A stretch of DNA of 64,000 nucleotides from NCBI GenBank assembly GCA_016183775.1, contig JACPDY010000047.1, forward strand, positions 1-64,000. The letters are read 5' to 3'. The position numbers were made by a program, and so were the translations under genes. A model generated the notes under the pieces. That model was not told the origin of the DNA, ran no database searches, and was given only the letters and a program-made list of their open reading frames with translations. Positions 1-64,000 of this stretch are shown here, piece by piece. Position 1 is the first letter of the stretch; each line of letters starts with the position of its first letter. Source of the stretch: Bacteroidota bacterium. Its GTDB lineage: Bacteria; Bacteroidota; Bacteroidia; JABDFU01.

Positions 1-1465
1 CATTCGAGCCGCCAACGTACGTAGAATATAAAACAGCGCTGCCTCCTGCATTAAATTTTGTAACAAAAACATCGCCAAGGCCGCCATTAAAAGTATTGTC
101 ATAGCACCCTACTGTAGTTGGAAAAGCCGCACTGTTTATTCTTCCGGTAACAAAAGCTTCGCCCGTATTATTTACAACAACTCCTTCTCCGGCTCCCTGA
201 TCTCCGAGAAATGTGGAATAGACCAATGCTGATCCGGCAGCGTTAAGTTTCAATAAAAATGGCTGTGATTGTCCTGCGTTAAAAGCAACATCAAATGCTC
301 CTGCCGTGACAGGAAAATTAGCAGATCCTGTATTGCCTGTGACATAAGCATTCCCGGTATTATCAATCGTAATTCCATATCCCCTTTCACCACTGCTTCC
401 ACCAATATAAGTTCCGTAAATGATATCAGTACCATCCGGCCTCATTTTAAAAACAACAACATCCGTATTTGTGTTGTATGATGCATCATAGTTGCCTGGT
501 TTAGTCGGAAATCCGGCCCCATCATACCAACCTGTTACATAAGCGTTGCCCAGATTATCGGAAGCAATATCATACGTATAACCCCAAATTAAGGGCCCTG
601 AAAGCGGACCGGCAGCTCCGACATAAGTCGAATAAACTAATATCACGGGGTCAATTATGAGGTCGTATGCAGGATCAACAGATCCCTTGCAATAAAAACT
701 CACTGTATTTTTATCTGACAAATTATAACATACATCTACTTCTTTCTTTACACCATTAATAAACTGGTACGAATATGGGGCGAGATCTGTTGCAGTACCC
801 CAATCGGTTTTTATCTCAAGAGCTCCGTCTCTTTTAATGGTTATCTTTTTTACTCCTTCGAAATTCATTTTAATGTCATTGATCTTCCCTCCCGGCTTAA
901 CAACATAATCATACTTGATCTTGTTGCCGGATGAATAATAACGGGCATCTATCTTGTCATACAATTCGTGGTATCGGATCAGATTGTAATCGGGAGCATT
1001 TGTCACAAAACGGGATGGATCATTTCCGATCAGGTAATTGATCTTACTTTTCCGCTCGCCTTCCGATAAACATTGTACCTCTTTATTACAACCAAGAAAT
1101 CTCATGTTCCAAACTAAATATTCATGGTCGTTACCCGAACGAGCGAATTCATTATCTGAATTGATCTTCATTTCACTCTCCACTTCCCTGACACTGGCAT
1201 AACTTATACCATCCTTCATAAAATACATATGCACACCTGATGAAGCTGATTCAAATAATATGTCATCATTCCATTGTCCCATGTTTTTGCGAAAGCTGAC
1301 TTGTAAATTCTGAAAGTTCAGTTCGATCTCCTTTTTCTTTGATTCTGACAAGTTGGATTTAGACAATCCTTTAGGAAAGTTATTTTGCCCCTTCAAACCG
1401 GTCAAAATAAAACCAAACAAAAAAAATACAAGGAATGATGCTTTTAAATTTGTCTTATGCAACAT
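1..1465 (-). CDS. SBBP beta-propeller repeat surface protein, 3' end outside window
   Basis: The first ATG on the minus strand is at 1465 and the frame stays open to the window edge, giving about 488 residues. It starts with a signal peptide (MLHKTNLKASFLVFFLFG, cleavage probably after LKG). Residues of roughly 45-270 form the conserved beta-rich domain that precedes SBBP repeats in Bacteroidota (catalogued as DUF7948, from memory), with the MGQW opening and an IIDP end. SBBP repeats follow, each with a YSTYVGG or YGTYIGG strand and a GNAYVTG strand, which is the usual beta-propeller blade. Such proteins are exported and often carried by T9SS; the C-terminus that would show a sorting domain is missing. 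It lies 58 bases downstream of a second SBBP protein on the same strand, so the two may be cotranscribed. Substrate or partner is unknown. Confidence 0.85.
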   Translation of the reverse strand, partial: MLHKTNLKASFLVFFLFGFILTGLKGQNNFPKGLSKSNLSESKKKEIELNFQNLQVSFRKNMGQWNDDILFESASSGVHMYFMKDGISYASVREVESEMKINSDNEFARSGNDHEYLVWNMRFLGCNKEVQCLSEGERKSKINYLIGNDPSRFVTNAPDYNLIRYHELYDKIDARYYSSGNKIKYDYVVKPGGKINDIKMNFEGVKKITIKRDGALEIKTDWGTATDLAPYSYQFINGVKKEVDVCYNLSDKNTVSFYCKGSVDPAYDLIIDPVILVYSTYVGAAGPLSGPLIWGYTYDIASDNLGNAYVTGWYDGAGFPTKPGNYDASYNTNTDVVVFKMRPDGTDIIYGTYIGGSSGERGYGITIDNTGNAYVTGNTGSANFPVTAGAFDVAFNAGQSQPFLLKLNAAGSALVYSTFLGDQGAGEGVVVNNTGEAFVTGRINSAAFPTTVGCYDNTFNGGLGDVFVTKFNAGGSAVLYSTYVGGSN

Positions 1466-1523
1466 AAGTCTATGCTTGTGATATTATAATCAAAAATAGT
1501 TATTTCATGCCATATTAAAAGGT

Positions 1524-4500
1524 TCAGGGTGTACTGAGGTTTAGATTTATTGAACACCCGTTCTTGTCTCTAATATTAATGGTATGTGCTCCCGGACAAA
1601 GTTGATTTTTATACCTGTTCATATATCCATCCTGCCAATTATAATAGTAAGGACCGGTACCACCGCTTCCTGTCACCATTAACCATTCCTTACAACCGCA
1701 ACCATTACAAGCAGCCGTGCCCTTAGTAAATAAGCCTGTCAAAGCAGGTGGTGAAATTATTGAGGTTGTAGTTGTTGAAGTGCAGCCTTTATTATCAGTC
1801 ACTTTAACTGTATAAGTCCCTTGTATCAATCCCGTTACTGATTGGGTCGTTTGACCATTACTCCAGCTATAAGTATAAGGAGAGGTTCCGCTGCCGGTTA
1901 CTGCAATGGCACTTCCGTTGGCATCTCCATTACAGGTAATGTTAGTTAGGGTAGTCTGCACATCAACTCCCTTGTTAACTATTACAATAGCTGTTGAAGC
2001 AGCTGTTGCCCCTCCCGAATCCGTTATTTGCACAGTATATGTGGTAGTTGTTGCAGGACATGGATTTATACTTTGTGTTGTTCCTCCAGTGTTCCATGAA
2101 TAGGTATATGGACTTGTACCACTAGTGGCTGTTGCAATTAATACAGGACAAGATGAAGCACCTTCGCATACTTCCGCTGAATTTACATTTGCAGTTATGC
2201 TTCCGCAGGCAGTTCCGGTTATAGAAAATGTTGCTGTATACGGAACCTTAACACAAGCTCCGTCTGTTACTGTAACTGTATAAGTACCCGGACAAAGACC
2301 CGAAATAGTATTGGTGGAACTAATACTATTTAATGTCTGACTTCCATTGCTCCATGTGTAATTAAAATTGGGATCGGCACAGGCAATATTAACAGTTGCA
2401 CTTCCGGAACAAGGACTGCAGACCGTATTGTTAACCTGTGACTGACTTAAGGTTGGAACAACAGGACTGAATTTTACAATGTAGCCATCGTCCAGCCCTC
2501 CGAAAGCATTATCATAATAAGCTCCTCCACCGGGATTTGTAAACGGATAAGTACTTGTAACGATAGAACCACTGCCTGCACACCACTCCCCCACCACATA
2601 TAAATTGCCATTATTGTCGAGGGCTATTGCTTCCCGAAAATCTGCTCCGTTACCACCCAGATACGTAGCCCACAAAACTGCACCATTATTGTTGAATTTT
2701 ATAATAAACGCATCGCCATAACCGCTACCGCCGGTGCCGCCAAAACTTGAATCATAAAAATTGCCACAGGTTGTATTTCCGGATTTATATATGTTGGAAG
2801 ATGTCGTATTTAAACTCACATACAAATTGCCGCAATCATCTATCTCAATGTGATGGTACGAATGGAAAGGAATGTCCGTGCCGCTGCCTCCATAGTAAGT
2901 GGCCCAGGTTCGTGTGCCAATGTTTGTAAATCGCAATATAAAAGCATCAACCCCTCCTCCCAACGCGGCTTGATTATATGCTCCTGCCCATGCCTGTAAT
3001 GAAAATGTAGCGGCAGTTGATGTTGCATAGCCGACCACATACAAATTATCCGATGCATCGCAAGCAACGGAAGTTCCTACGTCATTACCCGTGCCACCAT
3101 AATATGTAGCCCATGTACATACTCCGGAATTTGTGAATCTCAAAATAAAAACATCTCCATTCCCTCCTCCTCCGTAAATATTATCAAAGTAGGCTCCACC
3201 CCAGGATTGAAGTGGAAATGTTAATTCAGATGACCGCGTATAACCTGTCACATAAACATTGTCAGCTGCATCGAAAGCGATAGCATACGCTTCGTCAACT
3301 CCGGAGCCGCCGTAATAAGTTGCCCACGTTAATACGCCTGAATTTGTGAACCTCAAAATAAAAGCATCTCGTGATCCACCTGCTGTCCCCTGGTTATAAG
3401 CACCCGCTCTTGTCTGAAGAGGAAACGTCACCGCATTTGAAGAGGTATATCCGACAATATAAATATTGTTGGCACCATCTAATGCAATGGAATATGCCTC
3501 TTCGTCGGACGCCCCTCCGTAATATGTCGCCCATAAACGGTTACCTGCATTGTCAAACTTCAAAACAAAAGCATCATAATTAAACCCTCCAAAAACACTT
3601 TGGTAATAGGCCCCTCCTCCCGGGTCATAAGTTGGTAGACCTCTGGTATACCCGGTGATATATATTCCACCGGCACCATCGCAGGTTATTGAATGGCCCC
3701 GGCCTGATCCATAAAAGGTTGACCAAACCAATACTCCATTCGGATCAAAGCGCATAATGAAAATACCATAATAACCTGCGGCTGTATAAAAATAGGCTCC
3801 ACCCCAAGCCTGCAATGGGAAAGTAGTACCGGCAACATTATCTGTATAACCGGTCACATACACATTGTTATTAGCATCACAATCTACGCTCATTGGGCCA
3901 TCAGCACCATTCCCTCCGTAAAAAGTAGCCCAGGTTAATTGCGGGTCGATCGTGATTGTTTGCGCGTTATTGTAATCATTTAATTTAATGCCTATCTCAT
4001 ATGAGAAAATTTCACTCTTCACAGCTTTCATTTCATTCAGCAGTCGAATATCCTGATTCAAAGGCAACGTGCCTACTCCCAAATACAAAGGATGAATATT
4101 GCTTTTAATTGTATAGTCAGAACTTATACTATTTGATTGCTCCCCCTGATAACAAAATAAACGGCCTTCGGTGACTCCTCCCAATTCGCTTTCAAAATGA
4201 ATTTGATTGCTTTTCACTTCAAATTTCCCATTTCCTTCATAAATGAGTTTTATCTGGTTGGGATCAGCCTTTGGATGAACGATAAAATCGTGCTTTATGC
4301 CTCCGTTCCCGGAAGTGTAAATTACCCAGTCAATTCCCTTATAAACCTCCCTGATAGTTATCCTGGTATAGGTTTTTACATTACTAACTCCATTTGGACA
4401 GTGGCCAAAAAAATAACTTACATTGCCCAGAGTAACATCGCCTTCAGCAACAACGTTCTCTTTTTTGATACCCGCATTTTTCAGGACCATATCTACCCGA

Positions 4501-4889
4501 CTCCATTTCCATTTAACTTTTAATTTGTCGCCTTGGAGAATATTAGCCTGCCCCATTTCATCATCTTCAACGTTATTATCCTCTTCCTTTTCGAAAAACT
4601 GGTAAGTTAGTCCGGATGTAGTAACCCAAATATTCAGGCCGGGCACTTCAGCTTTAAATAATACATAGGAAGCCGGCTTGTCATCAGAGCCTGTCATTTG
4701 CCCCTTGTTTTCATGAAAACCCAGTTGCTTGTTTAACGACATCCATGTTTTAGCATTCGCTGCCATTTCCGGATCGTTAGGTTTTGTATAGCCTCTGGCA
4801 AAAAAATTACTCGCAAAAAGAATTGCTGTAATGAGAAGAAAACTATAATTCTTCGTCAGGAAATTTTTTCTATTCGAAAGAAGTCTCAT
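1524..4889 (-). CDS. SBBP and SprB-like repeat secreted protein (1121 aa)
   Basis: The protein has a signal peptide (about residues 1-32), the DUF7948-like N-terminal domain (about 50-310, with the HENKGQM opening and ending near TIDPQLTWATFYGG), then about eight SBBP blades to residue 815. Each blade carries WATYYGGxGxD and a DNxYVxGYT strand. From about 820 on there are four SprB/Ig-like repeats with the signature ITCNGDANGSA...YTYSWSNG...L.PGTYTVTVTD. The last repeat (CNGCGCKEW...YYNWQDG...LCPGAHTINI) closes the protein, and no canonical type A sorting domain is seen. SprB repeats are known from the gliding adhesin SprB, so a surface adhesin or matrix role is an inference. It is a paralogue of the gene immediately downstream. 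The blades are close in sequence, which suggests recent internal duplication. Confidence 0.85.
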   Translation of the reverse strand: MRLLSNRKNFLTKNYSFLLITAILFASNFFARGYTKPNDPEMAANAKTWMSLNKQLGFHENKGQMTGSDDKPASYVLFKAEVPGLNIWVTTSGLTYQFFEKEEDNNVEDDEMGQANILQGDKLKVKWKWSRVDMVLKNAGIKKENVVAEGDVTLGNVSYFFGHCPNGVSNVKTYTRITIREVYKGIDWVIYTSGNGGIKHDFIVHPKADPNQIKLIYEGNGKFEVKSNQIHFESELGGVTEGRLFCYQGEQSNSISSDYTIKSNIHPLYLGVGTLPLNQDIRLLNEMKAVKSEIFSYEIGIKLNDYNNAQTITIDPQLTWATFYGGNGADGPMSVDCDANNNVYVTGYTDNVAGTTFPLQAWGGAYFYTAAGYYGIFIMRFDPNGVLVWSTFYGSGRGHSITCDGAGGIYITGYTRGLPTYDPGGGAYYQSVFGGFNYDAFVLKFDNAGNRLWATYYGGASDEEAYSIALDGANNIYIVGYTSSNAVTFPLQTRAGAYNQGTAGGSRDAFILRFTNSGVLTWATYYGGSGVDEAYAIAFDAADNVYVTGYTRSSELTFPLQSWGGAYFDNIYGGGGNGDVFILRFTNSGVCTWATYYGGTGNDVGTSVACDASDNLYVVGYATSTAATFSLQAWAGAYNQAALGGGVDAFILRFTNIGTRTWATYYGGSGTDIPFHSYHHIEIDDCGNLYVSLNTTSSNIYKSGNTTCGNFYDSSFGGTGGSGYGDAFIIKFNNNGAVLWATYLGGNGADFREAIALDNNGNLYVVGEWCAGSGSIVTSTYPFTNPGGGAYYDNAFGGLDDGYIVKFSPVVPTLSQSQVNNTVCSPCSGSATVNIACADPNFNYTWSNGSQTLNSISSTNTISGLCPGTYTVTVTDGACVKVPYTATFSITGTACGSITANVNSAEVCEGASSCPVLIATATSGTSPYTYSWNTGGTTQSINPCPATTTTYTVQITDSGGATAASTAIVIVNKGVDVQTTLTNITCNGDANGSAIAVTGSGTSPYTYSWSNGQTTQSVTGLIQGTYTVKVTDNKGCTSTTTTSIISPPALTGLFTKGTAACNGCGCKEWLMVTGSGGTGPYYYNWQDGYMNRYKNQLCPGAHTINIRDKNGCSINLNLSTP

Positions 4890-5082
4890 GCTTCACAATT
4901 AGGATTAAATCCGAACTAAGACTATACGCTAAACGACTTCTTTAAAAGTAGCTTTAGTTTAAGAGCAAGTCAAATAATTATTTATCTTTAATATAATTTA
5001 AGATATAGCTAATATTTACATAACTATATGTATATCAATATATTATATATTATTTTATTTAATTTCAAAAAAGGTAAATAAA

Positions 5083-6627
5083 ATGGGAGCATCTAATAAA
5101 CTTCATGAATTAATTCACAGTATGTCGATGAATGAAAAACGATATTTCAAAATTAATACAGCGGGAAACGCAGGTGGGCAAGACAGCACTTATCTCAAAT
5201 TATTCAACCTGATTGCCGCACAGAAAAAATACAATGAATATAAAATCAAAAGCGGCTTTGATACCCGGGCTCAAAAAGACCTGCCGGTGATGAAAAATTA
5301 CTTATATAATCTGATCTTAAAAAAACTGTGCAGTTATAATGCTTCATCGCACATCGAAATTCAATTGCACGATCAACTCAATGAAGCATTCGTATTATTT
5401 CAAAAAGGCCTTTACAACCATTATGAAAAAAAATTAAAGAAGATTAAAGCTATTGCGACCCGGTATAGCAAACCCGAAATATTATTGGAAATATATAACC
5501 GCGAATTGAAGCTGATCCATTTTAGGGAAGACTTATCAGCTATGGAGGATAAATATGGAACACTTCAGAGAGAATCTGCTGAGATCATAAATAAGATAAA
5601 TAACAGAAATCAATATTATAGTCTGAAAAACAACATGTATTTACTATTAAGAAAAGCAGGAGTGTCAAAAAATAAACAAACAGAATATGAATATGGACAT
5701 CTAATGAAAAATTCATTGATGGAAAATAAAACCCAACCACTTTCTCCCGAATCAAAGCTCAGCTATTATGACATCAAAGCAGCTTATTACACCTTTGGCA
5801 AAACCGATCCGTTAAAAAGCATCGCAGCTCTTGAATCAAAATATGAATTATTACAGCTATTGCCTGAAAAGGATCATGAATTAATAATTTCAAGGGCTAA
5901 CACACTTATAAATTTATCCATCTCTTATTATACATTAAACAACATCAGGAAGGCATTTGAGATGATGCGTAACCTTGAGCATGAATTAGAAAAATGGGAA
6001 AAAAAATTACCATCTCATATATATTTAAGAATAACATTTACACTACACAAAATAAGAGCAACTCTTTTCATTTCAATGGGAAATTTTAAGGACGGTTTGT
6101 ATGAGTTGAATCTCGAAGAAGAATTACTCCCGTTCGATAATACCATAAATAATATTCACGATTTTTATTTCACAAAAGCATATACTCACTTTGCCCTTAA
6201 ACAATATACAAATTCATTGTCGAGCATAAATATTTTATTAAACTCTTCAACATTAAAAGAACAAGACAAATTTTACCGCAGAACAAAATTCCTGCAACTC
6301 CAGCTGTACTTTGAAATGGGAAAAACCGATCTTATTGAACATGAAGCCTCTATGATCACAAGACTTCATAAAAACAAAGCATATGTTTCCAAAGCGGAGA
6401 AGCTGGCTTTTGATTTCATATTAAACGACATTCATGCATTAACTTCACAAAAACAACTTAAAGAAAGATGCTCACTTGTTAAAAAGCAATTTGAATACCT
6501 CAAGAAATATCCGAAAGAAAAATCAGCTATTGAAGAGTTGAACATCCTTGACTGGATTGAAAGTAAGATTCAAAACCGTTCGCTTACAGAGATAGTACAG
6601 GAGAAAGCGAAACGACTGGAGAAATAA
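5083..6627 (+). CDS. Cytosolic helical-repeat (TPR-like) protein of unknown function
   Basis: The 514-residue product has no signal peptide or membrane segment. It is charged and almost entirely helical by composition, with recurring TPR-like spacing such as LINLSISYYTLNNIRKAFEM and KAYTHFALKQYTNSLSSI. The N-terminus (KLHELIHSMSMNEKRYFKI) is a pattern I associate with a family of uncharacterised Bacteroidota proteins that have a helical N-terminal head followed by TPR-like repeats. It stands alone: it is divergent from the SBBP gene at 4889 across 193 AT-rich bases, and convergent with tonB only 6 bases past its stop. Function is not recognised; a scaffold or regulatory role is only a guess. 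Confidence 0.75.
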   Translation: MGASNKLHELIHSMSMNEKRYFKINTAGNAGGQDSTYLKLFNLIAAQKKYNEYKIKSGFDTRAQKDLPVMKNYLYNLILKKLCSYNASSHIEIQLHDQLNEAFVLFQKGLYNHYEKKLKKIKAIATRYSKPEILLEIYNRELKLIHFREDLSAMEDKYGTLQRESAEIINKINNRNQYYSLKNNMYLLLRKAGVSKNKQTEYEYGHLMKNSLMENKTQPLSPESKLSYYDIKAAYYTFGKTDPLKSIAALESKYELLQLLPEKDHELIISRANTLINLSISYYTLNNIRKAFEMMRNLEHELEKWEKKLPSHIYLRITFTLHKIRATLFISMGNFKDGLYELNLEEELLPFDNTINNIHDFYFTKAYTHFALKQYTNSLSSINILLNSSTLKEQDKFYRRTKFLQLQLYFEMGKTDLIEHEASMITRLHKNKAYVSKAEKLAFDFILNDIHALTSQKQLKERCSLVKKQFEYLKKYPKEKSAIEELNILDWIESKIQNRSLTEIVQEKAKRLEK

Positions 6628-6633
6628 TAACAA

Positions 6634-7446
6634 TCAATCCAACCTGAACACAAAAGTATAAGTTCCCTTCTGCTCCTTAGCACCATCGGGACTGACATTG
6701 AACTTAGCCGTCTTCGCGGCCTGCCTGGCTAATGTATATAAATAAGAGCTGGTTGTGGTTGAACCCCTTTGTCCGGGAGTGGCTTCAATCACCTTTCCTG
6801 TTTCGTCTACCACTATTTCCACAACAACAATTCCTTCTTCCTGTGATTCATCAAGCAGCTGAGGGCGTTGTAACAATTTTCTTCCCCGTAATGAATAACC
6901 AGGCCCTTTACCCGGGCCAACATTATTTCCCTCTCCCGGACCATCACCATTTCCTTTCCCCTGCCCGTCACCATCACCGGCTTTCCCATTTCCATCAGTA
7001 TTAGTTGAGTTGCCGCTTGAATTTTTTAGTTTGTCTTTTACGTTAGCAATCAGGTTCATTAACTCCTGACTGGGCTGTGGATCTTCCTGCGCCCTAATTT
7101 TCTCTTCGATCTTTTTCTCTTTCTTCTTCTCTTTTTTTCTTTCCTCTTTCACGGTCAATACCGGATCTTCTGTGCTGCTTGAAAAAATATCCTCTGTAGC
7201 CGATGTCGTATTGGTATTCGCTTTAACAGAGCTGGTCATTCCTGGGTTTCCCATTCCTTCAGCACCATCTTCCCCGCCACCACCTTCAAAAGTTATTTCA
7301 ACTTCCTGTATAATACTTGGAGGATACGGAGGAATAGGTGTTTTAATAAGAAACAGTAACAAAAAAAGAATGATCAGCCCAAACACCAGGACGGATGATA
7401 TGAATGATAAAAAATGATCTTTCCTATTGTCAGCTATTGCTTGCAT
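6634..7446 (-). CDS. tonB: TonB-family energy transducer
   Basis: One N-terminal membrane anchor (about residues 13-34, ISSVLVFGLIILFLLLFLI) is followed by a Pro-rich start of the periplasmic part (IPPYPPS) and a Gly/Glu patch. A Lys/Glu-rich linker (ERKKEKKKEKKIEEK) and a Gly/Asp/Asn-rich linker come next. The C-terminal TonB-like domain covers about 195-270: GIVVVEIVVDETGKV, then AAKTAKFNV and GTYTFVFRLD. TonB carries proton-motive energy from ExbB/ExbD to outer membrane receptors. It is the third gene of an exbB-exbD-tonB operon, 87 bases after exbD, and that gap holds a period-7 repeat. The Gly-rich linker is of a type common in Bacteroidota TonB-like proteins, so a TolA-like role is possible. 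Confidence 0.85.
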   Translation of the reverse strand: MQAIADNRKDHFLSFISSVLVFGLIILFLLLFLIKTPIPPYPPSIIQEVEITFEGGGGEDGAEGMGNPGMTSSVKANTNTTSATEDIFSSSTEDPVLTVKEERKKEKKKEKKIEEKIRAQEDPQPSQELMNLIANVKDKLKNSSGNSTNTDGNGKAGDGDGQGKGNGDGPGEGNNVGPGKGPGYSLRGRKLLQRPQLLDESQEEGIVVVEIVVDETGKVIEATPGQRGSTTTSSYLYTLARQAAKTAKFNVSPDGAKEQKGTYTFVFRLD

Positions 7447-7454
7447 TGCATTTT

Positions 7455-7484
7455 GTTGCTGGTTGTTAGTTGTCGGTTGCTGGT
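7455..7484. repeat. Short period-7 tandem word (GTTGNTG-like)
   Basis: Four consecutive heptads can be read between exbD and tonB: ttgctgg, ttgttag, ttgtcgg, ttgctgg. They lie just upstream of the tonB start, in the gap of an operon. The word is the same type as the hairpin at 8783-8848, 1.3 kb away. Confidence 0.6.
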
Positions 7485-7533
7485 AAAAAAATTACCATAA
7501 ATAAACGAAGAACTGAGGGCTGACAACATTTAA

Positions 7534-7941
7534 CTACTTCACCGTTGGCGACTTGGTCTTCAACACCATTTTCACTCCCAACTTATCACCGATCTGTAAA
7601 ACATCAACGAGATCCTGTACTGATAACGAATTATCTATTTTCAATACTACCGTTTTCTCCCCCGTTTTATTAACCTCCAATGCTACGGCCTGTTCCAGCG
7701 CTGTAAAAGGGACCAACAAACCATTCACCGCGAATACAGCATCTTTCCCCGCTTCAATCACAACCTTCGGCTTGTTCTGAATGGAAGTACCATGTTTTGT
7801 GCTCGGCAGAGTTAGCTTAATAATATTCGGATTTACAAGTGTGGATACAATTAGAAAGAACAAAAGCAGGAAGAACATGATATCGTTCAACGAATCGGTA
7901 CTTACCTCAGCTCCTTCTTTATGTCGGCGGCGCAAGTTCAT
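7534..7941 (-). CDS. exbD: ExbD/TolR biopolymer transport protein
   Basis: The 135-residue product has a short basic N-terminus (MNLRRRHKEGAEV), one membrane helix (about 21-40) and a periplasmic ExbD domain ending ALKTKSPTVK-like. The functional Asp at the start of the helix (LNDIMFFLLLFF, D20) corresponds to the proton-carrying Asp of ExbD. It pairs with ExbB in the proton channel that powers TonB. Its ATG overlaps the exbB stop by one base (TAATG), so translation is coupled. Length is normal for the family. Confidence 0.92.
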   Translation of the reverse strand: MNLRRRHKEGAEVSTDSLNDIMFFLLLFFLIVSTLVNPNIIKLTLPSTKHGTSIQNKPKVVIEAGKDAVFAVNGLLVPFTALEQAVALEVNKTGEKTVVLKIDNSLSVQDLVDVLQIGDKLGVKMVLKTKSPTVK

Positions 7942-8687
7942 TATTTAGAAGGCTCATTTAAAATATCTAAAAACTCTGTGGAGCTGTTTTCTATCCGGTT
8001 GATGATCTTCTCGATCACAATATTCAGGATGTGATACGTTGTAAAGGCAAGGATTCCCACAATCAATCCCCCGGCACTTGTAATCATCTTCTGGTACAAA
8101 CCAGCAGAGATGGTATCAATTTTAATATCACCACCGGCCAAAGAGATATCATAAAATATTTTCACCACACCGATGATTGTTCCCACAAAACCGAACATAG
8201 GCGCTATGCGACCAATGATATTGAGTACGATCATGTTCTTTTCTATTTTGTATAACTCAGCCCTGCCCGCTCCGTCCATCGCTTCTTTGATCTCAGCAAC
8301 AGGTCTTCCTAAACGGCCCAGGCCTTTTCCTACAACAGCAGCCACAGGCGAAGTATTGCTCCTGCAAAGTGTACGCGCGGCTTCAAGATTGCCTGATACT
8401 ATAAAATCTTTAATCGTCAACATGAAATTTTTATCATGTCGCGAAGCCTTTCTTAAAGCAATGATGCGGTCGAACATCACATAAATAGCAAGGAACAATA
8501 AAACACCAATAGGTATCATAATATAACCGCCCTTCACCACCAGTTCGAACAGGGAAAGCGAATCTTCCACATTCGCAGCCGGAACCATTTGTGCAGTATC
8601 CTGGATCGGGGTTGCGGTTTTATTGATCGTATCGGCCACCGTGGCACCCATAGTGCCCGTTATTTGCAATAAAACAGAGCTTAGCAT
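7941..8687 (-). CDS. exbB: MotA/TolQ/ExbB proton channel family protein
   Basis: The product has 248 residues and three membrane segments, at about 50-70, 150-175 and 195-220. The family signature runs from EIKEAMDGAGRAELYKIEKN through IIGRIAPMFGFVGTIIGVV to TSAGGLIVGILAF. The N-terminal extension of about 45 residues before the first helix resembles the periplasmic leader seen in many ExbB proteins. It is the first gene of the exbB-exbD-tonB operon. A hairpin repeat (8783-8848) separates it from the MFS gene upstream on the same strand, so it probably has its own promoter in 8690-8780. Confidence 0.92.
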   Translation of the reverse strand: MLSSVLLQITGTMGATVADTINKTATPIQDTAQMVPAANVEDSLSLFELVVKGGYIMIPIGVLLFLAIYVMFDRIIALRKASRHDKNFMLTIKDFIVSGNLEAARTLCRSNTSPVAAVVGKGLGRLGRPVAEIKEAMDGAGRAELYKIEKNMIVLNIIGRIAPMFGFVGTIIGVVKIFYDISLAGGDIKIDTISAGLYQKMITSAGGLIVGILAFTTYHILNIVIEKIINRIENSSTEFLDILNEPSK

Positions 8688-8782
8688 AGTTCGTAGATTT
8701 ATAACCCTGCTAAATTAACTTGAACTAAAGTGGAAATATTGTGTGAAAGGTTGAACTTATAAACAGGAAGGTGTTAGTGGGG

Positions 8783-8848
8783 GTTGGTTGTTGGTTGTCA
8801 GTTGTTGGTTGTCGGGCAATAACCAACAACTGACAACCAGCAACTAAC
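8783..8848. repeat. Period-7 word folded into a 28-bp hairpin
   Basis: Left arm 8783-8810 and right arm 8821-8848 are reverse complements at 26 of 28 positions, with a 10-base loop. Each arm is made of heptads such as ttggttg, ttggttg, tcagttg. It lies between two minus-strand genes and could stop or protect the transcript of the upstream MFS gene. The tandem-word make-up is unlike an ordinary terminator, and no T-run follows. Confidence 0.8.
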
Positions 8849-8858
8849 TACCTTTCCC

Positions 8859-10274
8859 TCAATGCCCGAAACTTACGGATGAATCATAATCTATCCCCTG
8901 TGATTTTAAAACATTCTTAACCTTCCATCCATAAAACGCGAGGTAGGCAAAACAGAAAACAGGTACAATATATGACAGGTGAATTCCGATATTATCAGCA
9001 AGCAAGCCTTGCAGGGGAGGAATAAGTCCTCCTCCAAGTATCATCATAATAAGCAATGAGGAGCCCTGGTTTGTGTACTTACCAAGTCCCGCAATTGATA
9101 AGGAAAAAATGCATGGCCACATAACCGAACAAAATAATCCTCCGCTTAAAAAAGAATAGAGGGCCGTACTTCCTGTTGTCAACAATCCGACAATCATCAT
9201 TACTGCACCCATTGAACCGAATAGCAGCATCATCCATGTGGGCTTTCCTTTTGTCAGGAAAAACACACCGATAAACATCAGCACAAAAGGAAAGTAGTAC
9301 AACAGGTCATTCATCGGACTTCCTTTGATGTAATTCACCAAAAGAATTGTGGCATATGCCGCTAACGGCACAACAATGGTCATGATATTCTTAGCCGCTT
9401 TTGAAAAATTGAAAACAGAAACCGCTCCCGCCCACCTGCCTATCATCAGGCTTCCCCAGTACAATGAAATAAAATGAACCGATTGGGTATTATCCAACCC
9501 TTTAATCTCCGGAAGTTTTATAAGGGCAACAATATTACTTTGGATAGCAACTTCCACTCCCACATAGGTAAAAATAGCGATCATACCCAGCGCTAACTGC
9601 GGGTATCTGAATGCTCCCAGATCTTTTTCTACGGGTTCAGCATTAGTTACAGGCGGCAGTTTAGAAAAAAACAGAATAGCAGCAAACACTAAAAACGCAC
9701 CGGCAAGAATAGTGTAAGGTAATTTTACGGCATCTATTCCTAAATCGACAACTGCATTGCCGCTTATTGATCCGAAGATCAAATAACTGATCAATAGAGG
9801 ACCTATCATTGTTCCGAAAGAGTTAATACCTCCTGCCAGGTTTACCCTGTGAGCTCCTGTTGCCGGATATCCCAAAGCTATTACATAAGGATTCGCAACG
9901 ATCTGCTGGAGTGTAAAACCCAGGCCCACTACAAACAAAGCGGTAAGCATGAGTGGAAATGACTGCACGGAGGCTGCAGGAATAAACAATAAGGCTCCGA
10001 CAGCTGAAAGTATTAATCCGAAGATCAATCCTTTCTTGTACCCGATCCTGTTCAGGGGATCGCCACTGCTGAACGAAATGATAAAATAAATGATCGAACC
10101 GACAAAATATGCAGTATAAAAAGCCCAATCCACCAGCTGGGCCTGGAACTGCGACAGGTCAAAATTCTTTTTGAATATCCCGATCAACACGGTATTCGAT
10201 GCGGCCACAAAGCCCCAGAAAAAGAAAACAGATATAAGAGTATAAAGAGATCTCCTTGAAGAAGAGTTGTCCAT
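8859..10274 (-). CDS. Sugar MFS transporter, FucP family
   Basis: The 471-residue protein has about 12 membrane segments. It begins with the FucP-type signature SVFFFWGFVAASNTVLIGIFKKNF and carries DPLNRIGYKKGLIFGL in the loop after helix 2, the family form of motif A. LQQIVANPYVIALG and AHRVNLAGGINSFGTMIGPLL are also typical of Bacteroidota sugar:H+ symporters. The divergent neighbour is an N-acetylglucosamine-kinase-like gene, which suggests an amino sugar or hexose as substrate; this is an inference. A 19-base motif shared with the gmhA upstream region starts 19 bases before its ATG. Confidence 0.88.
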   Translation of the reverse strand: MDNSSSRRSLYTLISVFFFWGFVAASNTVLIGIFKKNFDLSQFQAQLVDWAFYTAYFVGSIIYFIISFSSGDPLNRIGYKKGLIFGLILSAVGALLFIPAASVQSFPLMLTALFVVGLGFTLQQIVANPYVIALGYPATGAHRVNLAGGINSFGTMIGPLLISYLIFGSISGNAVVDLGIDAVKLPYTILAGAFLVFAAILFFSKLPPVTNAEPVEKDLGAFRYPQLALGMIAIFTYVGVEVAIQSNIVALIKLPEIKGLDNTQSVHFISLYWGSLMIGRWAGAVSVFNFSKAAKNIMTIVVPLAAYATILLVNYIKGSPMNDLLYYFPFVLMFIGVFFLTKGKPTWMMLLFGSMGAVMMIVGLLTTGSTALYSFLSGGLFCSVMWPCIFSLSIAGLGKYTNQGSSLLIMMILGGGLIPPLQGLLADNIGIHLSYIVPVFCFAYLAFYGWKVKNVLKSQGIDYDSSVSFGH

Positions 10275-10292
10275 AAATGATGGATTAGTCGT

Positions 10293-10311
10293 TACTGAGT
10301 ACTACGAAGCT
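10293..10311. repeat. 19-bp motif, copy 1 (upstream of MFS gene)
   Basis: TACTGAGTACTACGAAGCT is identical to 13776-13794. Here it is followed by cataagcgtagtagt, so that ACTACG...GCT and AGCGTAGT can pair as a small hairpin. Both copies lie just upstream of a minus-strand sugar-related gene. It may be an operator or a dispersed repeat. Confidence 0.5.
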
Positions 10312-10424
10312 CATAAGCGTAGTAGTAAATGTAAAAAAGAATCAATTGCTAAAACCAACTCCTAATAAAAAGTTATATTTATAATTATTAAGAACATGTT
10401 TTATTAACGTAATACCTGGGAAAT

Positions 10425-11273
10425 ATGCTATTAATTGCTGATAGTGGTTCAACCAAAACAGATTGGATCCTGATCGATGAAGGGAAAAATCAATCGCGAT
10501 ACAATACCATTGGCTATAACCCCTATTTTATTGACACTGAAAAAATAGCTCAATCACTGACCAGCACCTTAATTTCGCAACTTGACAGCTCAAAGGTGAA
10601 AAAAATCTTTTTTTATGGCGCCGGCTGTTCAACTCCTGAAAAAGCGGCTGTTGTATTTAAAGCATTATCGAAATGTTTTGCAAGTGCAGAAATTTATGTC
10701 AACCATGATATGTTGGCTGCTGCCCGTGCCCTGCTTGGAAACACCCGTGGATTTGCCGCCATCATTGGCACAGGATCCAATACCTGTATTTACGACGGGA
10801 AGGAAGTGGAAAAAAACATCGACTCACTTGGCTATTTGCTGGGCGACGAAGGCAGCGGCTGTTATATCGGGAAAAAGATAGTGCGTGATTTTCTACGAGG
10901 ACACCTTCCTCCGGAATTACAACAAAAGTTTGATCAAAAATACCATCTCACTTATGCTGAAATTTTAGATTCCCTTTATAATAAACCGCTTCCTAACCGA
11001 TTCCTGGCAGGCTTTTGCAAGTTCGCTGATGAAAACAAACAACATGCGCACATTCAAAAAATAGTTAAGGAATCTTTTACTGATTTTTTTGAAAATCTGG
11101 TAAGCAGATATTCAGGATATGAAAAACTGAGTTTTAACTGTGTTGGTTCTGTAGGATTTATTTTTAAAGAGATTTTAAGCGAAGTGGGCCGATCCCATAA
11201 CATGAAAATAGGCAGGTTGATAGCTTCACCCATTGATGATCTGGTTAATTATCATATAGATAATGAATTGTAA
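10425..11273 (+). CDS. N-acetylglucosamine kinase-like ATPase (BadF/BcrA family)
   Basis: This 282-residue ASKHA-fold kinase has the phosphate-1 motif LIADSGSTKTDWIL at the N-terminus. Residues of about 110-145 carry GFAAIIGTGSNTCIYDG, and GYLLGDEGSGCYIGKKIV follows at about 140-160. All are typical of the GlcNAc kinase branch of the BadF/BadG family. The likely reaction is ATP-dependent phosphorylation of an amino sugar released in cell-wall turnover or imported. It is divergent from the sugar MFS transporter (151-base gap) and convergent with comM, whose stop lies 4 bases away. Exact substrate cannot be read from sequence. Confidence 0.82.
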   Translation: MLLIADSGSTKTDWILIDEGKNQSRYNTIGYNPYFIDTEKIAQSLTSTLISQLDSSKVKKIFFYGAGCSTPEKAAVVFKALSKCFASAEIYVNHDMLAAARALLGNTRGFAAIIGTGSNTCIYDGKEVEKNIDSLGYLLGDEGSGCYIGKKIVRDFLRGHLPPELQQKFDQKYHLTYAEILDSLYNKPLPNRFLAGFCKFADENKQHAHIQKIVKESFTDFFENLVSRYSGYEKLSFNCVGSVGFIFKEILSEVGRSHNMKIGRLIASPIDDLVNYHIDNEL

Positions 11274-11276
11274 ATA

Positions 11277-12815
11277 TCATCCCGCCCAACCTTCTCTATC
11301 CAGACTCCTGTACTGAATTGCCTCAGCCAGATGACTTGTTTCAATATTTTCCGAACTATCTAAATCAGCTATCGTGCGGGCAACTTTTAAAATACGGTCG
11401 TATGCCCGGGCAGATAAGCCAAGTTTTTCCATCGCAGTTTCCAACAATTGCTTTCCTGCTTCACCAATCCCGCAATAAGTACGCAGCATCTTCGAACTCA
11501 TCTGCGCGTTGCAGTGAACCTCTTCAACATCACTAAATCGTTTCTGCTGAATCTCACGGGCCCTCATCACACGCTCCCTAACTGCTTCACTTTTTTCAGA
11601 AACACGCTCGGCAGAAAGTTCCTTGAATGAAACAGGTGTAACTTCCACATGCAGGTCGATCCGATCCAGCAGCGGTCCTGAAATTTTAGTCAAGTATTTT
11701 TGCACTATACCCGGACCACATACGCATTCCTTTTCGGGATGGTTGTAGTATCCGCATGGACAAGGGTTCATAGATGCAACCAACATAAAACTTGCAGGAT
11801 ATTCGACTGAAAATTTAGCACGGGATACATTTATTATACGATCCTCCAGCGGTTGGCGCATAACTTCCAGCACTGTACGCTTAAATTCCGGCAGTTCGTC
11901 CAGGAACAACACACCATTATGTGCCAAAGAAATTTCACCGGGCTGTGGTGTACCCCCGCCGCCAACAAGGGCCACATCCGAAATTGTATGGTGCGGCGAC
12001 CTGAAGGGTCTTGCAGTGACCAAACCTGAATGTTTATTTATTTTGCCTGCCACCGAATGTATCTTGGTCGTTTCTAAAGCTTCATCAATTGTCAGGGGCG
12101 GCAATATGGTTGGCAAACGTTTAGCCAGCATGGTCTTCCCTGCACCCGGCGGACCGATTAATATTACATTGTGTCCGCCTGCAGCTGCAATTTCCAATGA
12201 ACGCTTAATATTTTCCTGCCCTTTCACATCCGCAAAATCAGCCTCGCTCCCGGCCAACCGCATATAAAACTCTTCTTCTATATTTACTATTGTACGCTCT
12301 AACTTTTGTTCTTCATTAAAAAACCCGATCAGTTGTTTAATATTTTCGATACCGTATACTTCCAAACCATTCACAATAGCTGCCTCACGTGCATTTTGCT
12401 TAGGCAATATTATTCCTTTAAACCCTTCAACCTTAGCCTTTATAGCAATAGGCAATACCCCCTTAATTGGCTGCAAGCCTCCATCAAGCGACAGCTCGCC
12501 CATTATTATGTATTCTCCAAGTTTGTTTGCTTTTATATTTTCAGTAGCGGCAAGTATGCCGGTAGCAATGGTAAGATCGTAAGCGGAGCCTTCTTTACGA
12601 ATATCGGCCGGGGCCATATTCACTGTGATCTTTTTGCCGGGAATTTTGATATTAAGATTCTTAAGCGCTGCATCAATACGCTGCTGGCTCTCTTTAACGG
12701 CACTGTCGGGCAACCCGACAATGTGAAAATTAACACCCTGGGAAATATTAACTTCAACAGTTACTGTTGTCGCGCTTATGCCATGCACCGCGCTTCCGAA
12801 TGTTTTAACTAACAT
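11277..12815 (-). CDS. comM: YifB/ComM family Mg-chelatase-like AAA ATPase
   Basis: The 512-residue protein has the usual ComM order. An N-terminal ChlI-type domain ([37 protein letters not shown]) is followed by a Walker [16 protein letters not shown] at about residue 220. [10 protein letters not shown] is Walker B, and a zinc-like Cys cluster [16 protein letters not shown] sits near 350. The C-terminal helical domain has [19 protein letters not shown]. ComM is a hexameric helicase that promotes branch migration in natural transformation. Length is normal. The gene is convergent with the kinase gene downstream, and upstream is a short promoter region for a tiny lipoprotein. Confidence 0.93.
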
Positions 12816-12909
12816 GAAATAAGAATAATAAATATGAAATTAACCTATATAATTTCCTCTAAAACTATAAATTTTTATGTTCTGTAAACATCCTAAAAAT
12901 TGTTTCAGA

Positions 12910-12941
12910 TTTCAATTTTCTTCGTCTTTTTATTATATTTG
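12910..12941 (+). promoter_or_regulatory. Bacteroidota-type promoter for the 44-aa lipoprotein gene
   Basis: A perfect -7 box TATATTTG (12934-12941) fits the TAnnTTTG consensus. A weak -33 box TTTC (12910-12913) lies 20 bases before it. The ATG of the lipoprotein gene follows at 12972. Confidence 0.55.
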
Positions 12942-12971
12942 TTACAATTGAATATTATAACTTTTTCCCCT

Positions 12972-13106
12972 ATGAAAACCATGAGAAAAATTACAATCTT
13001 AGCACTTCTTGCCCTGATAGTGATTTCTACTACTTCATGCTGGAGGCGTGTTCAACAGCAGGGTTGGCATGGTGCAGGAGCTGCCAAGCCTAAACACCGC
13101 AGATAG
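12972..13106 (+). CDS. Tiny basic putative lipoprotein (44 aa)
   Basis: I place the start at the ATG at 12972 (MKTMRKI), not further upstream, because the -7 box lies at 12934-12941. The product has a lipoprotein signal (MRKITILALLALIVISTTSC); the lipobox TTSC is relaxed but usual for Bacteroidota. The mature peptide would be only 22 residues, CWRRVQQQGWHGAGAAKPKHRR, very basic with two Trp. It is monocistronic, between comM (divergent) and gmhA (convergent). It resembles small secreted Bacteroidota lipopeptides of unknown role; no family is recognised. Confidence 0.6.
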   Translation: MKTMRKITILALLALIVISTTSCWRRVQQQGWHGAGAAKPKHRR

Positions 13107-13166
13107 AATTTACCTGTTAAGCAGTAATCTTTTCAAAATACGGATCGCTGTTTTTTTGATTAATCT

Positions 13167-13745
13167 TTACGATTTCAGATTTAATTCAATGTAATGGATC
13201 AATGAATGGATAATCTTAATATGGATCTCCTGTGCGCGGTCAGCATAATCAGAATGCGGGGCACGTATTTCAACATCACATGCTGATGCCATTTTACCAC
13301 CATCTTTACCTGTAAGACCAATCACCTTCATTCCTTTAGCTTTCGCAACGGCAATTGCGTTAACTACATTAAGCGAATTTCCGCTTGAGCTGATCGCCAA
13401 CAAAACATCCCCTTTGTTCCCCAATGCCTCAATAAAACGGGAAAAAATCTTATCATATCCATAATCATTTCCGACACATGTAATATGCGATGGATCTGAT
13501 ATGGAAATAGCAGGGAGAGCTTTCCGATCATTACGAAAACGTCCGCTCAGCTCTTCCGAAAAATGCATCGCATCACACATAGAACCCCCGTTTCCACATG
13601 AAATGACTTTATTTCCGCTTTGAATGGCTTGAACAATAAGTTGTCCGGCCCCCTCAATAAGTTGAAAGTTCTTCTCATCACCGATAAACTTATTCAGCAC
13701 ATGTTGCGCTTCGATGAAATTGTGCCTGATGGAATCGTTCTTCAT
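13167..13745 (-). CDS. gmhA: Sedoheptulose 7-phosphate isomerase (GmhA/DiaA-type SIS protein)
   Basis: At 192 residues this is the family's usual length. It has the SIS-domain motifs [65 protein letters not shown] and [10 protein letters not shown]. Near the C-terminus [15 protein letters not shown] holds the conserved Gln/His pair region. The reaction turns sedoheptulose 7-phosphate into D-glycero-D-manno-heptose 7-phosphate, the first step of LPS-heptose synthesis. The first His of the common GGSHCDAMHF motif is Met here, while the catalytic MHF...EE residues are kept. No other heptose gene is adjacent. A perfect -7 box lies just upstream. Confidence 0.88.
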
Positions 13746-13761
13746 TGGAATAGATTATGAT

Positions 13762-13769
13762 CAAAATTA
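13762..13769 (-). promoter_or_regulatory. -7 promoter box for gmhA
   Basis: On the minus strand the bases read TAATTTTG, a perfect TAnnTTTG -7 box, 17 bases before the gmhA ATG. The 19-bp motif at 13776-13794 covers the region where the -33 box should lie, so it could overlap the polymerase site. Confidence 0.5.
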
Positions 13770-13775
13770 AGAATA

Positions 13776-13794
13776 TACTGAGTACTACGAAGCT
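13776..13794. repeat. 19-bp motif, copy 2 (upstream of gmhA)
   Basis: The sequence is identical to 10293-10311. It lies immediately upstream of the gmhA -7 box. The identity does not extend more than one base on the left, and the flanks are unrelated. Confidence 0.5.
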
Positions 13795-14003
13795 TATGTG
13801 ACAATTTATTCAACAAAACCTATATTTAAAAATCCTTTCAAAGGTTTGACTGTCGTCCAGGTAACGGGCGCAATAGTAGCTATTGATTACACAGATTTGT
13901 ACAGATAAATATTATTAACCCAAAGTCCAAACCCTTCAATAGCAGCCATAATTTGAAATGATCCAAAGTATTTCTATTTTTATATTTCATTAAACTATTA
14001 ATT

Positions 14004-14468
14004 ATGAAGAAACCATTCCTCCCTGCCATTGCACTCGTTCTGTTGGTATTAACAGTTGGAAAAGCTCAGAGTACATCTGAAAAGGAAGTTAAAGAAGCCG
14101 TTGAAACAAACTGCTATTTAAAATGGGCTCAGAAATTTGAAGACCGAACCGCTTTTGATGTTGAAGATGGCTCCTATACAGATGTTATCCTGACATTTCG
14201 TAACGGTAGCAATGCCAATTGTTTTAATGGCAAGGCCGAGGTGAAAAACAATATGGTAACTGCCATGTACCTGAAGCTGGAGGATGGAACTTTTGAACTG
14301 GTAAAACGCAAATGGAAATACGAGATCAAGGATGTTACTATACAAAATGGTATATCAAAGACCCTGATCACGATCGATGATGAACTGATAAACGTAATGT
14401 TTGTGAAGAAAATAAAGCCAAAGAAGAAAGGCTATGAAAAAGCCCCGGACCCCAACGACTTCAATTAA
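14004..14468 (+). CDS. Small secreted protein of unknown function (154 aa)
   Basis: It has a signal peptide (MKKPFLPAIALVLLVLTVGKAQ) and a mature domain of about 130 residues rich in beta-strand patterns (FDVEDGSYTDVILTFRNGS, VKNNMVTAMYLKLEDGTFEL), ending in a Lys-rich tail KKIKPKKKGYEKAPDPN. Two Cys, in TNCYLKW and NANCFNG, could form a disulfide. It is convergent with the BNR protein (44-base gap, with a weak CCTTTC/GAAAGG hairpin). No family is recognised. Confidence 0.72.
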   Translation: MKKPFLPAIALVLLVLTVGKAQSTSEKEVKEAVETNCYLKWAQKFEDRTAFDVEDGSYTDVILTFRNGSNANCFNGKAEVKNNMVTAMYLKLEDGTFELVKRKWKYEIKDVTIQNGISKTLITIDDELINVMFVKKIKPKKKGYEKAPDPNDFN

Positions 14469-14511
14469 TCAGTATCCTTTCCTTTTTGTTTAAGAAAGGG
14501 CCATCAGGTTT

Positions 14512-16971
14512 TTACTTAATGATGATCCTTTTTGTGATTCGCTGCCCGCCGGAGTTTAATTGCATTAAATAGATTCCTTTTGAAAGTTGTGACAGATCTA
14601 TACTTCCAACAGGTTTATCGATCTGCATTACCTCTTTTCCGATCGCATTTATTACAGTTACAGATTCTAAATTAAGGTCTCTGTCAATTTTAAAATTCAA
14701 TACATCAGTTACCGGATTCGGATATAATGTCACTTTTGAATTGTCCTCTTTATTTACAGCATACGTATTCAAAGGAACATTGGGGTCAACAATTGTAGAT
14801 TCCCAGATGCCTCTTCCATATGTACCTGCACGTATCTTCCGTGAACCAAAGTGAATGTCGAGTTCTCTCACTTCAACTTTGGGCAGATTAGTTGAAAACG
14901 GAGTCCATGTTATTTGATCATTAGTCGTATAATAAACACCTGAAGAAGTTCCGACATACAATCCGTTTTCGGGAAGGTCATCATATGCTACACAGAAATG
15001 TGAAACATTTGGCACATTTCCTGAAATTTCAGTCCATGTATCCCCGGCATTCGATGTTACATAGATCCGTGAACCACTTGTTGCTATCGCTACATGCTCG
15101 GGATCATCCGGATCAATTGCAATATAATTTACAGTTCCCGTGAAGCCGGTTATAGATGTCCACAAAGGCGGATCCTCCTGACCGTTTTTTGTTCGCCACA
15201 TACTGGCATTTTCGGCAATATAAATATAATCATTGTTTGAAGGAGCTATTTTCACTTCATCAAGATCATCAACCAGGGGAACACTGTCGGTCAGACTAAC
15301 CCATGAACCACTCGCAGCAGCGGTACGACTCCGGAACAACTCTTCATATCCTACATAAATGGTATTGTGATCTATTGGATCCATTTCAAATGGTGTTTCC
15401 CACTCCCCTTTTCCATCGCCCGGGCCTGATAATGTATTACGCGAAGATCCTCCATTAGTGCTTTTATATAAGGTCCCATATTGCGAAGTGCCATAAAGAA
15501 TATTAGGGTTTGTATAATCAATAAATGTTTCCATGCCATCGGCTCCCAGCCACTCAACAAATTCATGACTTGAACCTTTCATTATACTTGTTCCATTATC
15601 CTGGGATCCTCCTCCCACCAGATTTGCATCCGCCGGATAACCACCGATGCGGTAATATTGTCTTACTCCAACTCCATTTTGAGTAAGATCGGTCATTGTA
15701 TTTCCCTGGTTTGAACTCCGGAAAATCCCTCCGTCCGAACCGACATATATTTTCCCATTTACATAATTCATAAACTCAATATCTGCATGTACATAAGAGG
15801 AACTCCCGGGAGAATTCCAGGCGCAAAGTTTTGTAAAGGTGGCGCCTCCATCCATTGATCTGTAATAATCCAACCCACCTATATGAACCTCGTTTGCATT
15901 GGTATTGGAAACCGCTATACCCATATTTCTGCTTGCCTGCGATCCAAGGTAATTCGGAGTTCCGGAATTGGCTATGTCACACATAATGCTGAAACTATTT
16001 CCGCTGTCAACCGACCGGTAAATCCTGCCGAATCCGCTTCCCTTTTTCTGAAGAAGATAAATATTTTGTGGCGCAGCAGGAGTAACATCCATCCTCATCC
16101 TTTCGGCAGCTATTATACCACTTGTAATTTTTGTCCAGGTCAAACCCCCATCGGTTGACAACTGAAAGTCGTTGCCACAGGCATACATGGTGGAGGGATC
16201 TCCAGGTTTAAAATCTATATCCTCGGTAGAGAGCGCTGATACTTTTGAAAAAGTGAGTCCGGAATTGGAAGAATAAAAGATACCGGAAGTACTGGCCGCC
16301 CATATTTGGTTGGTATTGGTTGGGTGAATGAGAATTCTTCTGGGCGTGCCCTGACTTCCGGTTGCCGACACCCACGTTATTCCCCCATCACTGCTTTTTA
16401 TCAGGCCGCTTGTGTTACCTACATATACTTTATTGTTATCTATGGGATCGATGGCGATCGACCAAATAGACATGTTCGCCTGATCTGTAAGCGGAACCCA
16501 GGACAAACCTGCATTAACAGATTTCCATAACCCGCCACCAGGTGAACCAACATACATCAACTGTTGATTGTTCGGCTCAACGGCCATACTTACAATACGT
16601 CCGAGTCCGGCAGACCAACTTGAAGCCAAAGTCCATTCTTTTGGACCAAGCTCTTTCCAATCACCATTAAAGGCCATTTTATTATTCTTAAATGTATTGT
16701 CAAATTTTTGCCGTTCTTCATACGCCTGCTTTGAAGTAATGGTATAGCCATTAGCATCCATGCTGCGGGTAGCCCAATCTAACCATCGCTCATACAATTT
16801 ATACCCTGAATTATTTTCCTGCCCTGCTTTTGAAAAATAATTTTCAGCCTCCTTCACCACTTCCGAAACTTTAACCGGATCATCACTCTGGATAAGATCA
16901 AAAACTTTTTGTCCCCTTGAAACTGAAACAATAGAAACGAGCAGAAAGCATATAGCCTTTAGTTTATTCAT
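14512..16971 (-). CDS. BNR/sortilin-like repeat protein with T9SS type A sorting domain
   Basis: The 819-residue protein has a signal peptide (about 1-20, SVSRGQ). Many BNR/Asp-box-type repeats follow at about 110-720, for example SSDGGITW, STDGGLTW, SMDGGATF, STNGGSSR and TSNAGDTW, giving two stacked beta-propellers as in Vps10/sortilin-like or xyloglucanase-type proteins. The last 80 residues are a T9SS type A CTD: VTLYPNPVTDVLNF, then LSKGIYLMQLNSGGQRITKRIIIK. It would be carried through the outer membrane by T9SS and anchored or released by PorU-type cleavage. No catalytic motif can be assigned, so hydrolase or adhesin remains open. A promoter-like pair lies at 17011-17041. Confidence 0.88.
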   Translation of the reverse strand: MNKLKAICFLLVSIVSVSRGQKVFDLIQSDDPVKVSEVVKEAENYFSKAGQENNSGYKLYERWLDWATRSMDANGYTITSKQAYEERQKFDNTFKNNKMAFNGDWKELGPKEWTLASSWSAGLGRIVSMAVEPNNQQLMYVGSPGGGLWKSVNAGLSWVPLTDQANMSIWSIAIDPIDNNKVYVGNTSGLIKSSDGGITWVSATGSQGTPRRILIHPTNTNQIWAASTSGIFYSSNSGLTFSKVSALSTEDIDFKPGDPSTMYACGNDFQLSTDGGLTWTKITSGIIAAERMRMDVTPAAPQNIYLLQKKGSGFGRIYRSVDSGNSFSIMCDIANSGTPNYLGSQASRNMGIAVSNTNANEVHIGGLDYYRSMDGGATFTKLCAWNSPGSSSYVHADIEFMNYVNGKIYVGSDGGIFRSSNQGNTMTDLTQNGVGVRQYYRIGGYPADANLVGGGSQDNGTSIMKGSSHEFVEWLGADGMETFIDYTNPNILYGTSQYGTLYKSTNGGSSRNTLSGPGDGKGEWETPFEMDPIDHNTIYVGYEELFRSRTAAASGSWVSLTDSVPLVDDLDEVKIAPSNNDYIYIAENASMWRTKNGQEDPPLWTSITGFTGTVNYIAIDPDDPEHVAIATSGSRIYVTSNAGDTWTEISGNVPNVSHFCVAYDDLPENGLYVGTSSGVYYTTNDQITWTPFSTNLPKVEVRELDIHFGSRKIRAGTYGRGIWESTIVDPNVPLNTYAVNKEDNSKVTLYPNPVTDVLNFKIDRDLNLESVTVINAIGKEVMQIDKPVGSIDLSQLSKGIYLMQLNSGGQRITKRIIIK

Positions 16972-17010
16972 GGGAGAGACTTTAGAATTAAACTGAAAAT
17001 TTGCTTATTT

Positions 17011-17041
17011 CTAAAATAGGAAGAAAAAACGGGATTTCCAA
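17011..17041 (-). promoter_or_regulatory. Candidate promoter of the BNR T9SS cargo gene
   Basis: On the minus strand there is a TTGG at 17041-17038, then a 19-base gap, then TATTTTAG (17018-17011), 7 of 8 to the TAnnTTTG box. It lies 40 bases before the ATG at 16971. Confidence 0.35.
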
Positions 17042-17067
17042 TAGAGCGTATTGATCGGACAGATAAC

Positions 17068-19104
17068 CTATTTCCTGCTTAGAAAAGCTGCTTTCCCTGC
17101 ATCGAGGTACTTTATATATTCGTCAACATTCGGCGTATAACCCACTGGAGGTACCAGTTCTTTTCCGCTATGGTCCACCAATACATAATAAGGTTGAGCA
17201 TTTACTTTATAATGCGACAATTGGAAATCCAGCCATTTTTTTCCAACTGTATTTATTTCTCTTCCCTCTTTATTTGTGTAGATCGCATCAGGAGCCAGTT
17301 TTTCCCGATCATCCACATAAAGTGACACCAGCACATATTCATCGCGAATACGCTTTAATACCTGGGGATCAGACCATACATTCTGTTCCATTTTACGACA
17401 GTTCACACAGGTCCAACCTGTAAAATCGATCATAACAGGCTTGCCAGCTTCTTTAGCATAAGATATTGCTTTATCATAATCATGGAAGCAATTAACCAAT
17501 CCTTTCGGACAACGTGCACTGTGTATATCATTCACCTTTTTAATATCGGAAGATGAAGATGCGCCGTTATATATATCAAGGTTCTCACTCCATTCGGCCG
17601 TTTGAGGCGGTGGAAAACCCGCGATCAAATTAACCGGCGCTCCGAATAATCCGGGAAACAGGTAAAGTGTAAATGATAAGACAACGATCGCAATAACTGC
17701 TCTTGGTACAGAAATAACCCTGCCGACATCATCGTGCTGAAACTTTATGAGTCCTAACAAATAAATACCCATCAGACCAAAACATACAACCCAAATGGCG
17801 ATGAACATTTCTCTTGATATGAGGTGCCAGCCGGCAACCAGGTCGGCATTGGAAAAAAACTTCATGGCCAGCGCCACTTCCAAAAAACCCAATGAAACCT
17901 TTACCGTGTTCATCCAGCCACCTGATTTAGGCAGGGAATGCAGCCAGCCGGGGAACATGGCGAAAATTACAAAGGGCAAGGCCAGGCTTAAACCAAAACC
18001 GGTGAATCCCATCAAGGGACAAATAACACTTCCAGAATTAACAAGTGTGATCAAACCTGCTACATACGGAACAGTACACGAAAAAGAAACAAGTGCCAGT
18101 GTTAAGGCCATAAAAAATATCCCGACAACACCGCCACGGTCAGATGCCTGATCGGCCTTATTCACCAAAGCATTAGGCAACGTAATCTCAAATGCTCCGA
18201 AAAAGGAGAATGCAAATATCATAAATAAAACAAAGAGAAATAGGTTAAAATACTCGTGAGAGGATATACCATAAACAAAATTACCGAATACAATTCCGAG
18301 TACATCGAAGATCAGAATGATAAAGAAACCGTATAGCATTGCTTTTTGAATGCCATGTGAACGCTTTTTACTTTGCTTTACAAAAAATGCGGTTGTTAAA
18401 GGAAGCATTGAAAAGATACATGGAGCCAACAACGCACCTAAACCGGCCAATATGCCGTACCAAAAAGATGCGAAAGGACTGCAATCATTAACAGGGGGAG
18501 CCGGGACAGTTGTTATACCCGCTTCAACCGAAGTTTTCCTGACTGTATCGGCCACAGCAGAATCGACAGCGATAGGATTTGTTTTAGACGTGTCTATACC
18601 AGACGGCAGTTCCGCTCTGTCAAATTTAAACGTAAAATATTCTTCTTCTGGGATACAAACTTCCTTACAAACCTGGTAGGATATTGTACCGGTTATCTTA
18701 AACGGATCACCGGACAATCGCTTTATTTTTTGCCTGAATATTGCTTCGTCTGTAAAGTAACGCACATCCACTTCAAAGATTTCGTCCCTCTCTTTAATGA
18801 CTTTACTTTCATTTAATTTACCTACAAGGTTATAATTTTTTTTATCAGGCTTAAATGTAAAAATAGCGGCTTGAGGACCGGGCTCATCTTTATAGGTTTG
18901 AAAAGGAGAGTATAAATGCCAGTCAGGCTCTATACTGGCTTTCATGACCAGTTCACTTTCGGTATCACTGATCTTAAGGATTGAATAACTCCATTTAGCC
19001 GGATGTTTTATTTGTGCAGCGAGGTTTACCTGCGCCCCACTATAATTGCCAGCCCATAAAATAATGAACAGCGCTGCGAATGATTTTTTAAACAAACTGA
19101 TCAT
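17068..19104 (-). CDS. dsbD: Thiol:disulfide interchange protein DsbD
   Basis: I use the ATG at 19104 (MISLFKKSFAALF), which opens a signal peptide; an upstream in-frame start would add 27 unlikely residues. The 678-residue protein has an N-terminal DsbD-alpha domain with the Cys pair in SYQVCKEVCIPEEE. A block of about eight membrane helices follows, with FGALLAPCIFSMLPLT and SFSCTVPYVAGL carrying the two core Cys. The C-terminal thioredoxin domain has WTCVNCRKME near residue 561. DsbD moves electrons from cytosolic thioredoxin to periplasmic thiol proteins. All three Cys pairs are present. It stands 96 bases upstream of the BNR gene on the same strand. Confidence 0.92.
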   Translation of the reverse strand: MISLFKKSFAALFIILWAGNYSGAQVNLAAQIKHPAKWSYSILKISDTESELVMKASIEPDWHLYSPFQTYKDEPGPQAAIFTFKPDKKNYNLVGKLNESKVIKERDEIFEVDVRYFTDEAIFRQKIKRLSGDPFKITGTISYQVCKEVCIPEEEYFTFKFDRAELPSGIDTSKTNPIAVDSAVADTVRKTSVEAGITTVPAPPVNDCSPFASFWYGILAGLGALLAPCIFSMLPLTTAFFVKQSKKRSHGIQKAMLYGFFIILIFDVLGIVFGNFVYGISSHEYFNLFLFVLFMIFAFSFFGAFEITLPNALVNKADQASDRGGVVGIFFMALTLALVSFSCTVPYVAGLITLVNSGSVICPLMGFTGFGLSLALPFVIFAMFPGWLHSLPKSGGWMNTVKVSLGFLEVALAMKFFSNADLVAGWHLISREMFIAIWVVCFGLMGIYLLGLIKFQHDDVGRVISVPRAVIAIVVLSFTLYLFPGLFGAPVNLIAGFPPPQTAEWSENLDIYNGASSSSDIKKVNDIHSARCPKGLVNCFHDYDKAISYAKEAGKPVMIDFTGWTCVNCRKMEQNVWSDPQVLKRIRDEYVLVSLYVDDREKLAPDAIYTNKEGREINTVGKKWLDFQLSHYKVNAQPYYVLVDHSGKELVPPVGYTPNVDEYIKYLDAGKAAFLSRK

Positions 19105-19251
19105 AATATTTATAATACCCTGAAATGAATGGTAAAAATACGGAATTTTTATGGGAGAGGCTAAACAAACCAAAGCCGATACCAACGAGTGATACCGGCT
19201 GTGGAAAATTTAATCAAAAACAATTAAACCAAACAAGAAAAAAAGTTTTGA

Positions 19252-19545
19252 CTAAATTTTTATTTCATGGATACGATGGATGGGGAGTACAATTCCCTGC
19301 TTTAAAATGATCCGTTTATCGGTTACACCCCATATTGTTGTTTCTATCTGCTTGATGCCATTTGCATCCTCAAATATTATTTTAATTTTTCCGTGTTCAA
19401 CGTTACCCAACTTTAAGGCCTTGTCGAGCTCCGTTTTACGTGCCTTAATATCATCGGCTGAAATTAACACTTCTGCCGCAGGGAACCGGAGATTGACCAC
19501 TTCCTCCTTCTCAATAACTTCGGGTCGTTTAATGTTTGCTTCCAT
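19252..19545 (-). CDS. Small conserved cytosolic protein (97 aa), unknown
   Basis: This is a soluble, charged 97-residue protein without a signal. The N-terminal half is helical (ADDIKARKTELDKALKLGN) and the C-terminal half beta-rich (GKIKIIFEDANGIKQIETTIWGVTDKRIILKQGIVLPIHRIHEIKI). The C-terminal part reads like the small beta-barrel of regulators that sense nucleotides or ligands, but I cannot name a family. It is separated from dsbD by 147 bases and from the PH-like gene by 67 bases, all on the same strand. Confidence 0.65.
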   Translation of the reverse strand: MEANIKRPEVIEKEEVVNLRFPAAEVLISADDIKARKTELDKALKLGNVEHGKIKIIFEDANGIKQIETTIWGVTDKRIILKQGIVLPIHRIHEIKI

Positions 19546-19612
19546 AAATAATAGGTTCTTAATGATGTTAAACGCATTTGTTTGAAAAACGTTACAAAAA
19601 AACTAAAAAAAT

Positions 19613-20164
19613 TTACACGCCGCTTTTTCCGGTCAGCCTATCCTTAATTATTTCCAGTAGTTCACCCGCTCTCTGGCTCCCGATGCGGTATTTAAGCCCT
19701 GTCCTATCAGTCAACTCAACAAGCTCATTTCCACGCGTGTAAAAACGAATCTTCCCCTTACTATGCAGATTATACACAGAGCGTCCAACAGAATGTTTAC
19801 GGTACCTTACTTTCCGGACTGAAGCTATATCGGTAAATTTTATCTTCACCTTCCTGGATGTCCACAAACCGGTTAAGATGATGCCGTCATTCTGTACAAT
19901 GGTATGCATATGGACAATAAATACAAGACCAATTGAAAACAACAGGATGATAATACCCATGATAAAAAAAAGCTGACCTGAATTTTCAATGCTCTGAACC
20001 GGATACGAACCAATGTGAATACCTGATACATCAACGGGCTTGGGATTTTCGGACCAATAATAAGCTAAAAAACAAAACAACGCCAATACAGTTCTACGAA
20101 GTATGGATTGGTTATTCGAACCCAGGTATTGTTTCTCTTCAAAAAGGATTGGTTTGTCCATCAT
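19613..20164 (-). CDS. Two-helix membrane protein with PH-like domain
   Basis: The 183-residue protein has two membrane segments, at about 24-40 and 63-85. A cytosolic C-terminal domain holds the pattern ILTGLWTSRKVKIKFTDIASVRKVRYRK...GKIRFYTRGNELVELTDRTGLKYRIGSQRAGELLEII. This strand-strand-helix order is like bacterial PH (bPH2/YdbS-type) domains. The function is unknown. It lies in a minus-strand run between tilS and the 97-residue protein. Confidence 0.65.
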   Translation of the reverse strand: MMDKPILFEEKQYLGSNNQSILRRTVLALFCFLAYYWSENPKPVDVSGIHIGSYPVQSIENSGQLFFIMGIIILLFSIGLVFIVHMHTIVQNDGIILTGLWTSRKVKIKFTDIASVRKVRYRKHSVGRSVYNLHSKGKIRFYTRGNELVELTDRTGLKYRIGSQRAGELLEIIKDRLTGKSGV

Positions 20165-20305
20165 TTAAATATAGTCATAAAAATAGCAAATAGATATATT
20201 TTTCAGGAATCATATTCGGGATCAAAGCTCTGCAAAATCATGCTAAAATCAGTTCAATAGTACTATGTTTTCTTTTTCAAAATTCTTAATCCCAATTCTT
20301 AAATT

Positions 20306-21631
20306 CTAAATTAAAATGGACATAACATAAACAATCTCTGTTTTATCGGCCACCTTAAAACGATCATTGATCCTATGCCCTATAACCCAAACAATATGGG
20401 TGCCGGATGTAAGCAACCACGTGTTCTCCTTATCAATTAAGGAGAATTTATTATCAATAAAAAAATCGCTCAGTTTCTTTTTATGCTTCATACCCAATGG
20501 TCTGAAAGCATCCCCTTTTCGCCATTTACGGATGATCAAAGGAAATTTTAATTTATTAAAGTCGACACTCGCCACCTGTGTTGACCGGGAAATAGTATAC
20601 GAACCGGCCTTAATTTTTGAAAATGTTAGCGAAAGTGGCTCAGTTACTTTTTTCATCCCTGGCCGAATAACATATTCGCCATCACCTGAAACCGTGTTTG
20701 AAGTAATGATGAGCCTAAATCTGTCTTTTACCAGGCGATGTGTAGCCGAAAAAAATTGTCTGCCTGTGCGATCATCAATCATTGCTTTCAATACATCATT
20801 GCAAACAGTCTCGTTAAATCCATAGGGGCTCAATAACTCATATAAATAAACGGGAGCCGGATCAAGCTTTAACAGCTTTCTCACATCCACTTCAACCCCA
20901 TTTTTCTTCTTTACGATCAGTCTCGGAAGTTTTTCGCCAATCGCTTCCCTGTAAACTTTTTCTACCTGCTGAAAGTATTCAATATCCCTGCTGATGGCGG
21001 CCCCCAGATTAGGATTGATTTCCTTTAAAACAGGGATGACTTTATGCCGGAGCTTATTCCGGATATATTTATCAGAACTGTTACTGCTGTCCTCGCGAAA
21101 CGATATTTCATTCTTCTTAACATAGTCTTCAATATCGAACCTTGTCGCAAACAATAAAGGGCGAACGATCTTACCCCTTTGTAAAGGAATTCCATGCAGG
21201 CCTCCAATACCCGTACCACGGATTAAATTGATGAATAAAGTTTCTATTTCATCGTCCTTATGGTGGGCAATTGCAACGTAATCATACTTATTTGCCTTTC
21301 GAATCTCTTCAAACCATTCGTACCTCAATTGCCGCGCTGCCATTTGAACAGAAACATTATGCTTCCCTGCAAAAGCTTGCGTATCAAAGCGCTTGGTATG
21401 AAATTGGACTTTAAACTTTTTCGCCAACTGTTTTACAAATTTCTCATCCCCTTCGCTCTCTTTTCCACGCAAACCAAAATTGCAATGTGCAATACCGAAT
21501 TTATATCCGGCTTCGTGACATAAATACGCAAGCACGACCGAATCGATCCCTCCACTTACAGCCAATAACAGCTTATGTTCAGGAGTGAACAGATCCTTAT
21601 CGGAAATAAATTTTTTAAACCGGTTGAGCAT
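20306..21631 (-). CDS. tilS: tRNA(Ile)-lysidine synthase
   Basis: I use the ATG at 21631 (MLNRFKKFISDKDLF), which fits the family N-terminus; the frame stays open 21 codons further upstream inside pabB. The PP-loop SGGIDS lies at about residue 30, followed by HCNFGLRGKESEGDE, AAHHKDD-like IAHHKDDEIET and LIRGTG. The C-terminal TilS domain has RKWRKGDAFRPLGMKHKKKLSDFFIDNK. TilS makes lysidine at C34 of tRNA-Ile(CAU), which lets it read AUA. The start overlaps the pabB end by 17 bases, suggesting coupling. Confidence 0.93.
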   Translation of the reverse strand: MLNRFKKFISDKDLFTPEHKLLLAVSGGIDSVVLAYLCHEAGYKFGIAHCNFGLRGKESEGDEKFVKQLAKKFKVQFHTKRFDTQAFAGKHNVSVQMAARQLRYEWFEEIRKANKYDYVAIAHHKDDEIETLFINLIRGTGIGGLHGIPLQRGKIVRPLLFATRFDIEDYVKKNEISFREDSSNSSDKYIRNKLRHKVIPVLKEINPNLGAAISRDIEYFQQVEKVYREAIGEKLPRLIVKKKNGVEVDVRKLLKLDPAPVYLYELLSPYGFNETVCNDVLKAMIDDRTGRQFFSATHRLVKDRFRLIITSNTVSGDGEYVIRPGMKKVTEPLSLTFSKIKAGSYTISRSTQVASVDFNKLKFPLIIRKWRKGDAFRPLGMKHKKKLSDFFIDNKFSLIDKENTWLLTSGTHIVWVIGHRINDRFKVADKTEIVYVMSILI

Positions 21632-22982
21632 CTCCTTTTGAATATTTATTTCCAGGCTCCAAATGATGCGCTCCCAGCACTTCAAGCATAGCATTTGCTT
21701 TCAAAAGACATTCATCATATTCCTGCTCAGCATTGGCCCGGCTTGTTATAGCACTTCCTACCATGAATGACAAATACTTATCCGAAGCGTTGTACAAAAT
21801 GCTCCTGATCACCACATTAAAATCAAAATCTCCTGAAGGTGTTATATAACCAACCGCTCCCGAATACAACCCGCGTTTCGTAGATTCATATTGTTCGATC
21901 AACTCCATTGCTTTTACTTTTGGCGCCCCTGTCATGGAACCCATGGGAAAAGCATTTTTAATGGCATCAATAAAATGAAATCCCTCTTTCAATTCAGCAC
22001 TTACACTCGATATCATCTGGTGAACCTGCCTGAAGGTATACACGCCGTATAATTCCTCCACTTTAACGCTTCCCTGTATAGCTGACCGGGACAAGTCATT
22101 CCGAACCAGGTCAACTATCATTACATTTTCATTCCGTTCCTTTTCATCAAAGTGAAGCCTGCTCTTTAATTGTTCGTCTTCAAATAAATTCTCTCCGCGT
22201 CTTGCAGTACCTTTTATCGGCTGCGACAAAAGCCTGTTCCCGGATTTCTTCAGGAACCGTTCCGGACTTGATGAAAGTAAATAGCTATCTTTTATTTTAT
22301 AAAAGGCCGAAAAAGGGGTTTGCGAAACTTCGTTAAGGGATAAATATGTTTGTACAGGATCAAGGATTGCCTGCTCGGCAAAAAACTCCATACAAAAATT
22401 CATTTCATAGATATCACCGCGACGGATATGTTTTTTGATTGAATTTACACCGGAAATATATTTTTCTTTTGTGATACGGGAATTAACAGAACATGTTACC
22501 GGCTGATGGTTAGCGGTTGCTGGCTGGCTTGAAATGGTTTTAATCAGCTCTCTCATTTGAACTTCGGTGGAATATTGTTTCAGATAGCCGACCTGAAGAT
22601 GGTTCCCTTTCAGCAAAAACAAATACCTGGGTTGAAAAAAATACATTTCGGGAAACTGAATTCCGTCAAAATTGTTTGAAGTAAGTTTTTCAATTTGATT
22701 TTTCAGGTCGTACGAAAAATGACCAAATAGCCAGTCGTTGGTTTGCGTATAATATTGTTTTAACTCTCCGAAAGCATTATTACCATTGAACTTACAGGAA
22801 CTAACAGAGTCGACACCCAACATCAGATCGTAGGAATGTTCAACGTCAATATGCTCATATGAAGCAGAGACATTACCATTACTATTTAAAAAACTTACAT
22901 TCTCAAATGTACTACACCAATGCAATAATTTATTTGCAAAATCCTTTATGTCTTGTAATTCTGTTTTAATAAAACTGCGCAT
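21615..22982 (-). CDS. pabB: Aminodeoxychorismate synthase component I
   Basis: This 455-residue chorismate-binding enzyme carries the PabB-type active-site motif SQPIKGTARRG with the Lys that marks PabB rather than TrpE. It also has MIVDLVRNDLSR, FPMGSMTGAPKVKAMELIEQYE and GLYSGAVGYI. It forms 4-amino-4-deoxychorismate for folate synthesis together with a glutamine amidotransferase that is not nearby. A linker at about residues 151-162 (SQPATANHQPVTC) is encoded by a period-7 DNA word (22498-22530) like the intergenic repeats elsewhere. It is the first gene of a pabB-tilS pair. Confidence 0.92.
   Translation of the reverse strand: MRSFIKTELQDIKDFANKLLHWCSTFENVSFLNSNGNVSASYEHIDVEHSYDLMLGVDSVSSCKFNGNNAFGELKQYYTQTNDWLFGHFSYDLKNQIEKLTSNNFDGIQFPEMYFFQPRYLFLLKGNHLQVGYLKQYSTEVQMRELIKTISSQPATANHQPVTCSVNSRITKEKYISGVNSIKKHIRRGDIYEMNFCMEFFAEQAILDPVQTYLSLNEVSQTPFSAFYKIKDSYLLSSSPERFLKKSGNRLLSQPIKGTARRGENLFEDEQLKSRLHFDEKERNENVMIVDLVRNDLSRSAIQGSVKVEELYGVYTFRQVHQMISSVSAELKEGFHFIDAIKNAFPMGSMTGAPKVKAMELIEQYESTKRGLYSGAVGYITPSGDFDFNVVIRSILYNASDKYLSFMVGSAITSRANAEQEYDECLLKANAMLEVLGAHHLEPGNKYSKGDAQPV
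22498..22530. repeat. Period-7 word inside pabB
   Basis: The bases read as heptads gctgatg, gttagcg, gttgctg, gctggct on the plus strand. They are close to the words at 7455-7484. In pabB they encode a Gln/Pro/Ala linker between the N-terminal domain and the chorismate-binding domain. Confidence 0.45.
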
Positions 22983-23237
22983 AGTTCAACAAGATATAAG
23001 GAATTTAATTACATACAACCTTGGTTATAAATATCAAACTCCTTTATTTTGATCCTTCAGGAAATCACGAAAAATATCATTATTTTCAGGAAACTAATTT
23101 ATCGTAAAAAATCGTAACTTTTAGGAGTATTTTTTCGTATTAAATAACTGCATATAGATATATGCGACAGAATTAGCCAGTATCCGCAAAGGTGTTTTAA
23201 CATACTACAGCCTGAAAATTTATCAGAAAATAGAAAA

Positions 23238-25259
23238 ATGAAAAAGGAGAGACATGTTCATGTTGAATTACGCTTTTTTTCTCTCGTGATTTTTTCTGCT
23301 ATTTCCTGCAATTATGCCTGGGCACAGGGTGGTGAATGGACATGGATGACCGGTGACAGTGCCATTAATAAAAATGGCGTTTATGGAACGATGGGGACTG
23401 AAGCAGTTGGAAATAAACCAGGATCACGCGATGGACACCTTGTATGGACTGATAATTCAGGTAATTTATGGATGTTTGGAGGTGACGGATATGCCAATTC
23501 AGGCACATGGACTTCATTAAATGATCTGTGGAAATATAATGCAGCAACTAATAATTGGACATGGATCAAAGGAGATAGCACCAGGGTAGGGACAAAATAT
23601 TGTACATATGGCACGAAAGGAGTTGCTGCAGCAACAAATAAATTGGGCTACCGATGGCATTCAGCTTGTTGGGTAGACGCCTCTGGTAATTTCATGTGCT
23701 TTGCCGGAATCGGTCTTACTACCACACCATATGTTTCAACAGACAGGACTAATGATATTTGGAAATATAATCCTTCTACCGATCAATGGACCTGGATAAA
23801 AGGTGATACTGTATCCAATAAAAAAGGTGTTTATGGAACTTTAGGAACGGCCGCCGCCGCCAATAATCCGGGTGCCCGCCATGCACCAGCTCATTGGATT
23901 GATGCATCGGGCAATTTATGGGCTTTGGGAGGAAATGGGTATGCGGCATCCTCCACTTCAAATAAGAACTTAAATGATTTATGGAAGTATGATATTTCTT
24001 CAGGGAACTGGACATGGATAAAAGGTGACAGTACACAGGATAAAAATGGGGTTTATGGAACTAAGGGAGTACCTGCCTCAACAAACAATCCGGGAGGAAG
24101 ATATGCAGCTCTTTGCTGGAAAGATAACACGGGTACTTTTTGGCTTATGGGTGGCATAGGCCGGGGCTCAATATCCGGTGGGGCAACAACCGGCCGTTTA
24201 GGTGATCTGTGGTCATATAATACATCCACAAACGAATGGACATGGGTATCCGGAGATAGTCTGGTAGTGTCTACAAATAGTTACGGCACACAATGTGTTT
24301 CCGCCGCCAGTAACAATCCAGGCGGGCGCAGATATGGAGCATCCTGGATCGATAACCTTTACCAACATGCCTGGATTTTTGGAGGAGATGGACAACCTTC
24401 TACGAATTATTTTGATAATTTATGGGTATACACAATCACAGGTAATCAATGGGTTTGGTTAAAGGGAAATTCAACAACCAACAACTTTGGAGTATATGGT
24501 ACAAAAGGTGTTTCAGCGGCAACAAATAATCCCGGGGGAAGGAATCACCTTTCAAACTATCAATGGAAAGATAACGATGGCAACTTTTATCTTTTCGGAG
24601 GTGAAGGAAGGTCCGTTGCTTCAGCTGGTGGAGCAAGCCGACTGAATGATTTATGGAGATTTAAACCGCAAGGAACATGCGGCGCTTTGTTACCTATAGA
24701 ATTAGTATCTCTTGAGTGTTTCACTCAAAACAACTATAGTATTATAGAATGGAGAACAGCCTCGGAAACAAATAATGACTACTTTATACTTGAGCGATCA
24801 GTTGATGGAAATAATTTTGAAATGGTGAAACAAATAAAAGGAAGCGGCACCAATGGAGAATTAAAAAGTTATACTGCGACAGTTAACAATACGGGGGCCG
24901 ACTATTACTACCGCTTAAAGCAGGTCGATTTTGACGGAAAATATACTTATTCGAATATTTTTACCTGCACACAAAGTGAAGGTTCGGGCAATGATAAAGG
25001 CGAAATCATTGTTTTTCCCAATCCTTCTGATGGGAAAACCATCTATTTAAAACTTAAGGGCCTGACTGGTGAAGAAAAAGTATTGGTTGTGTTAATTAAT
25101 GTTTTGGGGCAAACAGTTTTTTCGAAGGTTACTTTTACCGATATAAATGGCTCCGCACTTGAAGCTATCGACGAGAAACAAATGCTTAGCCCGGGCGTAT
25201 ACATGGCCATTGGCTACGTTCGAAATGAAATTTATAAGCAAAAAATTATAATAAAATAA
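23238..25259 (+). CDS. Six-repeat Kelch-like protein with T9SS type A sorting domain
   Basis: The 673-residue protein has a signal peptide (ending near NYAWAQ). It then has six long repeats of about 70-78 residues, each starting WTWIKGDS or similar, followed by GVYGTKGV, NNPGGR, a WKD.GNFWLFGG strand and LNDLWKYN. Six such blades make a complete Kelch-like propeller. A linker domain of about 100 residues common in Bacteroidota (LPIELVSLECFTQNNYSIIEWRT...YYYRLKQVDFDGKYTYS) precedes the T9SS CTD (IVFPNPSDGKTIYLK...LSPGVYMAIGYVRNEIYKQKIIIK). It is a T9SS cargo of unknown ligand. It is divergent from pabB across 255 bases and convergent with hemH. Confidence 0.88.
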   Translation: MKKERHVHVELRFFSLVIFSAISCNYAWAQGGEWTWMTGDSAINKNGVYGTMGTEAVGNKPGSRDGHLVWTDNSGNLWMFGGDGYANSGTWTSLNDLWKYNAATNNWTWIKGDSTRVGTKYCTYGTKGVAAATNKLGYRWHSACWVDASGNFMCFAGIGLTTTPYVSTDRTNDIWKYNPSTDQWTWIKGDTVSNKKGVYGTLGTAAAANNPGARHAPAHWIDASGNLWALGGNGYAASSTSNKNLNDLWKYDISSGNWTWIKGDSTQDKNGVYGTKGVPASTNNPGGRYAALCWKDNTGTFWLMGGIGRGSISGGATTGRLGDLWSYNTSTNEWTWVSGDSLVVSTNSYGTQCVSAASNNPGGRRYGASWIDNLYQHAWIFGGDGQPSTNYFDNLWVYTITGNQWVWLKGNSTTNNFGVYGTKGVSAATNNPGGRNHLSNYQWKDNDGNFYLFGGEGRSVASAGGASRLNDLWRFKPQGTCGALLPIELVSLECFTQNNYSIIEWRTASETNNDYFILERSVDGNNFEMVKQIKGSGTNGELKSYTATVNNTGADYYYRLKQVDFDGKYTYSNIFTCTQSEGSGNDKGEIIVFPNPSDGKTIYLKLKGLTGEEKVLVVLINVLGQTVFSKVTFTDINGSALEAIDEKQMLSPGVYMAIGYVRNEIYKQKIIIK

Positions 25260-25281
25260 TTTCCGGTACTAATATTGAGGA

Positions 25282-26295
25282 TCAGTTTTTCAACACCAGT
25301 TGTTTCAGGGCCTCAATCCATTTAGGGTGGCTGTTCAGGCTTTCAACCAGCTGCAGCTTTTCACCGCCATGCTCACGGAATATTTCGTTGTACTCAACTC
25401 CTATCTCATAAATCGTTTCCAGGCAATCCGCCACAAAAGCGGGAGAGAACACGAGCATTCGTTTAATTCCCTGTTTTGCCTTTTCCTCAACCACTTTATC
25501 CGAATAGGGCTTCAGCCACTTATCATTAAGCCGCGATTGAAATGCAGTTGTGTACTTGTCCTGAGGAATATTCAACCGCTTTACCAATTGACGTGTTGTT
25601 TCGAAACATGCCGCCCTGTAACAATACTGATTATTTGCATTGACACTATCGCAACAACTTCCAAATGCACAGGTATTTGTACCAAAATATGCAGAATCCT
25701 TTATAATATGTCTTTCCGGCAAACCATGGTAGCTGAATAAAAAATGATCGTACTCATTTAAATTGTACTGTCCAGCAATGACCACCATTGAATCGATATA
25801 ACCCGGAACATCATAAAATTTACTGATGATCTTAACGGGGGGCGCGCCATCCCATTTGCGTAACACATCCTTCGTCTTATCAATGGATGACTCTGTACTG
25901 GATGAGGCATACTGGGGATATAAAGGAAGAACGATGATCTTTGAAACCTTTTGTTCACGTAAGTCAGCCAAAGCAGAATCAATGGATGGGCTCTGATAAC
26001 GCATACCCAATTCAACAATATAATTATCTCCTAACGCATCCTGCAATTTTTCTTTCACACTTTGTCCATGAATTAAAAGCGGAGACCCTTTTTCAGTCCA
26101 TATTTGCTGGTACAACTTCGCCGATTTTGAAGCACGAAAAGGAACAATGATCGCATTCACCAAAAAAAAGCGCGCAATGGGATTTATATCAATTACTCTC
26201 GGATCATTCAAAAATTCTGTGAGGTATTTCCGCACATCAGCTGTTGAAGGGCTGTCGGGGGTGCCGAGGTTAATTAGCAGGATTCCGGTTTTCAA
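25282..26295 (-). CDS. hemH: Ferrochelatase
   Basis: The 337-residue protein has LLINLGTPDSPSTADVRKYL at the N-terminus, PLYPQYASSST, the active-site FSYHGLPERH at about residue 188, and VFSPAFVADCLETIYEI near 275. It inserts Fe2+ into protoporphyrin IX. The Cys-rich segment TNTCAFGSCCDSVNANNQYCYRAACF resembles the Cys cluster seen in some bacterial ferrochelatases. The start codon is TTG (26293-26295), and no in-frame ATG lies upstream before a stop. The inverted-repeat cassette begins only 8 bases upstream, so the cassette may have replaced the original leader. Confidence 0.92.
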   Translation of the reverse strand: MKTGILLINLGTPDSPSTADVRKYLTEFLNDPRVIDINPIARFFLVNAIIVPFRASKSAKLYQQIWTEKGSPLLIHGQSVKEKLQDALGDNYIVELGMRYQSPSIDSALADLREQKVSKIIVLPLYPQYASSSTESSIDKTKDVLRKWDGAPPVKIISKFYDVPGYIDSMVVIAGQYNLNEYDHFLFSYHGLPERHIIKDSAYFGTNTCAFGSCCDSVNANNQYCYRAACFETTRQLVKRLNIPQDKYTTAFQSRLNDKWLKPYSDKVVEEKAKQGIKRMLVFSPAFVADCLETIYEIGVEYNEIFREHGGEKLQLVESLNSHPKWIEALKQLVLKN

Positions 26296-26303
26296 AAGGA
26301 AAA

Positions 26304-26780
26304 GTTATTGGGTTATTAAGTTATTGAGTTATTCAGGCTTAATTTAAAAAATTAGTTGCCATCTTTTGTTTTTTTAAGGTACGCTATATATCCGTTAAGA
26401 ATTTTAATACAATTAGCTATTTCTTTACGAAACTCATTCAAAAGTTCAATGGAAATATATTCTTCATCAAAAGCACAAATCAGGTGATCGATCGTTTCAT
26501 TTAAAGAAGCACGGGCAATTCGGCAAAATTGAATATTTTCCTGGTGATGAAACCTTCCGTAACCTTCAGCAATATTAGCTGTCGGCGAACGGGAAGAACG
26601 CAAAATCTGATCAGTAAGTTTGTATTTTTCTTCAGGCGGAAATGCTTTTGTCAGTTTAGAAATTTTAACTCTGATTTTCCTTGCTTCCTGCCAAGCGGCT
26701 AATTCTTCGAAACTATTAAAACTCATCACTTAAATCTATTTTTTAAATTAAGCCTGAATAACTTAATAACCTAATAACTC
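26304..26780. mobile_element. Inverted-repeat cassette enclosing a four-helix-bundle gene
   Basis: Left arm 26304-26352 and right arm 26739-26780 are inverted copies sharing an exact 25-base core (26328-26352 and 26739-26763) and extended by period-8 words GTTATTNN, four on the left and three on the right. The left arm touches the stop codon of the enclosed gene, and the right arm lies 9 bases before its ATG. The whole unit is about 477 bases between hemH and lpdA. The layout matches 23S rRNA intervening sequences, which carry an S23 ORF between inverted repeats, but here it is intergenic. Confidence 0.6.
26352..26729 (-). CDS. Four-helix-bundle protein (S23/IVP-Avd family)
   Basis: The 125-residue protein opens with FEELAAWQEARKIRVKISKLTKAFP, then YKLTDQILRSSRSPTANIAEGYGRF, FCRIARASLNETIDHLI and FRKEIANCIKILNGYIAYLKK. 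These are the conserved lines of the four-helix-bundle family first known from 23S rRNA intervening sequences (S23 protein) and related to Avd of diversity-generating retroelements. The family forms pentameric or similar bundles and is basic enough to bind nucleic acid. Its role outside rRNA is not established. No reverse transcriptase is present in the window. It is enclosed by inverted repeats, described separately. Confidence 0.88.
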   Translation of the reverse strand: MMSFNSFEELAAWQEARKIRVKISKLTKAFPPEEKYKLTDQILRSSRSPTANIAEGYGRFHHQENIQFCRIARASLNETIDHLICAFDEEYISIELLNEFRKEIANCIKILNGYIAYLKKTKDGN

Positions 26781-26785
26781 CCCTT

Positions 26786-28189
26786 CTACATATTCAATGC
26801 CCTTTTATCCGTTGCATCCAAACAGGCTTCTTTAAATGCTTCCGTATAAGTGGGATGCGCGTGGCTTATACGTGAAATATCTTCGGCAGAAGCACGGTAC
26901 TCCATTGCAACAACAGCTTCGGCGATCATATCAGCAGCGCGGGGACCGATCATGTGTACGCCAAGAATTTCGTCCGTTTCAGAATCGGCAAGTACTTTAA
27001 TAAATCCGTCTGTATCCATACTCGCACGCGCACGGCCGCTGGCCTTGAAAGGGTATGAACCTTGTTTGTATTTTTTTCCCTGCTCTTTTAATTGCTCTTC
27101 TGTAAAACCAACAGCTGCTACTTCAGGCCAGGTGTAAACCACGCCGGGAATTAAATTATAGTTAATGTGCGGCTTCTGTCCGGCCATTATTTCGGCAACA
27201 AATACACCTTCTTCTTCAGCCTTATGAGCAAGCATGGCACCTTTTACTACATCGCCTATTGCAAAGATGCCCGGCACATTGGTTTGCAAATGATCGTCCA
27301 CTTCCACCCTACCCTTGTTATCTACCTTTACTCCCGCCTTATCCAAACCAAGATTTTCGGTATAAGGTTTACGCCCGACAGAAACAAGACAGTAGTCCCC
27401 TTTCAATCCGACCTTCTCTCCCTTTTCATTATCAGCGGAAACAACAACCTCTTTCCCGTTATTAGCTGCTCCGGTTACTTTGTGCCTGAAGTAAAATTCA
27501 AAGCCTTCCTTTTTCAATACCTTCTGTAATTCCTTACCCAGTGCCTTATCCATGGTACCTATCAATGAATCCGTAAATTCAACGACAGAGATCTTTGCAC
27601 CCAGACGTGCATAAACAGAACCCAACTCCAGGCCAATAACACCGCCGCCAATAATTACCATGTGTTTAGGAACTTCGGTCAAATTGAGTACTTCTGTTGA
27701 AGTGATCACTCTTTTTTTATCAATAGTAATTCCCGGCAAAGAAGCCGGCTTGGAGCCGGTTGCAATAATGACTTTAGTTGTTTCTATCTGTTCTTTTGTT
27801 CCGTTTGCCTTAATTATCTCAATGATGCTTTTATTTACAAATGAACCATGTCCGTTATATACTGTGATCTTATTTTTTTTCATCAGGTAATTGATACCAT
27901 CAGTAGTGGCCTTTACAACTTCACCTTTACGCTTGATCATCTGTGCCAGGTTAACCTTAATATCCTTCATATCAATACCATGTGCAGTAAAGTTATGTGT
28001 TGCATTGTGGTAATGTTCAGAGGAATCAAGAAGGGCTTTTGAAGGGATACAGCCTACATTTAAGCAGGTACCGCCAAGTGTGGCATACCGTTCAACGATG
28101 GCCACTTTCATTCCCACTTGAGCGCAGCGAATCGCGGCAATATAGCCTCCGGGACCGGAACCAATAACGGTTACATCAAATTTGTCCAT
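26786..28189 (-). CDS. lpdA: Dihydrolipoyl dehydrogenase
   Basis: The 467-residue flavoprotein has an FAD-binding GSGPGGYIAAI at residues 10-20 and the redox-active disulfide GGTCLNVGCIPSKALL (C42 and C47). NAD-binding VIIGGGVIGLELGSVYARLG lies near 180, IFAIGDVVKGAMLAHKAEEEG follows, and the C-terminal SHAHPTYTEAFKEA holds the His-Glu pair. It is the E3 of 2-oxo acid dehydrogenase complexes. No E1 or E2 gene is near. The stop lies right at the edge of the inverted-repeat cassette, and lnt follows upstream on the same strand. Confidence 0.95.
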   Translation of the reverse strand: MDKFDVTVIGSGPGGYIAAIRCAQVGMKVAIVERYATLGGTCLNVGCIPSKALLDSSEHYHNATHNFTAHGIDMKDIKVNLAQMIKRKGEVVKATTDGINYLMKKNKITVYNGHGSFVNKSIIEIIKANGTKEQIETTKVIIATGSKPASLPGITIDKKRVITSTEVLNLTEVPKHMVIIGGGVIGLELGSVYARLGAKISVVEFTDSLIGTMDKALGKELQKVLKKEGFEFYFRHKVTGAANNGKEVVVSADNEKGEKVGLKGDYCLVSVGRKPYTENLGLDKAGVKVDNKGRVEVDDHLQTNVPGIFAIGDVVKGAMLAHKAEEEGVFVAEIMAGQKPHINYNLIPGVVYTWPEVAAVGFTEEQLKEQGKKYKQGSYPFKASGRARASMDTDGFIKVLADSETDEILGVHMIGPRAADMIAEAVVAMEYRASAEDISRISHAHPTYTEAFKEACLDATDKRALNM

Positions 28190-28222
28190 AAACTTAATTT
28201 TAAGAAAAGTCTGATCCCGAAG

Positions 28223-29854
28223 TTACGACTTTTTGGAGATGACAAATCGGCCAAGGAAGGCCAATAATATGAAAGCCGCTGAAATATATAATGCGAGACG
28301 GCCAATATAATCGCCATATTTTGTATAAAAGGTAAACTCATCATTTAATGTGACAGTGCTTTTTATTACAGCAGGCTGCCACCAGGGCGTTGCTTCTGCA
28401 ATATCGCCCCGCTCATTAATAAAGCACGATATTCCTGTGTTAGCCGAACGCGCAATACATCGCCTCGTTTCTATTGCCCGCTGCCTCCCATAAACTAAAT
28501 GCTGCCTGTAACCAGGAGTGTCGTCCCACCAACCGTCGTTTGTAATGATGAAAAGAGCCTGCGCCCCGTTTTTCACATAACCACTTACAAATTCGCCGTA
28601 AATGGATTCATAACAAATAATTGGAGCAATTTTAACAGACTTACCTGAAACAAAAACCGTCCGTTCGTTTTGCGTACCAAGACTACCTGTAGTTCCGCCT
28701 AGTTCTATCGCGAGCTTTTCAAACGGCTTCATTAAGCCCGGGAACGGCATGCGTTCAACTCCGGGTACCAATTTCGATTTATGATAAACCTGCACCAGTC
28801 CGGTATTATCCAGTTGAAATGCGGTATTATAATTATCATAATACTCATCGCTATCCTTGAATTTCTGTGCTGTTACTGAAAAGGTTTCTCCTGCTTTATA
28901 TGACCTGGCAGTACTTGCACCAATGATTATCGTCAATTTCGGGTACTCCTTTAAGAATTTCTGAAGCTCTTTTATACTGTTCACATACTCCAGGTTGTTT
29001 TCCCATATATTTTCGGTCAGGGCTGTTTCGGGGAACACTAAATAATCCGTTGCGCTGTCCAATTGTGAACGACCCAAGGCCAGCATTTTGCTCAACTGTT
29101 CCGAATGGTTTCCGCTGAATTTTTCATTGTAGGGATCAATATTGGGCTGTACTGCCACTACCTTTATTTGGGGGCCATTGCCGACAGAACGGTCATTATA
29201 AAGAAAGACAGACAATACAATAGGGAAAACAACCAATGCCACCAGTCCGCTTATTTTGCCTATTGTGTACTTTTTTTGATGTGATACCCGGATGACAATA
29301 TTTGCAACAAAAACATTTATAAGTAATACCCAAAGAGATCCGCCAAATATACCTGTGTATTCATACCACTGAATAAGTTTATAATTTGCTGCCAGGCCAT
29401 TTCCAAGGGTAAGCCAGGGGTAAGTAAGATCCCAATCGTGGTGCAGGTATTCAAAAGCTATCCAACAGAATAAAAAAATCAGGTTATAATCTATTATCCA
29501 AAGGACAAATCGGGATTTAAATAAATGGCTTAATTTTTTCTTTACAACATGTGCTATTGTAAAAACCATTGTCATAAGCAGGGCATTGGCCAATATCGCC
29601 ATAGCGGCTCCGCCGCCGGAAGCAAAATACACCCACCAGCTCACAGAGAGATTCCACAAAACAAAGCAAAGGAAACTGTATAAAAACAGCTGTGAGACTT
29701 TATGTTTTACCTGATTTTTAAAAAACTCATTCTCAATAAGCAACAGAGGAACAAAACCTACAAACAGAAACGGCGCAAAGCCGTATGTGGGCCAGGCGAT
29801 GCTTAATAACAACACACTTAGCAACAGATATAAAACTATTCTCCTTCTATTCAT
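28223..29854 (-). CDS. lnt: Apolipoprotein N-acyltransferase
   Basis: I use the ATG at 29854 (MNRRRIVLYLLL). The 543-residue protein has about seven membrane segments in the first 220 residues and a final one at the C-terminus. Between them is a nitrilase-like domain with the catalytic triad motifs VFPETALTE, YHKSKLVPGVERMPF and IICYESIYGEF. Lnt adds the third acyl chain to outer membrane lipoproteins. Length and order are usual. A terminator for the gene upstream (29887-29914) isolates it from that transcript. Confidence 0.92.
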   Translation of the reverse strand: MNRRRIVLYLLLSVLLLSIAWPTYGFAPFLFVGFVPLLLIENEFFKNQVKHKVSQLFLYSFLCFVLWNLSVSWWVYFASGGGAAMAILANALLMTMVFTIAHVVKKKLSHLFKSRFVLWIIDYNLIFLFCWIAFEYLHHDWDLTYPWLTLGNGLAANYKLIQWYEYTGIFGGSLWVLLINVFVANIVIRVSHQKKYTIGKISGLVALVVFPIVLSVFLYNDRSVGNGPQIKVVAVQPNIDPYNEKFSGNHSEQLSKMLALGRSQLDSATDYLVFPETALTENIWENNLEYVNSIKELQKFLKEYPKLTIIIGASTARSYKAGETFSVTAQKFKDSDEYYDNYNTAFQLDNTGLVQVYHKSKLVPGVERMPFPGLMKPFEKLAIELGGTTGSLGTQNERTVFVSGKSVKIAPIICYESIYGEFVSGYVKNGAQALFIITNDGWWDDTPGYRQHLVYGRQRAIETRRCIARSANTGISCFINERGDIAEATPWWQPAVIKSTVTLNDEFTFYTKYGDYIGRLALYISAAFILLAFLGRFVISKKS

Positions 29855-29886
29855 CCGACACAAAGATACATTCGTAACTCACACAA

Positions 29887-29914
29887 AAAAGCCCTCTAAA
29901 AAAGAGGGCTTTAA
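29887..29914 (-). terminator. Rho-independent terminator
   Basis: Minus-strand reading gives AAAGCCCTC, a loop of about 7 T/A bases, GAGGGCTTT, then a T-run. It lies directly after the stop of the secreted protein gene at 29935. Confidence 0.75.
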
Positions 29915-29934
29915 AAGAACCGGTTGACTTTCAG

Positions 29935-30414
29935 TTATTCTTTGTCTTTTATATCAATATCCGGAGACGTGCCAACAACATCCTCGTCCTTCATTTTTTC
30001 ATTGGGCATTTCTTTCAACAATTCCTTCTCTAATTCATCGTCGCTTGGAGGGTTTTTCATCAATTGTTCCTCCTCTGCATCAACTTTGGCTTCAGCGACA
30101 TCGGTTCCCTTGTTCGCTTTAATTGCCATCACTGCAAGTAATCTTGCCCGTCGCGAATGGTGTATCGCCCTTACATACATGCCACGCCTGAATAAACTCC
30201 GGGCGAATTTCTGGTGGGCAATCGAACGGGCCAGATCCCCCGTATATACTTTGCCCTCTTTTACATTGCGATGCGCGGCCATGACAACTATCGTGGTACG
30301 CTTAATGACCCTGCGCGCTTTCATCCTCAAAGCGGGCTGCGCGTAAACTTCAGCATCGCTGACAGTAAAAAAAGCGGCAAACAAAATCAATAAACCAAGT
30401 TTTAATGTGCTCAT
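29935..30414 (-). CDS. Secreted acidic-tailed protein of unknown function (159 aa)
   Basis: I use the ATG at 30414 (MSTLKLGLLILFAAFFTVSDAEVYAQ), a signal peptide; the upstream extension would overlap the GT-C gene. The middle of the mature protein is strongly basic and helical (MKARRVIKRTTIVVMAAHRNVKEG, RGMYVRAIHHSRRARLLAVMAIKAN). The last 50 residues are acidic (DAEEEQLMKNPPSDDELEKELLKE...DIDIKDKE). Such a basic-then-acidic layout may bind an anionic partner, but this is a guess. It has its own terminator. No family is recognised. Confidence 0.7.
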   Translation of the reverse strand: MSTLKLGLLILFAAFFTVSDAEVYAQPALRMKARRVIKRTTIVVMAAHRNVKEGKVYTGDLARSIAHQKFARSLFRRGMYVRAIHHSRRARLLAVMAIKANKGTDVAEAKVDAEEEQLMKNPPSDDELEKELLKEMPNEKMKDEDVVGTSPDIDIKDKE

Positions 30415-30457
30415 ATGTTTTAAGTTTTTAGTAAAGAAAACAATCTTCATGCCAATA

Positions 30458-31999
30458 TTAATAAATTGAAAGCCGATATACAACCGGTTCCTCATTTATT
30501 CCATTAAATCTGTATAATACCGCCTTAGATTTATGCAAGGCCTCCAATTTCTTCCTGGCATCGAGTGTGTCATTTGCATACAGCATGTTTCGTTTAGAAA
30601 TAAAAGAAACGTATTGCAAAGGATTAGCCAATTCAGTCCTGATATTTAAAAATACCATCTCATCATTTTTCGCATCATTCCTGATGAACATAGCAGCTTT
30701 TGTTAAAGCCGAATGATCGGGATGTGAAGGATGAGACCCATCGAAATTTATCTTTACAAAAAAAACTGCCGCGATAATTATTACAACCTGAATGATCACG
30801 CTTTTCCTGCCGGCATTCATTCTGTTATGAAACCATCCCGACATCAACCCCAAAAACAAAGCGATACTTACACCAAGCACGGCAACACAATGACTATGGA
30901 TCACCGTTGAATTAAAAAAAACAAAAAGATGTATGATCCCGGGTACAGTGGCCAAGCTTATCAACAACCTATTCCGCCTGATAACCTGCAACAAATATGC
31001 ATATCCCTTTTTAAAAATAATACCAATTATCAATAGAATTAATAAGTGTCCAAACGGAAATAACACTCCATTTAAATTAGCCGCCAGACGCATGTATGAC
31101 CCAGCAGTAAAAAAATTAAAACCCATATCGCTGTGTGTTGCATCCATCAATCCACTGCGTTCAGCATAACGGACCACAAATGCTTTGACAAGAGAAGCGA
31201 CCCCATCTATTGAGCTGTACTGTACCAATAGTAATGCAATTGCCAACACCGAGGAAATCAATACCGCTTTAAACAAAAACAATTTTTCCCACTGCTCAAA
31301 CTGATTGCTGCGTTGAACAACGATCAGTAAGGTAATAACATAGAAAATCCCGATCCATTCAGTATATATCATAAAAAAGACAGCTATAGCCACCAGACAT
31401 GCTGCCCTTGATTTGTTCACAACACTGGCATCCACCCATCTGAGAGTTAAGTATAAAGTAATGATCCAAAACACTATGCCAAGTGTTTCGGGAAAATAAA
31501 CAACCGTGTGCATATAAAGCACAATAGGAATAAACAGGTAGACAGTAAACCCAACAATGGAAGGCAAATGCAGTTTAAGCGGATCGTTTTTATTAGAATA
31601 CCTGAATACAAGCAGGTAAACAAAAAAAGCGCTCACAAAATGTAAAAAGATATTGAGTGATTGTATTGCCAGCTTACCCGGAACAATATGAAATAACTTA
31701 AATGTTTCATAAGCAAACAGAAATGAAAAAGGAGGAAATGAAACAAAATAATTATCTCCTTCCTTACTTTCAAGTCGTTTGTAAAAAGCTACGTGCTTGT
31801 CCCCCGGGTTATTATAGGTGAGTATCGGACTGAAATGGCAGGCTGCCATTCCTCTCTCATCCCAGTTTTCAAAAGTAGTGAGCAGATAAAAATTGCAATG
31901 ATCATAATTATTAACCTCGTTATTTATAAGGCCCATCCTCACAAACACGGATACTAAAAAGACAGATACCAGCACGAACAAGGTGCCCACAAAACGCAT
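30458..31999 (-). CDS. Multipass membrane protein, GT-C glycosyltransferase-like
   Basis: The 513-residue protein has about ten membrane segments. The first extracytoplasmic loop carries NNEVNNYDHCNFY and the conserved-looking FVSFPPFSFLFAYETF, which recalls the acidic first loop and following motif of GT-C polyprenyl-phosphate-sugar transferases. The C-terminal part after the last helix (about 445-513) is soluble. I cannot assign a known family; a glycosyltransferase or flippase is the best guess. It lies 43 bases upstream of the secreted-protein gene and 18 bases downstream of the CorC-like gene, so the three are likely cotranscribed. Confidence 0.6.
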   Translation of the reverse strand: MRFVGTLFVLVSVFLVSVFVRMGLINNEVNNYDHCNFYLLTTFENWDERGMAACHFSPILTYNNPGDKHVAFYKRLESKEGDNYFVSFPPFSFLFAYETFKLFHIVPGKLAIQSLNIFLHFVSAFFVYLLVFRYSNKNDPLKLHLPSIVGFTVYLFIPIVLYMHTVVYFPETLGIVFWIITLYLTLRWVDASVVNKSRAACLVAIAVFFMIYTEWIGIFYVITLLIVVQRSNQFEQWEKLFLFKAVLISSVLAIALLLVQYSSIDGVASLVKAFVVRYAERSGLMDATHSDMGFNFFTAGSYMRLAANLNGVLFPFGHLLILLIIGIIFKKGYAYLLQVIRRNRLLISLATVPGIIHLFVFFNSTVIHSHCVAVLGVSIALFLGLMSGWFHNRMNAGRKSVIIQVVIIIAAVFFVKINFDGSHPSHPDHSALTKAAMFIRNDAKNDEMVFLNIRTELANPLQYVSFISKRNMLYANDTLDARKKLEALHKSKAVLYRFNGINEEPVVYRLSIY

Positions 32000-32017
32000 A
32001 TGCTAAAATTTTATTAC

Positions 32018-33295
32018 TTACTTAATTCTAACCATCAAAATCTTATCAATTCTCACTCCATCCATATCCATAATTTCAAATTGAAAATTGCCGTGATTAA
32101 CTACAGCGCCTACATTTGGAATGGTTTGCAACTGATTTAAAATAAACCCGGAAATGGTTGTATAATGATGGGTATTATCTTCAATGATCACTTGCTGAAA
32201 ATATTGATTGATCTCATATATCGGCGCGCTCCCCTTTATCAAAAATGAGCCGTCCGCTCTTTTAAATATGTTAAGTTCATCTGTTTCATCTTCATCAGGC
32301 AAATTTCCAACTATCGCTTCAAACAGATCATGTAAGGTTACTATACCCTTAATGAATTGAAACTCATCAATGACAACACCTATATACTGCTTTTCACGCT
32401 TGAAAATGTTTAAAATTTTAAAGGCAGGAGTGCTTTCGGCAATATAAACAGGGATACTTATAACATCGTCCAACTTAAAGTTCTCAGCGTTGTAGTTTTC
32501 GAAAAAATCCTTTATCGTAATTACTCCCTTTACTTTTTCAATTGAGCCATCGCCCACAACAAACTTAGAGTGTACACTTTCCTCCAATTGTTTGAAAATG
32601 GTTTGCTTGTCGTGGTTATAATTAATCCATTCAACTTCCGAACTGCGCGTCATGAGCGATTTTGCTGTTTGATCAGTGAAGTAAAACAGGTTTTGGTGAA
32701 CCTGACTTTCTTCTGTTTCCAATACGCCTTGCTTTCCTGCCACTTTTAATATGTAACGCAATTCTTCCTCACTTGTGTTTTCGCTTTTGTTTTCATTAAC
32801 ACCAACTATTTTTAAAATGATCTGGGTTGAGACAGACAGTAGTTTTACAAAAGGATAAGCAGCCATGGTAAAATATTTTATAACAGGCACACAAATCATT
32901 GCTATTTTTTCGGCATTATTCATCGCGATGGATTTGGGAACCAATTCGCCGATTACAATGGTAAAATAGGTAATGCCGCCGATTACAATTACCAATGATA
33001 TATTGTACGTATATGGATGAAGGAGGGTAAAGGATGCCAAAACATTTTCCAAATCGACCGTAAGTGTGGCGCCTCCATAAGCACCCGCAATAATGCCGAT
33101 CAAGGTTATTCCAACCTGAACAGATGATAAGAAATTTTCCGGGTTTTCCATCAGCCGTAAAATGTCCTTTGCCCTGGCACTTCCTTGCGAAGCAAGATGT
33201 TCGATACGGCTTTTTTTTACCGAGACTAATGCTATTTCAGCCAAAGCAAAAAAGCCATTTATTAAGGTCAGAATAATTACTACAAGTATTTCCAC
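32018..33295 (-). CDS. Hemolysin-family CNNM/CorC membrane protein
   Basis: The 425-residue protein starts with GTG. A DUF21 (CNNM) membrane domain lies at about 1-190 (NGFFALAEIALVSVKKSRIE, VQVGITLIGIIAGAYGG, GELVPKSIAM). A CBS pair covers about 205-330 (MTRSSEVEWINYNHD, FVVGDGSIEKVKGVITIKD) and a CorC_HlyC domain about 340-425 (FLIKGSAPIYEINQYF, GAVVNHGNFQFEIMDMDGVRI). The family exports or regulates Mg2+ and Co2+, not hemolysin. No neighbour points to a specific role. Confidence 0.9.
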   Translation of the reverse strand: MEILVVIILTLINGFFALAEIALVSVKKSRIEHLASQGSARAKDILRLMENPENFLSSVQVGITLIGIIAGAYGGATLTVDLENVLASFTLLHPYTYNISLVIVIGGITYFTIVIGELVPKSIAMNNAEKIAMICVPVIKYFTMAAYPFVKLLSVSTQIILKIVGVNENKSENTSEEELRYILKVAGKQGVLETEESQVHQNLFYFTDQTAKSLMTRSSEVEWINYNHDKQTIFKQLEESVHSKFVVGDGSIEKVKGVITIKDFFENYNAENFKLDDVISIPVYIAESTPAFKILNIFKREKQYIGVVIDEFQFIKGIVTLHDLFEAIVGNLPDEDETDELNIFKRADGSFLIKGSAPIYEINQYFQQVIIEDNTHHYTTISGFILNQLQTIPNVGAVVNHGNFQFEIMDMDGVRIDKILMVRIK

Positions 33296-33321
33296 GGTAC
33301 AAATCTACGTTATTCTGCTAT

Positions 33322-33417
33322 TATACCCCGGCTACAAGAGCTTGCGGCAAGCCTCCATGCCATTGAGAGAGCTTGTGCATGGGTAAGTAGGCCAGTAAAC
33401 CGTTGAGCCAGGGTATA
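33322..33417. repeat. Structured palindromic element (about 96 bp)
   Basis: Outer arms 33322-33337 and 33402-33417 pair with one mismatch and one bulge (TATACCC-GGCT). Inside are a hairpin GCTTG/CAAGC (33340-33352) and another CCATGC/GCATGG (33355-33382). It begins right after the OMF stop on the minus strand. It could be a transcript end structure or a dispersed palindromic repeat. Confidence 0.5.
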
Positions 33418-33420
33418 TTA

Positions 33421-34851
33421 TCATCTCCAGCCGCCACCTAGTGCTTTGTAAATATTTACTGTGGCGTTGTATTGTCGTTTTTTTGTATTTACAAGCTCGA
33501 GTTTAGTTTGAAGGGCTTTTTGTTGTGCGTTTAAAACTTCGAGATAATTTGCACGTCCGGTTTTAAACAGGTCGGTAGATGTTTCTATTGATTGGATCAA
33601 AATTTCTGCTTGTTCTGTTTTGATTTCATTTATCTGTTCGAGGCTTTTAATGTTGGCTAATTCATTATACACTTCAACATAGCCATTGATAATGGTTTTC
33701 TGGTAATTATACAGTGCATTGAGTTGATTGGCTTTGGCTGTTTTGAATTCTGCCTGTATTGCACTTCTGTTAATCAGTGGTGCGGTTAAATTACCTAATA
33801 ATGTGTATGCTATTGATTGCGGAGAAGTAAATAAAAACGTGCTATTAAATGCCTGAAATCCCATTGATCCAGCTATGTTTAAGGATGGATAAAAAGCCAG
33901 CTTTGCTGATTTTACATCTGCTTTTGAAGCTAATAATTCGTATTCAGCTTCACGAATATCGGGTCTGTTTTTTAAGAGGTCTGAAGGGATGCCGATTTTA
34001 ATATTTTGTGAGAGGGCTTTGTTTAATTCTGTTCCGTCTCTGTTTACTGTTTGCGGGTATCTGCCTAACAGAAAATTAATTTTGTTTTCGAACTCAGTAA
34101 TCTGTTGTAGTGTTTCAAACTCTAATGCTTTTGTGTTTAACAGTTCTGCTTTAAATTGCTTTACGGCTAACTCATTTGCTGTTCCCGCTTCTCGCTGTGC
34201 ATTAACAATATCAATGGCGGTTTGTTGCAGTTTGATTGTTTCTCTGATAATCTCTAATTGGTTATCTAATTCGAGCAATTCATAATAAGCGGTACTGATC
34301 CCGGTTATTAAATTTGTAATTAGCCAATTTTTTCCTTCTATACTTTCTAAATAGCGTGCCAAAGCTGCTTTCCTTTTATTGCGTAGTTTACCCCAAACAT
34401 CTATCTCCCATGAGGTTTGCAATCCCAAATAATGATCGGGAAGATGTGTAGGAACAATTTTACCGGGTGTTATTTCGGTTGTGATATTTCCGGCACCATC
34501 CATTGTATATAATCCATACTTTCTCTGAGCTGTTGAAATATTACCAGATAAAACAGGCCATAAGGCTCCACGGCTCAATCGCGCATTGCCCCCGGCTACC
34601 TCAATTTTCTGAAGGCTCATTAATACATCCAAATTATTGACAAGAGCCGTGTCAATAAGCGCGATCAAATTACCATCCGAAAAGTATTCCTTCCAATTAA
34701 TGCCGGCAGAATTGGAAGAATCCATTACTCCCATAAAGGATGTTGGGACAGCTTTTATATTATTGGTCTCTGTTATTTTTGCGGTTTTACAACTTATTAA
34801 CAGAAAACAAACTGCCACAAAACCAAAGAATATTGTTCTTATTTCCTTCAT
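33421..34851 (-). CDS. Outer membrane efflux channel (NodT/OprM type lipoprotein)
   Basis: The 476-residue protein has a lipoprotein signal with Cys21 (LLISCKTAK). It shows the two long coiled-coil repeats typical of TolC-like channels: NLDVLMSLQKIEVAGGNARLSRGALWP, SWEIDVWGKLRNKRKAALA, then RPDIREAEYELLASKADVKSAKLAFYPSLNIAG. It forms the outer channel of the tripartite pump encoded upstream; its start is 2 bases after the pump gene's stop. Length is normal. Confidence 0.92.
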   Translation of the reverse strand: MKEIRTIFFGFVAVCFLLISCKTAKITETNNIKAVPTSFMGVMDSSNSAGINWKEYFSDGNLIALIDTALVNNLDVLMSLQKIEVAGGNARLSRGALWPVLSGNISTAQRKYGLYTMDGAGNITTEITPGKIVPTHLPDHYLGLQTSWEIDVWGKLRNKRKAALARYLESIEGKNWLITNLITGISTAYYELLELDNQLEIIRETIKLQQTAIDIVNAQREAGTANELAVKQFKAELLNTKALEFETLQQITEFENKINFLLGRYPQTVNRDGTELNKALSQNIKIGIPSDLLKNRPDIREAEYELLASKADVKSAKLAFYPSLNIAGSMGFQAFNSTFLFTSPQSIAYTLLGNLTAPLINRSAIQAEFKTAKANQLNALYNYQKTIINGYVEVYNELANIKSLEQINEIKTEQAEILIQSIETSTDLFKTGRANYLEVLNAQQKALQTKLELVNTKKRQYNATVNIYKALGGGWR

Positions 34852-34853
34852 AT

Positions 34854-37800
34854 TCAGATATCCTCAGTAAATGGTTTTTCTTCTTTTGTTCTTCTCATTG
34901 ATAATTTTTCGGCAAGTGTTGCAAATACAACATAGAGTCCGGGAATTATAATTACACCGAAAACAGTTCCGAATAGCATACCGCCTGCTGCTGCCGAACC
35001 AATAGTTTTATTCCCCACCGCGCCTGCACCGCTTGCAAACATCAACGGGATTAACCCTGAAATGAATGCGAATGACGTCATAAGAATAGGTCGTAACCTC
35101 ACTGTTGCACCTTCAATGGCTGCTTGTAATGGCGTTGATCCTTCCCTGTGTCTCATGGAAGCGAACTCAACTATAAGGATAGCATTCTTGCCCAATAGAC
35201 CAATGAGCATGATCATTGCTACTTGCGCGTAAATGTTATTTTCCAATCCCATCATTAAAAGAAACAGAAATGCACCGAACACCCCTGTTGGCAGGGATAA
35301 GATAACAGGGAGCGGTAAAAGAAAACTTTCGTATTGCGCAGATAATAATAAATACACAAATAATAAACAAATCAAAAAGATATATACTGCCTCATTCCCC
35401 GCTTGAACTTCATCTCTTGTTATACCCGCCCAATCAATGTCATATCCTTTAGGCAATTTAGTTTTTGCAACTTCCTGTATGGCTTTAATAGTGCTTCCGC
35501 TGCTGTAACCTTCGTTCGCTTCTCCGTTCAATTCGGCAGAGGGGTACATATTATAACGCGTAATCTGATCCACCCCATATACACGTTCAATGCTAATGAA
35601 TGCAGATAAAGGAACCAGTTCATCCTTGTCGTTCTTAACTGTTAGCTTTAAAATGTCATCAGGTTTTGCTCTGTATTGCGGCAAAGCCTGTACCATCACT
35701 TTATACATTTGCCCGAAGCGGATAAAGTTGGTAGCATATTCACTGCCTAACATAGTTTGTAAAGTACCCATTGCATTATTAACAGTAACGCCTTTTTTAG
35801 CGGCCATATCGTTATCAAAATGCAGCATATACTGTGGGTAACTGGCATCAAAAATTGTAAAGGCACTCGCTATTTCAGGACGGGATTTTAAGTCGACAAT
35901 AAATTGCTTAACGGCTGCTTCCATTTGTTTAAAATCGCCACTGCCTGTTTTATCCAATAATCGTAACTCAAAACCGCTTGCGTTGCCATATCCGAGAACG
36001 GCCGGAGGAGGAAAGAATTCAATTTTAGCATCTTTAATATGATTTGTTTTTTCTCCTAACAGTGCGATAATATCATCTACCGATTCTTTTCTGTCATCCC
36101 AACTTTTCAGGTTAATTAAACAAGTGCCGTAAGTTGCTCCTGTACCATCTGATAAAATGTTTGTTCCGGCCAACGAGGATGCCGATTCAATTACATCTAT
36201 TGATTCGCATATTTTTTGTACTTCGTTTACTACTGCTTTTGTTCGTTCAAGAGTAGCGCCCGATGGAGTGGTTATACTTGCGTAAAATGTACCCTGATCT
36301 TCGTTCGGAATAAACCCCGATGATAAAAACCTGCCCAAAAATCTCGTTCCAACACAAAAGAATAACAGGATGGAGAATGTAATTAGCCTGCGGTTAGCAA
36401 TTACAGCAAGCATCTTTTGGTACTTACCCGAAAGATTGCCATACCAATTGTTAAATCCATTAAAAAACGCTGTAAGCCATGTTGTTTTTTTATGTTCAAC
36501 ATGAGGATTTTTTAGCAGCAATGCGCAAAGTGCAGGGGTGAGTGTTAGCGCCACAAGGCCTGAAAGCACAATAGAAACAGCCATTGTTAAAGAAAACTGA
36601 CGGTAAAATATTCCTGATGGGCCTGACATAAATGCTACAGGAACAAATACTGCCGACATTACAAGTGTAATTGCAATGATCGCTCCGCTGATTTCTTTCA
36701 TTGCCTGTTCTGTTGCTTTTCGTGCCCCGATGTTTGATTTTTCCATTTTAGCGTGGACAGCTTCTATCACCACAATGGCATTATCTACCACAATGCCAAT
36801 TGCAAGCACAAGCGCAAAGAGTGTAATCAGGTTTAAAGAAAACCCCATTAGTTGCATGAAAAATAAAGTTCCTATAAGTGAAACAGGAACAGCAATGGCA
36901 GGGATTATTGTTGAGCGAAGATCCTGCAGAAAAACAAACACCACTAATGAAACCAATATGAATGCTTCAACTAACGTTCTAACAACCTCCTGAACAGATG
37001 CATCAAGGAAACGAGACACGTCATAACTCACCTCATAATCCATTCCTTTAAAGAAAGTAGATTCTTTAATTTCCTCCAGACGTTTTTTGATCCTACTGAT
37101 CACCTGGCTCGCATTAGAGCCCGGCAATTGTTTCAGCATCACAGATGCGGCAGGTTTACCATTTAATTTAGCTTCCACATCAAAATAAATAGTACCAAAT
37201 TCAACGTCTGCGATGTCCCTAATCCGCAATATTTCACCCCTATCATTAGCACGAATGGGAACATTTTCATATTGTTCTTTTGTGTTAAATTTTCCGGTGT
37301 ATTTAATTGCATACTGTAAAGATTGTGCTTCTTTATCAGTGCTTTCACCTACTTTTCCCGGAGCCGCTTCAATATTTTGTTCTTTTAGTGCTTCAAGAAC
37401 GTCCCCTGTAGAAACATTATACGCCAACATTTTGTCCGGTTTTAGCCAAACGCGCATAGCGTATTCTTTTGCACCCAAAATATCAGCATAACCAACGCCA
37501 TCAATACGCTTTAATTCCGCTAAAATATTTATGTCCGTAAAATTGTACAGAAATTTTTCCTGTAAGGCTGTATCGGAACTATAGATGTTGAGATACATCA
37601 ACATTGCGTTTTCTTCTTTGGCAATTTTTACTCCATTTCGGATCACCTCCGCAGGTAATTCTCCCATCACTGCTGCAACTCTGTTTTGCACATTCACCGC
37701 AGCTACATCCGGATTTGTACCTACTTCAAAAATTACCTGAACGACCCCAACTCCATCATTCCCTGCATCAGACGACATGTATTTCATACCCGGCACACCG

Positions 37801-38009
37801 TTAATGGCCCGTTCCAAAGGAACAATTGCCGCTTTGGTTACGGTTTCTGCGTTGGCTCCTGTATATTCGATAGTAACATTTACTTCGGGTGGTGCAATGC
37901 CTGGAAATTGCGCCATTGGTAATTGTGTTAACGCTAATAGTCCCAATAGTGCAATGAGTAATGATATTACAATTGATAAAACAGGCCTATGAATAAATCT
38001 TGAAAACAT
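34854..38009 (-). CDS. RND efflux permease, HAE1 (AcrB-like)
   Basis: The 1051-residue pump has twelve membrane segments and two large periplasmic loops. It opens with MFSRFIHRPVLSIVISLLIALLGLLALTQLPMAQFPGIAPPEV, typical of Bacteroidota AcrB. Helix 4 reads LAIGIVVDNAIVVIEAVHAKM (D409, N410), where HAE1 pumps normally have Asp-Asp. Helix 10 keeps the Lys (GLLGKNAILIVEFA) and helix 11 the Arg (RLRPILMTSFAFISG). It pairs with the adaptor (11-base gap) and the OMF. Substrates are likely drugs or bile-like amphiphiles; not metal, judging by the HAE1 rather than CusA sequence. Activity may be altered by N410. Confidence 0.93.
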   Translation of the reverse strand: MFSRFIHRPVLSIVISLLIALLGLLALTQLPMAQFPGIAPPEVNVTIEYTGANAETVTKAAIVPLERAINGVPGMKYMSSDAGNDGVGVVQVIFEVGTNPDVAAVNVQNRVAAVMGELPAEVIRNGVKIAKEENAMLMYLNIYSSDTALQEKFLYNFTDINILAELKRIDGVGYADILGAKEYAMRVWLKPDKMLAYNVSTGDVLEALKEQNIEAAPGKVGESTDKEAQSLQYAIKYTGKFNTKEQYENVPIRANDRGEILRIRDIADVEFGTIYFDVEAKLNGKPAASVMLKQLPGSNASQVISRIKKRLEEIKESTFFKGMDYEVSYDVSRFLDASVQEVVRTLVEAFILVSLVVFVFLQDLRSTIIPAIAVPVSLIGTLFFMQLMGFSLNLITLFALVLAIGIVVDNAIVVIEAVHAKMEKSNIGARKATEQAMKEISGAIIAITLVMSAVFVPVAFMSGPSGIFYRQFSLTMAVSIVLSGLVALTLTPALCALLLKNPHVEHKKTTWLTAFFNGFNNWYGNLSGKYQKMLAVIANRRLITFSILLFFCVGTRFLGRFLSSGFIPNEDQGTFYASITTPSGATLERTKAVVNEVQKICESIDVIESASSLAGTNILSDGTGATYGTCLINLKSWDDRKESVDDIIALLGEKTNHIKDAKIEFFPPPAVLGYGNASGFELRLLDKTGSGDFKQMEAAVKQFIVDLKSRPEIASAFTIFDASYPQYMLHFDNDMAAKKGVTVNNAMGTLQTMLGSEYATNFIRFGQMYKVMVQALPQYRAKPDDILKLTVKNDKDELVPLSAFISIERVYGVDQITRYNMYPSAELNGEANEGYSSGSTIKAIQEVAKTKLPKGYDIDWAGITRDEVQAGNEAVYIFLICLLFVYLLLSAQYESFLLPLPVILSLPTGVFGAFLFLLMMGLENNIYAQVAMIMLIGLLGKNAILIVEFASMRHREGSTPLQAAIEGATVRLRPILMTSFAFISGLIPLMFASGAGAVGNKTIGSAAAGGMLFGTVFGVIIIPGLYVVFATLAEKLSMRRTKEEKPFTEDI

Positions 38010-38020
38010 ATTTCATTATT

Positions 38021-39091
38021 TTAATGATCTGAAAGCGCTTGCTCAATAGAGACAGGTGAAGAAATTATTTTATCACCTTCTTTTACCCGCTGCACACCTT
38101 CATAAATAATTTTATCCGTTGACAATAAGCCCGATGCAACAACATACAAATACGGTAAGCGTAATTTTGGAAAAAAGGTCTTTATCTCTATTTCATTCTT
38201 GCTGTTTACTATATACACACATGTTTTCTCCTGAACTTCAAAAGTTGATTTTTGGGGAACCAGCATTGCATTTTTTAATTCGTTCTTTACCTGAATTTTC
38301 CCACTTGATCCGTGCTTCAAAACAAGATTGGGATTAGGGAATCGCGCCCTGAATGCAATGTTACCGGTTGCTTTGTCAAACTCTCCATCAACAGTTTCAA
38401 TAGTACCTTTGTATTTATGAACCTGGTTATTTGCTAATACTAATGTGACTTCATTCTTGTTGGCGGAATCTTTCATTGTAGTAAAATCCAAATACTCTTT
38501 TTCTGAAACATTGAAGTATGCAAATACCTGTTTGTTATCAGAGATAGAAGTCAGTAGTGATCCTTCATCAATAAGACTGCCTGTTTTATTCGGTATTCTA
38601 TTAATGATCCCGTCAAAGGGGGCTTTTATTTGGGCATATGAAAGCTTTAAAGCAGCCAGCGCTTCATTGGCTTTTGCTTCCTCCAATTTTGATTGCGCTA
38701 ATTCCAATTCTGTTTTAGAGATAACATTTTTGTCAACCAAAGTTTTTGCACTTTGCACTTCTACCTCAGCCGCTTTTCTTAAGGCTTTGGCTTTCAGCAA
38801 ATCGCTTTCATATTCTTTCGGACTGATGCTGAAAAGAAATTGTCCTGCTTTTACAGGTTTACCTTCATCAACATAGATTGCTTCTATGTAGCCCCTGATT
38901 CTCGCTCTTATTTCCACATTTTGTAATGAGTGGATGTCTGCAACATATTCACGGACATAAACAGTGTCCATAATGATTGGGGACATAACCTGAAAGGTTT
39001 CGTTTCCCTTTGCTTCTTCCTTGCCTGATATAGAGCAAGCCGTAACAAATACCTGCAGCGCAATACCGGAACTAATAATTAATTTTTTCAT
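38021..39091 (-). CDS. RND efflux periplasmic adaptor (membrane fusion protein)
   Basis: The 356-residue protein has a lipoprotein signal (Cys19, VFVTACSIS). The usual order follows: beta-barrel/lipoyl half (VEIRARIRGYIEAIYVDEGKPVKAGQ), a coiled-coil hairpin (KALRKAAEVEVQSAKTLVDKNVISKTELELAQSKLEEAKAN), the second lipoyl half (IKAPFDGIINRIP), then barrel domains to DKIIYEGVQRVKEGDKI. It links the pump with the OMF. It is the gene after the small acidic protein in the likely operon, 154 bases downstream. Confidence 0.92.
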   Translation of the reverse strand: MKKLIISSGIALQVFVTACSISGKEEAKGNETFQVMSPIIMDTVYVREYVADIHSLQNVEIRARIRGYIEAIYVDEGKPVKAGQFLFSISPKEYESDLLKAKALRKAAEVEVQSAKTLVDKNVISKTELELAQSKLEEAKANEALAALKLSYAQIKAPFDGIINRIPNKTGSLIDEGSLLTSISDNKQVFAYFNVSEKEYLDFTTMKDSANKNEVTLVLANNQVHKYKGTIETVDGEFDKATGNIAFRARFPNPNLVLKHGSSGKIQVKNELKNAMLVPQKSTFEVQEKTCVYIVNSKNEIEIKTFFPKLRLPYLYVVASGLLSTDKIIYEGVQRVKEGDKIISSPVSIEQALSDH

Positions 39092-39245
39092 ACACTAAAT
39101 CAATATTGAATAATAAATCAATGATTAAACGTGAAACTTAACCGGCTGAGTAATGAAAACTGGCTTTCACTAAAATAAATATGTGATTTCGAAATCCGGC
39201 TTATGAAAAAAACTCAGCTGCTCAAACAAAACGTTGGCAATGAGG

Positions 39246-39626
39246 TCAGGCTTGAGGTGGCGGAGTGGAGATCTCCGGGAGTTGAGAATTCAGAAAAGTG
39301 TCGAAGTAGAAAGGGAACAGGACAGGAAATTTTATTAAGGCCTGATCCTGCGGAATAATTTCAATTTTATGCGAGAAAAAATCTACTTTTTTTTCAAACT
39401 CGCAACCGTTGTCATTATCCTGATCATCTGATTCAGGTATGGCGTTAACAATCAGCAAAACATCCTCTAAAATAAGTTCTGTAATGCTTTCGATATCATT
39501 AACGCTAAGATCTTCCGGTATACTGTCAGGTGCTGCATCCGGCGCATCAATGCTTAAATTGAAAATATGCAAAGCCATTACAACACATAAAAATCTGGAA
39601 AATATATGTTTTCTGAAAATTGTCAT
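39246..39626 (-). CDS. Small secreted/anchored acidic protein at the head of the RND operon (126 aa)
   Basis: I use the ATG at 39626 (MTIFRKHIFSRFLCVVMALHIFNL), which gives an N-terminal hydrophobic segment; the longer frame runs into porU. The mature part has the conserved-looking acidic line DLSVNDIESITELILEDVLLIVNAIPESDDQDND, then FEKKVDFFSHKIEI and a Pro-rich end LPEISTPPPQA. I recall similar small proteins next to RND efflux genes in Bacteroidota, but I cannot name a family. It is 154 bases upstream of the adaptor gene, on the same strand. Its function is not known. Confidence 0.65.
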   Translation of the reverse strand: MTIFRKHIFSRFLCVVMALHIFNLSIDAPDAAPDSIPEDLSVNDIESITELILEDVLLIVNAIPESDDQDNDNGCEFEKKVDFFSHKIEIIPQDQALIKFPVLFPFYFDTFLNSQLPEISTPPPQA

Positions 39627-39747
39627 ATTGAATTCAAATGTACAAAATGAAAAACAAAGACCCAAAGTAATTATCGCAGGGTGTTTAACAAATTCGCACC
39701 TGTATTTAATGTTTGTTTCGAGAAGCTCAACGTACATTAAGATACCC

Positions 39748-42700
39748 TTATCGCATGAGATACATTTTACCGAATCCCCTCGTAAAAAACGCATCAGCTC
39801 CGCTGGCGCGCTTTTCGATTGAAGCGCCGTTGAGGCGGGTTTGCACATGGTACAGGTAAATACCATTTCCCAACTGGTCGCCAAACTCATCTTTCCCGTC
39901 CCAGGCGTACTCTGTGATATTACGGCCAATATGAATAGGGCCCAATTGATCCCTTGTAATTTCACGGACCACTTTACCCGTAACAGTCATTATCTGAACT
40001 TTAAGATTATCAGGGATCTCAGTACCTGTTAATGTGAATACAAAACGGGTTGCAGTAGAAAAAGGATTGGGGTAATTCATCAACTCTGTAATGGTTGATT
40101 TTGTTATAACCTCGAAACGGGTTTTATAATCAAGGCTGCCTGAAAGATTACCGGAACGATCTTTGGCCTGCACCGTCAACTCATAAATGCCATCTTCGGC
40201 AAATGATGGCGTATAATTAATTTTGCAACTGTTATTTGGTAATACTGCCGGTGTAAAAGTGAGTTGCGACCCAAAAGCTACAGGCTCTGTCGCAGAAGAA
40301 GAAGGCTTTTTAATAAATACCGCAAAATCATCCGGACTGTTGAGCGCGAGGAATTTATTCTCATCTTTCAGTTTCACTAAAATGGACGGCTTGGCCGAAA
40401 CAATATCCCTGTCAAGAATATGAATACCATCAAATGTTACATCCAGTAAGGGGTTGATATGATCCGAACTGACCGTAAAACCCAAACTCATAATATTATT
40501 AAAATGATATTGCTCCAACTGCGACTTTGGTTTCCCAACCGGGTTCACCTCTACCCATAAATTATTATAACCGGCAAACCCTTCTGTATTCACCGTTATT
40601 GTATCATACATAATTTCACCGGCAACAAATGGTTTTTTCTTCATTCTGTCGGGATTGGTATGCATCACCCCCTTATTATCCTCCACCCAGGATGTGATGA
40701 GTATACTGTCAACAAAATCATATTCGCTTATATTCTGAACCGGATATGTGAGTTTAACATTATCACCTTCCTGCACTGTGTCATTATAAAAAGTGAGGCC
40801 GCCTGCCGCTAATGGATTAATAGCCGCTTCGGGTACAGGAGTATATATCACCTGCCAACGCACCAACTGAGGCGGATCATGAAGTGAATCGTCTTTCATG
40901 TATGCCACCAGTTTTATATACGGATACGTTGACGCGTTTAAATAAGGTTTAAGATTCACTTCCGCCGAGTCGGTTACAAACCCGTTCACGATGACAGTTT
41001 CCGTGCCATCGCTTTTAATGCCTATAACACGTAATCGTATACTATCCGCACTGGCGGATGTTTCCAGCTTTTGTTGGCGCCAGAACAAAGAATCCCAGCT
41101 TAGAGCAGGACCAATGATCTCCGAAGCAACATACCCTTCGTCCCAGTTGGTTGTAAAAGAAGTATCGAGTTGTACCTGTTGCTTGAAATAAGTACCAATG
41201 CTTTCCTTTGCAGTACCTATAGCGCCTCCTTTAACTCCAAAAATAATATAGGGCATGGAGTCGTTAATGGTCCTGATCTTCGAGCTGCCGATCTTTTCAA
41301 AAGTAGTATAAAGCGCGGAGTCTCTTCCACTCTTAAATAAACGCGCGTCCTGGGTATAACACATCACGTAATGACCTGTTGGTACAGAATCAACGAAATT
41401 TTTTATACGCTGCAGCCATGTTGCATCGTAATTATGATACACAAAAACATTCATGGGCCGTGTGGTTGGCATTAAACAGTGGTAATTATAATATTGCCCC
41501 AGGTTCTCACCGTTTCCGTCCGTGAGGGTTTTCGCAGCGTCGTATTGGCTCTGCTCAGGAATACCGGTCACAGGACTGATCCTGGCAAAACTATAATTTG
41601 AACCTCCGCAGCCGGCTTTCATCAATACATCCGTATTGATCCAGAATTGAGGATAATCATAACTTGAACGATCGGTCTGACTATAATTCCAGTAATTCAT
41701 AGTTTGTACATGTATACTTTTTATATCGTTCACAAAATCGAACCTGCGCTGGGGCTTATTGTATTGCACATACTGATAACCATCGTTCTTGAACTGAAAA
41801 AAATGAGCCTGTCCCCAACCGCGCTTACCGTTAATATATTGGAACGAACTTTCGCGCCAGTTGAAAGGATTCAAAGGGGAAGTGCTGTCGGCACTTACAC
41901 GCCAGTAATACACAGTGCTGTCAGTTAATGTTACAGGGGGTGTCCATTCCACAACACCACCTGCACTTGTAATAGTACTTGTACTCATAACCGGGCTATT
42001 GAATGCATCTGTAGTATCGATCTGAAATTTGTAGCTGATCGCGCCGGCAAATACATTGGCGGTTGATGCCTTTAATCGAACCGTATTGTTCGGGATGATG
42101 GCATAGTTGTAAGGGTAAACCGGGATGATCACATTTCCACGTATCAACAATTCAGCATCCGGCAAGGTCACATTATTGAGTTCCGACATTTCGGTTATTG
42201 AGCCCATGAAATCGAGTGTCACTTTAAATTTGTTAAGGCCCACCCCATTCACAAAATCAACAGGCATTTTAATACTTAAAGTATCCCTGAATTTAGGCGC
42301 GAGTGTATCAATGAGGTATGTTTGCATTTTTCCATTCGGGAAAGTCCTGACAATTTCAATCACATAATTCCTGTTTATCGCACGCCCTAAATTGCTGTGC
42401 GCTACACTTACAATAAACGTATCGGTCTTGTATGTTGTATTAAATGAAACATCGCTTGTAGTGATATTATAATCAGGCAGCCTGGGAGAATTGATGATCA
42501 CAGCAGGGTCACCATGCAGGGTCATTTCGAGGTAACCTGCTTTACGGGTTATATCACTTACCGCGCCACCTTCGATCGATTTTATAGCCGCCTTGATGCA
42601 TTTTCCAATGGGGCTGCCATACTCATCCATACCTATTTTTTTATTTATTGCCGTGGAGTATTCCTGCAATACATTTGAGAGCCCCAGCGAGCCTGCTGCT

Positions 42701-44856
42701 AAAAATCCGATTGCGCCTTTATCCTGGGTTAAAATAAATTGTTCGCTGTTCGTACTGTTTTCAAGTGTCGCATAATCCTTATGAATATCACCCGCATAAC
42801 AACCGTTCGATAATAAAAACGGATAACGGGGTTTATTATCATAACTCGAAGGTTTATCAATACCGATATCCCAGCTCTGACCTGAAGAATGTCCGAAAAA
42901 TGTCATTAACGAAACGCCTTTGTTGATGCGGTCTTTCAACTCAGCCGATGTATTGATGGAGATGGGGTCGGATGACACTTTTGAATACGTTTTTACATGC
43001 CCACCGAAAAGTGTATCCTCAATAATTTTCTTATAACTATCAAGAAAATACCTGAACGTTTGATTCTGATATACATCGTCACCGCCTGCAAAATGAAGCA
43101 CCTCTTTCATCCAATCAGCCGGGGCATTACTTTCATAGTCTCTTACTTTATCCAGGTATATTTTTACATCAGCCGGTGTTCTTGCAGCAAGGCGACCTGT
43201 GGCAATAGCGGGTTCAAGATAAGTTCCGTTTAAACCGGATGTGAACATTATGTCAACACTTGGATTACCAAAGGTTGGGACAAGGCAGGCAGAATAATTC
43301 GTACCGCCCTTCCTGCAATCCTTCGCATTTATTGATTTACCAATAAGAAACAAAAACTGCGGCTTTGTCGGAAAGCTGTCCAATGTATAATCGGCAAAAC
43401 CCCTTACCGCCAATGGGTGTTTATTAATTCCATACGCGAACTGGTCATACAGCTCATCAATATCAGTTACGATAACATTATGGCTGCCTCCGGCAATTGA
43501 AGAACGATAATTTTTGTAATTGCTTACTTCGGTCATTAAGCTACGGTGTGTTACGATCAGGTAAGCCGAATCGGCTGCCTGCGCTTTGTAGTTGGTAAAT
43601 GTGCCCGATACATTCACAGGGTTTAATGAAGCGACAGTTTTAACCTGCGCATCGGAAGTGATGAAACATTTTTTTTGTCCCCCATTCGGCACCAACGCCT
43701 TGAAAGCATTTGCAACAGAGCCATTCTTAACAACCTTTATCCGCCTGCCATTAGTGAGGTCAAACAAACGTACCGTATCATTGGCTCCGGCGGTTGTGAA
43801 ATTGCTGATATTCAAAAATGATTTCGACAGGACTGTATGATCCGGAACATACATAGTAAAATTCGCGGCACCTTCAAGGTCATACGTATGCGGGTAACTC
43901 AATTTAATGTATGAAAGCGCAATGGTGCCCGGCGATTGAGCGGAGACATCCGTTAGTGTAGACAACACAAAATTGGTGGTTGACGATCCCAATTGTGCAG
44001 GTGTAAATGTATAGTTGAACGGAAATGATTTATACCCGTAAAATTTCTGGTCGGTTAAGAGCGTCAAACTGCCTGAGCCGACATATTCAATTGTAAGGTG
44101 ATGGTCGTTCCCCATACTGCCATCCTGCGATTCGCCAGAAAGCACGAGCCTGCTTTGCGCAGAAGGCCCGGCCAAATAAACATTTTTAGTGGGGACCGGT
44201 ACCGTTAATACACCCGGCGTATTACTGCTTTTGTTTATCCCGAATCCGCTGAAATAGCCTTCGGCTTTAGTGTATTGTGGATCGGTAATGCCCAAGCCCG
44301 ATTGGGCCGTTTCACCATCATAATAATTGCCTAACGGCACAACAGCCACATCATTTATAAAATAATCGGCCGGCGTATATGCGCTGAATGTAGTATCCGT
44401 CTCCGACACAAATCGCTTATTGGCCGTTGAATTATTCCAGGTAAGAAAATATGCGGCAGTATCATTAAACAGGCTGTAATACGGATTTGGCAGGTATGAT
44501 ATCCCGAAGTAAAGTGAAGAGTCGAATTTGGCATCGTTGTGCTGCGCGTAAAATTCTATGTAGTCGCCGCTGTCAAACGAACCGTTAGCTTCTCCCTCCA
44601 CATAAATAAATTGTTCGACACCTTTGTTGAATACCTGCAAATTTTGAGGATTGACAGAACCGACAGGAACTCCCGCAGCCGCACAGGCTGAAGCGAATGT
44701 TGCAGCGTTAATGCGATAAACGCCATCGCTGGCTACTTTTACTTTAAAATATTTCTGATTGTAATTGATCCACTCATTTCCGTATGGCTGTGCCAGGATC
44801 ACCGTGGATGATGTAAAAAGCAATAGGAATAATAAATATTTAGTAACCTTTAACAT
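39748..44856 (-). CDS. porU2: Type IX secretion sortase-like C25 peptidase (PorU2-type, 1702 aa)
   Basis: The protein has a signal peptide (ending VILAQ) and an N-terminal beta-rich region. A gingipain-like C25 caspase fold lies at about 430-790. The catalytic His is in LMTFFGHSSGQSWDIG and the catalytic Cys in PFLLSNGCYAGDIHKDY. FIGAGSLG-like FLAAGSLGLSNVLQEYS follows. About 800 further residues of Ig-like domains precede a FlgD/T9SS-CTD-like end (LMNYPNPFSTATRF...DQLGNGIYLYHVQTRL). PorU removes T9SS C-terminal signals and attaches cargo. At 1702 residues it is far longer than a canonical PorU (about 1100). The long form is what I recall as PorU2. A PorV-like gene is upstream on the same strand. 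Confidence 0.82.
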   Translation of the reverse strand: MLKVTKYLLFLLLFTSSTVILAQPYGNEWINYNQKYFKVKVASDGVYRINAATFASACAAAGVPVGSVNPQNLQVFNKGVEQFIYVEGEANGSFDSGDYIEFYAQHNDAKFDSSLYFGISYLPNPYYSLFNDTAAYFLTWNNSTANKRFVSETDTTFSAYTPADYFINDVAVVPLGNYYDGETAQSGLGITDPQYTKAEGYFSGFGINKSSNTPGVLTVPVPTKNVYLAGPSAQSRLVLSGESQDGSMGNDHHLTIEYVGSGSLTLLTDQKFYGYKSFPFNYTFTPAQLGSSTTNFVLSTLTDVSAQSPGTIALSYIKLSYPHTYDLEGAANFTMYVPDHTVLSKSFLNISNFTTAGANDTVRLFDLTNGRRIKVVKNGSVANAFKALVPNGGQKKCFITSDAQVKTVASLNPVNVSGTFTNYKAQAADSAYLIVTHRSLMTEVSNYKNYRSSIAGGSHNVIVTDIDELYDQFAYGINKHPLAVRGFADYTLDSFPTKPQFLFLIGKSINAKDCRKGGTNYSACLVPTFGNPSVDIMFTSGLNGTYLEPAIATGRLAARTPADVKIYLDKVRDYESNAPADWMKEVLHFAGGDDVYQNQTFRYFLDSYKKIIEDTLFGGHVKTYSKVSSDPISINTSAELKDRINKGVSLMTFFGHSSGQSWDIGIDKPSSYDNKPRYPFLLSNGCYAGDIHKDYATLENSTNSEQFILTQDKGAIGFLAAGSLGLSNVLQEYSTAINKKIGMDEYGSPIGKCIKAAIKSIEGGAVSDITRKAGYLEMTLHGDPAVIINSPRLPDYNITTSDVSFNTTYKTDTFIVSVAHSNLGRAINRNYVIEIVRTFPNGKMQTYLIDTLAPKFRDTLSIKMPVDFVNGVGLNKFKVTLDFMGSITEMSELNNVTLPDAELLIRGNVIIPVYPYNYAIIPNNTVRLKASTANVFAGAISYKFQIDTTDAFNSPVMSTSTITSAGGVVEWTPPVTLTDSTVYYWRVSADSTSPLNPFNWRESSFQYINGKRGWGQAHFFQFKNDGYQYVQYNKPQRRFDFVNDIKSIHVQTMNYWNYSQTDRSSYDYPQFWINTDVLMKAGCGGSNYSFARISPVTGIPEQSQYDAAKTLTDGNGENLGQYYNYHCLMPTTRPMNVFVYHNYDATWLQRIKNFVDSVPTGHYVMCYTQDARLFKSGRDSALYTTFEKIGSSKIRTINDSMPYIIFGVKGGAIGTAKESIGTYFKQQVQLDTSFTTNWDEGYVASEIIGPALSWDSLFWRQQKLETSASADSIRLRVIGIKSDGTETVIVNGFVTDSAEVNLKPYLNASTYPYIKLVAYMKDDSLHDPPQLVRWQVIYTPVPEAAINPLAAGGLTFYNDTVQEGDNVKLTYPVQNISEYDFVDSILITSWVEDNKGVMHTNPDRMKKKPFVAGEIMYDTITVNTEGFAGYNNLWVEVNPVGKPKSQLEQYHFNNIMSLGFTVSSDHINPLLDVTFDGIHILDRDIVSAKPSILVKLKDENKFLALNSPDDFAVFIKKPSSSATEPVAFGSQLTFTPAVLPNNSCKINYTPSFAEDGIYELTVQAKDRSGNLSGSLDYKTRFEVITKSTITELMNYPNPFSTATRFVFTLTGTEIPDNLKVQIMTVTGKVVREITRDQLGPIHIGRNITEYAWDGKDEFGDQLGNGIYLYHVQTRLNGASIEKRASGADAFFTRGFGKMYLMR

Positions 44857-45212
44857 CCCAAATTAATTTGAGCCTACTCAAAATATTCGTGTGCAATGAA
44901 ATTAGTTTCTTAATGTACTCGCCACTTCAACATAAATTCACGAATTTTAATCTTTCTCAGCTAAAAATTATACACTTACTTTTCTTCCTTGATGAAGAAA
45001 AGTAACAAAAGAAATCAAGACAAAACGATTGCTTACACACAGGCTACACGGCATCGCGTTTTGTCGTGGCCGGCGCGCAGGTAAACAATATAATTTCGTA
45101 ATCATTTGTAATCCAATTTTGTTGAGGTCACCCTTTCGGTAGACCCTAATTGCGGACTGGGGATAATAAAACATTCAACCAAAATAATCTCTAATAAATT
45201 CTTAATCCTAAA
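44857..45212. other. 356-base gap between porV-like and porU-like genes
   Basis: No gene is supported here. The gap holds two hairpins (see 44976-45065) and an AT-rich stretch next to the porU start. Coding frames that cross it look like repeat artefacts. Confidence 0.7.
44976..45065. repeat. Double-hairpin dispersed-repeat-like element
   Basis: A perfect 12-base inverted repeat (44976-44987 with 44994-45005) has a 6-base loop. A second one follows: GACAAAACG at 45019-45027 pairs with CGTTTTGTC at 45057-45065. The first part reads like a repeat I have met widely in bacterial intergenic regions (aagaaaagtaacaaaag). Its position between porV and porU suggests an insertion in a once tighter operon. 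Confidence 0.6.
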
Positions 45213-46292
45213 TCACTTATGCGCGTGTTTATTTATACCGAGCTTAAGCGAAAAAACATTTGAATATAAACCAACCGCTTCACCAATATTTGTAAGCGCG
45301 TAATCAAGGGTAAGCGCTTTTATTTTCACCCCAACACCAATATTGGGCTGAAGCGTATGAACAGTGCTTCCTGTTATATCAGTAATGGTTTGAAAATTAC
45401 CAATACCCGTTCTTAGAAAAATAAAATCTTTAAACCCGGCCTCAATTCCTATGCAGGGATCTATACTTGCAAAATTGCTTTTAATCAATGTATTTCGTTT
45501 TCTGTCAAAAGTCGTTATCAGATCAAGTTCCGCCATCAGTGAAAACTTTTCTTTAAATGTGAATTTCCGCGCGCCGCCTAAGTGGAGTCCCGGCTTTGTA
45601 ACTTCTACGGAATTTTCGGGTATTTTGTTACCTGTTTGCTGAAAAACAGCTATTGTTTGCGGGTCAAGGCTATAGCTCCAGGCGTTGAAGGTGGACGTAA
45701 CGTCACGGATCATAGCGGCCAGGTGCCATTTTTTATAATCGTACTGTGCCCCGGCATCAAGCCCAAAGCCCCAGGCACCCCCAAAATCACCCACAGTGCG
45801 GCGAATGATTTTCGCGCTTCCACCCAGGCGAAGCCCCGGTATTTTAAGCTGTTTGGCATACGAGAATATAAAGGCGTAATCGGCTGCGGAAAAGGTGGAT
45901 ATCCTGTCGTAATCAAGATACCCGTTGGCATCAATAAGCTGGGTGGTATTGGGGATATCATCCACCGCAACGCGGATAATGTTTAAAGAAGCTACGCTGG
46001 AACTGTCAATGCGTGCTGCAATAGCGCCATAATCGTACTTGGCTATGCCGGCGAAATACTCATTGTGCATTAAAGATACCTCGAGGTTACTTTTTAAATG
46101 AAGCAAGCCAGCCGGGTTCCAATACCCTGAACTCGCATCACTTACAGTGGCGATAGAGGCATTCCCCATGCCAAGCGCGCGGGCACCCACCCCAATCCTT
46201 AAAAACTCGTTGCTGTACTTCACCTGTGCATACAAGGTGTTACTTAACGCAACAAAAGCAATAGCCTGCAGAATTTGCTTACAATTTCGCAT
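45213..46292 (-). CDS. porV2: PorV/PorQ-family outer membrane protein (PorV2-type)
   Basis: The 359-residue protein has a signal peptide (ending TLYAQ). The opening YSNEFLRIGVGARALGMGNASIATVSDASSGYWNPAGL is the PorV/PorQ hallmark. The rest is an FadL-like beta-barrel with strands ending in aromatic residues, to VFSLKLGINK. PorV shuttles T9SS cargo to the PorU sortase. The gene lies upstream of the large PorU-like gene on the same strand, so the two probably act together. I infer PorV2 by partnership; PorQ-like use is possible. Confidence 0.8.
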   Translation of the reverse strand: MRNCKQILQAIAFVALSNTLYAQVKYSNEFLRIGVGARALGMGNASIATVSDASSGYWNPAGLLHLKSNLEVSLMHNEYFAGIAKYDYGAIAARIDSSSVASLNIIRVAVDDIPNTTQLIDANGYLDYDRISTFSAADYAFIFSYAKQLKIPGLRLGGSAKIIRRTVGDFGGAWGFGLDAGAQYDYKKWHLAAMIRDVTSTFNAWSYSLDPQTIAVFQQTGNKIPENSVEVTKPGLHLGGARKFTFKEKFSLMAELDLITTFDRKRNTLIKSNFASIDPCIGIEAGFKDFIFLRTGIGNFQTITDITGSTVHTLQPNIGVGVKIKALTLDYALTNIGEAVGLYSNVFSLKLGINKHAHK

Positions 46293-46438
46293 ACCGTATA
46301 AAGTTAAAAATAAAGTTTGATTTTCAAGAGTCTACTGATGCTGTTTGGTTTAAAATGCATGGAATCAGCATAGCTGAATCTAATCAGGTTATTTCACACA
46401 TCCTTCACCCAACCTGCTAAAATTCAGTAAACGGCTCT

Positions 46439-47395
46439 TTACCGCAAATATTGCAGCAAATGCTCCGCAAACTTTTGTGAGAAAATATGAGCTCCTGTAT
46501 TGTTGAGGTGACGGGGATTAACAAAATATTCCTTTTTGAAACACATTTCATCGGTGGTATAATCTAAAAACGGAATATCGTGTTCGTTCGCCAGTTTTTT
46601 AAGCAGGCTTATGGATGCCGCCCTATCTGTAATGGATTCGGAAACCTTGTAATAAAGCGGAGAAACGACCAGTACCGGCCATATATTATTTTGCTTGCAA
46701 ACTGCAATGATATCGTTTATGTTTTTGCATACCTCGGCGTCAATGGTGTAATCAATTAGCGGATATGTATCTCTATCCGGGTCTTCCACGCGTTTTTGCT
46801 CGGGGATAAATCCTTTTGCGTACTTTTTGTCATCGTCAGTCTTTTCATCCATCCAGCCGCGAAGCGAAGCAGCCAGGTAATAATCATTTATATAAGGTAA
46901 ACTGTAAAAAGATATCCATTTAAACCAACAGAAACGGGGATCCTGCTTTTTCAAATGTTCGTACAATACATTATTGCCGAGATAAGGAAAATACTTCGGA
47001 AAGTGATGAATGGTATCCGAGCCCTCGTTGGGTAAATGAATATCTATATTAAGCACAAGTATTTTTGGTGCTGCACTATGAACAAGGTACGAACGCAGTA
47101 TAGTTAAGTTAAGTTCCTGCATGGCACCGCTTTGCCCTGCATTAAAGCAATCCAGACCGCTAACTGAATTTATAACAGCTGGCAAAAAATGTGACTCAGC
47201 CCGGGATGAACCGATTATCAACGCGTCGTAAAAATTTTGTTTTATGAATATAGTATTGAGTTTTCCGAATTCGCCCGAGCTGCTTTTGCGCAAACCCACA
47301 TAAATAAGTTCGCGCGCCACGTAGGAAAGGCAGATAGCAAGTAACAGGTATATAAATACTTTCTTCAAATTAAAAATGTGAGTAAATAAACTCAT
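46439..47395 (-). CDS. SGNH-like membrane-anchored protein, partner of MBOAT
   Basis: I use the ATG at 47395 (MSLFTHIFNLKKVFIYLLLAICLSYV), with one N-terminal anchor. The block DALIIGSSRAESHFLP is an SGNH block I with Ser, and NPRHLNNTGAHIFSQKF near the end gives the usual Asn/His-containing block V. Such proteins act as the periplasmic half of O-acetyltransferase systems (AlgX/AlgJ or DltD-like). The start overlaps the MBOAT gene by 26 bases. Specific polymer unknown. Confidence 0.75.
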   Translation of the reverse strand: MSLFTHIFNLKKVFIYLLLAICLSYVARELIYVGLRKSSSGEFGKLNTIFIKQNFYDALIIGSSRAESHFLPAVINSVSGLDCFNAGQSGAMQELNLTILRSYLVHSAAPKILVLNIDIHLPNEGSDTIHHFPKYFPYLGNNVLYEHLKKQDPRFCWFKWISFYSLPYINDYYLAASLRGWMDEKTDDDKKYAKGFIPEQKRVEDPDRDTYPLIDYTIDAEVCKNINDIIAVCKQNNIWPVLVVSPLYYKVSESITDRAASISLLKKLANEHDIPFLDYTTDEMCFKKEYFVNPRHLNNTGAHIFSQKFAEHLLQYLR

Positions 47396-48791
47396 TAGCA
47401 TTAAATTTTCCCAAGACAAAAATGAGCACGAAAATAGTCACATAAAATACGGCCCTGGCGAATGATCCCACCCGTTTATAGCCGGCAGAAAACATGAACT
47501 CTTCATTTAATTCCTTCATAAATAAAAGCACTATGAGCATCGCACTCAGCACTAACGGAAAAAAAGAATTTATGCCTGCGAGTTCATGAATAGCCTGACT
47601 GAAACTATAATTGAACGCGAATATTTTTTTGTAAATGACACCCAGGTCAACCATATTGTTGGCACGAAAGGCGATCAACGAAAGGGTGTGAAACGCAATC
47701 ACATATAGCCAACCGATAATAAAAAATGGTTTTGAAAACCTGATCTTTTTATTCAGCAAAACTTCGATAACGTAAACAAACCCATGCATGGCACCCCAGG
47801 CCACAAACGTGAGGCTGCCTCCGTGCCACAAACCGCTGATCAAAAACACAACAAAAATATTCAGCACCCAAAACGCGTATGAGCGGCTGTTACTCACCAA
47901 CGGCATGTATACATAATCATGGAACCAGGAAGTAAGCGTTATATGATAACGTTTCCAGAAAACAACCAACGAACGCGCCAGTAAGGGCCTTCGCCAGTTG
48001 ATCGAAAGTTCAATGCCAAATAAGCGGGCAATACCGGTAACAATATCAGTATAGCCCGAAAAATCGGCATATAATTGGACCACGAAAAAGAAGGCTGTAA
48101 CTAATAACGTTCCGCCCGAATAATTTTGTGGAGCGAAAAAAACAGGATCTACAAACTCCGCCAGCCTGTCGGCAATTACAATCTTTTTAAAATACCCCCA
48201 GGTAGCAATACGTACAGCCGATGCAAGTGAATTATAATTTAATTTCTTTGGCGAAAATAATTGAGCATTCAGAGCAGAAAATCTTTCTATGGGGCCTGAT
48301 AATATGACCGGAAAGAAAGAAGCGAACAGAGCGAACTTTCCGAAATGGTGTTCGGGTTGTATTTTCTCTCTGTATACATCTATCAAATAGGACATAAGTC
48401 TGAACGTATAAAACGACAAACCAACCGGGACAATTAAATTCCGGAACAATGCGGAGATGCTGCTATCATGCCCGGTTAATGTAACCGATACAGTTGAATA
48501 AAAAAATCCGGAATATTTAAATGCGACCAGACAAAGCAGGTTAAATACTATTCCCAGCCAGAGCCATCGTTTTCGGATGTTTAGTTCACCTGACTTTGAT
48601 ATCTGTAAAGCTGTATAAAAACTGATCGAGGTGAGTGACAAAAGTACTGCTCCGACTCCAATACTCCAGCTCAGGTAAAAATAGTAGCTGGCGGCCAGCA
48701 GCAGCATCCATCTGTATTTGTTTTCAAGCAGCCGGAAGAGTGTAAACACTACCGGCAAAAAGATCATAAAGTGAACGGAGTTGAACAGCAC
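47370..48791 (-). CDS. MBOAT-family O-acyltransferase (AlgI/DltB-like)
   Basis: I set the start at GTG 48791 (VLFNSVHFMIFLPVVFTLF), since the family opens with L/V-FNS-x-x-F; this places it one base after the stop of the gene upstream. The 473-residue protein has about ten membrane segments. It contains FSGYTDIVTGIARLFGIELSINWRRPLLARSLVVFWKRYHITLTSWFHDYVY, followed by FLISGLWHGGSLTFVAWGAMHG with the conserved His residues. It transfers acyl groups from cytosol to an exported glycan, with the SGNH partner encoded next. Confidence 0.9.
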   Translation of the reverse strand: MLFNSVHFMIFLPVVFTLFRLLENKYRWMLLLAASYYFYLSWSIGVGAVLLSLTSISFYTALQISKSGELNIRKRWLWLGIVFNLLCLVAFKYSGFFYSTVSVTLTGHDSSISALFRNLIVPVGLSFYTFRLMSYLIDVYREKIQPEHHFGKFALFASFFPVILSGPIERFSALNAQLFSPKKLNYNSLASAVRIATWGYFKKIVIADRLAEFVDPVFFAPQNYSGGTLLVTAFFFVVQLYADFSGYTDIVTGIARLFGIELSINWRRPLLARSLVVFWKRYHITLTSWFHDYVYMPLVSNSRSYAFWVLNIFVVFLISGLWHGGSLTFVAWGAMHGFVYVIEVLLNKKIRFSKPFFIIGWLYVIAFHTLSLIAFRANNMVDLGVIYKKIFAFNYSFSQAIHELAGINSFFPLVLSAMLIVLLFMKELNEEFMFSAGYKRVGSFARAVFYVTIFVLIFVLGKFNANEFIYSHF

Positions 48792-48792
48792 C

Positions 48793-50277
48793 TTAGCGTA
48801 GTTTAAATTTCTTTGTGTGATCGAATAACAAAACAAGAGCGATCATTAAAAAGGGAAACACAACTGCCTTGTACCTTACAATTGCCCCAAGTATTGGCGT
48901 TACCCACCCGATCATCACATAAAAGCCTGTCACCAAAAACAAACAAAACCACAAAGCGGGTTCATTAAAAGCGGAACGGTTTATCAACATCAATGTAATT
49001 ATAAGCAGCAGCAGCACCGCCTCATTCTCAAGAGCAGCAATGAGTGTGAAAGGGTCGAAACTTTCAAAAACAGAAGGCCGGGCGAAAACATTCACAAAAG
49101 CTGTTGGCGAATTTTTGATAAAACTCCAGGGAGTTGCTGATAATAAAGGTATCCTGATCATACTTTTCGCCGGCACTGTAGCTGAAAATAATTTATAGGT
49201 AAGTGTGTCGGTTGAATTGTATACATAATTCGTATCCGCCGAATTAGGCATATTATAGTAATAATAATCCGAACCCGGACGCACCTTATATATTGAATCG
49301 CCAACCTGCTCAAGCAATTTCTCCCGTTTGACATAAGGGATGTAGATCATTTTATTGCTGTTAAGCAAATATAATCCTCCATTGGAAATATTTATAAAAT
49401 CAATTTGCTTTGTTACATAAGTATTGAAATAATTATGGGACGTAAATTTGGCAAGAGCGGCCACTGCGGAAAATCCAAGAAATGTAAGCAGCACAAAATT
49501 TACTGCTACAGGCCAGCGCCTGATATGTATGCTTAAATACCAGGCCGCACATCCCGATATTATTAATACGCACAGCGTTATTTTTATGACAAATAATAAC
49601 AGGATAAATACAATGAAAGCAATTATATTCTTTGCATTCCCCTGTTCAGCCGTTAACCTATTCCAATAATATATGGTAAAGCCCATGGCGAATAAAATAA
49701 AACTTTCGCGTATCACACCTGAGCCCCAGAAAAGAACTGTAGGAACAAGAAAAATCGCTATGAACAAGAGTTTGTTTTTTCCCGTTGCATAACCAACGAA
49801 TGCTTTATACAAAGCAACAAGTCCGGCAAATGAGAGCGCGTTGATAAATACATTGTGCACCTGGTAAAACCCCATTGAAAACAAACGAAACAAAACGCTT
49901 AACCTTATCATGGTGTGATTTTCGAGATTTACCGCGTGCTTAAACCGCGGCGACCACAATTGCATTTTGGAATAATACTCGTCGTATAAATAAGGTGCGC
50001 TATCAAAACCAAATAACATTTTAAAGAAATCAGACGGATGCTGATGCAGGGCATCGAACATGATCTTGCTGTCATCAAAATACTTATATATATCCGCTTG
50101 ATTACGCACCGGGTAATAGTACGTATAGATGTACCAGAAAAACACGCCGGAAAGAACTTTCAATAGAAAAACCGCAATTAGCCAAAGGCGCGGAATACCA
50201 TCAATTTGAAAAAAATGTAAACGGGTAATAAGCCAGATAAATAAAAACGAGTACGCTAAAGTCAGCAGAATCTCCAA
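48793..50277 (-). CDS. Multipass membrane protein, polymerase-like, unknown
   Basis: The 494-residue protein has about ten membrane segments. A large extracytoplasmic loop at about 285-395 holds YYYYNMPNSADTNYVYNSTDTLTYK. The shape is like O-antigen polymerase (Wzy) or other lipid-linked glycan enzymes, but no motif proves it. It starts at an ATG (50277) facing the heptad array. The stop is one base before the MBOAT start and the SGNH gene follows, so the three form an operon. A polysaccharide made and then acylated is the inferred product. Confidence 0.6.
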   Translation of the reverse strand: MEILLTLAYSFLFIWLITRLHFFQIDGIPRLWLIAVFLLKVLSGVFFWYIYTYYYPVRNQADIYKYFDDSKIMFDALHQHPSDFFKMLFGFDSAPYLYDEYYSKMQLWSPRFKHAVNLENHTMIRLSVLFRLFSMGFYQVHNVFINALSFAGLVALYKAFVGYATGKNKLLFIAIFLVPTVLFWGSGVIRESFILFAMGFTIYYWNRLTAEQGNAKNIIAFIVFILLLFVIKITLCVLIISGCAAWYLSIHIRRWPVAVNFVLLTFLGFSAVAALAKFTSHNYFNTYVTKQIDFINISNGGLYLLNSNKMIYIPYVKREKLLEQVGDSIYKVRPGSDYYYYNMPNSADTNYVYNSTDTLTYKLFSATVPAKSMIRIPLLSATPWSFIKNSPTAFVNVFARPSVFESFDPFTLIAALENEAVLLLLIITLMLINRSAFNEPALWFCLFLVTGFYVMIGWVTPILGAIVRYKAVVFPFLMIALVLLFDHTKKFKLR

Positions 50278-50324
50278 GGCTTATGCATTTGAGGTTAGGC
50301 AAAACTAATAATAAAAAGGGGATT

Positions 50325-50496
50325 GGGGCGAGGGACATGGGACATGGGACGTGGGGCGAGGGGCGTGGGACGAGGGGCGAGGGACGTGGGGCGTGGGGCG
50401 AGGGATGTGGGACGTGGGGCGAGGGATGTGGGACGTGGGGCGAGGGACGTGGGACGAGGCGAGGGACGAGGGGCGAGGGGCGAGGGCGAGGAGGAC
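50325..50496. repeat. G-rich period-7 array (consensus GGGRYRW)
   Basis: Nineteen heptads in a row (50325-50457) are followed by a shortened 5-base unit, three more heptads, a 6-base unit and a last diverged heptad. Typical units are gggacgt, ggggcga and gggatgt, and a 21-base higher order (gggacgt-ggggcga-gggatgt) appears at 50409-50443. GGG runs are separated by four bases, which fits the canonical G-quadruplex pattern many times over. It fills most of the divergent gap between the membrane protein gene (50277) and pssA. Confidence 0.9.
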
Positions 50497-50607
50497 GGGA
50501 AAAAGATTTTAGATCGGAGACAATTGCTATTAAATAATTTTCTCACCTGCCGGGTGTACGACAAATTTCCCTCCCAAAAAATCACTAAGTTTGTTAAAAT
50601 TTTATAC

Positions 50608-51372
50608 TTGGATATTAAAAAAAACATACCCAACGCCATAACCTGCATGAATTTACTTTGCGGGTGCATGGGAATCATTTTCGCGCTGAAAGGAAACACT
50701 AATTTACTTTATGCTTCTTATTTTATCGGACTGGCGGCCGTGTTTGATTTCCTGGACGGATTTGTTGCAAGGCTATTGAAAGTTCATTCCGAAATAGGCA
50801 AACAACTTGATTCACTGGCCGACATGGTCACCTTCGGGGTTTTGCCGGGCATCATAATTTTTCAACTGATCTGTAAACTGGAAGGCAAAGCAAGCCCGAT
50901 TGCATTTATTGCTTTATTGATCCCTATTTTTTCGGCCATACGGTTAGCCAAATTTAATATTGATACGCGGCAATCCGATTCTTTTATTGGTGTTCCCACT
51001 CCGGCTACCGCGATATTGGTAGCATCTTTACCCGTTATACACGTCATATATAACCTCAATTTACTTCTTGACAAGCTGCATCCCCAGCAGCCAGGCACAC
51101 ACTCTTTTATTATTAAGGTGTCTTTACTGCTATTCCACACGTATTCACTTGTTATCATTACAATTCTTATGTCGCTATTAATGGTATCGGAACTGCCGCT
51201 CTTTGCCCTTAAATTCAAAAACTTCAGCTGGGCCGATAATAAAATAAGATTCATTTTTTTAGGATTGACCCTTATAATGTTTGCTGCACTTAAGTTCATT
51301 GCTGTTCCGTTCATAATTGTCCTGTATATTCTGTTGTCTGTTGTAAATAACCTTTTCAAAAAAGCGGCATAA
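50608..51372 (+). CDS. pssA: CDP-diacylglycerol-serine O-phosphatidyltransferase
   Basis: I place the start at TTG 50608 (DIKKNIPNAITCMNLLCGC), which fits the family's usual opening; the frame is open further back through the heptad array, but that translation (GRGARDVGRG) is surely spurious. ATG 50647 is a later alternative that would cut the first helix. The CDP-alcohol motif is DFLDGFVARLLKVHSEIGKQLDSLAD. About seven membrane segments follow. It makes phosphatidylserine, the precursor of phosphatidylethanolamine. The stop abuts the next ATG (TAAATG). Confidence 0.88.
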   Translation: MDIKKNIPNAITCMNLLCGCMGIIFALKGNTNLLYASYFIGLAAVFDFLDGFVARLLKVHSEIGKQLDSLADMVTFGVLPGIIIFQLICKLEGKASPIAFIALLIPIFSAIRLAKFNIDTRQSDSFIGVPTPATAILVASLPVIHVIYNLNLLLDKLHPQQPGTHSFIIKVSLLLFHTYSLVIITILMSLLMVSELPLFALKFKNFSWADNKIRFIFLGLTLIMFAALKFIAVPFIIVLYILLSVVNNLFKKAA

Positions 51373-53040
51373 ATGTCTTTACGCTTCGCTTTTTTTCTAT
51401 CAATTTTAGCCGGAGCACTTTGTGCCCAGCAGAAAAACATTCCGCTTAGCTATGACAGTGACTGGCTATATAATTTTACCGACAATAAAAATCCCGGCCA
51501 ACAACCTATCCATAGCGGGTTTCGACCAGCTATTGAAAATCAGGAGAAACACTTTTTAAGTGAATACAGCTTCCGGAATCTCATCGATCTTGCCACGCAA
51601 TTAGATTCAACCTATTTAATGCCTGCTCGTAGTAAATTCATCAAACGCAAATTAAAACAAGAGAGTTTAATAATTATAAATGATACTAACGACAAATTTC
51701 ATTTCACCATTGATCCGTTATTTAATTTTCAATTGGGCAGAGGTAATGATGGGATCAACTCAGAAAATCTTTATACAAATACACGCGGCTTCATGGTTCG
51801 GGGGGATATTGGCAAAAATTTGTCATTTGAAAGTTCATTTTATGAGAACCAGTCTACATTCCCTGATTACATTTCCACTTATGCTGATTTGTACAAAGTA
51901 ATTCCGGGACAGGGTCGTTGGAAAAAATTTAAAACCAATGGATATGATTATGCAATGGCTGCCGGGTATTTGTCTTACACTCCCAACAAACACATTAATG
52001 TACAATTGGGACACGGTAAACATTTTGTCGGCGATGGTTATCGTTCACTTTTATTATCGGATAATGCGTTTAACTATCCACACCTACGGGTCACCACAAC
52101 TTTTGGAAAAATCCAGTACACTAATTTGTATGCTGTTTTCATAAATCTTAGTAATGGCCATTCTATAACATCTTTAGGTTCTGAACCTTTATTTCAGAAA
52201 AAAGCTGCAAGCTTTCAGTTCCTCAACTGGAACGTCCACAAACGCATACAGCTTGGATTGTTCCAGGGGATAATCTGGGAAGCAGCCGATAGTAAAAACA
52301 GACAAAATTTAGACGTCAATTATTTCAACCCGGTTATTTTTACAAACTCACTTGTTTATTCGCTCAACAATACAAACAATGTATTGTTAGGTTCGACACT
52401 GAAGTTGAAAATTTTCAAAAACCTGTCTATATACGGACAATATGTTTTGGATGGTTACGATGTAAAAGGTTCAGTATTTAATAAGCAAGGTTTCCAGGTT
52501 GGATTTAAAGGACACAACTTATTTACTGCAAAAAATCTGAGTATTTTGATGGAGTATAACCAGGTTCGTCCATATACATATGCAAGTATAGATCCTGAGC
52601 AGAGTTATTCGCACTACAACCAACCATTAGCACATCCGCTTGGCGCTAACTTCAGGGAATTTACAGGGATTTTAAGTTACAGGTATAAAGATTTTATTTC
52701 CCGGGCTAAACTAACTTATGCTTCAATTGGAACAAACAATAGGTTTCAAATCTTACCTTTTTTTCCGCAACCGCTTGGATCAACAATGGGAAACAATATT
52801 TTCGTTTCAGATATCTCTGCAGTTAATGGAATAAACTCTACAAACAATTTTCAAAACCAGGGAGAACAGCTAACTATTGTAAATATTGATTTTTCGATAA
52901 GCTATATTGTCAATCCGGTTACAAATATGCAATTGACTGCCGGATTCATCTACAGGGATGGCGATCCGGTCAATGGCCCATTTACCATGCCCTACATCAG
53001 CTTCAAAACCTCATTATCAAACCTTTACTACGATTTTTAG
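51373..53040 (+). CDS. Wzi/RemB-like outer membrane protein, paralogue 1
   Basis: The 555-residue protein has a signal peptide (ending GALCAQ). It shows the family lines YLSYTPNKHINVQLGHGKHFVGDGYRSLLLSDNAFNYP, DVNYFNPVIFTNSLVYSLNN and NQPLAHPLGANFREFTGIL. The family is the capsule-assembly Wzi-like beta-barrel group that includes gliding protein RemB. It is likely to hold or export surface polysaccharide. Its ATG follows the pssA stop directly, and it has a paralogue at 54255. Confidence 0.85.
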   Translation: MSLRFAFFLSILAGALCAQQKNIPLSYDSDWLYNFTDNKNPGQQPIHSGFRPAIENQEKHFLSEYSFRNLIDLATQLDSTYLMPARSKFIKRKLKQESLIIINDTNDKFHFTIDPLFNFQLGRGNDGINSENLYTNTRGFMVRGDIGKNLSFESSFYENQSTFPDYISTYADLYKVIPGQGRWKKFKTNGYDYAMAAGYLSYTPNKHINVQLGHGKHFVGDGYRSLLLSDNAFNYPHLRVTTTFGKIQYTNLYAVFINLSNGHSITSLGSEPLFQKKAASFQFLNWNVHKRIQLGLFQGIIWEAADSKNRQNLDVNYFNPVIFTNSLVYSLNNTNNVLLGSTLKLKIFKNLSIYGQYVLDGYDVKGSVFNKQGFQVGFKGHNLFTAKNLSILMEYNQVRPYTYASIDPEQSYSHYNQPLAHPLGANFREFTGILSYRYKDFISRAKLTYASIGTNNRFQILPFFPQPLGSTMGNNIFVSDISAVNGINSTNNFQNQGEQLTIVNIDFSISYIVNPVTNMQLTAGFIYRDGDPVNGPFTMPYISFKTSLSNLYYDF

Positions 53041-53106
53041 CCTCACCCTAAGCCCTTTCCAAACTTAAGTAGATGATTTTTATTAACTTAGCCGTCCCTT
53101 AACCCC

Positions 53107-54255
53107 ATGTGGACTTACCTGCTCATATTTGGTACCGCTTTTTTTGTGGTGCTGCTTTCAACTCCGGCACTGATACGCGTTGCTATTTTAAAACGTTTGT
53201 TCGACGAGCCTAAGGAAGATCGTAAGATCCATAAACGACTCATCCCGACTATTGGCGGTATTATCATCTTTGCCGCTACCCTGTTCGCGTTCGCGTTGTG
53301 GTTCCCCTTCGATGAGCTGCATGTATTCAAGCAGCTCAAACGCTCGGTAAACGATTTCCAGTTTATTGTAGCTACCATACTTATTCTCTTTTTTGTAGGT
53401 GTAAAAGATGACATTATCGGCACCGCTCCAATGAAAAAATTGGTGGCTCATATTCTCGTGGGACTTATACTCGTGCTCATGGCCGATATCAAGATCACCG
53501 GCTTTCACGGACTTTTCGGGCTGCGGGAAATACCGTATTGGGGACAGGTTTTTCTTTCATTGTCAACTTACATTGTTGTAGTTAACGCCTTCAACCTTAT
53601 AGATGGTGTCGACGGACTTGCGGCAGGTATCGGGTTAATTTGCGGTCTCGCTTTTGGCACATGGTTTTACATGGCCGGAGAACCGGTTATGGCCGCGCTC
53701 GCGTTTTCAATGGCAGGTTCATTGTTGGGGTTTCTCTTTTTTAATTTTTCCCCGGCCAAGATCTTTATGGGGGATTCCGGTTCATTGTCCATCGGACTTA
53801 TTGTTTGCGTATTGGCGGTCCGCCTCATCGAATACCAGGTACCCTCAACGTCCGACGATGTGTCGGAATCACTGATTGATTTTAATGTAAACGGACTTTC
53901 GGATGTGGTAACCAATATTTCGAAACCGCTTTTTGTAATGGCGGTATTATCCTATCCTTTGCTCGACACGCTGCGCATTTTTATATATCGCACCATTCGC
54001 GGCATTTCTCCCTTTTCAGCCGATCGCAATCACATCCATCACCGCCTGATCGATATAGGCCTCAGTCACCGCGGAACCGCTATTGCGCTGTATGCAAGCA
54101 ATATCACTGTTATTACCACAGCTATTTTAACGCGTAATATGGATCCCTCCTATGCATTCTTTATCGTGGGTGGTGTTGCAATAGGAATAGCGCAGGTTCC
54201 ATTTATGATAAAAAAGGTAAAGAACCGCAGCAATGGCATTTCCAACGGCCTCTAA
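53107..54255 (+). CDS. Undecaprenyl-phosphate GlcNAc/HexNAc-1-phosphate transferase (WecA-like)
   Basis: The 382-residue protein has about eleven membrane segments. The Mg-binding motif VVNAFNLIDGVDGLAAGIG lies at about 158, FMGDSGSLSIGL at about 220, and DRNHIHHRLIDIGLSHR at about 305. These mark the WecA/TagO branch of the MraY family. It loads a HexNAc-1-phosphate on undecaprenyl phosphate, the first lipid step of an O-antigen or exopolysaccharide. The loop DDVSESLIDFNVNGLSDVVTN at about 255-275 is longer than in WecA. It ends in TAATG shared with the second Wzi/RemB gene. Confidence 0.9.
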   Translation: MWTYLLIFGTAFFVVLLSTPALIRVAILKRLFDEPKEDRKIHKRLIPTIGGIIIFAATLFAFALWFPFDELHVFKQLKRSVNDFQFIVATILILFFVGVKDDIIGTAPMKKLVAHILVGLILVLMADIKITGFHGLFGLREIPYWGQVFLSLSTYIVVVNAFNLIDGVDGLAAGIGLICGLAFGTWFYMAGEPVMAALAFSMAGSLLGFLFFNFSPAKIFMGDSGSLSIGLIVCVLAVRLIEYQVPSTSDDVSESLIDFNVNGLSDVVTNISKPLFVMAVLSYPLLDTLRIFIYRTIRGISPFSADRNHIHHRLIDIGLSHRGTAIALYASNITVITTAILTRNMDPSYAFFIVGGVAIGIAQVPFMIKKVKNRSNGISNGL

Positions 54256-55787
54256 TGATACAATCCGTTAAAAAAAATCTTTTATTCCCGCTTTGCATTG
54301 CCACCGCTTCCGTTTTTTCGCAATCCACTTTAGTTCCGTTATTTAATCCTTTTAATTACACTTTCGACAAAAACACATCTCCGAAAGACAGCAGCCTGCA
54401 TACCTGCATTAAACCATACCTGTACGCTGAAATAAAAAACAACAAACTGATCGATTCGCTTTATAAACCGGTTTCGGTATCAAATAATAATTCGTTTTTC
54501 ATTTCGCCCATTACAGACGTGCAATTCGGCAGCGGAACAGGCAGATCCGCCCTCACGGAATACACAGGTGGACTTACACTTACAGGATGCCTGGGAAAAA
54601 AATGGACTGTTTCAGTTACAGGATCGGCGGGCAACATGCAGCTTATAAATTACCTGGACTCAACGGCAAAATACACACATGTTATTCCGGGCTTGGGGTA
54701 TGCTTATAAAAACAACGGCTCGTATTCATTTCAAAGCCTTGCCGGCTATGTATCTTTTTCACCGAATAAAATTTTTAATCTGCAAGCTGGCAAAGACAAA
54801 CACTTTTGGGGTGAGGGATATCGTTCTTTGTTTTTATCCGATCAATCCAACAACTATCCTTTTGCGAAACTAACAGCCAACGTTTGGAAAATAAAATATG
54901 TATGCCTTTTTGCCTGGCAGCAGGATATAACAGCCCCAAGCGGTTTGCGGGCTGATGCAAAAAATAAATTCGGCACATTTCATTTGCTGAGCTGGAATAT
55001 TACAAAACGAATAAATGTTAACCTGTTTGAAGCCATTGTATGGCAAGGCTCGGATGCTGGCCGCGTGCGGAGCTTTGATGTGAATTACCTGAACCCTGTT
55101 ATTTTTTACCGCCCTGTGGAATATTCGCTCGGCTCATCGGATAATGCTTTGATCGGAGGAGGCTTTAAGATAAAATTATTTAATAAACAGCAGCTTTACG
55201 GACAGGTAGTTCTGGATGAGTTTTTACTCAAAGAAGTGCTGGCCCGCAATGGCTGGTGGGCCAACAAACAAGGTCTGCAGTTAGGTTTTAAATCTTTCGA
55301 CCTGTTCCGCATCAGCAACCTTTACCTCCAGGCTGAATTTAATTATGTCCGTCCATACACATACTCTCATAGCAGTGTGCAGCAAAATTACGGACATTTT
55401 AACCAGGCACTTGCCCACCCCCTGGGTGCCAATTTCATTGAAATGATCGGCATTATTAATTATCATTACAAAAAATGGAGTATTAACAGCAAAACCATTA
55501 TAGCGGCGTATGGACTTGATACAATGTCATCCGATTATGGAAAAAACATATTTATTTCCAACAAAAACAAATTGGCCGAACATGGCAATACTATTACCCA
55601 GGGAATAAAAACAAACCTGTTTTATACGCAGCTTGCGGTTTCTTATCTGCTTAAACCAGCATATAACCTCCGTATTGAAACCGGTTTTATAATGCGTTCG
55701 GAAACAAACAATTTGCAGAAAATGAACACAACCCTGGTTTATATCGGAATAAAAACAAGCCTTTATAACACTTATCGCGATTTTTAA
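54255..55787 (+). CDS. Wzi/RemB-like outer membrane protein, paralogue 2
   Basis: The 510-residue protein has a signal peptide (ending VFSQ). It mirrors paralogue 1: YVSFSPNKIFNLQAGKDKHFWGEGYRSLFLSDQSNNYP, DVNYLNPVIFYRPVEYSLGSS, NQALAHPLGANFIEMIGI. Its ATG overlaps the wecA-like stop by one base, so translation is coupled. It is clearly diverged from paralogue 1 (perhaps 30-40% identical by eye). The pair brackets the sugar-1-phosphate transferase, which suggests two barrels serving one polysaccharide. Confidence 0.85.
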   Translation: MIQSVKKNLLFPLCIATASVFSQSTLVPLFNPFNYTFDKNTSPKDSSLHTCIKPYLYAEIKNNKLIDSLYKPVSVSNNNSFFISPITDVQFGSGTGRSALTEYTGGLTLTGCLGKKWTVSVTGSAGNMQLINYLDSTAKYTHVIPGLGYAYKNNGSYSFQSLAGYVSFSPNKIFNLQAGKDKHFWGEGYRSLFLSDQSNNYPFAKLTANVWKIKYVCLFAWQQDITAPSGLRADAKNKFGTFHLLSWNITKRINVNLFEAIVWQGSDAGRVRSFDVNYLNPVIFYRPVEYSLGSSDNALIGGGFKIKLFNKQQLYGQVVLDEFLLKEVLARNGWWANKQGLQLGFKSFDLFRISNLYLQAEFNYVRPYTYSHSSVQQNYGHFNQALAHPLGANFIEMIGIINYHYKKWSINSKTIIAAYGLDTMSSDYGKNIFISNKNKLAEHGNTITQGIKTNLFYTQLAVSYLLKPAYNLRIETGFIMRSETNNLQKMNTTLVYIGIKTSLYNTYRDF

Positions 55788-55811
55788 TCCTGTATTTTTT
55801 CAGGTGTTCGG

Positions 55812-57281
55812 TTAATTAATTTTCCCCTTGAATCCCAATTTGATTAATTGTTGTTGGTCGAGCATCGCATTGGCTCTATCGTTTACATGAGAAAATAAAA
55901 CAAAACGGTTGTATAAGAATTCAACATTCTTTGGATCCAACTCAATTGCCTTATTATAATCATTCAGTGCTTTGGGCAAATTTTTTAAGTTGAAGTAGGC
56001 TACGCCCCGGATATTATAATTAACAGCCTCAGCAGGATTTTGATCTATTTTAATTGTATAGGAGGAGATTATGTCGTTCTGGAAAGCAAGGTTCAGTTGA
56101 TCATAATATTCCTTCGGTATATCACCTGTTTTAAGCTTGTAGGCTTGTTTCAGATCATCAACTGCCTGTGTAATATGTCCAAGTGAAAAATGTGTCATAC
56201 TGCGGTTGAGATAGGCTTTACCATTATTGGGCATCAATTCAACAGTTTTATTATAATCTTTCAGGGCATTTCCAAAGTCTTTGAGATTTGAATAACATCC
56301 TGCGCGATTATTGTAATATTCCCCTTTGTCGGGTTTCAATTCAATGGCTTTTGTGAAATATGGTATGGCCCTTTTAAAATCTTTAGCCTCCACATATAAC
56401 AATCCTTCAACATTTTGTAACAAGGGAATGTTTGGAGATTCCGTAGTTGCTGCATTTGCAAAAGAAAATTCATTTCTATACACCTGATATCTATAAATGG
56501 TTTTGATCGAAAATGCGCATACTAAAACAACCATTAAGACAGATAGTATTTTCTTATCTATTCGAATATTTATTTGAGAAGCCATAAGCATAAACCCTAT
56601 AAGCGGAGTATATGCCCTGTGTTCATAATGTTCGCCGATATTATTTGTCGCGCCAATCCATACAGGTATAATAATAAATATAAAAAACCAGCCCAGCCCC
56701 AAAAGACCAATTCGCTTATTTTTTAAGCCAAATTTTACTACCAAGAAAATCACCAATAAAACGGCGGAAACACCTGGAATTATAGATGTATTCTGAACTA
56801 AAGGCATGATTGCCTGCTGAATGGGCACTACGCATTTTCCAATGTATATAATAATAGCCAATAAAAAGTTGAGTGCAACTTCAGCAACATGATTTTCGCC
56901 CGATGAAGGTAAAAAATCAATAATACTCCTTCTTAAAAAGAACCAACCAATAGCAATCAAAACCCATGAAGTGAATAACATAATCATTTGCCCATTTGCA
57001 TTTTTCTTATTCATAACCAACAAAATCAGGCAAAACAATGCAGGCAAAACAATAGCATTCTCCTTTGTTAATAGCGCAAAACAGAATCCTGCAAAATGTA
57101 TAAGGAGCAAAAAGAGATCATTCTTTTTAAGATATCTTATTAAATAAAGTATAGATACTAATGAAAACAGACAAAGAAGGGAGTCATTCCGGCCCGGTAT
57201 CCATGTTACAGCATGAACGTTTAAAGGATGTACAGCAAAAATTACCGCACACCAAACACATAATCCTTTTTCTATATCCAC
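55812..57281 (-). pseudogene. N-terminally truncated TMTC-like protein with TPRs
   Basis: The frame begins at GTG 57281, inside what should be an internal part: CVWCAVIFAVHPLNVHAVTWIPGRNDSLLCLFSL is the conserved second segment of TMTC-type proteins, which normally sits about 100 residues in. Nine or so membrane segments remain, then TPR units at about 295-480 (AIPYFTKAIELKPDKGEYYNNRAG, ALKDYNKTVELMPNNGKAYLNRS, ALNDYNKAIELDPKNVEFLYNR). The missing 5' part has been replaced by an IS21 fragment at 57285-57666. The rest is open, so it may be recent or still expressed as a short form. Confidence 0.75.
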
Positions 57282-57284
57282 GCA

Positions 57285-57666
57285 TGGAGGGTGCTATCCG
57301 GGATTTCCATTGAGAAAAGTGCCATAAGAATTGGCTACTACCAACACCATCAGGATATTTGCTTTTATATTCTTCCCATAGCAACTGACGTGTTACGCCT
57401 CTGCGCTTTAGCTCTCTATCTATTTTAGGAAACAGACTAAAGAGTGTTTTCAATTTTTCGTTGACTGGATTTTCTTCCGGCTTTACAAAAAGTTCTTCTA
57501 AGTCCATATCATTTAATTCATTTATCTCGGCAAAACTTAACCCGCTATTTTTAAAATCCGTAATGTATTTTTTTAATACATTACGTGGTATGCCCGTTTG
57601 AACAACAATTTCAGACTTGGTTTGATTTTGCGTGTGCAGACGCAGTATATGCCGGATATTGCTCAT
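57285..57666 (-). pseudogene. istA: IS21-family transposase IstA N-terminal fragment
   Basis: The frame starts at ATG 57666 (MSNIRHILRLHTQNQTKSEI), an HTH typical of IstA. ELKRRGVTRQLLWEEYKSKYPDG and SSQFLWHFSQWKSRIAPSM follow, which match the region before the DDE domain. Homology stops at about 57290, where TMTC-like sequence begins in another frame. The catalytic domain, istB and the far end of the IS are gone. It is a scar of an IS21 element that deleted the 5' part of the TMTC-like gene. Confidence 0.75.
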
Positions 57667-57814
57667 GCCGAATATTTTTTTCGGGCACAAAGAAACTACG
57701 ACTTGAAAAATCACTTTCCGAAAAGGGCAATAAAGGGCTTGAAAAGGATGAATTGGGACGAATTAGGTTAACATAAGAGGCGGAATACCTTGTTACACCA
57801 TTCAGGAGAAATTT

Positions 57815-58033
57815 TTAATTAAAATGAATTACCTCCGGGATTCCGAGTTTATCAAAAATAATTTTCATTTGCTTTGGGTTGTAAAATCGCCCCATTTTTT
57901 GACCAATTTCATTTTCAAACGGAGTTAACCAAGTTTTTAAGGTTTTAGGACTTACCTCATAGAATTGAGCTACTTCTTTTTTGGAATACGCCTTTAGCTG
58001 AATTTTTGGCGATGTAGATTCGTTTTGTTTCAT
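57815..58033 (-). CDS. Small HTH protein (72 aa) upstream of the IS21 remnant
   Basis: A soluble 72-residue protein has a MerR/excisionase-like HTH pattern: YSKKEVAQFYEVSPKTLKTWLTPFENEIG, then FYNPKQMKIIFDKLG. Such small HTH ORFs occur upstream of istA in some Bacteroidota elements, so it is likely part of the same element. It might instead be an unrelated regulator. It starts at ATG 58033 and is followed by the istA fragment on the same strand. Confidence 0.55.
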   Translation of the reverse strand: MKQNESTSPKIQLKAYSKKEVAQFYEVSPKTLKTWLTPFENEIGQKMGRFYNPKQMKIIFDKLGIPEVIHFN

Positions 58034-58320
58034 AATGTTACGTTTTGAAACAAAATTCCGCCTAAAAGTTTAAATTTTAGGCTTCAAAAAAACTTTTACA
58101 CCGGGTAAAAAAAAATTACTATACTTGTTCATGTAATTCTTTGAAATATTTTAGGTTTCAAAAGGCTAATTCAAAACAGCCCGACAAAAAGAAATCTAAA
58201 TTTGCCGAAAGGTAGCTTTAGGTACAATTATCCCAAATTTGTTACCTAATTGTTACTCAAGCAATCTCAATCCCATTGGGATAGCCTGAAAATAGGGTGA
58301 AGCATGGAAGGTTAAAACTT
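58034..58320. other. Non-coding remnant upstream of the HTH gene
   Basis: No coding frame is supported. The stretch includes the imperfect palindrome ggtacaatta...taattgttac around 58218-58255, which may belong to the lost end of the IS21 element. Its exact end cannot be placed by eye. Confidence 0.4.
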
Positions 58321-58321
58321 A

Positions 58322-58461
58322 GAGACTGTTTAAAATTTATCCCTGCATTTTGCTATGGCGCCTTTTTTCCTTGACAATCGCTCAATCCTGGCTCTAAAAG
58401 TGCCTCGTCTGAGAAAAAAATGCGCTCATATAAATTTACAGGTATAAATTTAAACAACCTC
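58322..58461. mobile_element. MITE-like element with terminal inverted repeats and TA target duplication
   Basis: The left end GAGACTGTTTAAAATTTAT (58322-58340) and the right end (58444-58461), read in reverse as GAGGTTGTTTAAATTTAT, pair with two mismatches and one extra A. The dinucleotide TA lies at both sides (58320-58321 and 58462-58463). The 140-base interior has no coding frame. TA duplication suggests mobilisation by an IS630/Tc1-like transposase. Confidence 0.6.
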
Positions 58462-58462
58462 T

Positions 58463-58582
58463 AAAGCTAAATTTGTGGCCGGCGGGCTGAGCCCGGGTGT
58501 TAAATACACCTTTCGTGTTTCAACAATCGGTTCCTCCGGCCTAAGCGGGTGGAGTGCCGAAGCCGCCGCAAGGGCAGTTTAA
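58463..58582 (+). pseudogene. 3' end of a lost fibronectin type III protein gene
   Basis: The frame reads AKFVAGGLSPGVKYTFRVS, then TIGSSGLSGWSAEAAARAV and a stop at 58580. This is the last part of an FnIII domain (L-PG-x-YTFRV, then G-x-SGWS). The 5' side is cut by the MITE at 58462. A good terminator follows, as expected for a true gene end. It may be what is left of a larger secreted protein. Confidence 0.6.
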
Positions 58583-58593
58583 TGTACCGGTAT

Positions 58594-58627
58594 AAAATCC
58601 CCCTTGAGTTTGAGGGGGATTTTATTT
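58594..58627 (+). terminator. Rho-independent terminator
   Basis: AAAATCCCCCT and AGGGGGATTTT pair around an 8-base loop and are followed by ATTTT on the plus strand. The A-run before the stem would let it work in both directions. It follows the FnIII remnant. Confidence 0.75.
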
Positions 58628-58649
58628 TGATTTATACCCGCCTAAACAA

Positions 58650-58785
58650 GTCAGAAAGCCGAAAGACTTCCGGCTCCTGACTTCCGGCTTCTGACTTCCC
58701 ACCTCCCACTTCCGTCTTCCGGCTCCCGACTTCTGACTTCCAACTTCCGGCTTCCAACTCTTAAATACACCTGTTCGGAAATTTA
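58650..58785. repeat. Period-7 array (TTCCGRC-like) with conserved tail, copy 1
   Basis: About a dozen heptads are read from 58666 to 58760: ttccggc, ttctgac, ttcccac, ttccgtc, ttccaac and so on. The 5' side folds back (58650-58665 with part of 58680-58694). The tail ttaaatacacctgttcgg at 58761 onward is nearly the same as the tail of the copy at 60399-60472. No gene is seen in 58628-58909 apart from this and a promoter. Confidence 0.75.
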
Positions 58786-58881
58786 TCCGGTTCGAAGTAT
58801 AATTTCATTTGCACCGCAAACTCAAATAAGAACCGTATCATTTTTCATCCCGTTTTATGTGTTTTTTTGAAAAAAATCATG

Positions 58882-58889
58882 TACGTTTG
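58882..58889 (+). promoter_or_regulatory. -7 promoter box for the 294-aa lipoprotein gene
   Basis: TACGTTTG is a perfect TAnnTTTG box 20 bases before the ATG at 58910. No convincing -33 box is at the usual distance. Confidence 0.45.
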
Positions 58890-58909
58890 TCAACTTAACC
58901 CTCAGAACC

Positions 58910-59794
58910 ATGCTCCAAAAAAACATTTTCGTTTTAGTCATCGCTTCACTCTTTCTATTCGCCTGCGGATCGGATTCCGGAAAAAGTGATGTAACGGCTG
59001 TTGATACCACTTCAGCAAATAACGGTTCCAAAGAACTGGCAAATGCACAGCAAATTTTATACACATTACCATCGCCTGTTGAGGCCGCCGCGCTTATGAA
59101 AATGTCGGGCGCTACATTTGACAAAACCCATCTGAACCCGGTCAGCAATGTGTCCAAGTACGTGTCGAACGACAGCAAGGCTCTTAACCTTGGCATTTAC
59201 GGAACGGACCTTATTTATTCCAGCATTTTTGAACAAACACAGGAATCGGCGGAATATTTTAAATGCGCCAATACATTATCTACAAGCCTGGGGATAAGTG
59301 AGGCTTTTGGTGAAGCAACTTTCAAACGCCTTAAAACCAATATCAATAACCGCGACTCATTGTTAACAATTGTTGCTGAAGCCAGCCTGGATGCGGATTC
59401 TTACTTCAAGGAAAACGAACGTCCTGCCGCATCAGCCATGGTAGCTGCAGGCGGATGGATCGAGGGGCTTTACATTGCCACCCGCATCGCTAATGTGACC
59501 AGGAACCAGGAGATCATTCAGCGTGTTGCGGAACAAAAAAATTCTATCGGCAACCTTATCAACCTTGTTGAAAGCTTTGGTTCGGAACAGGGATTAACAG
59601 CTGTTTTGAATGATCTGAAAGATATCAAAGCTCAGTTTGATGTACTTGAAGTAAAAAAAGAGCCTGCAGGTAAAGCTGAAGCTTCCGGTACTGTGCCCAC
59701 CATCGGCGTGAAGAAAAAAATCACAATGAGTGCGGAACAATTTAAAGCGATCGCGGACAAAGTTGAGATCATCAGGAACAAAATAATTCAGTAA
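58910..59794 (+). CDS. Lipoprotein of unknown function (294 aa)
   Basis: A clear lipoprotein signal ends at Cys19 (LFLFACGSDSG). After a Ser/Thr-rich linker the mature domain is mainly helical: LPSPVEAAALMKMSGATFDKTHLNPV, LNLGIYGTDLIYSSIFEQTQES, AAGGWIEGLYIATRIANVTRNQEIIQRVAEQKNSIGNLI. The last 80 residues include a basic linker (GVKKKITMSAEQFKAIADKVEIIRNKII). The pattern recalls an uncharacterised conserved Bacteroidota lipoprotein. It is followed 26 bases later by a small secreted-protein gene, so the two are probably cotranscribed and end at 60293-60327. Confidence 0.75.
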   Translation: MLQKNIFVLVIASLFLFACGSDSGKSDVTAVDTTSANNGSKELANAQQILYTLPSPVEAAALMKMSGATFDKTHLNPVSNVSKYVSNDSKALNLGIYGTDLIYSSIFEQTQESAEYFKCANTLSTSLGISEAFGEATFKRLKTNINNRDSLLTIVAEASLDADSYFKENERPAASAMVAAGGWIEGLYIATRIANVTRNQEIIQRVAEQKNSIGNLINLVESFGSEQGLTAVLNDLKDIKAQFDVLEVKKEPAGKAEASGTVPTIGVKKKITMSAEQFKAIADKVEIIRNKIIQ

Positions 59795-59820
59795 ATACTT
59801 AACCTATCAATATCACCACT

Positions 59821-60270
59821 ATGAACAGGATGAAAAAAATTATCGGCCTATTTGTTTTAATCAGTGCCTTCAGCGCAATAAGCTTTGCCCAATGCAAAAG
59901 CATTGTAAAAACCAACCTGGGAAAACTTTCTCCTTTTACCCATAATGGACAGATGAACAGCGTTTCTCTTCCTGAAGGAGGAGTTGCCGATTTTAAGATC
60001 TCCTGTTACAAAGGACTAACCTATCGCCTTGCACTGGCATTCGAAGAGAAACTCGGCAAAGTGACCTTTCGTGTGCTTGATGAGGATAATAACGAAGTGT
60101 ATAACAGCGCTGAAAGCGCCAGCAGCACATGGGATTTTAACGTTGATTCATCGCAGGAATTAACGGTGGAAGTAAGCGTGCCCCTTGTTGAAAAAAAATT
60201 AAGAGGCTGTGTTGCCTTGTTAGTTGGCTTTAAGGAACCAAAAAGTGTTGGCGGCTTGAGGCCTATGTAA
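59821..60270 (+). CDS. Small secreted protein of unknown function (149 aa)
   Basis: It has a signal peptide (MNRMKKIIGLFVLISAFSAISFAQ) and a beta-rich mature domain (VADFKISCYKGLTYRLALAFEEKLGKVTFRVLDEDNNEVYNSAES, DFNVDSSQELTVEVSVPL). The domain is reminiscent of PPC-like jelly-roll folds. Three Cys remain after cleavage. It is second in a two-gene unit with the lipoprotein and ends before a strong terminator. Confidence 0.7.
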   Translation: MNRMKKIIGLFVLISAFSAISFAQCKSIVKTNLGKLSPFTHNGQMNSVSLPEGGVADFKISCYKGLTYRLALAFEEKLGKVTFRVLDEDNNEVYNSAESASSTWDFNVDSSQELTVEVSVPLVEKKLRGCVALLVGFKEPKSVGGLRPM

Positions 60271-60292
60271 AAAAGCCACCTCGCTAAATTGA

Positions 60293-60327
60293 AATCCCGT
60301 CCCGGGTTACCGGGACGGGATTTTTTT
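60293..60327 (+). terminator. Strong rho-independent terminator
   Basis: ATCCCGTCCCGG and CCGGGACGGGAT form a 12-base stem with a short loop, followed by a T7 run. It ends the lipoprotein/secreted-protein unit. Confidence 0.9.
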
Positions 60328-60398
60328 ATTATACACTAGAGTTTATATCGAATAACCTTTTTGTGGGTTTTAGTGTTTTTGTGCTTTAGTGGCAATTA

Positions 60399-60472
60399 GA
60401 ATTCCGAAGCCGGAAAACTTCCGACTTCCGGCTTCGGAATTCTGACCATTAAATACACCTGTGTCGAAATTT
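60399..60472. repeat. TTCCGRC-type hairpin with conserved tail, copy 2
   Basis: A perfect 17-base inverted repeat (60399-60415 with 60426-60442) has a 10-base loop that carries ttccgac. The tail ttaaatacacctgtgtcg begins at 60449 and matches the tail at 58761. It lies between a terminator and the recX end. Confidence 0.75.
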
Positions 60473-60489
60473 GTCTTGCTCATATTATA

Positions 60490-60978
60490 TTATTCGGGCA
60501 TATCCCTTATAATATCCCAGACCATATCTGGCTCAAAGCCTTTTGAAACGGCATATTGACCAAGCATATAATTGCGCTTTATTGATTTCTTTTGTTTTAT
60601 CTTTTTTAATCGGTCGCCCAGAACTTTTTTTAACGTTTGCACATACGCCTTTTCATCAATCTCTTTTAACGCCTGCTTTATGCAATACTCGCTTACTTTC
60701 CTCCGCTTCAATTCCAGCTTTATCCTCACCCGGCCCCACTTTTTAATACGGAATTTGCCGCCGGCAAACGCTTTGGCAAAACGCTCTTCATCCAGGTATT
60801 TACCGTTTATCAAACGTGCAATGATTGTTTCGACAGCTTCCGGCCATAACCCCCACTCATAAAGCTTATCACGTACTTCCTGCTGGCAGCGCTCCTGGTA
60901 CGCACAATACGATTCAGCTTTGGACAAAGCCTGTTCGGGTGATAATTTTATTGGTGATTGTTCGCGACTGATCGGCAC
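60490..60978 (-). CDS. recX: Regulatory protein RecX
   Basis: The 162-residue helical protein has the RecX repeats: LSKAESYCAYQERCQQEVRDKLYEWG, INGKYLDEERFAKAFAGGKFRIKKWGRVRIKLELKRRKVSEYCIKQAL. RecX inhibits or remodels RecA filaments. Start is GTG 60978, one base after the stop of the small membrane protein gene. No recA is near. Coupling with DUF420-type genes is unlikely to be functional. Confidence 0.9.
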   Translation of the reverse strand: MPISREQSPIKLSPEQALSKAESYCAYQERCQQEVRDKLYEWGLWPEAVETIIARLINGKYLDEERFAKAFAGGKFRIKKWGRVRIKLELKRRKVSEYCIKQALKEIDEKAYVQTLKKVLGDRLKKIKQKKSIKRNYMLGQYAVSKGFEPDMVWDIIRDMPE

Positions 60979-60979
60979 C

Positions 60980-61246
60980 TTATCTGGAAGTATACTTCGC
61001 CTTTAAACGAAAGTAAAGCGATTTAAGCTGCTCCCTGAAAATAAAAGCCAGCAATAAATAGGGAATAGCCATGAGGTATAATATTCCAGTATTAAGTCCT
61101 TTGGCGATGGAAGATCCGTTGCGGAGACTGCTTGATGCATTTGCCCTGCACATGGCGCATTGAGCAAGAACATCATTCGCCATTATCATCAGCATAAACA
61201 GCAGTATAACCGAAAATAATATTTTGAAATTTCTGTTCATCTTCAT
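60980..61246 (-). CDS. Small CAMC-motif membrane protein (88 aa)
   Basis: It has a signal-like N-terminus ending ANDVLAQ, then CAMCRANASSSLRNGSSIAKGLNTGILYLMAIPYLLLAFIF with a second membrane segment and a basic tail. The CxxC right after the cleavage site and the membrane segment suggest a periplasmic redox or metal-related role. I associate such AQCAMC proteins with DUF420 genes near cytochrome oxidase loci in Bacteroidota. Here it follows DUF420 by 71 bases. Function not proven. Confidence 0.75.
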   Translation of the reverse strand: MKMNRNFKILFSVILLFMLMIMANDVLAQCAMCRANASSSLRNGSSIAKGLNTGILYLMAIPYLLLAFIFREQLKSLYFRLKAKYTSR

Positions 61247-61317
61247 CGTAAACTAATTACAGGCACTAAATTACAAATTGAAATGGCAAAACGCAATGTG
61301 CTCTTTATCATCAAATT

Positions 61318-61872
61318 TTAATGTGTATAATACGGAGATATCATCAAATACACCACCACTCCCGTAACAGTTACGTACAGCCAGACCGGGAAACTCCAGC
61401 GTGTTAATTTACGATGTTTATCAATTTGCCCCTGCAGACCGCGATAAAAAGATAAAAGGATAAGGGGTAACACTCCCGCCGCTAAAATAATGTGCGAAAT
61501 AAGTATAAAGAGATAAACCGGCCGCAAAGGATTATCCTTCGGAAATGCAGTATCGCCGGCCATGTAATGGTAAGTTATGTATGAGAGTAAAAACAAGGAG
61601 GATAAAAAGAACGCTGTAATATTTAACTTTTTATGTAAGGCAATTTTCTTTCGCCTGATCGCCATAAACGAACAAACAAGCAATATGCTGCATGTACCGT
61701 TCAGGAACGCGTGTAATTTCGGGAGTTGATAAACAACTACCGGAATAGTTGAAGGAGGCGGAATGAGCTTTTTGTTTAAAACAACAACAGTAATAAATAC
61801 AAACACCGACACTCCAAATACTATTCGAAAAACTGCGCGATCACTCATAGCATAAGAATTAATTTCGGACAA
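61318..61872 (-). CDS. DUF420 membrane protein (CtaM-like)
   Basis: The 184-residue protein has five membrane segments. Conserved His-bearing lines are LPKLHAFLNGTCSILLV, LHKKLNITAFFLSSLFLLSYITYHYMAGDT, LILISHIILAAGVLPLILLSFYRGL and KHRKLTRWSFPVWLYVTVTGVVVYLMI. DUF420 proteins such as CtaM aid maturation of heme-copper oxidases. No oxidase subunit gene lies in the window. It heads a likely DUF420-CAMC-recX transcript. Confidence 0.85.
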   Translation of the reverse strand: MSEINSYAMSDRAVFRIVFGVSVFVFITVVVLNKKLIPPPSTIPVVVYQLPKLHAFLNGTCSILLVCSFMAIRRKKIALHKKLNITAFFLSSLFLLSYITYHYMAGDTAFPKDNPLRPVYLFILISHIILAAGVLPLILLSFYRGLQGQIDKHRKLTRWSFPVWLYVTVTGVVVYLMISPYYTH

Positions 61873-62030
61873 ATTTACTATATAATAATTATATAGCAGT
61901 TAAGGTTGAAAATGGTATTGCCACCACAACCAAGAATCGCTTTAAGGAAAAAGGGATGAGTTTTGAGGTATTTGAGAATAAAAAAGCGGATAATTTCAAG
62001 CCCTCAATAAAAGATTCGTTTTTGCTTTAA
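61863..62030 (+). pseudogene. Possible 3' end of a lost gene
   Basis: A frame open from 61863 reads, near its end, VKVENGIATTTKNRFKEK, then FEVFENKKADNFKPSIKDSFLL and a stop at 62028. The composition looks coding, but there is no start, and DUF420 begins at its 5' edge. I do not recognise a family. It may be a chance frame. Confidence 0.3.
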
Positions 62031-62092
62031 AATATTTTGGAAAAACAGTATATGACACCCCTCCGTTTTTAGTTACTTTGCACCTGAATACT

Positions 62093-63418
62093 ATGGCTAA
62101 AAAAGAAAATCAAAATATAGAATGCAAACAGTCCTGGCGGGATGAGTTCCTGAAAACTATTTGTGCGTTTGCAAATAGTCATGGAGGAACGCTATATGTG
62201 GGATTGAATGATACTGGCAAAATTGTCGGAGTTGAAAATGCAAAAAAACTGTTGGAAGATGTTCCCAACAAAATTGCAGATATGCTTCATATCATAGCGG
62301 ATGTAAGTATGAAGCGGGAAAAAAGTAAGGAATACATACTTATAAAAGTAAAACCTTATAAAACTTCTGTTTCTTTCAGAGGAAAATATTATTCCCGGTC
62401 AGGCAGCACTACTCAGGAATTAAATGGAGCTGAGCTTCAGAATTTTCTTTTAGAAAAGAGTGGGGTATCCTGGGAATCCATAGTAGAAGAACGGGCTACC
62501 CTTAAAGACATTGACCCCAATACCATCACTAAGTTTAAAGAGCTTGCGGCAAAAAGATTCCCGGCTGCTGCAAAAGAAAAATCGGTTACCAGCCTTCTTG
62601 AAAAACTGCACCTTCTTCATAAAGGGAAGCCAACACGTGCCGCCATATTGCTATTCGGAAAAGACCCTCGAAAATTCTACATAAGCGCATACATAAAAAT
62701 TGGAAGATTCAAAGATGATGCTGCTCTTGTAAGCATGGATGATATATACGGCAACTTGTTCCAACAGGCGGAAGATACTATTGAAATTTTAAAGAAAAAA
62801 TACCTGCAATCCGAAATAACAATCAAAAAATTACACAGGGAAGAAGAACTCGAGTACCCGGAACCCGCATTGCGTGAAGCCATTGTAAATTCAATAGTAC
62901 ACCGCGACTATTCCGATGTCCATACCCAATTAAAAATATATCCCGATCACCTTTCTTTGTGGAACAATGGTGAGCTGTCGCAAAAACTTACGATAGAAAA
63001 ATTAAAGGAAAAACATTCTTCCTATCCGAGAAATAAACTGATTGCGGATGTATTTTATAAAGCTGCCTATATTGAAGCGTGGGGGCATGGAACAGTAAAA
63101 ATGATTGAGGAATGTAAAAAAGCAGGACTCCCGGAACCTCTATACGAAGAAGATGGAGGCGGAATGTTGATTACTTTCAGAAAGGATATTTATACAGAAG
63201 AATATCTTTTAAAAATTGGACTGAATGAACGACAGGTAAAAGCAATATTGTTTATAAAAGAAGCTGGAAGCATCTCCAATTCCAAATATCAAAGTATTAA
63301 TAATTGCTCAAGGAATACTGCGACCAATGACCTGAGAGGATTGATTACAAAAAAGATTTTATTGCAAAAAGGGTCGGGTGTTGGTGCAGGATCGGAATAT
63401 ATTTTAGCTAAAAAGTGA
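62093..63418 (+). CDS. AlbA_2 (Schlafen-like) ATP-binding protein with GHKL-type ATPase and wHTH
   Basis: I use the ATG at 62093; an upstream TTG lies in a promoter-like TTACTTTG. The 441-residue protein starts with the AlbA_2 domain (NIECKQSW...TICAFANSHGGTLYVGLNDTG). EPALREAIVNSIVHRDYSD is an N-box and EAWGHGTVKMIEECKKAGLPEP a G-box of the HATPase_c_4 type. The end (about 385-441) is a winged helix. Such proteins are common, often as accessory or regulatory genes and in some defence islands; no partner is seen here. A row of ATTGCACAA words follows the stop. Confidence 0.88.
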   Translation: MAKKENQNIECKQSWRDEFLKTICAFANSHGGTLYVGLNDTGKIVGVENAKKLLEDVPNKIADMLHIIADVSMKREKSKEYILIKVKPYKTSVSFRGKYYSRSGSTTQELNGAELQNFLLEKSGVSWESIVEERATLKDIDPNTITKFKELAAKRFPAAAKEKSVTSLLEKLHLLHKGKPTRAAILLFGKDPRKFYISAYIKIGRFKDDAALVSMDDIYGNLFQQAEDTIEILKKKYLQSEITIKKLHREEELEYPEPALREAIVNSIVHRDYSDVHTQLKIYPDHLSLWNNGELSQKLTIEKLKEKHSSYPRNKLIADVFYKAAYIEAWGHGTVKMIEECKKAGLPEPLYEEDGGGMLITFRKDIYTEEYLLKIGLNERQVKAILFIKEAGSISNSKYQSINNCSRNTATNDLRGLITKKILLQKGSGVGAGSEYILAKK

Positions 63419-63468
63419 TTGCACAATAATTGCACAAATTGCACAATGGTTGCATAATAATTGCATAT
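63419..63468. repeat. Iterated TTGCA words after the AlbA_2 gene
   Basis: TTGCA occurs five times in 50 bases: ttgcacaata, attgcacaa, attgcacaatgg, ttgcataata, attgcata. It starts directly after the stop codon. It may be an iteron-like binding site or a decayed tandem repeat. Confidence 0.6.
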
Positions 63469-63640
63469 TCAATGTCGAACATATCGGGGGTTAAATGTCG
63501 GATACGATTTTCAGCCATTTGATGCCCTGTTATGTGCTAAAAAATAATTGGGACATTATTGGCATTTACGAATTCATTAACGTATGTTTTGAAACATCTT
63601 TTTCCTCTGTTAATTTATGTTAATGTAGAGTACATAAGTG

Positions 63641-63671
63641 TTTGTTTGCAACATTTGGGTTTCTATCTTTG
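63641..63671 (+). promoter_or_regulatory. Bacteroidota-type promoter of the outer membrane receptor gene
   Basis: TTTG at 63641-63644, a 19-base gap and TATCTTTG at 63664-63671 fit the -33/-7 pair for the phylum's main sigma factor. The start codon follows at 63700. Confidence 0.7.
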
Positions 63672-63699
63672 ATACCCGCCTGCCAAAACAGGTTTATTA

Positions 63700-64000
63700 A
63701 TGAAAAAATACATTTTCACTCCTTTAATTAGCCTGGCTTGCTGCCTTTGTATGGCTCAGCAGCGTCCAATTGAAGGAGGTCAAAAAAACCGGGGAGGCAT
63801 TTCCAATTTACCTGCAGTAGGTCATATTTATGGTAAGGTTGTCGATTCAAAAACAAAAGAACCCATTCCATTTGCCTCTGTTGCCATTTTCAAAAAGGAT
63901 AGCGTAATCGCGGGGAATTTTACCAAAAACAATGGCGAATTCAGCTTTGAAAATATACCGTATGGCCGCTTCAACCTCAAAATAACTTTTATTGGCTTTA
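63700..64000 (+). CDS. Outer membrane beta-barrel / TonB-dependent receptor, N-terminus only
   Basis: The frame starts at ATG 63700 with a signal peptide (MKKYIFTPLISLACCLCMAQ) and a linker (RPIEGGQKNRGGISNLPAV). A CarboxypepD_reg-like domain follows: GHIYGKVVDSKTKEPIPFASVAIFKKDSVIAGNFTKNNGEFSFENIPYGRF. This order is typical of TonB-dependent receptors and the related large beta-barrel (OMP_b-brl_3) proteins. The rest lies outside the window. Energy would come from a TonB such as that at 6634. Confidence 0.85.
   Translation, partial: MKKYIFTPLISLACCLCMAQQRPIEGGQKNRGGISNLPAVGHIYGKVVDSKTKEPIPFASVAIFKKDSVIAGNFTKNNGEFSFENIPYGRFNLKITFIGF

Follow-up and report, generated by a model that had tools for sequence, protein, structure and literature searches.

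An S23 gene framed by short-period inverted arms between hemH and lpdA of a Bacteroidota genome suggests a probable, largely overlooked family of minimal mobile elements

In the 64,000 nucleotides of a Bacteroidota genome that were analysed for the current report (the window), a gene of the S23 family lies inside inverted arms made of tandem copies of the word GTTATTNN. Together with gene-less hairpins built from words of S23 cassettes and dispersed through the same genome, this cassette suggests that a family of very small mobile elements has gone largely unnoticed. The best reading of the proposed element is an S23 gene enclosed in inverted arms of a tandem 7- or 8-bp word and placed in the gap between the stop codon of one co-transcribed gene and the start codon of the next. 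We would give an even chance to the fuller interpretation, by which the locus is a copy of a minimal mobile-element family that S23 and host enzymes might spread, with the gene-less hairpins as its putative non-autonomous members. The initial annotation had likewise suspected a small element family with its own bundle protein, and the many S23 copies, gene-less hairpins and clear empty sites described below bear this out.

The cassette (26304-26779, 476 bp) sits between two minus-strand genes, lpdA (26786-28189), the upstream gene of the operon, and hemH (25282-26295), its downstream gene, which was named by sequence and synteny. The S23 gene (PF05635, four-helix-bundle) is also on the minus strand (26352-26729) and starts either with GTG at 26729 or with ATG at 26726. 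The hemH-side arm (26304-26352) consists of four GTTATTNN words (26304-26333) followed by CAGGCTTAATTTAAAAAAT up to the S23 stop codon, and the lpdA-side arm (26738-26779) contains three such words and mirrors it, the two pairing as 26312-26352 with 26738-26778 (41 nt, 95% complementary, spacing 385 nt). The S23-like gene in an inverted-repeat cassette at an intergenic site, as first annotated from the letters, is confirmed by these arms and by profile scores of 112.5 bits for PF05635 and 111.7 bits for TIGR02436, where the curated cut-offs are 33.8 and 24 bits. Its finer geometry required small corrections: the longest exact run common to both arms, AGTTATTCAGGCTTAATTTAAAAAAT, is 26 nt rather than 25 nt; the hemH-side arm does meet the gene at its stop codon, but the lpdA-side arm stops 8 nt short of the GTG start codon and 11 nt short of the ATG; and the cassette leaves free just 8 nt before the start of hemH and 6 nt after the stop of lpdA.

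A profile search of the cassette protein returned PF05635 only. Its AlphaFold model is a four-helix bundle (pLDDT 92) whose nearest structures are 2GSC (TM 0.85) and 2RLD, followed by Avd (4DWL and 8UBE, TM about 0.75), so that the protein, as modelled, has the Avd fold. Between this genome (G000) and its congener G002 the dN/dS of S23 is 0.046, similarly low to the 0.057 of hemH, which on sequence comparison indicates strong purifying selection on the S23 protein amid turnover of its arms. No Rfam family matched positions 26200-26900 above threshold, and PADLOC found no defence-gene match in the cassette, by which a defence gene reading of S23 was rejected.

Eight further S23 genes occur in this genome, and each of the nine is framed by inverted short-period arms and shares its orientation with the genes on both sides. 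The nine loci have nine words (GTTTCAAG, GTTATTNN, GTTGGCA, GTAATCGG, GTTGTTA, AATGAAAAATTAAG, GTCATTG, GGGACGA and AAGGCAGAAG), which are 7 or 8 bp long with one case of 15 bp. This modifies the initial interpretation: the word itself is not fixed and differs with each S23 copy. When flanks were scored, seven of the nine genes ranked above about 99% of 156 other ORFs; the two lower-scoring ones have a coding end that extends into the arm, and the high-scoring control ORFs are of a different type, so that short-period inverted framing is practically limited to S23 genes. One tRNA nucleotidyltransferase-like gene (L411, 5659-7077) is enclosed by inverted repeats of about 60 nt that are not short-period. 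At three S23 loci (L021, L024 and L025) some C-terminal S23 codons lie in the 3' arm, where arm turnover alters the protein tail.

The junction between lpdA and hemH is open to comparison in relatives, since the two genes are neighbours in many genomes of the class. In the congener G001 they overlap and the cassette is absent, and eight additional genomes have a short lpdA-hemH gap with no cassette, that is, an empty site. The congener G002 has the same cassette at the same place (S23 93.6% identical, hemH 93.8%), which was therefore inherited since its common ancestor with the present genome. The copy in G002 has kept the hemH-side arm and not the lpdA-side arm; in the present genome, the lpdA-side arm is a mirror image of the opposite arm right up to the S23 gene, which looks like arm-to-arm correction. 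At this very junction G057, a member of another family, carries a GTTATT hairpin with no gene, evidently of independent origin and missing from its own congener G013. The search of the genome and its relatives that had been recommended at the outset thus recovered empty sites as well as further copies of both the arm sequences and the S23 genes, rather than relatives that are all filled, with decayed arms and no copies elsewhere.

Dozens of gene-less hairpins in this genome are built from the words of its S23 cassettes, and they outnumber the S23 copies. Searches and sampled stretches of the genome gave 8 gene-less sites for GTTATT, at least 13 for GTTTCAAG and about 7 each for GTTGTTA and GGGACGA; the remaining words have a few, and two have none. 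Many of the hairpins occupy stop-start junctions, for example rpmJ-rpsM, rpsR-rplI, exbB-exbD and atpF-atpH (names from sequence), and several are present in both G000 and G002 and missing from G001, G004 or G005. The hairpin that G004 carries at exbB-exbD is built of another word than the one in G000. A GTTATT-type array amounts to about 50 units in the present genome (contig C39, 1380-1815) and about six in G002 (contig C327), a difference that, judged from these two sequences, is one of fast tandem growth or loss. The window itself contains a gene-less hairpin of the same element type at 8783-8848, whose GTTGTTGG/GTTGTCAG words resemble those in the arms of S23 cassette L025. Elsewhere in the window (60398-60443) a palindrome, AGAATTCCGAAGCCGGAAAACTTCCGACTTCCGGCTTCGGAATTCT, lies beside a CTTTAGTGGC-type word with a weak period of 7.

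A detector of hairpins with period-7/8 arms found no gene-less hairpins when run on seven genomes lacking S23 (900 kb), whereas eight genomes rich in S23 (1,064 kb) yielded 23 (p = 7.5e-7, a value that overstates the certainty because the sampled genomes are phylogenetically non-independent), and its lag-10/11 control found 1 in each set. Within one family, G039 (S23-free) has 0 hairpins and G112 (14 S23 genes) has 12. The contrast leans mainly on G112 and G000, which supply 12 and 9 of the 23 hairpins, and this counts against the mobile reading, as do G147, where nine S23 genes go with no hairpin in 260 kb, and the two words of the present genome that lack a gene-less copy. The GTTATT pattern was seen in 7 of 149 genomes, each with at least 3 S23 genes, a number too small for a test.

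The association reaches well beyond the present genome. We surveyed 80 S23 loci in a scan of named genomes, 62 S23 genes in genomes of the class and 30 loci from outside the Bacteroidota, the compared genomes being mostly draft assemblies. S23 genes are present in 122 of the 149 genomes of the class, with a maximum of 23 in one genome. The best lag was a period of 7 or 8, or its double, at 79 of 93 S23 loci as against 25 of 86 control flanks, and 5-mers are shared between the two arms of S23 loci far more than between mismatched loci. Arms are G-rich inward (83 of 93 by shared arm words, 89 of 96 by arms), and this polarity is identical on both strands and is thus not a transcription effect. 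Co-directional genes lie on both sides of 73 of 85 S23 loci and of 25 of 64 controls (simple ORF caller). Outside the Bacteroidota, 19 of 27 S23 loci scored above the 99% null, and the G-inward polarity was seen in 22 of the 27. Perfect heptamer arrays (e.g. GGGTGTA, GGGAGTA and GGGAACA) lie on each side of S23 genes of cyanobacterial plasmids; at one of the five plasmid loci, that of Nostoc HK-01, the arms are not clearly inverted. The proposed element family thus extends to several phyla. The sdhA-sdhB junction is a recurrent S23 site, occupied in Flavobacteriia, in the present genome, in its congener G003 and in an ignavibacterium. Several genomes carry clusters of two or three S23 cassettes of differing words inside a few kb (L301, L267, L255, L265 and L271), and on cyanobacterial plasmids S23 genes with heptamer arrays (L485 and L486) lie between the two ribonucleotide reductase subunit genes and between cas6 and cas4.

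Word and protein are associated, although loosely. For pairs at different sites, S23 identity correlates with word similarity at r = 0.19 (largest permutation 0.075; r = 0.28 in an earlier set), and a strict rule of one word for each S23 lineage was rejected, since the association is significant but leaky. In a clear instance of the link, an S23 gene after gcvH in G000 (L024) and one after the EF-P gene in G002 (L102) are 86% identical and both have GTAATCGG at different sites; many other closely related S23 pairs carry unlike words, and within single genomes similar words were found for only 5 of 138 S23 pairs. With so leaky a linkage, S23 perhaps does not recognise the word in any way.

If the locus is indeed a copy of a mobile element, S23 (with the Avd fold and an expected pentameric ring) might bind single-stranded nucleic acid at the repeated words and, together with replication or repair enzymes of the host, help the hairpin to be copied to further intergenic positions. 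Arm length would then change by slippage in both directions, template switching from arm to arm would keep the arms mirror-like, and sense placement in operons would provide S23 with transcription while limiting the damage. No catalytic protein was identified. Classical IS elements and MITEs have a target-site duplication and a conserved terminal repeat; here no target-site duplication was identified, and none is obvious against the empty site in G001, although the flanks have diverged, and the terminal sequences differ among cassette copies. RAYT was rejected as the mover in that the RAYT copies of this genome bear unrelated palindromes.

Two rivals of the mobile reading are live. By the first, which we consider unlikely, S23 serves the host in operon control, binding an intercistronic mRNA hairpin, directing RNase III-like processing and tuning the expression of the neighbours. 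The sense placement amid co-directional genes, the purifying selection on S23, the long retention of the sdhA-sdhB site in Flavobacteriia and the cutting of rRNA intervening sequences by RNase III (PMC4990558) would all suit this, as would the folding of the predicted S23 transcript, in which the arms pair (z = -4.4 relative to shuffles). The long stem foreseen in the initial annotation would accordingly form, but selection for an RNA stem is unsupported and was rejected: mismatches in the arms comprise 144 G.U and 141 A.C, with no excess of G.U, so that a process at the DNA level fits better. Further arguments against operon control are that the polarity does not depend on the strand, that close relatives differ in words and sites and that congeners lack the sites.

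By the second, which is also unlikely and somewhat more so, S23 is a passenger: slippage during replication, template switching or some other enzyme would give rise to the hairpins and spread them, and an S23 gene would now and then have been caught in one. Consistent with this are the excess of gene-less hairpins over S23 copies, the switching of words between related S23 genes and the case of G147, which has nine S23 genes and 0 hairpins detected in 260 kb. A passenger would hardly be expected to be practically the only gene so framed, and in several phyla, or to be strongly selected, and the S23-free genomes gave no hairpins.

It is improbable that the cassette is a retro-element in which a reverse transcriptase copies the hairpin RNA, possibly after RNA insertion between cistrons, with S23 as its Avd-like partner. 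The Avd fold of the model, the resemblance of PF05635 to Avd (PMC10053308) and the sense placement in transcribed operons might be cited for it, but the arm mismatches have no RNA-strand signature and this 97.7%-complete genome yielded no bacterial reverse transcriptase, its sole RVT_1 match being a eukaryote-like LINE ORF on contig C130. That 3.4-kb contig (L114), whose ORF combines a LINE-like endonuclease with reverse transcriptase, is probably eukaryotic contamination of the assembly, and a reverse transcriptase of the genome's own was rejected as the mover. A chance likeness between low-complexity stretches, or a relic in decay, which the A+T-rich, short-period arms might suggest, is scarcely credible in view of the GTTATTNN doublets (5 in the window, every one at the cassette, where 0.02 are expected), the 5-mer sharing far above mismatched loci, the empty sites and the same design in other phyla.

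Comparison with known systems places the cassette outside each of them. S23 ORFs are known from 23S rRNA intervening sequences of Leptospira and of Coxiella. One such sequence is 428 nt long, and they are cleaved by RNase III; a Xanthomonas S23 protein has been described as a pentameric ring (PMC4990558). The cassette resembles these sequences in size (476 bp), in its S23-family ORF enclosed by a stem of complementary ends, a design noted in the initial annotation, and in its sense placement in a transcribed unit, and it differs in its location between protein genes, outside any 23S rRNA gene, in arms of tandem 7/8-bp words that vary with the copy, and in its many copies per genome and gene-less hairpins. 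With diversity-generating retroelements it shares the four-helix fold of Avd, but no reverse transcriptase, template repeat or variable repeat adjoins it. Heptanucleotide repeats have long been known in cyanobacteria. Tandem 7-bp intergenic repeats have also been described in Xanthomonas (GGGAATC, 70 and 75 convergent pairs in two genomes; PMC4692102) and in Beggiatoaceae (TAACTGA; PMC4679880), and neither of these reports contains an S23 term that would link the repeats to S23 genes; here such words frame S23 genes, those of cyanobacterial plasmids included.

A broader proposal, which we offer tentatively as less probable than not, is that S23 is the core of a cross-phylum mobile class whose members repeat an arbitrary 7-8-nt word to build the inverted repeats at their own ends, with word length and G-inward polarity fixed and the sequence free. 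Cyanobacterial (perhaps also Xanthomonas) heptamers would then be traces left by this class, and rRNA intervening sequences a special case of where it lands. We know of no function for S23 genes, and the open-access literature yielded no earlier description of S23 genes with short-period arms. The tie between S23 and hairpins joins the separate puzzles of rRNA intervening sequences, orphan S23 genes and cyanobacterial heptamers, and a mobile element with arbitrary 7-8-bp ends, if true, would be at odds with sequence-specific transposition.

The hallmarks of a REPtron are a Y1 (TnpA_REP) transposase and a GTAG at the foot of the repeat. Its RAYT (Y1 transposase) gene is accompanied by flanking REPs and dispersed REPINs (e.g. 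PMC3116915), and the cassette is similar in that inverted repeats frame a gene and recur as dispersed gene-less hairpins of fixed polarity. The protein of the cassette is an Avd-fold bundle (PF05635) and not a Y1 transposase, and its arms are short-period words in neither of which a GTAG tetranucleotide was found when the sequence was read directly. Since both the Y1 transposase and GTAG are absent and the location is not in rRNA, we class the protein with S23 and place the element outside the REPtrons and the intervening sequences. The genome does contain, away from the cassette, eight Y1_Tnp (RAYT-like) genes (L106-L111), several of which lie beside REP-like palindromes of other sequence, so that a second hairpin system coexists with the S23 cassettes.
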